Positions 1 to 20,170 of a stretch of DNA of 20,170 nucleotides are shown piece after piece. This stretch comes from a virus: positions 1-20,170 of the IMG/VR virus record IMGVR_UViG_3300046804_005139. The stretch is one strand, 5' to 3'. The notes beneath the pieces were generated by a model. That model searched no databases and had not been told where the DNA came from. It was given only the letters and a program-made list of their open reading frames with translations. The number at the start of each line of letters is the position of its first letter. Position 1 is the first letter of the stretch. A program made the position numbers and the translations under genes.

Positions 1-192
1 GCCATTCGTGACCTCGGTAGACCTTCCGCCCCAATTGGTGGCACCGCAGCGGGTGGCGGGGTGACTAATATTGTGCAAGGTGGCAATACGATGATGGGCG
101 GTGGAGGTGGTGGTAACGCAGCGCAAATCATTCCCGCACCCATTGATCGTGAACCAACTATTCGACGTATTCTTGACGGTGCCCTCTCTTAA
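1..192 (+). CDS. C-terminal end of a Gly-rich protein (partial)
   Basis: Frame 1 is open from the left edge to a TAA at 190-192, giving 63 residues. The visible part is rich in Gly and Ala, with a Gly run after Met-Met, and ends in a charged segment (IDREPTIRRILDGALS). No domain is recognisable. It is one of only two plus-strand genes seen here and converges on gp32; the two share the terminator hairpin just after its stop. Gly-rich tails like this occur in phage structural proteins and in some lysis or baseplate proteins, but nothing here decides between them. The start lies outside the window. Confidence 0.75.
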   Translation, partial: AIRDLGRPSAPIGGTAAGGGVTNIVQGGNTMMGGGGGGNAAQIIPAPIDREPTIRRILDGALS

Positions 193-193
193 A

Positions 194-226
194 CAAAAAA
201 CCCCCACGAAGTTGCCTTCGTGGGGG
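194..226 (-). terminator. Rho-independent terminator after gp32
   Basis: A 10-bp perfect stem (CCCCCACGAA with TTCGTGGGGG, 201-226) has a 6-nt loop. On the minus strand it is followed by TTTTTTGTTT, a classical intrinsic terminator for the gp32 transcript. On the plus strand no T-tract follows, so it would stop the convergent gene only weakly. A second 6-bp hairpin (236-251, TCACCG with CGGTGA) lies between the gp32 stop and this one. Confidence 0.85.
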
Positions 227-251
227 CGCTGTGACTCACCGTGAGCGGTGA

Positions 252-1181
252 TTACTCGTCGTCGAACTTCGACAGACGTGCGTCCACTTCATCATCCTCA
301 TCATCATCATCGGACACAGAGGGAGGCGTCCACGGACGAGCCGCAGCAGAGGGAGCCGGCGCAGGATCTTCGGTGCGACCCAACGACCGACGCGGAGCAG
401 GAGTCACATCTCCCGCATCATGCGGCGTGAGATATGCCGCCGTATCGAAACCCATCACGCGATCAAGTTTCTTCTTGAGTTCGTCGTAGGACTTAAACTT
501 GTCCGGCGACACAATCTCGGTGAGCGACCGCAGACCATTCAAGGCCTGAAGAATCGCCTTCTCGTCACCCTTCAGCAGCGGCGACGGAGACTCAAACACC
601 GAGTCATCATAGTTAGGGAATCCCGCCTGCTTCTTCTGACGCAGACGGAAGTTGGCCCCTTCAAGGACATGGAAGGGATCGAACGGCGTATCCTGCTCGT
701 ATTCCGGTTCGATGGCCTTCTTAATCTTCTCGAAAATCTTCTTGCCATAGCGGAACAGGAACACCTTCCCTTCGTTCTCGGGATTGCCCTTGTCCTGAAT
801 GACGTAGATATTGGAGACATAGGTCTGCTTCCGCGACTGCTTGCGCACCTGATCACGGAGCGTTTCGTCCTTTGTGCCCCACAGACGACTATTGTATTCT
901 CCGAGTGGGTCATTCTCACCGAGCGTGGTGCGGCTCAGTTCGATATACCAGCCATTCGGACCTTCGAAGGCGTGACGATAGAACGTCACAAACGGCAGTG
1001 ACTCAGGGGGAGGCGCGGGCAGAAAACGAATAATCGCACTACCATTGCCTGCTTTGTCAACCGTAGGCTTCCAATACCCTTCATCGGAATTAGAATTTTC
1101 ACCAGAGGTGGTTTTTACGGCCTGCCGCAATTTATCAAGTGAGGTGGTTTTAAGAAGCGAGTGAAACTGAGAGGGAGACAT
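252..1181 (-). CDS. 32: gp32-like single-stranded DNA-binding protein
   Basis: T4 gp32 family: coats single-stranded DNA during replication, recombination and repair and recruits replisome partners. The 309 residues keep the family layout. There is a basic N-terminal segment, then the core with GNGSAIIRFLP (about 45-55), HAFEGPNGWYIE (70-81), NPENEGKVF (133-141) and WEGANF-like LEGANF. The tail ends in an acidic run (DDDDEDDEVD) and FDDE, the usual protein-interaction tail. T4 gp32 binds zinc through one His and three Cys. H70 is kept, but S83, L93 and Y96 stand where the cysteines should be, and the whole protein has no Cys. Cyanophage gp32 proteins share this loss as far as I recall. The start has AAGGA 6-7 nt upstream. 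It has its own promoter (TTGCAA-17-TATACT) and a repeated leader. Confidence 0.95.
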   Translation of the reverse strand: MSPSQFHSLLKTTSLDKLRQAVKTTSGENSNSDEGYWKPTVDKAGNGSAIIRFLPAPPPESLPFVTFYRHAFEGPNGWYIELSRTTLGENDPLGEYNSRLWGTKDETLRDQVRKQSRKQTYVSNIYVIQDKGNPENEGKVFLFRYGKKIFEKIKKAIEPEYEQDTPFDPFHVLEGANFRLRQKKQAGFPNYDDSVFESPSPLLKGDEKAILQALNGLRSLTEIVSPDKFKSYDELKKKLDRVMGFDTAAYLTPHDAGDVTPAPRRSLGRTEDPAPAPSAAARPWTPPSVSDDDDEDDEVDARLSKFDDE

Positions 1182-1196
1182 GCTTATCCTTTCGAC

Positions 1197-1219
1197 ATAG
1201 GTTCATAGGTGATATAGGT
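1197..1219 (-). promoter_or_regulatory. Threefold ACCTAT repeat in the gp32 leader
   Basis: On the minus strand ACCTAT occurs three times at 8-9 nt intervals, at 1214-1219, 1205-1210 and 1197-1202, ending just before the ribosome binding site of gp32. T4 gp32 represses its own translation by binding an unstructured, repetitive leader next to a pseudoknot. An equivalent role here is an inference; no pseudoknot was identified. Confidence 0.35.
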
Positions 1220-1235
1220 AACGACAACAACGACT

Positions 1236-1264
1236 AGTATATCCTACCCGAGTTTATCTTGCAA
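1236..1264 (-). promoter_or_regulatory. Sigma70-like promoter for gp32
   Basis: On the minus strand TTGCAA (1264-1259) and TATACT (1241-1236) are separated by 17 nt. This is the only -10 box of its series with a well-placed -35. It lies between the stop of gp33 and gp32 and would give a leader of about 45-50 nt. Confidence 0.65.
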
Positions 1265-1525
1265 GCAGGAATTATCTTTCAGGAGTTTTTTGCCTGACAT
1301 TTCTTCCATTAACGCTAACTTCAATTTAGGTGTGAGCAGACTCTTCACCGATTCATATTCACGATCATAATGTTCACACAACTCAATAATGGCATCAAAA
1401 TGCGTCAATTGGTACCGACGCACCAATGTTTGTACCACACGGGTGAATTCTTGGGGCGTCGGTACCGTACCGAGTTGCTCATCGCCACGTTGAAACATCT
1501 TGCCATAACCAGATACATTCATCAT
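1244..1525 (-). CDS. 33: gp33-like late-transcription coactivator
   Basis: About 93 residues from the ATG-ATG pair at 1525. The body TPQEFTRVVQTLVRRYQLTH, followed by DAIIELCEHYDREYESVKSL and LTPKLKLALMEEMS, matches the pattern of the phage late-transcription coactivator family (gp33). These small proteins link the sliding clamp and the late sigma to host RNA polymerase at TATAAATA promoters; the T4 role is established, the transfer here is by resemblance. Its place beside gp32 also fits T4-like phages. A GTG start at 1549 is possible in frame, but neither start has a good ribosome binding site. An extended -10 box ends 12 nt before the ATG, so the mRNA would have a very short leader. Confidence 0.7.
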   Translation of the reverse strand: MMNVSGYGKMFQRGDEQLGTVPTPQEFTRVVQTLVRRYQLTHFDAIIELCEHYDREYESVKSLLTPKLKLALMEEMSGKKLLKDNSCLQDKLG

Positions 1526-1537
1526 CGCTGCACCATT

Positions 1538-1546
1538 AGTATACCA
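1538..1546 (-). promoter_or_regulatory. Extended -10 promoter, TGGTATACT, for gp33
   Basis: Minus-strand TGGTATACTA lies in the gap between the endolysin stop and the gp33 ATG, 12 nt before that ATG. No convincing -35 is present. It belongs to the recurring TGnTATACTA series. Confidence 0.55.
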
Positions 1547-1548
1547 CA

Positions 1549-2103
1549 CTATCCGCGATAAAATTTATGTTGTCCAATCGTGACCACATATTCCAACGTC
1601 TTTGACCATGCCGGTTTAATATCCGTTCGATGAAAATGTGTAACAGGATACTCTTCTTCCAGTTCGGCACGTTCTTGTAAAAAGAGTGTGGCCAATTTTA
1701 CATACTGAGTCGGCGGGCGACGCATCCAATTCGAACGGTGTAACGTCCACGAGTACTGATAGGGTTGATAGACAACGCCACAGATAGACGAGGAATATCC
1801 AGGCAAACCGACCCGATTAAAGACGGTGGCGGCCACGGCTTGCATTCCCTCAAAAGATTCTGTGCCGGCTTCAAAAAATATAACTTGTGCCAAACATAGA
1901 GTTGCGTTCGATGGGCGCACGACCCGACGACGAGCCATCGGACTGGGTTGAACATGCGGCGGTCCACTAAGTGTCGCCGCAACCGACAGAACCGAAGGTA
2001 GCGGCGTGGGCGGCGTCACCAGCGACGGGGCTGACATAAACGCAATGAGTATCATCCACACAGCGAATACGCGACTCACCCATTCACGAGCGGTTTGAAG
2101 CAT
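1549..2103 (-). CDS. SleB-type cell wall hydrolase (endolysin)
   Basis: 184 residues. A hydrophobic N-terminal segment (about 8-25, VSRVFAVWMILIAFMSA) acts as a signal peptide or signal anchor. A Pro-rich linker follows, then a SleB/CwlJ hydrolase domain from about residue 65. The domain shows LAQVIFFEAGTESFEG with its likely catalytic Glu (about 78), VAATVFNRV, and a late THFHRT segment ending in GQHKFYRG. This family cleaves peptidoglycan. Export through the host Sec system would make it a SAR-type or secreted endolysin. The start at 2103 is chosen for AAGGAG 6 nt upstream; a longer reading from 2139 has none. The stop lies just ahead of the gp33 promoter. A 31-bp repeat lies about 48 nt upstream of the start. 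Confidence 0.85.
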   Translation of the reverse strand: MLQTAREWVSRVFAVWMILIAFMSAPSLVTPPTPLPSVLSVAATLSGPPHVQPSPMARRRVVRPSNATLCLAQVIFFEAGTESFEGMQAVAATVFNRVGLPGYSSSICGVVYQPYQYSWTLHRSNWMRRPPTQYVKLATLFLQERAELEEEYPVTHFHRTDIKPAWSKTLEYVVTIGQHKFYRG

Positions 2104-2150
2104 ACGTACTCCTTCTGGTGTAATTCGAATTCGTAGCATATAATATAATT

Positions 2151-2181
2151 GCCGGTTTGACTCAGCAGAGCCGGCGTGCTG
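2151..2181 (-). repeat. 31-bp direct repeat, copy A
   Basis: GCCGGTT, four variable bases, then a 20-base identical block (plus-strand reading). The matching copy is at 2498-2528. On the minus strand it can fold as GCCGG with CCGGC, or as CAGCA with TGCTG. It starts 11 nt after the collar gene and lies upstream of the endolysin. No T-tract follows this copy, so terminator function is doubtful. Confidence 0.7.
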
Positions 2182-2192
2182 TCGTCAGATGC

Positions 2193-2477
2193 TTACGGAC
2201 GCGGCGGATAGACGCCGTAGACGCAGATACACTTGCGAGGTTTACCCTGACTGAGTGAGACATTAAACGGAATTGGTTGACCCGACGCATCGCGCTCGCG
2301 GAGATCCGGTACCGCGAAATTCGTCTGACCGTTCCCGCCATAATACGTGCTAATCAAACTATACAATGCCTGATACTGCGCAATAGGCAGCACAGACCCA
2401 TCGCAATCATGCCAATATTCTGGCGCAAAATTTCCCGCGAATGTACCAATCTCTCCAATAAACGGATCCACACCCAT
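2193..2477 (-). CDS. Miniature tail-collar (microcystin-dependent-protein-like) protein
   Basis: 94 residues from an ATG with GGAGG 5 nt upstream. It opens as MGVDPFIGEIGTFAGNFAPE, followed by HDCDGSVLPIAQYQALYSL and YYGGNGQTNFAVPDLR, the signature of the phage Tail Collar/MdpB family found in tail-fibre tips and related surface proteins. Full-length relatives are usually 170-200 residues. Here the long middle part is missing, and the sequence goes almost directly to the family's C-terminal motif (CICVYGVYPPRP, compare the usual IALQGIFPSR). It looks like a compact but intact version rather than a truncation, since both ends are kept. It sits between the tmRNA and the endolysin, with a 31-bp repeat on each side. 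Confidence 0.8.
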   Translation of the reverse strand: MGVDPFIGEIGTFAGNFAPEYWHDCDGSVLPIAQYQALYSLISTYYGGNGQTNFAVPDLRERDASGQPIPFNVSLSQGKPRKCICVYGVYPPRP

Positions 2478-2497
2478 TGTTACCTCCAATAAAAAAT

Positions 2498-2528
2498 GCC
2501 GGTTAATATCAGCAGAGCCGGCGTGCTG
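2498..2528 (-). repeat. 31-bp direct repeat, copy B, terminator-like
   Basis: Matches copy A at 27 of 31 positions, the four differing bases being contiguous. On the minus strand the GCCGG with CCGGC hairpin is followed by ATTTTTTATTG, so this copy looks like an intrinsic terminator for the tmRNA coding piece. It is followed directly by the ribosome binding site of the collar gene. Confidence 0.65.
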
Positions 2529-2530
2529 GT

Positions 2531-2905
2531 GACGAGCGTTTCCCCTCCTCACAACGAGGCGTGCTTTCTGTTGCCCGGTACGACGCCAATACCGCGTACG
2601 GTATTCAATAGGAACCCGTACAAGTGCTGCTAGGCAGCCATTGCGTAACTGTAGTTGTCAGTTACTGGTGTCTCTGTTTAACGTCAGCGACTTGACGACT
2701 GTCTCCATGTCGTTCTGCCGATACCCCGTCGAAGCCTTGTCGCCCCCATCAGAAACAATCATCTGGCGAAACCCATGATAATAAAGATTCACCGCTGCGA
2801 GAATACCCCAACAAATTCCGAATGTAATCATGATTGCTTCTGGTGGAGGCGGCGGGAGTCGAACCCGCGTCCGCGATATCCGTTCAACACTTCATCGACA
2901 ATATC
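2531..2905 (-). ncRNA. ssrA: Circularly permuted (two-piece) tmRNA
   Basis: tmRNA frees stalled ribosomes and tags the nascent peptide for proteolysis. The 3' part comes first on the minus strand (2905-2841). It has the T arm (GGACGCGGGTTCGACTCCCG) and the acceptor 3' strand CGCCTCC, then A and an encoded CCA. A 93-nt spacer (2840-2748) follows. Next is the 5' end GGGGGCGACAAGGCTTCGAC (2747 onward); GGGGGCG pairs with CGCCTCC over 7 bp including one G-U. The spacer ends continue this helix: CAGAAGCAATCAT (2842-2830) pairs with ATGATTGTTTCTG (2762-2750). The P2 strands GTATC and GATAT also pair. The tag frame ends at TAG 2630-2632 and reads TDNYSYAMAA if the resume codon is ACT at 2660-2662, as CAGTA before it suggests. 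The stop lies in a GCTGC/GCAGC hairpin. Outer ends are approximate. Confidence 0.9.
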
Positions 2906-2907
2906 AA

Positions 2908-2914
2908 TATTTAG
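2908..2914 (-). promoter_or_regulatory. Late-type box CTAAATA before the tmRNA
   Basis: Minus-strand CTAAATA overlaps the TAA stop of the gene at 2911-3105 and lies directly before the first tmRNA piece. Transcription starting 5-7 nt downstream would begin near 2902, a sensible 5' end for the acceptor piece. One of the recurring TAAATA series. Confidence 0.4.
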
Positions 2915-3105
2915 GCAAAACCTTCGTCTCTTGGGTCATCATGCGCAATCAGATGATCCCCATTTGATACATGTAAGACCGACGCAATTTTTGCCACCGC
3001 ATCACGAATCGCTTGGTCGTTCATCGCAATATTAGCATAGTAAATCTTGGTAATCATGTCATCGCACCACTGGTAGTACTCTTCGACATTCTTAAATTTT
3101 GGCAT
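2911..3105 (-). CDS. Hypothetical small protein, 64 residues
   Basis: No family recognised. The sequence (starting MPKFKNVEEYYQWCDDMITK) is predicted to be mostly helical, soluble and mildly acidic. It starts a few bases after the nuclease gene stop; the end of that gene (TTAGGATAA) supplies the ribosome binding site, so translation is probably coupled. Codon use resembles the neighbours. The permuted tmRNA begins right after its stop. Confidence 0.7.
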   Translation of the reverse strand: MPKFKNVEEYYQWCDDMITKIYYANIAMNDQAIRDAVAKIASVLHVSNGDHLIAHDDPRDEGFA

Positions 3106-3109
3106 ATGC

Positions 3110-3862
3110 TTATCCTAACACGGTATTTACTTGTTGCGCGAACATATCAACACGAGTTCGAAGGGATTCGCGCCACTGCGCGACTTCCGTTTCTTGCCAC
3201 AAAATACGATCCGGCAACAACTGCGCAATGACCACCGTATCAATCGGTCCTCGACCCCAATGCTCGGTCAGTGCGTCGGCATAAAACGTACCCTGTATCG
3301 CATAATTATCCAATCGATTACCGCTCTTACGTTTTTTGCCAGTTTTGAAATCCAAAATCGCATGGCGCCCATCCTGTAATTCTACCGCCATGTCCATGCG
3401 TCCCGCAATTCCATACGCCGTCGAGGCCACACGAGTTTCTGAGGCAACCACTGCGCGTAACTGCGTATTCAACACGGTCGCAATATGCGCACCATAGGCG
3501 ACATCTTCGGGTTCTTCAAACAGCGACCACCCAATCTGCTGTCGTGTCACAAAATATTCGCAAAATTTATGCCACCGAGTGCCCCGCGAGGCCGCTTTCT
3601 CTGTGATTGAGGTAGCCGCGGCATGCCCAACTCGCTGTCGCCATTGCTGAAGCGATTTTCGGCCCTCGTCATCCGTGGCGGAAATCAAATTAGAAATCGA
3701 CGGAAACAATTGCCCGTCGTACAGATACCATCGTTTGCCATCGTGTAACGTTTCAGTAATTGGCAATGAAAGCGTCAGTGGTGTATACGTAATGGTACAT
3801 GCCGGCACACCGTGCGCGGTATACGACGTAATGGGAAACTGTTGCTCATTCCACACAGACAT
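3110..3862 (-). CDS. PD-(D/E)XK exonuclease, RecB/Cas4-like
   Basis: 250 residues. The PD-(D/E)XK nuclease core is visible. RGTRWHKFCE (93-102) matches the GTxxHxxxE helix, GIAGRMDMAV (151-160) carries the metal-binding Asp157, and ILDFKTGKKRK (169-179) carries Asp171 and Lys173 of the DxK signature. The preceding FPSISNLISAT and LQQWRQRVG segments are typical of the exonuclease version common in T4-like marine phages. It probably acts in DNA recombination, end processing or host DNA breakdown. No ribosome binding site precedes the ATG. Instead TGGTATACT ends 7 nt before it, so the mRNA is predicted to be leaderless. It is followed by a coupled small gene. Confidence 0.85.
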   Translation of the reverse strand: MSVWNEQQFPITSYTAHGVPACTITYTPLTLSLPITETLHDGKRWYLYDGQLFPSISNLISATDDEGRKSLQQWRQRVGHAAATSITEKAASRGTRWHKFCEYFVTRQQIGWSLFEEPEDVAYGAHIATVLNTQLRAVVASETRVASTAYGIAGRMDMAVELQDGRHAILDFKTGKKRKSGNRLDNYAIQGTFYADALTEHWGRGPIDTVVIAQLLPDRILWQETEVAQWRESLRTRVDMFAQQVNTVLG

Positions 3863-3869
3863 AGCAGTT

Positions 3870-3878
3870 AGTATACCA
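3870..3878 (-). promoter_or_regulatory. Extended -10 promoter giving a leaderless mRNA
   Basis: Minus-strand TGGTATACT ends 7 nt before the ATG of the nuclease gene, and there is no ribosome binding site. A weak TTGTCA lies 15 nt upstream of the -10 box. The palindromic core GTATAC might also serve the divergent plus-strand gene. Confidence 0.6.
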
Positions 3879-3883
3879 TAAAT

Positions 3884-4039
3884 ATGAGTATGACAACTCT
3901 TATTATTGTGCTATTACTTGGATTTGTTGCCGTATGGGCAGTGGCTGGATGGTCGCTCTATACGCAGCGAATTCCGCCGACTCCAACCACAACTCCTGCC
4001 TATTTAACGGATTGCGATCCAGGCGACGAAACGGATTAG
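3884..4039 (+). CDS. Small single-pass membrane protein, 51 residues
   Basis: A plus-strand frame fills the gap between two minus-strand genes. It starts MSMTTLIIVLLLGFVAV and has one clear transmembrane segment (about 4-25). A Pro/Thr-rich stretch follows, then an acidic tail (TDCDPGDETD) with one Cys. No family recognised; holin-, spanin- or anti-immunity-like roles are possible but unsupported. No ribosome binding site is seen. CATAAATA overlaps the first ATG and ends 5 nt before the second in-frame ATG (3890), so the true start may be residue 3 on a leaderless mRNA. The stop overlaps the tail of the minus-strand FmdB-like gene by 4 nt. The case rests on the coherent membrane-linker-acidic layout. 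Confidence 0.5.
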   Translation: MSMTTLIIVLLLGFVAVWAVAGWSLYTQRIPPTPTTTPAYLTDCDPGDETD

Positions 4040-4314
4040 ATTTCACGTTTGCCTGGTTGAGGCACGTTAATCGTACTGCGCAAATTATTCTTTTTCATTC
4101 GTGCTAATTTATCCGTCCATGTAGTCGGTAAGTTTGCACGACCCAAACGGAACGCATCACCCAACGCCGGCGCCGACGGAATGCGTTCAATACTATTTGC
4201 TGCTTCGCAAAGTGGGCAGGGTTCTGTCAGGGGAATATCGCGTTGGTCATAGGGAAGCATAATATCTTCAATCACTGCGTCACACGCGGTGCAGCGATAG
4301 TCATACATGGGCAT
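4036..4314 (-). CDS. FmdB-type zinc-ribbon protein (first of two)
   Basis: 92 residues. MPMYDYRCTACDAVIEDIML and PLTEPCPLCEAANSIERIPS form the four-Cys FmdB/CxxC_CxxC zinc ribbon (C8, C11, C33, C36). Its C-terminal extension is basic. These ribbons are frequent in phages; a regulatory or nucleic-acid-binding role is assumed for the family, not shown. GAGGA lies about 7 nt before the ATG. The gene follows a leader of about 420 nt containing a structured RNA and a short ORF. A second, shorter ribbon of the same kind lies at 9954-10139. Confidence 0.85.
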   Translation of the reverse strand: MPMYDYRCTACDAVIEDIMLPYDQRDIPLTEPCPLCEAANSIERIPSAPALGDAFRLGRANLPTTWTDKLARMKKNNLRSTINVPQPGKREI

Positions 4315-4360
4315 AAGATATCCTCATTTTGAAAAAAACGTGACTGGACCATTCTGTCTT

Positions 4361-4367
4361 TATTTAT
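4361..4367 (-). promoter_or_regulatory. TAAATA box upstream of the FmdB-like gene
   Basis: Minus-strand AATAAATAAAG lies 47 nt before the ATG of the zinc-ribbon gene. It matches the core of the T4 late promoter, but the context is AT-rich, so the match is weak evidence. Confidence 0.25.
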
Positions 4368-4393
4368 TGTGTACTGTAAATGATATATGTTTG

Positions 4394-4468
4394 CGGCTGG
4401 TGAGGAGAGACACCTCTCCCATTCAAGGGAGTAAAAGGTGTCTGACCGGTGCTTGCGTCTTGGAGCCG
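4394..4468 (-). ncRNA. Candidate structured RNA in the leader
   Basis: A strong hairpin at 4408-4443 is built from AGACACCT with AGGTGTCT (8 bp) and an inner CTCCC with GGGAG (5 bp). It has a 6-nt loop and a 4-nt one-sided bulge. It is enclosed by CGGCT (4394-4398) with AGCCG (4464-4468). No coding frame with start signals uses this segment, and it does not match a riboswitch I can name. It lies about 80 nt upstream of the zinc-ribbon gene on the minus strand and may be a leader element or an independent small RNA. Confidence 0.45.
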
Positions 4469-4491
4469 GAATCGACATGGATAAGAGGAGA

Positions 4492-4578
4492 TTACTGTCG
4501 GCGGTTAGCCTGTACCGACCGATACTCGTGTGAGTACCGCTCCAGCCTCTCGCATTGCTGCCCAACGGGATGACTCAT
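4492..4578 (-). CDS. Short leader ORF, 28 codons
   Basis: ATG at 4578 with GGAGGAT 7 nt upstream, the best ribosome binding site in this stretch. The peptide (MSHPVGQQCERLERYSHEYR and eight further residues) is hydrophilic with no known motif. Its ATG lies inside an 8-bp stem and its ribosome binding site in the loop, so translation may be conditional. It could be a leader peptide controlling the structured RNA or the zinc-ribbon gene downstream, or a free miniprotein. Confidence 0.4.
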   Translation of the reverse strand: MSHPVGQQCERLERYSHEYRSVQANRRQ

Positions 4579-4604
4579 AACCGTTATCCTCCAATCATGA
4601 GTCA
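4571..4604 (-). promoter_or_regulatory. Hairpin sequestering a start codon
   Basis: TGACTCAT (4604-4597 on the minus strand) pairs perfectly with ATGAGTCA (4578-4571). The latter contains the start codon of the 28-codon ORF. The 18-nt loop holds its ribosome binding site. The arrangement resembles translational control hairpins; this is an inference from pairing alone. Confidence 0.45.
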
Positions 4605-4781
4605 CTGTGGGTCGTCAGGTTCGACGTGCCCCACATCATTGTGTTACATTATGACGTTCCCATCATACACTCGCGGGTCTCGCGCCGATACGATTGCACG
4701 GACACTGAAGCCGCGGTACGTATCTGATTAGATGGTAGTATATAGCAAAATCGAACCACTACAACTTATGCCACAATATTT
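4605..4781 (-). other. Gap without a recognised gene
   Basis: The 5' part of the long leader and the intergenic spacer. Apart from the TATACT box at 4737-4742 nothing convincing is seen: the short frames lack ribosome binding sites. The T-arm-like GGTTCGA at 4619 has no pairing flanks, so it is not a tRNA. Confidence 0.4.
4737..4742 (-). promoter_or_regulatory. -10 box TATACT opening the 4.3-4.7 kb leader
   Basis: Minus-strand TATATACTACC with a weak TTGTAG 16 nt upstream. This copy lacks the TG of the extended form. It would drive the leader with the short ORF, the structured RNA and the zinc-ribbon gene. Confidence 0.4.
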
Positions 4782-6044
4782 TTAACGGAACCGACCTTGT
4801 GTGAGATTGAGTCGTGAGAATTCTGCGCGGTCTACCAATTTCACGAAGTTTCCTTGATGGTCTACTGCGACGAACCCTTCGTGCGATCCTGCAACCACAC
4901 CCTTATCTGACGAATAGAAGGTGCTGAGAGTTCCCGGTGCGTTCAACTTTTGAATAATAAATGTCTTGGCGGAAATGACGGCCTGTTGCCACGCCAGCAC
5001 ATCAACGAGCGCATCTTCCGTGTCGGTGATTATCGCTTGTAATTGTTCATACTTAGCGCGTGAGCCGGCTTTACCGGTGTCAGTTTTTTTAGTGGCGCCT
5101 TCTGCGTCAGCCCGCGTAGTCAAATGCGCGTTAAGACGTGCCACAAACATCTTTGGACTGAGGGTAATCGGTTCTCCACCCCGCACCAGACTATTTTGAA
5201 AAATCATAAACTCGGATTGAAGTAACGCACTTGCAGCCAATGCGGTCAGAAACGCATTAGATTTCATTTTACGAGTGCGCGTGTCAATCTCCGCAATCAG
5301 GGTGCGCAATGTCTCGTGTTCCGCAGAGGTGAACGTCAGCGTCCCTGAGAGGTCTTGATACCGAGACGACACCAAGACGACTTTGGCGTTGGGTTTGAAT
5401 ACCTTAATATTTGCGCCTGCTTCGGCGCGTAAGGTAGCCAGCGATGTCCCCGTATAGGTTGTATGAAAGCAAATGCCAAATCGGGCTGCGGCTACTTTCT
5501 TACCCATGTCACTATTAACGGGCACGCCGTAGATAATAGTATTGGGTTTGAAGGTGATGTATTTTTCGCCAAACACGGTAAGTGTTTGTTTGAGCGTGGG
5601 AGTGAAGAGCACATCCCCCTGTAAGATGTGCGGGAACTTCAAGGTCTTGAGCGTTTCAAACGCAACTTGCATGGTCGCGAGCAGCCCTGGCTTATCTCCG
5701 TATAAGGTTTTTAAGTCAGCCGGAGTTTTTGCAATGCGCGGAGTTTTGGCAAACGCGCCTTTGGTACCAACAAAAAATTTACCGTCCGCAGGGTCGTTCC
5801 CCGCAATAATGGCAGGTGCTCCGTCAATTTTGACGGTAAGGTTGACCGGCGCATTTGCGTGACCTTCAAAAAATTTGGTGAGGCCTTGGAGCGTTTGTAA
5901 CGCCTCTTGCGCACCATCCGCATATTTGGTCAATACCAAATCTTCCAGATGGGTGAGATGCTTAATGACCTTTTTCTCGTCGGCCTCGCGCAGCGTAGAA
6001 ACGGTGAAGCATTCTCTCCATTGTGTAAAGGGCAAATACGCCAT
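4782..6044 (-). CDS. Ligase-like covalent nucleotidyltransferase (DUF6267-like)
   Basis: 420 residues, of a family widespread in T4-like marine phages and usually left unannotated. The sequence carries what look like the motifs of the DNA/RNA ligase and capping-enzyme superfamily. VKIDGAPAI (71-79) resembles motif I with Lys72 as the candidate AMP acceptor, LQGDVLF (141-147) motif III, HEGFVAV (388-394) motif IV, and FVKLVDRAEF (400-409) motif V with Lys402. The family-typical GKFFVGTKGAFAKTP and KPNTIIYGVP segments are present. About 240 residues separate motifs III and IV, far more than in simple ligases, so an inserted helical region is likely. A role in nucleic-acid ligation or nucleotide transfer is inferred. 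The gene follows the Dps-like gene by 4 nt with only a weak ribosome binding site and is probably translated by coupling. Confidence 0.7.
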   Translation of the reverse strand: MAYLPFTQWRECFTVSTLREADEKKVIKHLTHLEDLVLTKYADGAQEALQTLQGLTKFFEGHANAPVNLTVKIDGAPAIIAGNDPADGKFFVGTKGAFAKTPRIAKTPADLKTLYGDKPGLLATMQVAFETLKTLKFPHILQGDVLFTPTLKQTLTVFGEKYITFKPNTIIYGVPVNSDMGKKVAAARFGICFHTTYTGTSLATLRAEAGANIKVFKPNAKVVLVSSRYQDLSGTLTFTSAEHETLRTLIAEIDTRTRKMKSNAFLTALAASALLQSEFMIFQNSLVRGGEPITLSPKMFVARLNAHLTTRADAEGATKKTDTGKAGSRAKYEQLQAIITDTEDALVDVLAWQQAVISAKTFIIQKLNAPGTLSTFYSSDKGVVAGSHEGFVAVDHQGNFVKLVDRAEFSRLNLTQGRFR

Positions 6045-6048
6045 ACGG

Positions 6049-6507
6049 TTACTCGAAGGATTTCATGTGCGACCGAATCTTCCATGCCCACTTGTCGTGC
6101 GCGAAGATGAGGTCTTGCATTTTGTTTTCGGTGCCGGTATCGCCAGCCGCCGCGGCCGCATCCTTTACCTTGTGTAATGACCCGAGCACTACCGTATTTG
6201 CTTGGAGCAGGTCTGCGAGAAGGGGCTTGGGGTCACCGTTTGTAAATACGGTGCTGTCAATCTGACTCAGTTCTACCACCGCTTGAATGGAGTTTGGTGC
6301 GTAGTAGCGATGGAAGCGCATAATTTCCGCGACCAAATCCGCTGAATCAAATACGGCTTCGTAGAGTTCACCAAAGAAATCGTGGAGCGGTCCAAAAAAT
6401 GGGCCTTCGACATTCCAATGAGCACTATGAGCACGAAAATACATGCCATAGACATTTCCAAGCAATTCTCGTAAGGCACCAACTAACACGGTGGTTTCAG
6501 CGGCCAT
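6049..6507 (-). CDS. Dps/ferritin-like protein (DUF5856-like)
   Basis: 152 residues, four-helix ferritin-like fold expected. AHSAHWNVEGPFFGPLHDFF (26-45) is the Dps signature. H30, D57 and E61 reproduce exactly the spacing of the E. coli Dps ferroxidase ligands H51, D78 and E82, and H42 matches H63; the D67 position is Gly46 with Glu47 next to it. Dps proteins store iron and protect DNA from peroxide. Phage members of this group are common in cyanophage-like T4 relatives. GGAGAG lies 6 nt before the start, and a perfect T4 late box, TATAAATA, lies 16 nt before it. The gene forms a pair with the nucleotidyltransferase and follows the Hsp20 terminator. Confidence 0.85.
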   Translation of the reverse strand: MAAETTVLVGALRELLGNVYGMYFRAHSAHWNVEGPFFGPLHDFFGELYEAVFDSADLVAEIMRFHRYYAPNSIQAVVELSQIDSTVFTNGDPKPLLADLLQANTVVLGSLHKVKDAAAAAGDTGTENKMQDLIFAHDKWAWKIRSHMKSFE

Positions 6508-6523
6508 AGAACTCTCCTACGAG

Positions 6524-6531
6524 TATTTATA
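6524..6531 (-). promoter_or_regulatory. T4-type late promoter TATAAATA for the Dps-like gene
   Basis: A perfect minus-strand copy of the T4 late -10 octamer, correctly placed between the Hsp20 terminator and the ribosome binding site of the Dps-like gene. gp33, its coactivator, is encoded in this window. Confidence 0.65.
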
Positions 6532-6534
6532 TAA

Positions 6535-6560
6535 GGCGGAGAGGCTATAGCCTCTCCGCC
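6535..6560 (-). terminator. Terminator hairpin after hsp20
   Basis: Perfect 11-bp stem GGCGGAGAGGC with GCCTCTCCGCC and a TATA loop. On the minus strand it is followed by TTATATAAATA, a poor T-tract that overlaps the late promoter box, so termination may be incomplete. Confidence 0.7.
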
Positions 6561-6572
6561 CCCCTCGCACGG

Positions 6573-7055
6573 CTATTCCGTCAATGTGGGGATAGTTGAC
6601 TGGATAGTAATCAGACGCTTCTTTTCCTTCTCTGGAATCACATTTTCCACGATAATCGTCAGAATACCATCTTCCAACGCCGCATCACGCACTTCGGCGG
6701 TTTCCACGAGCGGAATCCGCTTTTCAAACGATCGCAAGGCCAGACCCCGATAGAGGTAGCTGCTGGTCTCTTCCGTTGCAGGGCGTGCGCCCTTCACGGT
6801 GAGCACCTGCTTCTCCACCGAGATTTCCAAGTCCGAGGACTTGAATCCCGCCACCGCGATATCCAAGGCATAGAGGTTGTCCTCCACCTTGCGAATATTG
6901 TGCGGGGGATAGCTGGTTTGCGTAGAACTCACCTGCTGAAGTTGCGATCGAATATCGTCGAAGAGACGATCGAATCCGACCGTGTATTGCGTGAGTTCGG
7001 TGGGGTAGGGGTCTTGCAGGGCATTAAAGAACGAACGGAGAGCGAGTTGTGTCAT
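6573..7055 (-). CDS. Small heat-shock protein, Hsp20/IbpA family
   Basis: 160 residues. An N-terminal arm (MTQLALRSFFNALQDPYPTE, then FDRLFDD) is followed by an alpha-crystallin domain from about residue 50. The domain includes YALDIAVAGFKSSDLEISV, LTVKGARPA and LALRSFEKRIPL, and the signature AALEDGILTI near its end, followed by a short C-terminal tail with the IxI-like ITIQSTI. Such proteins hold unfolding proteins in an ATP-independent way; T4-like phages often carry one. The start at 7055 is chosen for AAGGAGGA 6 nt upstream; a longer frame to 7103 is not needed. The leader folds into hairpins that could control access to the ribosome binding site. Both a TGATATACT and a TATAAATA box lie upstream. 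Confidence 0.92.
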   Translation of the reverse strand: MTQLALRSFFNALQDPYPTELTQYTVGFDRLFDDIRSQLQQVSSTQTSYPPHNIRKVEDNLYALDIAVAGFKSSDLEISVEKQVLTVKGARPATEETSSYLYRGLALRSFEKRIPLVETAEVRDAALEDGILTIIVENVIPEKEKKRLITIQSTIPTLTE

Positions 7056-7056
7056 A

Positions 7057-7113
7057 GTAGTCCTCCTTGAGCGACTATAATTCGCCGCAATCCCCGAAGG
7101 CAATTGCGACTAC
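7057..7113 (-). promoter_or_regulatory. hsp20 leader structure, possible RNA thermometer
   Basis: On the minus strand GTAGTC (7113-7108) can pair with GACTAC (7062-7057), which adjoins the ribosome binding site. A nearer TAGTC (7077-7073) can pair with GACTA and put AAGGAG in the loop. Between them is a CGCAAT/ATTGCG hairpin with a UUCG loop. hsp20 genes in many bacteria are controlled by leader thermometers; this one is a prediction. Confidence 0.35.
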
Positions 7114-7127
7114 GGTTAACATTCTCT

Positions 7128-7151
7128 AGTATATCATCACTCCTATTTATA
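7128..7151 (-). promoter_or_regulatory. Tandem promoter boxes for hsp20
   Basis: Minus-strand TATAAATA (7151-7144), a perfect T4 late box, is followed by TGATATACT (7136-7128), an extended -10. Having both suggests expression early and late. The late copy sits in TAAATAGGAGTGATG, nearly the same as TAAATAGGAGTATG at the next small gene. Confidence 0.6.
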
Positions 7152-7158
7152 CCGGCGG

Positions 7159-7248
7159 CTAGTTTATCCGTTTACTAATTTGTCGAACGACGATAATAAA
7201 ACTCGCCCAACCAACAAATATTCCTGCCGCAAAACTAAGGCAGCACAT
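7159..7248 (-). CDS. Membrane miniprotein, 29 residues
   Basis: A short frame in the otherwise empty gap between the QueC-like gene and hsp20. The peptide starts MCCLSFAAGIFVGWASFIIV and continues with a basic tail (RQISKRIN). That gives one transmembrane helix and a positive-inside C-terminus. GGAG lies upstream but only 1 nt from the ATG, which is too close for normal use, and CTAAATA overlaps the stop of the preceding gene. No family recognised. It could be spurious, although the membrane plus basic-tail pattern is suggestive. Confidence 0.35.
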   Translation of the reverse strand: MCCLSFAAGIFVGWASFIIVVRQISKRIN

Positions 7249-7253
7249 ACTCC

Positions 7254-7260
7254 TATTTAG
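7254..7260 (-). promoter_or_regulatory. CTAAATA box at the end of the QueC-like gene
   Basis: Minus-strand CTAAATAGGAG, in which TAA is the stop codon of the QueC-like gene. It would serve the 29-residue frame or hsp20. Confidence 0.35.
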
Positions 7261-7829
7261 GGCGCATACAGACAACTGCCAGGCAACATTTTCAATTCTA
7301 AACATTTGCGACAGGTACCACAGTTGATATCTTTATCTGGGTGCGTATTTTTTATGCAGGTTCGCACCAACGGTCGAATGTGATTTGGTATCGTACTCCA
7401 AATTTCTGCCTTAGTCATTTCAACCATCGGAAAGACAATTGGCACGCCGGGATGCAATATATTCCACGCAGTTTCCAATTGGGTATACTTTTTATCCGCA
7501 GTATACATACCCGAATATTCCGACGCATTTACTCCATACCACACTTCACAGATTGATGTATCTTTTGTAACACACAACGACACCACCGGCAGAATCATCC
7601 ATAGTTGATAATGCCATATTTTTTTGGGTCGCGGTATCGGAGTAAAAATTTGACACATGCGAACATCGACATTGAGAGCGGCGGCAATATTTTTAACCGC
7701 GCCCGGATGAAACGACATGTCGGCTCTCGGTGAGGTGTCTTCTACGGTAACGACAACATCGTCATCGTTGCGACGTAATAATAGTGCGGTGCTCTCCACC
7801 CCACCCGAGAAGAGAATCAGTCGTTTCAT
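7257..7829 (-). CDS. QueC-like 7-deazaguanine (preQ0) synthase
   Basis: 190 residues. The PP-loop ATPase motif is FSGGVESTALL (7-17), a Glu variant of the usual SGGxDS. PMVEMTKAEIW corresponds to the QueC segment before the zinc site. C158, C170, C173 and C176 give the QueC zinc pattern (C-x11-C-x2-C-x2-C). QueC makes 7-cyano-7-deazaguanine for queuosine tRNA or, in several phages, for deazaguanine DNA modification that blocks host restriction. QueD, QueE, FolE and a DNA transglycosylase are not in this window, so the use is open. The protein is somewhat shorter than bacterial QueC (about 220-230). It overlaps the upstream gene by ATGA, so the two are co-translated from a leaderless promoter at 8361. 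Confidence 0.75.
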   Translation of the reverse strand: MKRLILFSGGVESTALLLRRNDDDVVVTVEDTSPRADMSFHPGAVKNIAAALNVDVRMCQIFTPIPRPKKIWHYQLWMILPVVSLCVTKDTSICEVWYGVNASEYSGMYTADKKYTQLETAWNILHPGVPIVFPMVEMTKAEIWSTIPNHIRPLVRTCIKNTHPDKDINCGTCRKCLELKMLPGSCLYAP

Positions 7830-8353
7830 GGGCGCATAAATGTGGGCACATCACGATGCTTCCACGAGGCAAATGACCGCTTATGTGTCCGATAGTATTC
7901 GTGGTAGGATTCAACCGCTGTGCCGCGCTTACACGATTCGGGCATGGCTGCGGGAGGTTCAATAAATGCGCCCGCTGGAATACGACTTGGCACCTGAGAG
8001 AGTGCGGGGAGCAATTTCGCACAGCCATGCACTTTGCCATACCGATGGGTGTATTCCGCAAGTAGCGACTTCCACAGGTTTAGCAGCCAGACGTAATTGG
8101 CGTCGCTCTGGCGCGTCCATAGACAGGATGGGTGGTTCGCATGGGTCGCTTTGTATAGCGTCGTCTCACGGTCGTCTGCGAGCGTCCAGATGGTCTTTTT
8201 TCGCGGAGTCGTAAGAGTCTGTTGAGTGCCGTCCAGAATGCGATGCGCGGTCGAGAGTAGTTGCGCGTACTCGATATTCATCTTAGTGACATGTCTATCG
8301 ACGTGCCACTGCGCACATTCGTCGGGGTCAGGCGACAAATAGAAAATATTCAT
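7826..8353 (-). CDS. Conserved phage protein of unknown function
   Basis: 175 residues. MNIFYLSPDPDECAQWHVDR, then HVTKMNIEYAQLLSTAHRIL, resembles a conserved protein I recall from T4-like marine phages, with no assigned function. The many fixed His, Trp, Cys and Pro positions (THANHPSCLWTR, PPAAMPESCK, SYHEYYRTHKR, FASWKHRD) look like a metal-dependent or DNA-acting enzyme, but I cannot name a fold. There is no ribosome binding site; TGCTATACT ends 7 nt before the ATG, so the mRNA should be leaderless. ATGA overlap links it to the QueC-like gene, which may point to a shared job in nucleotide or DNA modification. Confidence 0.8.
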   Translation of the reverse strand: MNIFYLSPDPDECAQWHVDRHVTKMNIEYAQLLSTAHRILDGTQQTLTTPRKKTIWTLADDRETTLYKATHANHPSCLWTRQSDANYVWLLNLWKSLLAEYTHRYGKVHGCAKLLPALSQVPSRIPAGAFIEPPAAMPESCKRGTAVESYHEYYRTHKRSFASWKHRDVPTFMRP

Positions 8354-8360
8354 GGGGTGT

Positions 8361-8369
8361 AGTATAGCA
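8361..8369 (-). promoter_or_regulatory. Extended -10 promoter giving a leaderless mRNA
   Basis: Minus-strand TGCTATACT ends 7 nt before the ATG of the 175-residue gene, with no ribosome binding site between. TTGCCA further upstream is 23 nt from the -10 box, too far to count as a -35. Confidence 0.6.
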
Positions 8370-8374
8370 CACGA

Positions 8375-8527
8375 CTACTCGTCGGTATCTGGCAACTCTC
8401 GCTTGGTGCGCGGAACTTTCAATCCTTTATATCGAATGGCTTTTGCCAACCGTTCATCTTTATGGGGCTTGCACATCAAGCACCCATTTCGCTGATGTTT
8501 CGGCCGACGCCGTTTATGATTTGCCAT
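8375..8527 (-). CDS. Small basic CxxC protein, 50 residues
   Basis: Starts MANHKRRRPKHQRNGCLMCK, followed by PHKDERLAKAIRYKG and an acidic end (LPDTDE). The NGCLMCKPHK core recalls small conserved proteins seen in phages and plasmids, with one CxxC and several basic residues. It could bind nucleic acid, or bind metal as a dimer. The ATG comes 1 nt after the stop of the DUF6433 gene (TAATATG), so translation is coupled. The stop lies just ahead of the leaderless promoter of the next gene. Confidence 0.7.
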   Translation of the reverse strand: MANHKRRRPKHQRNGCLMCKPHKDERLAKAIRYKGLKVPRTKRELPDTDE

Positions 8528-8528
8528 A

Positions 8529-9293
8529 TTAGGTCGTAAGTAAGTCGGGAAACGCTTTCTTGACGATATCTTTGGTTACCGGATATTTCTTTTGTAGTGT
8601 CTTATCTTTTACGGATAGTAACACTTCTGCCTCATCGGGATGTACTGATTCCAATAATTGTACAAACTGCATCTCTAATCGGTACTTAGGTACATTGCGG
8701 TCGTTTTGCGGTACCGCACGACCCATGAGTTCGGCATTTGCGCTCAACATTGTATTCTGCGCGTTACGCACCGTGGCATCTACCTGCTGCACTTGTGCGT
8801 TGAGTGCTTGTCCTTCTTTCATCACGCGCTGCGAGTTTTCGATGGCGCGCTTCAGCCGCAATTTGGCTTGCTCAATCGCATCCTTCGCATTTTCAATTTC
8901 TTTTTCTGATTCCCGATACTCCGCAATCTTCTCTTGAAGTTTTTTGCCCATTTCTGCTTGCGTGGTTTCCAGTTCAGTCAACTGTTCTTTCTGCGTCTTG
9001 CTCAGACTATCCAATGCGGAATCGCTTGGCTGTAACCAGAGGTAACTCAACTTGCGCGTTTCCGCGTACAAGGTCGATTCGGTCTGGTCAATTTCATTTT
9101 CGTTGCGCTTAAATGGCGGTGCGCCTTCGGGTAGGTTATATGCGATATTCGGGTCGAAATTGTGCTGGAGTAATAAACGAAGAGTGGGGCTATCGTGCTT
9201 CTTCAGCCATTCGACTTTTTTGGCAACTGCGCCTTCTCCTGTGAATTCTTTGAGCTTTGCTAAAATTTCCGAAATCTGAAGTTTCATCGCCAT
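8529..9293 (-). CDS. DUF6433-like phage protein with a coiled-coil insertion
   Basis: 254 residues. The N-terminal part (KKHDSPTLRLLLQHNFDPNI, then PEGAPPFKR) and the C-terminal part (QFVQLLESVHPDEAEVLLSV, KDKTLQKKYP, KKAFPDLL) match a protein conserved in T4-like cyanophages and relatives (DUF6433), function unknown. In those phages, as I recall, it is about 150 residues long. Here about 90 residues of heptad-rich coiled coil (roughly 95-185) separate the two conserved halves. That would hold them apart or drive oligomerisation. AAGGA lies 7-8 nt before the start. The next gene downstream is coupled. Confidence 0.75.
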   Translation of the reverse strand: MAMKLQISEILAKLKEFTGEGAVAKKVEWLKKHDSPTLRLLLQHNFDPNIAYNLPEGAPPFKRNENEIDQTESTLYAETRKLSYLWLQPSDSALDSLSKTQKEQLTELETTQAEMGKKLQEKIAEYRESEKEIENAKDAIEQAKLRLKRAIENSQRVMKEGQALNAQVQQVDATVRNAQNTMLSANAELMGRAVPQNDRNVPKYRLEMQFVQLLESVHPDEAEVLLSVKDKTLQKKYPVTKDIVKKAFPDLLTT

Positions 9294-9343
9294 GGTCTAA
9301 TCCTTTCACGCTCTCACTGGAGCATGGTATATGTGTCTCTGTC

Positions 9344-9350
9344 TATTTAG
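9344..9350 (-). promoter_or_regulatory. CTAAATA box at the end of the SpoU gene
   Basis: Minus-strand CTAAATAGAC, in which TAA is the stop of the methyltransferase gene. It lies about 50 nt before the DUF6433 start. Confidence 0.35.
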
Positions 9351-9928
9351 ACATCCACCGAACCCATTAAGCCCATCATTGTGTGCCACATCGCAATACC
9401 TGCGGCAGTTGACACGTTGAGTGAACGCAGAATGCCAGGCTGAGGAATAGTGTAGCACAGTTCCGTGCGACACAATGCGTCGGGAATGCCAGTTTCTTCC
9501 GCACCAAAGACTAGACAAATGGGGGTCACAATTTTGGTAGGTTGAAAATCAAAGAGGGGCGCGCCGCCTTGTTCAATTAAAATCGGGGTATACCCATTGA
9601 CGCGGATAATCTGCATGGCATCGTCCCACTTAAAGGGTTCCAATTCTCCGCCAGATTCAAAATGCATCAATTCAATATAATTGTGCGCCCCGACTGTGCT
9701 GCGACGATCATACTTCTTTTTTCCAAAGATAAACACGCGCTCTGCACCCATGACACATGCGGTGCGAATAATCACTCCTGTGTTAAGATCCCCTGTGATA
9801 TTGGCCAGCGCCACCGCATAGGGTAACTGTTTGGATTTTGCGAGTTCGCGCAACTCGTCCACGGACAGATGTTGTAATTCTGTCATGACATTGAACGGAG
9901 TGAGTTTTGGCACGGAGTCGGGATGCAT
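9347..9928 (-). CDS. SpoU/TrmH-family RNA 2'-O-methyltransferase
   Basis: 193 residues. The three SPOUT motifs are clear: ANITGDLNTGVIIRTACVMG (motif 1, with Asn43 and Arg55), CLVFGAEETGIP (motif 2) and IPQPGILRSLNVSTAAGIAM (motif 3). The family forms a knotted dimer and methylates ribose in tRNA or rRNA using SAM. The substrate cannot be predicted. Such enzymes are unusual in phages and may protect or retune the host translation apparatus. No ribosome binding site is obvious at 9928 or at the internal Met15 (9886), so the start is uncertain. It follows the second zinc ribbon by 25 nt. Confidence 0.85.
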   Translation of the reverse strand: MHPDSVPKLTPFNVMTELQHLSVDELRELAKSKQLPYAVALANITGDLNTGVIIRTACVMGAERVFIFGKKKYDRRSTVGAHNYIELMHFESGGELEPFKWDDAMQIIRVNGYTPILIEQGGAPLFDFQPTKIVTPICLVFGAEETGIPDALCRTELCYTIPQPGILRSLNVSTAAGIAMWHTMMGLMGSVDV

Positions 9929-9953
9929 AATAGGTTATGATGCTGTGTACGTT

Positions 9954-10139
9954 CTAGGTTTTCTTGCTGTAATGGTTTTTCGCGTTATAGCCAGTGACCA
10001 CGAATCCACCCGACGACGGTAGTCGGACGAGCGGAGACTTGCACGTTGGGCAAAGAGCATGTTGTGAGGCCGTGTATGAGGGGAAGAGTAACTCATACAC
10101 GGCATCGCATTGTTCGCAGCGGAAATCCCACAACGGCAT
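9954..10139 (-). CDS. FmdB-type zinc-ribbon protein (second)
   Basis: 61 residues. MPLWDFRCEQCDAVYELLFP and HALCPTCKSPLVRLPSSGGF form a four-Cys ribbon (C8, C11, C31, C34). The tail GYNAKNHYSKK is typical of FmdB-like proteins. It shares the MPxxDxRCxxCDAV opening with the 92-residue ribbon at 4036-4314, so the two are likely paralogues. It begins 3 nt after the stop of the upstream zinc protein; GGTGG in that gene's end may serve as ribosome binding site. Confidence 0.85.
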   Translation of the reverse strand: MPLWDFRCEQCDAVYELLFPSYTASQHALCPTCKSPLVRLPSSGGFVVTGYNAKNHYSKKT

Positions 10140-10142
10140 AAA

Positions 10143-10346
10143 CTACCGACCACCGTTCATCCCATGCCATGCCGAGTAGCACGTCTTAGAACAAAAGACA
10201 TGCGCATCCCATGAGCCAGTATGTTCATTGATGTATTGATAGTTAAATTTTTGCCCTTTGCCGTCCGTTTTATCTCGACCGCAAAACTCACAGTCTCGAA
10301 AGGCATTGCCACGTACTGCGCGGCGATTTACAATTACAGTCGTCAT
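10143..10346 (-). CDS. Small treble-clef-like zinc protein
   Basis: 67 residues from MTTVIVNRRAVRG. C19 and C22 (CEFCGRDK) with a later FCSKTC form a CxxC...CxxxC arrangement like TRASH or treble-clef fingers. HVFCSKTCYSAWHG is the characteristic second half. A metal-binding, perhaps nucleic-acid-binding, role is inferred. The start at 10346 is set by AGGAG 6 nt upstream, four codons inside a longer frame. An extended -10 box lies 27 nt before the start. It is the first gene of a run: two zinc proteins, then the methyltransferase. Confidence 0.75.
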   Translation of the reverse strand: MTTVIVNRRAVRGNAFRDCEFCGRDKTDGKGQKFNYQYINEHTGSWDAHVFCSKTCYSAWHGMNGGR

Positions 10347-10373
10347 AACGCTCCTCATAAAAATGACAGCACT

Positions 10374-10382
10374 AGTATAGCA
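10374..10382 (-). promoter_or_regulatory. Extended -10 promoter for the zinc-protein/SpoU run
   Basis: Minus-strand TGCTATACTAG in the 43-nt gap after the membrane-protein gene. Here, unlike the leaderless cases, a normal leader with AGGAG follows. Confidence 0.6.
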
Positions 10383-10389
10383 GATATAG

Positions 10390-11322
10390 TTACGATTGAC
10401 GAATTAAATGTTCGGGAACGTCGCTAATGTGCGGGGATTCTGTGTGGGTAGTTATTATAGGCGTGTTGGTATTTTCGATAGGAATATTTGCCGGTGGTGC
10501 ATCTACGGATACCGGCATAGGAATATCTGGTGTGCTCGTAGTAGAAACAACGAGTGGACTAGCCAGTCGAGTAAATAAAATATTGGCCGCAATCAACAAC
10601 ATAATTGCCATTGGGTCAAATACGATCATCAAAATTCCCGTTAACCAAACAACAGATTTCCGAATAGTTTCCACATCATCGTTTCCATAGACCGCTTGAG
10701 CGACATAACGGAGGGGCCCAATATCGGCGGTTGCTTTGTTCGTGTCGGTTTCTGTGACGACTCGTTCTTTTTGCACCGTAGTGAGATCACCATTGATACG
10801 CTTTAAGTCGGCTAATAACGCCGTGCGTCGAGCGGCATTTTCTCGTTGGACTGTCACCGCCCCTTGTGTTCCACGAAGCCGTTGTGCGGCACCTAATTGC
10901 GTGACAAGTTGCGTAGATTGTTCGGTTAAGGCTTTTAATTCCGCGTTGACCTGTTCGCGTTCTTCCTGTAATTGTGTTTCGCGTAATTGGATTTCTTGTA
11001 AGGTCAGTTGCGCCGTCGTATATCCCGCTTCACTCTCCACATGGGCGCGAGTGAGATACCCAAAAATACCCATCGAGGTGACACACATCAGCACTAGAAT
11101 CGCCCCGAAAAAATACGTGCGGAGAAGATATCCTGCGAATTGCCGATAGCGATACATCCACGATACGGCAACAAGTTTGGACACTTCTAACATTCCTGCT
11201 AAGACCAGCACGGGCCAATACGCACCAGAAAAAATCATGGCAAGACCCACAACGGAATAAAATCCCGCTACCGCAGACAACGAGAGTCCGGTCAAAAATG
11301 TAACCCAGGCAAATTTGCGCAT
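10390..11322 (-). CDS. Membrane/coiled-coil protein conserved in T4-like phages
   Basis: 310 residues. Three N-terminal transmembrane segments (about 5-31, 35-56, 68-91), then a long coiled coil (about 100-195, rich in Gln, Glu and Arg). A further hydrophobic stretch follows (about 224-250, ending MLLIAANILF), then a Pro/Thr-rich tail. FYSVVGLAMIFSGAYWPVLV and SMGIFGYLTRAHVE resemble a recurrent but uncharacterised protein of marine T4-like phages. It may act at the host inner membrane; no enzyme motif is present. No ribosome binding site is seen. CTAAATA ends 6 nt before the ATG and overlaps the stop of the glycosyltransferase gene, so a leaderless late mRNA is possible. Confidence 0.75.
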   Translation of the reverse strand: MRKFAWVTFLTGLSLSAVAGFYSVVGLAMIFSGAYWPVLVLAGMLEVSKLVAVSWMYRYRQFAGYLLRTYFFGAILVLMCVTSMGIFGYLTRAHVESEAGYTTAQLTLQEIQLRETQLQEEREQVNAELKALTEQSTQLVTQLGAAQRLRGTQGAVTVQRENAARRTALLADLKRINGDLTTVQKERVVTETDTNKATADIGPLRYVAQAVYGNDDVETIRKSVVWLTGILMIVFDPMAIMLLIAANILFTRLASPLVVSTTSTPDIPMPVSVDAPPANIPIENTNTPIITTHTESPHISDVPEHLIRQS

Positions 11323-11328
11323 ATTACG

Positions 11329-11335
11329 TATTTAG
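11329..11335 (-). promoter_or_regulatory. CTAAATA box, 6 nt before an ATG
   Basis: Minus-strand CTAAATACGTAATATG: TAA is the stop of the glycosyltransferase gene and the ATG starts the membrane-protein gene. There is no ribosome binding site between them. Confidence 0.45.
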
Positions 11336-12171
11336 TGCGGGGTGACTGTTGCGTGGTAAATATGCGCGCCTCGCGGTTCAATATGAGCCGTATACTGTAA
11401 TGTGGATAATCCGTCTTGTAATAGTTCTATAGAATTGGAATTTTGAACTCGTTCCGCATGAGATTCCTGTAATGCGTCGTGGCTTTGATAACCACCATAA
11501 TACCATGACCACACAAGGTGTGAACGACTAGAGGAAATTTCATGATGTTTAATCCGCGCCAGTAAATTATCATCATCAGCACCCCATCCGAAGTATTGAT
11601 TGGTATGCCCATTGATTGTGCGATACGCGATACGACCAAGACCTAAGGCTTTATAGTAGATGCTGTAGCTATTCCAAAATCGTGGGCTGGTTGCACTATA
11701 CGGACCGTTAAATCCACGAGAATTCCATCGTCCATATCCAACGGGAGAATATCGTATAATATCAGTTGATGCGAATCTAAACGGGGTATCTGTTGGTCGT
11801 TCATATTCTGGAGGCAGATTTGCTTCCCGCATAGAATAAAAATCCCACACATCGGTTAAATTAGTATTCAGCAGGCGGTCAGGTTCCACGTAATTCAAAT
11901 TAACGGGGCAACCATCAATTGGCAAAAATACGACACAATCATCTTCGTGATACGTATAGTCTAACCGCGAATTATTGCGTTCGAACATATCAAAGCCGAC
12001 GTTAATATTCCACCCCAGATTAAACCCACGGTCATCGCGTTGATTAATCAATAGAATTCGATAATCCGTAATATATGACTCTCGTTCTAAATATTTGGGA
12101 AAATCAATACAAAATTGCCGTTCTTGTGCTTCTCTATCGCGAGATGGGACAATGAATAACACGCGATTCAT
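11332..12171 (-). CDS. GT7 (beta-1,4-galactosyltransferase)-like glycosyltransferase
   Basis: 279 residues. IVPSRDREAQERQF (7-20), NLGWNINVGFD (51-61), CVVFLPIDGCPVNLN (79-93) and YFGWGADDDNLLARI (193-207) follow in order the conserved blocks of the GT7 family. GWGADDDN corresponds to the GWGGEDDD acceptor/catalytic block. The usual metal-binding DVD reads PID here, so its first Asp is missing. No transmembrane anchor is present; it is a soluble enzyme that would add a sugar to a glycan, possibly on the virion or host surface. It overlaps the C-methyltransferase gene by ATGA and forms a three-gene sugar cassette with it and the epimerase. The sequence looks richer in A and T than the flanks. 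Confidence 0.75.
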   Translation of the reverse strand: MNRVLFIVPSRDREAQERQFCIDFPKYLERESYITDYRILLINQRDDRGFNLGWNINVGFDMFERNNSRLDYTYHEDDCVVFLPIDGCPVNLNYVEPDRLLNTNLTDVWDFYSMREANLPPEYERPTDTPFRFASTDIIRYSPVGYGRWNSRGFNGPYSATSPRFWNSYSIYYKALGLGRIAYRTINGHTNQYFGWGADDDNLLARIKHHEISSSRSHLVWSWYYGGYQSHDALQESHAERVQNSNSIELLQDGLSTLQYTAHIEPRGAHIYHATVTPH

Positions 12172-13382
12172 AGCAGCGTCTCCACTTTAGGGGTGGGCGC
12201 GTAGTACAATATTTGGGTGTCTGGTGTTACATCGGACCGGTGTCGTAATTTTTCTAATACCTCCGCCGCAAAATTCCATGCGGTCATAACAATTAGCGTC
12301 CGTGGCGGTAACGTATAATCTGGTGCCACAATTGGTACATTATGATGTGGTGTAAATTTTCCTTGTTTGAGTGGATTCTCATCGATGAAACAGTTAATGT
12401 GATTACGTTCGAGACTATTCAAAATGGTCATCGACTTTGCCGTTGCTCCATATGCAATAATATGATACCCACGCTTAGTCCATATAGCCAATTCGTTATC
12501 TAACCATTCCCGAGTAGTATCTATTGTTGCCGCATATTCACGTAAACGCCGTGGAAAATGTACTCCGGTACTAAATTCCTCGCAGTATTGTTCGTATACT
12601 GTCGGCCGAAAATACACACCTTCGTGGTGATACTGTAGTTCAAATAAAAATGATGTGCCATGTATCGCAGGTTTAGAAATTTTTTCGATTGTCCATCCAA
12701 GTCGATGTGTTAATGCTAGCATAGATTTGATAGTAAAATATGAGATGTGCTCATGATAGATGGTATCGAATTCATTGTTACGCACCATATCAGCCTGGGA
12801 CGTTTGAATATATAACCGGCCTCCATCCTCCAATACATTTTGGCAGGCTTCTAAAAATTCATCAACATGCGACGTATGTGCAAACACATTTTGAGCGATA
12901 ATACACGAAACTTTCCCCACTTGTGCTGCGGCACGAGTTCCCCAAAAATCTACAATTACTGGGATTTGTTTTTTGTGACATCGTTCTGCTAAATTTGAGG
13001 CGGGGTCTACACCAATCACGTCCCATCCATGTGATTGAAATACTTCTAATTGTGTGCCGTCATTACACCCAATATCTAAAACACGGCCGCGGGGACAAGT
13101 TTCAGTAACTTGAGTGTATATCCAGTTAAAGTGTTCTCGTAACGTTGATGTAGTGCCACTAACGTACAAGTAATGTGAAAATAATAGTGACGGATCAACT
13201 GCATGTGATAATTGTAGATGACTACAGTGTTCGCAAAATTTTAACGCTAATGGAAATTCTGGAAGTTCTTCGGTATTATCATGCACAGCATTAGCCGGTG
13301 GTTGTTTTCCAAAATTGACTATTCGAGAAGGCAACGGTGAATGGCACGCCAAACATAAATCAAGCGATTGCATGGCACTCAT
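12168..13382 (-). CDS. Sugar-nucleotide C-methyltransferase
   Basis: 404 residues with the three-part layout of the NDP-hexose C-methyltransferase family (TylC3/TcaB9 type). An N-terminal zinc-binding domain has C10, C13, C50 and C53. A SAM methyltransferase core carries VLDIGCNDGT (101-110), IGVDPA and DGGRLYIQTS. A C-terminal domain starts around IIAYGATAKSMTILNSL and continues to MTAWNFAAEVLEKLR. HEHISYF, a conserved block of the family, is present. It would methylate a keto-sugar nucleotide to make a branched deoxysugar. It overlaps the end of the epimerase gene by 23 nt; GAGAG upstream of 13382 supports this start. Host or phage glycan decoration is the likely purpose. Confidence 0.88.
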   Translation of the reverse strand: MSAMQSLDLCLACHSPLPSRIVNFGKQPPANAVHDNTEELPEFPLALKFCEHCSHLQLSHAVDPSLLFSHYLYVSGTTSTLREHFNWIYTQVTETCPRGRVLDIGCNDGTQLEVFQSHGWDVIGVDPASNLAERCHKKQIPVIVDFWGTRAAAQVGKVSCIIAQNVFAHTSHVDEFLEACQNVLEDGGRLYIQTSQADMVRNNEFDTIYHEHISYFTIKSMLALTHRLGWTIEKISKPAIHGTSFLFELQYHHEGVYFRPTVYEQYCEEFSTGVHFPRRLREYAATIDTTREWLDNELAIWTKRGYHIIAYGATAKSMTILNSLERNHINCFIDENPLKQGKFTPHHNVPIVAPDYTLPPRTLIVMTAWNFAAEVLEKLRHRSDVTPDTQILYYAPTPKVETLL

Positions 13383-14325
13383 AGGGCATCTCTCTGGTTG
13401 TTAACTGTGCAGAAGGATAATATTCATGTAGACTGTCAATGATATCTGAAATTGATGCGATCAACGAACAATTAAACGTAGTTTCAAATTTTGTTGAATC
13501 GATGATATAGTTATAGCGAGACGATGTGGTTTTACTAATTCCTTCGGGCGCTCGGTGCTCCACCGCAACATTTAATTTTTGTGCAACCGCATCGGCAATT
13601 TGAATATTCGTGCTTCCCAACGACGATAGGTTATAAATGCCCGCAGAATGGGGATTGTTCAAAATTGAAGTAATGCCCGATACCAGTTGTTTAGTATGAA
13701 GTAATGACCGACGTACCTCACCGCCAAATACATATATTTTATGTTGGGTGTGCGCGGTGTGATACATCATATTAATCATTAAATCGGTGCGTAACACTGG
13801 TGCTCCGCCGCAGACGGTGGCATAACGTAATCCCCACCATCGTGCATGAGTGGATTGCATTTGCATATAGTCGTCGAATGTGCGTTTAGTAAAATCATAT
13901 TCTGTGTACGCAGGTGCATGGGGATGTGTTTCTGTGGCAATTGTATTCGACGCATCCCCATACACACTAGAACTGCTGGAGTAGATAAACAGTTGATCGG
14001 GTCGTAATTTATTTACAAGGTCAATTGGACCGGCCACGTTATTATACAAGGCGTCGGTGATGACTCCGCGGCTCATTGCGACACTAGAATGCCCCGCAAA
14101 TAATATAACCGCATCAAACTGCTGAATAACTGATTTCGATAAATTTTGAAACTGCGTCGGCTCATAGGTGAAGTTGCCGCCACACAGACGACGTATGTCT
14201 TCTCGATTAACTGAGGATGATGGATGCCAGTATGCGTCTACCACATGCACATAATGTTGTTGTGCGAGTTCTTTCACTGTTAAACTGCCAATATATCCAA
14301 GACCACCAATAATCAAAATCGTCAT
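13360..14325 (-). CDS. NAD-dependent epimerase/dehydratase (extended SDR)
   Basis: 321 residues from MTILIIGGLGYIGS. The Rossmann glycine motif GGLGYIGS (7-14), the FIYSSSSSVYGDAS substrate-binding strand and the catalytic YDFTK (YxxxK) are all present. The fold interconverts or dehydrates nucleotide sugars; with the neighbouring C-methyltransferase it probably supplies a modified hexose. The start at 14325 is chosen because the Rossmann strand begins there; a frame to 14367 would add 14 unneeded residues. No ribosome binding site is visible, and CTAAATA ends 8 nt before the ATG. It is the first gene of the sugar cassette. Confidence 0.88.
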   Translation of the reverse strand: MTILIIGGLGYIGSLTVKELAQQHYVHVVDAYWHPSSSVNREDIRRLCGGNFTYEPTQFQNLSKSVIQQFDAVILFAGHSSVAMSRGVITDALYNNVAGPIDLVNKLRPDQLFIYSSSSSVYGDASNTIATETHPHAPAYTEYDFTKRTFDDYMQMQSTHARWWGLRYATVCGGAPVLRTDLMINMMYHTAHTQHKIYVFGGEVRRSLLHTKQLVSGITSILNNPHSAGIYNLSSLGSTNIQIADAVAQKLNVAVEHRAPEGISKTTSSRYNYIIDSTKFETTFNCSLIASISDIIDSLHEYYPSAQLTTREMPYECHAIA

Positions 14326-14333
14326 TATATTGG

Positions 14334-14340
14334 TATTTAG
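14334..14340 (-). promoter_or_regulatory. CTAAATA box before the sugar cassette
   Basis: Minus-strand CTAAATACC ends 8 nt before the epimerase ATG with no ribosome binding site between. Transcription from here would be almost leaderless. Confidence 0.4.
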
Positions 14341-14375
14341 TTGCGTATAGAGTAAGAATAATTGCACATAGACGA

Positions 14376-14457
14376 GAATAGTTGCGCCTACCGAAATAGA
14401 CGCAACTATTCTTGGGGATAGTTGCGCCTACCGAAATAGACGCAACTATTCTTGGGG
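14376..14457 (-). repeat. Tandem 40-bp repeat, each unit a hairpin
   Basis: Two identical 40-bp units (14378-14417 and 14418-14457) stand head to tail. Each forms a stem of about 9-11 bp (ATAGTTGCG with CGCAACTAT) with a 14-nt loop, CCTACCGAAATAGA. They start 7 nt after the stop of the cytochrome/monooxygenase gene on the minus strand. No run of T follows, so they may be a weak double terminator or an mRNA 3'-end stabiliser. Any unit can also pair with its neighbour. Confidence 0.85.
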
Positions 14458-14464
14458 AGGAGGG

Positions 14465-15829
14465 TTACTGCTGCTGTGTTGCGGTCGGGGTATGTTTGAC
14501 GACCCACTCCGTATATTCTGCGTCGGTGAGATAGACGACGTTCATCCACGCATGGGCCATCTCGTCAACCGTACGGTCCCCGTAGCCGACCCACTGCTCA
14601 GGGTCAGGGTTCGCCTTGTTGGCTTTGGTGTTGTCATACCACGCGGTCACATGAATGATGGTGCCCTTGGGAAACGCCGGTGCCGCATCATCCGCATAGA
14701 TGTAGTTCGTCATCCAGTTGAAGTTGAAATCCTTCACATATGAAATAATCTGCGTCCGACCATTAGGTAGAATCGCTTCGACCTGCATCGCTTTGCCGCG
14801 CAGATGGAAGTGCGGCTGGAAGTTCGTGATGATGGTGTTCTCACGCAGGACGGTGAACCCTTCCGTATGTGAGATAGAGTTCGGGGGAATGTCGAGTCCT
14901 TCGGTGCCGTTCTTCAATCCCGTAAATGCGACAAGATAGGAACGCTTCGTGGGTTCCTGTCCCTTCGGATAGAACCAAAGTCCAAGTTCGCTACCGCCCG
15001 TGATTTCTTCACCAACAGCATGAATATGTTGATCCCATGAAATTTTTTCGCCGGGGAGTACAAGTTTGCCTGTTCCTTCAAGGTACCGGTCATACCCCTT
15101 CCCGATAGCCCACTCCATGAGTTGTGGGCGTCGATTCGCTAATTCGGCGGCCAGTTGTGACGCATTCCCTGATACAGATGCCGCAGGACGACCACCACCG
15201 ATACCAGTATTCACTGCCGACACATTTTCGGGATTGAGAATCTGATACGCAATTGAATGATGAAGAATTTTTCGTGTCTGGATATTGGTGGGACGAATCT
15301 CGACCATGCGCACCCATCGCGGTTCGGTCACAGGGATATCACTGACGGGACGCCACCATTCATCTTGATGCACTGCCGGCATAGTTTGTTCCGGTGCTTT
15401 GACAATGAGATCCGGCGGGCCGTATCCGTCGCGTTCTCCTTGCCAAAACAACGACGTGGCAATTGGCTTTGGAACAAACTTAGTCTTGTCGCCTTGGAGC
15501 GCACCACCATCCACCCATCGCGCAATCAAATCAATCTGCTCGTCGGTCAGGGACATGTCATTCTTGAATTTAGTCACGCCCACACTACGTTCAATATGCC
15601 ACGGGGGCATTTGTCGTGTTTGAACGCGCTGCTTAATTGACCGCGCCCACGGACGCGCCTCCGCATAGGTCGCAAGAGAAAACGGACCGATACTACCCGG
15701 CTCATGACAATTTTGACACTTCGCCTGAAAGATGGGGGCGACATCATTAAACGTGGGTGTCTGTGCCGCCGCCGAAGTAACACTGAATACACAAATGCCG
15801 ATGGCCATGAAGAAATGAGACATCTTCAT
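14465..15829 (-). CDS. Secreted cytochrome c-copper monooxygenase (PHM-like) fusion
   Basis: 454 residues. A signal peptide (1-22, ending SAAA) precedes a cytochrome c domain with the haem motif C38-Q-N-C41-H42 and a candidate axial Met74 in RQMPPW. From about 130 a domain resembles copper type II, ascorbate-dependent monooxygenases (PHM/DBM). H190-H191 (KILHHSIAY) and H268/H270 (QHIHAVGEE) would hold one copper; H340 and H342 (FQPHFHLRGKAM) with M424 (VDEMAHAWM) the other. All ligand groups come in family order. PHM-type enzymes hydroxylate C-H bonds with O2; the haem domain could deliver electrons. Similar fusions are frequent in Acidobacteriota and related phyla. Substrate unknown; action in the periplasm expected. 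GGAGG lies 6 nt before the ATG. In a phage this is a probable auxiliary metabolic gene. Confidence 0.85.
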   Translation of the reverse strand: MKMSHFFMAIGICVFSVTSAAAQTPTFNDVAPIFQAKCQNCHEPGSIGPFSLATYAEARPWARSIKQRVQTRQMPPWHIERSVGVTKFKNDMSLTDEQIDLIARWVDGGALQGDKTKFVPKPIATSLFWQGERDGYGPPDLIVKAPEQTMPAVHQDEWWRPVSDIPVTEPRWVRMVEIRPTNIQTRKILHHSIAYQILNPENVSAVNTGIGGGRPAASVSGNASQLAAELANRRPQLMEWAIGKGYDRYLEGTGKLVLPGEKISWDQHIHAVGEEITGGSELGLWFYPKGQEPTKRSYLVAFTGLKNGTEGLDIPPNSISHTEGFTVLRENTIITNFQPHFHLRGKAMQVEAILPNGRTQIISYVKDFNFNWMTNYIYADDAAPAFPKGTIIHVTAWYDNTKANKANPDPEQWVGYGDRTVDEMAHAWMNVVYLTDAEYTEWVVKHTPTATQQQ

Positions 15830-15910
15830 ATCTACCTCCAGTAAACTAGATTGTTCCGAATGGATTGTAAAGATACGGCGTCAGGATGACGGCGAGTTTC
15901 GTCGCACCTA

Positions 15911-15917
15911 TATTTAG
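15911..15917 (-). promoter_or_regulatory. CTAAATA box before the monooxygenase gene
   Basis: Minus-strand CCTAAATATAGG, itself an imperfect palindrome, lies about 80 nt upstream of the monooxygenase start and just after the lipoprotein stop. Possible late promoter. Confidence 0.4.
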
Positions 15918-15927
15918 GTGTACGCGA

Positions 15928-16257
15928 TTACCAGCGACGGGGGTGTCGCTGTCGGTGTACCTGTTCGTACCAGAGAAACACTCCAGTACATCGAGGATCC
16001 GTGGGAGGATCGACCCATACGATACCGTATGGTGTGTAGATGGGTCGTGGCATCACGAGAGGACATGTGGGGTATCGCACGGTATACCCCGCGCCATAAT
16101 ACGAATCATATCCTGCCGCATCTACGGCACTCCCAATAACTGCACCAACGGCAGCACCGACTGCGGCCCCGCGCCAGGTGTTGTTCATGGTCGTCGCACA
16201 TCCGGTCAGGGCAAGGATACTTGCGATGAGAATAAGAATAAAGGCAATTTTTTTCAT
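15928..16257 (-). CDS. Lipoprotein with a glycine zipper
   Basis: 109 residues. It starts MKKIAFILILIASILALTGC, a type II signal peptide with lipobox LTGC and acylated Cys20. A glycine-zipper segment follows (GAAVGAAVGAVIGSAVDAAG), then a Tyr/Pro-rich part with two Cys (about 65 and 90) and a basic C-terminus. Glycine-zipper lipoproteins insert in or span the outer membrane. A phage lipoprotein could block superinfection or support lysis, but no specific family is recognised. There is no ribosome binding site; TGGTATAAT ends 6 nt before the ATG, predicting a leaderless mRNA. It lies directly upstream of the monooxygenase gene. Confidence 0.75.
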   Translation of the reverse strand: MKKIAFILILIASILALTGCATTMNNTWRGAAVGAAVGAVIGSAVDAAGYDSYYGAGYTVRYPTCPLVMPRPIYTPYGIVWVDPPTDPRCTGVFLWYEQVHRQRHPRRW

Positions 16258-16263
16258 AGGTCA

Positions 16264-16272
16264 ATTATACCA
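16264..16272 (-). promoter_or_regulatory. Extended -10 promoter TGGTATAAT, leaderless
   Basis: A full consensus extended -10 ends 6 nt before the lipoprotein ATG. It is the strongest member of the TGnTATA(C/A)T series; no -35 is evident. Confidence 0.65.
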
Positions 16273-16276
16273 TACG

Positions 16277-16495
16277 TTAAGTGGTAGTGATGGTTAAGGT
16301 TTTGCCTTTTTTTGTAACCTTGCCTATCGCACGGAAATATGCACGAGGTTGACGGGCATTCGGCCCTCGATATACGGACTCTAACTGACCGTGAATATTG
16401 ACGGTTGCTCCACGATGCCATACATTTCCTTCGCGCACGGCCCAGACCAATCCATCATCTGCGTGATTATCAAAACATATCCACAACACTGCCAT
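16277..16495 (-). CDS. Hypothetical small protein, 72 residues
   Basis: Starts MAVLWICFDNHADDGLVWAV. Probably beta-rich, with a basic C-terminus (GKVTKKGKTLTITTT). No family recognised. The ATG at 16495 is preferred over an in-frame TTG at 16501 because AGGG lies about 7 nt upstream, overlapping the stop of the 850-residue gene. It is the last gene before the leaderless lipoprotein promoter. Confidence 0.65.
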   Translation of the reverse strand: MAVLWICFDNHADDGLVWAVREGNVWHRGATVNIHGQLESVYRGPNARQPRAYFRAIGKVTKKGKTLTITTT

Positions 16496-16503
16496 AGACA
16501 ACC

Positions 16504-19056
16504 CTATGTCATTTTAGAAACAGACTTCTTGCTCCAGAATCGACACGACCAGTATTTCGCTTTCCAGCGTGGGCCAGGATTATCGCAGCCGTGACGCGCA
16601 CGGAAGTTCTTGCGACGTGCGGGGTCGTCTCTCTTTATCTCCATCTTAGGATCGCCGAAGTTGACTTTGACCACGTTGCCCTTATCGTTCTTTACGTAGA
16701 CCGAAAACTTCTTCGGCCCGCTCGGGGTGCGGAACGGTTTGCCAAGAGTGACCTTACGCCCTTGATATTCCGACTCTTCCACATAGGAGTCATACCACCG
16801 CAAGTCTTCGTTCACAGGCGATGACACCTTTTGAATCTCGATGCGAATCTTGGGTTCATACCCATCAGGAAGCAGATTGCGCACACCTTCCATCGTATCA
16901 ACCGGATCCTCTACGTAGTCTAACTGTAGCACTCGATCCGTGACGTTGAGTAGTAGTTGCGACGAGGTATTCATTTTATTTGTGTCACGGAATACGTCAA
17001 GGTTGCTATGCGGTCCGTGAAGTTGAGTACGTAATGCCGGCAACACATCCTTCACATGCTTGACGTTCTTCAGCAACACAATCGCATCTTCTCGGCGGGT
17101 GACCGACGATTTGTAATCATCAGGCTCGTCGGCTTGCGTATAGCCGGCATCCGGATACTCGTCACCGTGGTTGGTGCGCACAATCATCGTGCCGGGTTTG
17201 TGCTTGATGATGTGGGCTCTGTGCCGTGAGGTGAGTTCCACCGTGTAGACGGCTTCGGGCGACGCGATAATCGTGTGCCCCTTGACTCCACCCCCTACTG
17301 ACGCGACGGCTTGCACCACCTCATCAATCGTTTTCTTGGAGAGCGCATAGCGAATACGAGCGCCGTCCTTAGACTTCTTGCCCTTGTCTTTGATAATCTT
17401 CTTTTCGTCTTCATCGTAACCGACGAATAGGGCGGTATTCACAATACCGATGCCGTATTCGTTCATGCCTTCCGACCAATCGGTTGTGATGTCATGGAGG
17501 AACGCGACTTCGGTGCCGTTAATCAACCCATGCACCACTTCCAAGTCGGGCTTATACGCACGGTCACGGTTCTTTGCAAGAATGACTTTATCATCTAGTT
17601 GCATGGTGACCCCGATGCATTCGGTGAGCGGGTCTTGCGTCAGGGCTTCCTTGAAGGATGCCGTGCCACAGCCGCAGTCTTCATCCACGTAGTCATCGTC
17701 GCTGTCTTTGCCCCACACTTTGCCTTTGTTACCCTTCACGCACTTGTCGCAAATCCGAAAGCCGAGTTTCTGCTCACGCGGCGACAACGGCGCTTTGCAC
17801 TGTTGGCACTTGGTAATCTTTTCCCATGCTTCGCTGACTGACACGAGTTCGGTGAAGAGTTCGTCCAACTGCCCCGGTGTATCTTTCTTGTAGATGTTGA
17901 CGAGCGAGTCGGTGCCCCATTCACGGTCTGCCGGTGTGTTGTCTTCGTGCTTCGGGGTCTTTCCAGCTTTCTTCATCGCAATCGCAATCGCGGCTTGCTG
18001 CGCGGGTGAGGACGCTTCGTTACTCTCACTCTTCCATCCCCCGCCCTTACTCTTATACCACTTGGCCGCCCACCCGTTCGCGTACGCACTCGGATACACA
18101 TCAAAGCGTTTCTTCGCTTCGGATTTCGCACGACTCCACAGTTCGGGATTGGTCGGTACGTTCTTTTCCGACAACACGGATTCACCGATGCGATTGCTCA
18201 CGGGACGTGGTGCGCCCCCAGTGCCTTTACGATCTGTCACGGGGTCTTGCGCTTTCTTGCGTTTCACTGCATTCGCAATCGCTTGCTTACCACCTTGTGC
18301 GCGGAGTTGTGTGGCTTTTTCTTTGGAGAGACACTTGGGTTTGCCTTCGCCTTCACCCCCACGGTCTTCTGCATCTCCACATTTACCGATGCGTTCGCCT
18401 TTGGTGTTGTAGCGATCCCAGCCACCACCACCGACGCCACCCGTCTTCCCTGAGCCAAACCACTTGCGAAGATCTTCTTCTACCTTCTTCAGCAGTGTGT
18501 AATAGTCGGGGCGTTCCGCCAAATGATCGAGCGCAATCTTTTCTGCGGTCTCGTCATCCGAGGTGTGTTCGCGTTCAATTTTGATGCCTTGTGCTAGTTG
18601 TGATTGAATGGCATCTACTGAGACACCGTGCTTCTTCGCAATCCCTTCAACCGAGGGGGTCGGTGCGTCGAGGGGTTGGGCTTCTTCGTTCTTGGCGGTA
18701 TTGGAGACGTATTCTCCACCGTGTTCCAAATACCACGCGATCGCAAACTTGGTGGATTCGGGTGTCGGATGTTGCGGATATTCAGACTTTGCTATAATCT
18801 GTGCGGTCTGCCATAAATCTATATCCAGCGGTTTCTGCCCTTCGGTCAACCCACCTGAAATCATCTCGGTCGGGACATGCACCGGCTTCGACTTCTGCTT
18901 CTCTTGCTTCCACTTCTTTTTGCGAATCGCCATGTTGACGCCGGGTTCACCTTGTGTACCTACCCCGATGCCTGCAATCTGTCCTGACCCCGCACTCATC
19001 GTAGGGGCGGGCATGGCCGCGCCATCTTCAGACAGGCGTTTATTTCGTGTAGACAT
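16504..19056 (-). CDS. Multidomain virion-type protein with an Ntn-hydrolase domain
   Basis: 850 residues, several modules in one chain. About 75-120: helical DLWQTAQIIAKSEYP unit. About 190-290: DUF5872-like Gly-rich part (CGDAEDRGG, KPKCLSKEKA, QAIANAVKRKK). About 303-345: NPELWSRAKSEAKKRFDVYP unit. Zinc ribbon C417, C420, C436, C439. From C480: a C45/choloylglycine-type Ntn-hydrolase domain (ECIGVTMQLDD, LAKNRDRAY, DWSEGMNEYGIGIVNT, IVRTNHGDEYP). In that superfamily the catalytic Cys becomes N-terminal after self-cleavage, so the chain may split before C480. About 780-850: YQGRKVTLGKPFRTPSGPKK to FRARHGCDNPGPRWKAKYWS, a block seen in many T4-like marine phages. AAGGA supports the start. 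The ParB-like gene ends 11 nt upstream. Role in virion or head maturation is a guess. Confidence 0.75.
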   Translation of the reverse strand: MSTRNKRLSEDGAAMPAPTMSAGSGQIAGIGVGTQGEPGVNMAIRKKKWKQEKQKSKPVHVPTEMISGGLTEGQKPLDIDLWQTAQIIAKSEYPQHPTPESTKFAIAWYLEHGGEYVSNTAKNEEAQPLDAPTPSVEGIAKKHGVSVDAIQSQLAQGIKIEREHTSDDETAEKIALDHLAERPDYYTLLKKVEEDLRKWFGSGKTGGVGGGGWDRYNTKGERIGKCGDAEDRGGEGEGKPKCLSKEKATQLRAQGGKQAIANAVKRKKAQDPVTDRKGTGGAPRPVSNRIGESVLSEKNVPTNPELWSRAKSEAKKRFDVYPSAYANGWAAKWYKSKGGGWKSESNEASSPAQQAAIAIAMKKAGKTPKHEDNTPADREWGTDSLVNIYKKDTPGQLDELFTELVSVSEAWEKITKCQQCKAPLSPREQKLGFRICDKCVKGNKGKVWGKDSDDDYVDEDCGCGTASFKEALTQDPLTECIGVTMQLDDKVILAKNRDRAYKPDLEVVHGLINGTEVAFLHDITTDWSEGMNEYGIGIVNTALFVGYDEDEKKIIKDKGKKSKDGARIRYALSKKTIDEVVQAVASVGGGVKGHTIIASPEAVYTVELTSRHRAHIIKHKPGTMIVRTNHGDEYPDAGYTQADEPDDYKSSVTRREDAIVLLKNVKHVKDVLPALRTQLHGPHSNLDVFRDTNKMNTSSQLLLNVTDRVLQLDYVEDPVDTMEGVRNLLPDGYEPKIRIEIQKVSSPVNEDLRWYDSYVEESEYQGRKVTLGKPFRTPSGPKKFSVYVKNDKGNVVKVNFGDPKMEIKRDDPARRKNFRARHGCDNPGPRWKAKYWSCRFWSKKSVSKMT

Positions 19057-19067
19057 AGAGAGTTTCC

Positions 19068-20170
19068 TTAGAATGAACTACCGCCACCGGCACCACCCGA
19101 GCGGCCACCACCGAATCCACGGAATCCACCACCACTACCGCTTCCCCCGCCACTACTACCGCTTCCTGACGTTCCAGAGAGACCCCCGAAGACAATCTGA
19201 AGCCAATCGTTTCGATCAAATGATTTGGCTGTTCTGATAATATCCGACGCGACTTCTTTTGAATCTTGCGCGATATTTTTGAACGTATCCTTGAACTGAT
19301 CAGTTAGCGTTTTCTTTACACGTTCAACTTGCCGACGACTGGGTTTGGATGTTTTCTCCGACTTTGGGGCTTCCTTCCCCGTCTTTCCCGTACCTTCCGC
19401 GCCTGCGCCCATACCCTTACGGGCTAATCCAAACTGATCACCAAACTCGTTGCTCTTGTCTACCAAGTCCTCGATGTCCATGTCCACGCGAATCACGGGA
19501 ATATCGGACACGTCCTTATTGCCTGACATCACATCGTGCGTGGCCAGCGCCGCCCACCGATGATGACCGTCGAGCACGTAGCCGTCGTTCGACACAATCA
19601 ACGGTTGACGTAACGGGTGTGACGCATCTTTCGTCTTGGGATCGTTATAGAGCGCCCACGCCATCCCTGCAACCTTATCCGCGTTCAACTGATTCTGCGT
19701 CGCTTTCATTTGCGTAGCGGGCATCTTTCCACGCTGAATCTTGACCCCTTCTTTGGTGAGGTATTCCAAGAACGCCGGTTCCGCGTTGACTTCCACATCC
19801 TTCGGGTCAATCCCCTTTTCTTTCGCCACTTTTTCCGCTTGCTTCCACGCAGCCGATCCAGGCACCGCTTTTGTTTTCAATTGTGGCATTTGGTCACGCG
19901 GGATTTCCTTGTTGCCTCCACAGAACAGATTGGTGCCAGGAATTGACACGGTGCAGAGATCGTAACTCGGTGGAGGAAGAATCCCTTGCTTCTTGACTTC
20001 CGCTTTTGCGGCCTTGGAGAGTTCCTCATCCGAGTAATCAGGATGCTGTTGCTTGATAGCGTTAGTTACATCCTTGACCGCCGTTAAATACTTCGCGGAG
20101 GCTTGACCTAACTGCGCCATGCGGGTCGCGAGTTTCTTTTCCGCCTTGGGATTATTTCCGACGGCTTGTT
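19068..20170 (-). CDS. ParB/Srx-like domain protein with a Gly-rich tail (partial)
   Basis: The frame stays open to the right edge, upstream of the Met at 20120, which has no ribosome binding site, so the N-terminus is outside the window. The visible part holds a helical region, then a ParB-like core. Counted from the 20120 Met these are KMPATQMKATQNQLNADKVA (132-151), PLIVSNDGYVLDGHHRWAAL (173-192, with DGHHRW) and IPVIRVDMDIEDLV. ParB/Srx folds bind nucleotides or DNA; phage versions often occur within large structural or internal proteins. A basic linker follows, then a C-terminus almost wholly of Gly, Ser, Phe and Arg. The gene leads into the 850-residue gene, and the two probably share an mRNA and a function. 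Confidence 0.75.
   Translation of the reverse strand, partial: QAVGNNPKAEKKLATRMAQLGQASAKYLTAVKDVTNAIKQQHPDYSDEELSKAAKAEVKKQGILPPPSYDLCTVSIPGTNLFCGGNKEIPRDQMPQLKTKAVPGSAAWKQAEKVAKEKGIDPKDVEVNAEPAFLEYLTKEGVKIQRGKMPATQMKATQNQLNADKVAGMAWALYNDPKTKDASHPLRQPLIVSNDGYVLDGHHRWAALATHDVMSGNKDVSDIPVIRVDMDIEDLVDKSNEFGDQFGLARKGMGAGAEGTGKTGKEAPKSEKTSKPSRRQVERVKKTLTDQFKDTFKNIAQDSKEVASDIIRTAKSFDRNDWLQIVFGGLSGTSGSGSSGGGSGSGGGFRGFGGGRSGGAGGGSSF

Follow-up and report, generated by a model that had tools for sequence, protein, structure and literature searches.

A permuted tmRNA gene of a T4-like phage with a predicted late promoter and a spacer that varies in length and content among relatives

The question of why phages carry a ribosome-rescue RNA of their own is raised again by a locus in the window analysed here, which is the whole of a 20,170-base fragment of viral DNA (IMG/VR record IMGVR_UViG_3300046804_005139). 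We consider it very probable that a T4-like phage has here a functional permuted tmRNA (ssrA) gene, and that the gene is expressed late in infection. The gene itself is a further case of the phage permuted tmRNAs that have already been reported. New here are its fixed place among T4-like genes, a late-promoter motif, the covariation of the spacer helix, the absence of SmpB from the viral records searched, the range of spacer lengths, and open reading frames encoded within the spacers of some other viral genes. The surprising points are the late promoter, the spacer lengths, and the spacer-encoded peptide and HNH frame.

Identity and tag of the gene

The window carries an intact permuted tmRNA gene on its minus strand, from about 2902 to 2491 (Table 1); the interval given in the initial annotation, 2531-2910, covers most of it. 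An Rfam covariance search matched the full tmRNA_permuted model (RF04321, positions 1-213) at 2902-2630, minus strand, with 94.5 bits (E 1.6e-17) against a curated cut-off of 47 bits. ARAGORN, an independent detector, agrees and reports a permuted tmRNA (tmRNA*) at 2933-2539, minus strand, with the tag DNYSYAMAA. The acceptor half is therefore encoded ahead of the 5' half, as had been proposed from the letters alone, and the gene has the features of the tmRNA class: an acceptor stem with G3-U70, a T arm, CCA, UUCGAC, and a tag frame with its resume site and stop. Two outcomes had been named as contrary to this reading, rejection of both halves by covariance models and a decayed copy accompanied by a standard full-length ssrA elsewhere in the genome. 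The complete RF04321 model was matched instead, and a decayed copy finds no support in the window, where helices, CCA, tag and stop are all intact; a standard ssrA may yet lie in the rest of the phage genome, of which the 20-kb record is a fragment.

Table 1. Features of the permuted tmRNA gene and its neighbours, in window coordinates
Feature	Position	Strand	Basis
PD-(D/E)XK exonuclease, upstream neighbour	3110..3862	minus	conserved synteny
T4-type late promoter octamer CCTAAATA, predicted	2908..2915	minus	-13 to -6 of predicted RNA start
Predicted RNA start	2902	minus	first base of RF04321 model
3' acceptor piece, transcribed first	2841..2902	minus	RF04321 alignment, anchored search
T arm	2868-2852	minus	RF04321 alignment, anchored search
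Acceptor strand CGCCUCC	2851-2845	minus	RF04321 alignment, anchored search
Encoded ACCA	2844-2841	minus	RF04321 alignment, anchored search
Spacer of 93 nt, excision predicted	2748..2840	minus	anchored search, shuffles, covariation
Spacer-end helix	2840-2830 with 2762-2752	minus	two-sided changes at 11/11 pairs
Conserved UGAU leader	2751-2748	minus	comparison of phage genes
5' coding piece, through tag region and 3' hairpin to terminator	2491..2747	minus	covariance search; arm pairing in relatives
Acceptor strand GGGGGCG	2747-2741	minus	RF04321 alignment
Conserved UUCGAC	2733-2728	minus	RF04321 alignment
Tag frame of nine codons plus stop, GAC...GCC TAG (DNYSYAMAA*)	2630..2659	minus	ARAGORN
Hairpin GCUGC-CUA-GCAGC with stop codon	2626..2638	minus	sequence reading; compensated in L003
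ACAGAA in 3' hairpin	2571-2566	minus	covariance search; arm pairing in relatives
Likely intrinsic terminator, GCCGG...CCGGC then TTTTTT	2491..2522	minus	sequence reading
gp33 late-transcription coactivator, downstream neighbour	1244..1549	minus	Pfam Trans_coact, 40.6 bits
gp32 single-strand DNA-binding protein, downstream neighbour	252..1181	minus	Pfam gp32, 145 bits

The acceptor strands GGGGGCG and CGCCUCC pair at 7/7 positions, as first described, and their third pair is the G-U (G3-U70) that serves as the alanine identity element of alanine tRNA and tmRNA. The whole RNA folds better than its shuffles (z -3.07), and in relatives the arms of the 3' hairpin pair better with their own partners than with swapped ones. 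A terminator scan placed a site at 2514-2497, with one found against 0.5 expected, so that the scan is weak alone. The open reading frame listed at 2193-2552, minus strand, begins within the tmRNA 3' region (GTG at 2552); this tail-collar gene probably starts instead at an ATG near 2478, behind GGAGG.

The tag had been read as TDNYSYAMAA. The DNYSYAMAA frame and its stop stand, and the leading T falls away: in E. coli, UA fixes the tmRNA resume codon, and because the conserved UA sits at -5/-4 (UAACU followed by GAC) the resume codon is most likely GAC, giving Ala plus DNYSYAMAA, which is also the ARAGORN reading. The stop codon does lie within a hairpin. In the relative L003 this hairpin has a swapped pair (GCAGC/GCUGC) and the tag alanine is unchanged. 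At the homologous place, the closest relatives encode DQYQFAMAA (L002 and L003, with synonymous changes in tag codons and the C-terminal AMAA kept) or DNYSALPLAA (L005).

The likeness to the Chlorobium tag ending noted initially holds as a similarity of sequence: one-piece tmRNAs carry the pattern [DN]Y[ST]YAMAA, and most of those that do are from Bacteroidota/Chlorobi/Rhodothermales genomes. Tags ending in YSYAMAA are carried by one-piece tmRNAs of Chlorobiales, Rhodothermales, Hymenobacter and others, and a MAG labelled Spirochaetes (L269) has exactly DNYSYAMAA. All 101 of the 101 ARAGORN tmRNAs among these loci, which were chosen by tag, are one-piece, whereas the window gene is permuted. 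The tag pattern, itself the search criterion, hints at a possible host of FCB type (Bacteroidota/Chlorobi/Rhodothermales). A nucleotide search of the window against phage isolates for a host matched the T-arm stretch only, and the window gp32 is less than 60% identical to that of any phage isolate.

Gene order, tRNA-like domain and spacer are shared with the two-piece tmRNAs of Alphaproteobacteria (RF01849), Betaproteobacteria (RF01850) and Cyanobacteria (RF01851), which have been merged as RF04321, and the 3' GGCAACAGAA is common to the window and the alpha consensus. The window gene differs from these bacterial forms in its short tag of one-piece type and in its scores with the separate permuted models that the initial annotation had proposed as a check: the alpha_tmRNA score is borderline (50.2 bits, cut-off 50), with many non-standard pairs in the model helices, and the beta_tmRNA score is below its threshold (55.8 bits, cut-off 84). 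These low scores suggest that the mRNA-like part of the gene is divergent.

The view that a permuted copy carried by a T4-like phage would be unusual finds no support. Buchholz et al. (2022, PMC9004378) describe a two-piece tmRNA in phage Melnitz and class as two-piece 53 of the 133 unique structures that they list for phage tmRNAs, and a tmRNA database of 2025 includes 79 phage tmRNAs (PMC11915505). Besides many viral contigs, we found permuted genes, mostly unannotated as tmRNA, in the isolates Bordetella PHB04, Xanthomonas XacN1 and Rb1, Alcaligenes QDWS595 and Tunturiibacter Tunturi_4, and the Stenotrophomonas phage Marzo has one that is annotated. Xanthomonas and Stenotrophomonas bacteria have a one-piece tmRNA and their phages a permuted one, so the form of the tmRNA does not simply follow the host. 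In the acidobacterium phage Tunturi_4 (L449, 42372-45412), the unannotated permuted tmRNA lies directly downstream of an annotated release-factor gene with an RF-1 domain, possibly setting two ribosome-rescue functions side by side.

Gene neighbourhood, predicted late promoter and likely function

Homologues of gp32 and gp33 near the tmRNA gene bear out the initial assignment of the window to a T4-like phage. Among 80 IMG/VR records drawn by gp32 and searched for RF04321, 17 gave a match, 16 of them over the cut-off. Wherever neighbours are visible in T4-like contigs, a single strand carries, in this order, exonuclease - tmRNA - gp33 - gp32. The same order is found in the isolate Melnitz, whose ssrA (MZ577097) lies in a series of PD-(D/E)XK nuclease - tmRNA - gp33 - helicase loader - gp32. 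Melnitz further resembles the window in a spacer with paired ends and a UGAU leader, and in a late-promoter octamer at the same distance. It differs in a high alpha_tmRNA score (106.7 bits) and in a separate glutamine riboswitch downstream, where the window has no Rfam riboswitch match; the window in turn has the DNYSYAMAA tag, and collar and endolysin genes ahead of gp33. The Melnitz riboswitch (L453:1399-1447), which was reported in the ssrA 3' domain, lies just past the end of the tmRNA model, and the two look like separate elements.

Because this synteny is conserved in divergent carriers, the fixed gene place points to a probable long residence in phages over recent capture. A captured or decaying host ssrA, functionless in the phage and left over, for example, from recombination at an ssrA site, would be consistent with the acquisition of ssrA fragments by phages, for which a passage of PMC9004378 cites earlier work, and with the decaying copy in the relative L004, where an acceptor half and terminator (L004:4729-4817) are the sole tmRNA remains. 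For the window we regard it as very unlikely, given parts that are intact and covarying, a gene position shared across divergent phages, and a tag conserved with synonymous change. The motif CACCAG occurs twice in the window (2845-2840 and 2531-2526), and recombination between such repeats would yield the L004 form, which may also be an assembly error. The gene of L002 is cut by the contig end, and that of L197 is also cut. Most gp32-bearing contigs are without a match, though many are fragments, and L004 is reduced; the tmRNA gene is thus dispensable, a point that counts against our reading. Taken together, the synonymous tag changes, the kept AMAA, the hairpin swap in L003 and the losses among relatives suggest a maintained gene that is sometimes lost.

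The T4 late promoter is TATAAATA (PMC5587285). The octamer ahead of the window gene departs from it at two bases, the first two, and both octamer and distance to the RNA start are like those of T4 late promoters; unlike these, it stands before an RNA gene. The core TA[AT]ATA begins at -16 to -9 in 17 of 20 loci, Melnitz included, against 0.35 expected from shuffles and a maximum of 5 in 200,000 simulations. As these loci are related, 17/20 measures conservation and not 17 independent events. Two further loci have the motif at -23 and -26.

For Melnitz, an early promoter upstream of ssrA was reported and early expression postulated (Buchholz et al., 2022, PMC9004378), and its authors proposed that host proteins are tagged early for amino-acid recycling. 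In Melnitz itself, however, the exact T4 octamer occupies precisely -13 to -6 relative to the predicted RNA start, and the window and its relatives have a motif of the same type. This constant distance argues for late expression and against the early proposal, and we consider early tagging unlikely for the window gene. We infer that the window tmRNA is transcribed late with gp33, which is encoded downstream of it.

A search for SmpB (PF01668) gave no match in any of 40 viral records, most of them tmRNA-bearing and many 60-450 kb long, although 10 of the 14 bacterial controls were detected; we thus expect the phage tmRNA to depend on the SmpB of its host. The same absence would suit a tmRNA-like decoy, which competes with the host tmRNA for SmpB, or blocks rescue, without full trans-translation, and a passage of PMC11915505 cites a tag-less tmRNA of phage DS6A that inhibited the endogenous tmRNA in E. 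coli. A decoy seems quite unlikely here, as the tag frame and its AMAA ending are kept through synonymous changes, which is expected if the tag is translated.

Late ribosome rescue with host SmpB is the likely function that emerges from these comparisons. Judging from the conserved motif, host RNA polymerase with phage gp33 and gp55 would start late at about 2902 and make a single precursor, in which the spacer ends, as their covariation shows, lengthen the acceptor helix into one long hairpin. By analogy with two-piece tmRNAs, RNase P and host 3'-processing nucleases would excise the 93 nt of the spacer. The products would be an acceptor piece of 62 nt that ends in CCA and a coding piece of roughly 200-250 nt, joined to each other through the acceptor helix and the helices beside it. 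Host alanyl-tRNA synthetase would charge the molecule via the G3-U70 pair that is present, and with SmpB it would enter stalled ribosomes and add Ala-DNYSYAMAA as a signal for host proteases. The benefit would most likely be that ribosomes are kept free late, when nonstop mRNA accumulates. Fixed place and T4-type late promoter thus give a testable claim about timing.

Other genes of the window include a secreted-looking protein of 454 aa (14465-15829, minus strand) with a weak cytochrome c domain match of 26.6 bits, slightly below the cut-off of 27, an unusual cargo for a T4-like phage, and adjoining genes for a Ferritin/Dps-like protein and an Hsp20 chaperone (6049-6507 and 6573-7103, minus strand).

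Spacer helix, spacer length and spacer-encoded frames

Anchored search confirmed the 93-nt spacer of the initial annotation. The helix extension of 13 bp described there consists of 11 pairs of true spacer, flush with the CCA, and a remainder in which the CA of CCA pairs with UG. An equally long flush stem arises in 155 of 100,000 mononucleotide shuffles of the window spacer. Among 24 non-redundant viral genes whose spacers measure 40 nt or more, the two ends of the same spacer pair over a mean of 9.8 bases; exchanging ends between genes lowers the mean to 4.5, and 0 of 20,000 permutations attain the observed value. In an ungapped alignment of 22 of these genes (L053 and L061, which have no unbroken stem, were left out), two-sided changes occur at every one of the 11 spacer pairs and at three pairs each of the acceptor and the T stem; over the three helices covariation scores 0.545, whereas slid structures do not exceed 0.132, and 96.8% of cells are paired. 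The spacer helix was no criterion in finding the genes, while the acceptor and T arm partly were. The UGAU that precedes the mature 5' end hardly varies, and three of its four positions can pair with ACCA. Together with this leader, the helix supports the initial proposal of a precursor that would be processed by excision.

Across permuted viral tmRNA genes, spacers range from 3 to 489 nt, which together with the conserved helix offers a natural series for the processing of permuted pre-tmRNA. A pattern with spacers of 2-14 nt matched 111 stretches of viral contigs, of which 93 pass acceptor and T-stem checks, leaving 51 when redundancy is removed, with spacers of 3-14 nt; these are counts in viral contigs and carry no claim of phage specificity. 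The tmRNA signature GGAC precedes the T stem in 40 of the 51, and all 50 records searched (46 of the 51 plus L003, L005, L134 and L174) exceed the Rfam cut-off, with up to 142.8 bits. The loci with such mini-spacers are L003 (10 nt), L005 (3 nt), L106, L134, L153, L174 and L337-L443. Some pattern matches were discarded as not tmRNA, or as a tRNA beside a one-piece tmRNA (L407). A spacer of 3-5 nt is too short to form the helix, so processing must differ in these genes.

We lean towards a broader reading, in which the permuted tmRNAs of T4-like phages are a long-resident, late-expressed lineage whose excised spacer serves as a coding compartment: a mini-mRNA for a membrane peptide in many relatives, a homing endonuclease in one, and 3-5 nt elsewhere. 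If this is true, one transcript would yield both a ribosome-rescue RNA and a membrane peptide. A spacer that doubles as a gene would then be a novel layout, with coding sequence placed inside the portion of a structured RNA that is cut away. We found no description of a spacer-encoded peptide or spacer endonuclease in the open-licence literature.

The peptide, of 27-30 aa, is conserved, has a single transmembrane segment, and is encoded in the spacer of 62 viral contigs, 26 of them non-redundant (L454-L511, L053, L056, L061 and L039). A Shine-Dalgarno sequence, AAGGA or TAGGA, directly follows the CCA, and then come ATG, 27-30 codons, and a stop that is either the UGA of the UGAU leader or lies eight bases earlier. 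The search pattern required the ribosome-binding site and ATG, and neither an open frame nor hydrophobicity. The pN/pS ratio is 0.48 in frame, against 0.94 and 0.95 for the two alternative frames, and the maximal 19-residue hydropathy averages 2.53 for the family, against 1.01 for shuffled open frames. Since the ribosome-binding site falls within the strand that pairs with the spacer 3' end, folding or processing may govern whether it is used. The window itself fails to show this peptide: the frame that opens with an ATG at spacer position 10 (MITFGICWGILAAVNLYYHGFRQMIVS...), a place comparable to that in the family, has no clear Shine-Dalgarno sequence, no stop inside the spacer, and a hydropathy of 1.28 against the family mean of 2.53.

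The endonuclease is found in L057, whose 489-nt spacer contains a 158-aa open reading frame of HNH type that matches homing endonucleases (3131-3607; PHROG 655, E 7.5e-16). On one side of it lies the acceptor half, at about 3075-3120, and on the other the 5' half, which starts near 3608. The acceptor helix and the spacer stem of this gene remain complementary.

Follow-up and report, generated by a model that had tools for sequence, protein, structure and literature searches.

A T4-like phage carries an auxiliary gene best labelled a cytochrome c-PHM/DBM-like monooxygenase, with its closest cellular relatives in Acidobacteriota

Does a bacteriophage carry a secreted haem-copper monooxygenase of host origin, and what could such an enzyme do during infection? 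The question is raised by one gene in a 20,170-base virus record (IMGVR_UViG_3300046804_005139), the whole of which was analysed and is referred to below as the window. The original prediction had described an open reading frame encoding a secreted protein with a CQNCH haem motif and the ordered motifs HH, HIH, HFH and DEM of PHM/DBM copper monooxygenases. The reading frame and its motifs were found exactly as claimed, and an N-terminus resembling a signal peptide, judged by eye, is consistent with secretion. The gene has the following features.

14465-15829, minus strand: haem-copper gene with an ATG start, encoding a 454-aa protein assigned from residues, fold and profile as a secreted cytochrome c - PHM/DBM-like dicopper protein
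15764-15829, minus strand: signal-peptide-like N-terminus, residues 1-22, ending SAAA/Q; modelled with low confidence
15704-15718, minus strand: CQNCH haem c attachment motif, residues 38-42, with C38, C41 and H42 in 88/88 alignment rows
15608-15610, minus strand: Met74 (MPPW), probable axial haem ligand, in 88/88 alignment rows
15257-15262, minus strand: His190-His191, counterparts of PHM H107/H108 (CuH)
15026-15028, minus strand: His268, counterpart of PHM H172 (CuH)
14804-14812, minus strand: His340-x-His342, counterparts of PHM H242/H244 (CuM)
14558-14560, minus strand: Met424 (DEM), counterpart of PHM M314 (CuM)

In the window protein, the motifs occupy residues 190-191 (HH), 268-270 (HIH), 340-342 (HFH) and 422-424 (DEM). 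The counterparts of the PHM copper ligands were assigned by profile alignment. Cys38, Cys41, His42, Met74, His190, His191, His268, His340, His342 and Met424 were all invariant across 24 diverse relatives, which argues that the ligand series is more than a chance arrangement. In an alignment of 88 sequences (L053, which is frameshifted, and L058, the main copy of L060 and L063, which are cut or frame-broken, were excluded), the only exceptions at the copper-type positions were one phage row truncated by its contig and two rows of a degenerate paralogue. Position 270 additionally differed in two divergent rows, so His270 falls outside the universal ligand set and the third CuH ligand would be His268. 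According to PMC6123673, CuH of PHM requires H107, H108 and H172.

Searches of curated libraries gave a mixed answer. The CxxCH motif and the distal methionine (C38, C41, H42, M74) are those of a class I c-type cytochrome, and the Pfam cytochrome c families came just below their gathering scores (PF13442, 26.6 bits for a cut-off of 27; PF00034, 20.5 bits for a cut-off of 21.3). PF01082 and PF03712 had no match to the window protein at E ≤ 1, and scans of it against NCBIfam and PHROG returned no family over cut-off. Among 52 relatives, 11 matched PF03712 weakly (best E 0.0063), and some divergent bacterial paralogues did exceed the cut-off. Because the Pfam gathering score was not reached, the window protein is filed as PHM/DBM-like, outside the curated family. 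A profile built from the 24 diverse relatives did reach the known enzymes in the PDB, namely human DBH (E 1.1e-7) and rat PHM (E 1.6e-4). In the alignment with PHM, the HH pair, the single H, the HxH and the Met of DEM all fell on copper ligands; the alignment with DBH matched HH, H and HxH and stopped before the Met. The kinship proposed at the outset was therefore borne out by the family profile, and direct assignment to the two Pfam families failed.

The predicted structure pointed in the same direction. An AlphaFold model based on the 88 related sequences, on which it leans, had a pLDDT of 87.8 and a pTM of 0.86; it replaced a single-sequence model with a pLDDT of 31.4. The N-terminal cytochrome domain is helical in the model (pLDDT mostly >90). 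The model recovers the two-domain fold of PHM/DBM, and the sequence alignments give HH and H for CuH and HxH and M for CuM in the expected order. The best comparisons were with DBH 4zel (Z 21.1, rmsd 2.8, 263 residues aligned; Foldseek E 1.0e-10) and PHM 6ala (Z 19.4), the next group being PNGase at Z ~8. The PHM match of lowest rmsd was the H108A-citrate conformer, in which the copper ligands are merged into one site (PMC6123673); the copper geometry of the model therefore calls for caution. The assignment of two putative copper sites is supported by the structural and profile alignments together with the invariance of the ligands.

DBH carries a DOMON domain, and PHM contains disulfides. The phage protein has the same six copper ligands, in the same order, as PHM and DBM/DBH, and it shares the DEM motif with PHM, but the identity in the structural alignment is only ~14-16%. 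Where DBH has DOMON, the phage protein has its N-terminal cytochrome c domain, and the three cysteines of the window protein (C13, C38 and C41) leave no room for the PHM disulfides. Unlike the animal enzymes, it is encoded by a phage and its electron source would be haem instead of ascorbate.

The closest cellular relatives, with up to 79% identity and the same domain order and ligands, belong to Acidobacteriota, bacteria of soil and water. A pattern search of genome contigs gave 273 matches, 210 of which encode relatives, and 79 loci were kept. Acidobacteriota titles stand on 72 of these loci; two oddly titled MAGs (Bifidobacterium breve and Acidimicrobiia) belong to one taxonomic order with the Acidobacteria genome G001. 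The family is expanded, since nine of the ten bacterial genomes searched had 15-53 matches each, although a single gene can account for several of them as fragments. Of 99 genomes sampled across the phylum, 15 had a match at E ≤ 1e-30. When the window DNA was compared with 162 genomes of one order, 141 gave matches, all of them, among the matches listed, in the haem-copper gene; no host link was drawn from them.

In 71 of the 79 bacterial loci a partner gene lies directly downstream on the same strand, whereas the phage gene stands alone; four of the eight loci without it have <200 bases downstream. The partner protein has ~300 residues, looks secreted and bears a GCCWTT motif near its C-terminus (e.g. 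L004:5574-6464). Three members had no Pfam family at E ≤ 0.01, and the members tested had no NCBIfam family. Neither a PDB relative at E ≤ 0.1 nor a relative in the viral contigs searched was found, and there was no profile kinship to the haem-copper enzyme. The four phage contigs that carry the haem-copper gene gave no match to the partner at E ≤ 10, and the phage enzyme may for this reason be incomplete alone. Clustering of neighbouring genes was cluttered by shadow ORFs of the GC-rich DNA, and only Pfam-checked rows were used.

Several bacterial paralogues depart from the common form. Short paralogues occur beside full copies (L052:1676-2803, L047:1886-2965 and L040:6166-8208); those of L052 and L047 keep CxxCH and have lost the copper ligands, which makes them a natural negative control. 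Paralogues in L120, L126, L116, L117, L123 and L125 have TPR-like C-terminal extensions, and NCBIfam TPR models match L120, the sole extension paralogue scanned.

The fold and ligands could also belong to a periplasmic protein for electron transfer, copper handling or O2 reduction that performs no hydroxylation. No activity is known for any family member found, and among the members scanned the sole NCBIfam or PHROG models to exceed their cut-offs were TPR models on a C-terminal extension; the short paralogues with a haem motif and no copper ligands also fit such a role. CuM is the substrate site in PHM, and the invariance of all six copper ligands in the 24 diverse members, the CuM Met included, argues for an enzyme that works on a substrate. 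In the flanking sequence retrieved, 9 of the 79 loci have PQQ-dehydrogenase-like genes, which is weakly consistent with alcohol products. We therefore consider a non-hydroxylating role unlikely and retain the monooxygenase reading.

The genes around the haem-copper gene are those of a phage, as the original prediction had held. The window is a T4-like virus of bacteria and encodes a gp32-like single-strand binding protein (phrog_224), a late promoter transcriptional regulator and an exonuclease of T4 type, in addition to Hsp20, a Dps/ferritin-like protein, and nucleotide-sugar and methyltransferase genes. It also contains a QueC-like gene at 7257-7829 (minus strand, 190 aa), which scores far below the QueC cut-off and may be another auxiliary or modification gene.

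A search of other viral contigs, which had been proposed as a check, recovered three more phage copies, so that four incomplete phage contigs, including the window, have the gene. L002 (80% identical) and L003 (84%) both carry it soon after genes for a DNA polymerase, a UvsX-like protein and a DnaB-like helicase, the copy in L003 ending at the contig edge. In L083, a 49% identical homologue adjoins SbcD/SbcC-like (gp47/gp46) genes, and gp32-like and helicase genes are present on the same contig. Searching 50,697 phage and 72,556 plasmid records with the window protein by tblastn gave no match, a divergent paralogue found none among the phage records, and Foldseek against viral proteins returned low TM-scores only. 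An open-access literature search, which is not proof of absence, found neither a PHM/DBM-like gene described from a phage nor an account of the haem-copper family in Acidobacteriota.

The suspicion that host DNA had been misassembled into the contig draws on the bacterial identity of the closest cellular genes. The same gene nevertheless lies between phage genes in two sister contigs and occurs in a fourth phage. The nearest bacterial relative has a GC3 of 0.932, and the phage copies are all lower (window 0.563, L002 0.704, L003 0.653, L083 0.344); high GC3 is the mark of the Acidobacteriota copies. Purifying selection is indicated by dN/dS values of 0.057 (window-L002) and 0.095 (L002-L003), to be read with dS near or at saturation in most pairs and with synonymous sites saturated for window-L003. 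The sister contigs, the composition and the selection leave practically no room for a misassembly, and we give it almost no weight. A host-derived gene of metabolic type thus lies within a phage genome and is kept under selection in several phages, which agrees with its proposed status as an auxiliary metabolic gene.

Phylogenetic analysis placed the phage copies among Acidobacteriota genes. A first tree was distorted by three divergent paralogues on very long branches and was rebuilt without them; two degenerate paralogues were excluded from both trees. In the first tree the genes of the window, L002 and L003 formed one clade (100/99) adjoining eight bacterial rows. In the test made with the rebuilt tree, forcing all four phage genes into a single clade was rejected (p-AU 1.8e-5), which points to at least two entries of the gene into phages, subject to the caution that L083 sits on a long branch. 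This branch measures 1.29 in the rebuilt tree and joins another long branch, so the exact sister of L083 is unsure.

The gene may be as described and the present host may still be another bacterium, for example an alphaproteobacterium, the gene having arrived by a different route. The window contains a permuted tmRNA (2539-2933, minus strand; 94.5 bits to RF04321; tag DNYSYAMAA), a form that exceeded the cut-off in one of ten bacterial genomes, that of Reyranella. A permuted tmRNA is also found in L107 of the L083 phage (7142-7336, minus strand; 81.9 bits), where ARAGORN did not call it; overall GC is 49.1% in the window and 41.5% in L107. In addition, a 78% homologue lies on a 3.6-kb contig of that same Reyranella MAG (L005, JAGNNA010000460.1), and the partner gene there shares 91% identity with its counterpart in an acidobacterium. 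This MAG has 2 family matches compared with 15-53 in the other genomes, so the contig may be a contaminant; a contaminant or a transferred piece is the probable explanation. Both acquisitions moreover lie among Acidobacteriota genes, and most bacterial loci bear Acidobacteriota titles. A host outside this phylum is accordingly less likely, though it deserves to be kept in mind, and an acidobacterial host is tentatively preferred.

Signals around the gene suggest that it is expressed by the phage.

15835-15839, minus strand: GGAGG ribosome binding site, 5 nt before the ATG
15911-15917, minus strand: CTAAATA, a motif resembling a T4-type late promoter and located 88 nt before the ATG, identified from the sequence and from shuffles
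14375-14457, strand-neutral: two perfect tandem 40-nt copies predicted by folding to form one long hairpin

The strong ribosome binding site that had been predicted is present. Of the hairpin repeats said to flank the gene, those on the 3' side were confirmed as the two tandem 40-nt copies, which span 14378-14457; the 5' side has the CTAAATA motif instead. The hairpin (-47.1 kcal/mol, z -9.6) lies between the haem-copper and epimerase genes with no T run after it, and is possibly a terminator or a 3' stabiliser. CTAAATA occurs seven times in the window against 1.65 expected, a count reached in 0 of 100 shuffles. A CTAAATA-like site lies 81 nt upstream of the gene in L106, and TATAAATA lies 34 nt upstream of the L083 gene. 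For the remaining minus-strand copies in the window the distance to the following start varies between 13 and 958 nt, so not all of them are promoter-like. In the T4-like phage Aeh1, CTAAATA forms the core of the putative late promoters (PMC1524935).

These signals also bear on whether the gene is a chance passenger with no role in infection. Its different genomic site in the window and in L002/L003, and the absence of the partner gene from the phage contigs, are what a passenger might show. Against this stand phage copies that have diverged to 80-84% identity under purifying selection, the phage-like composition of the gene, its own ribosome site with a late-promoter-like motif, and the two separate acquisitions. 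A passenger is for these reasons distinctly improbable, and a gene with a function in infection is preferred.

Taken together, these features suggest that the gene came from Acidobacteriota and serves a T4-like phage as an auxiliary metabolic gene for a secreted, self-contained haem-dicopper monooxygenase, a reading to which we assign a probability of about 0.78. Cytochrome c-PHM/DBM-like monooxygenase is the best label for the product. On this simplest reading, its hydroxylase activity, substrate, host and expression are what we infer. The protein would be exported by the Sec route and would receive haem c at CQNCH from the host. Its cytochrome domain, most likely replacing the ascorbate of PHM/DBM, could pass electrons from periplasmic carriers of the host to CuH (H190, H191, H268). 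The second copper (H340, H342, M424) would then bind O2 and, going by the chemistry of the family, hydroxylate some small periplasmic molecule at a C-H bond. Expression probably falls late in infection, and the partner protein would have to be supplied by the host. We lean, with modest confidence, towards the fuller account that T4-like phages of Acidobacteriota, independently and at least twice, took up from their hosts one member of a large family of self-contained haem-dicopper hydroxylases without its operon partner, and use it late for a periplasmic C-H oxidation that aids phage production.

PmoC is an integral membrane subunit of unrelated fold. Its gene, in phages, nevertheless offers the closest parallel: according to PMC7674155, large freshwater phages related to cyanophages carry this particulate methane monooxygenase subunit gene, often with Hsp20, while the genes that accompany it in bacteria are missing, and they express it together with structural genes. 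In both cases a host-derived copper monooxygenase gene is carried without the bacterial partners; unlike pmoC, the window gene specifies a whole two-copper domain together with a cytochrome of its own, all in one chain.

Animal enzymes of the PHM/DBM type make noradrenaline and peptide hormones. If the present reading is true, the phage gene would be the first auxiliary metabolic gene of this type and would add dicopper C-H hydroxylation, new among host genes borrowed by viruses, to the chemistries carried by phages. The finding also draws attention to the abundant phylum Acidobacteriota, in which this enzyme family is expanded yet uncharacterised. With the electron donor built into the monooxygenase, the family would represent the bacterial counterpart of ascorbate use, and should the copper sites indeed be supplied by the haem domain, it would offer a natural test of PHM/DBM-type enzymes working without ascorbate. 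Retention by phages implies that one of the many paralogues matters in infection, which narrows the search for function.
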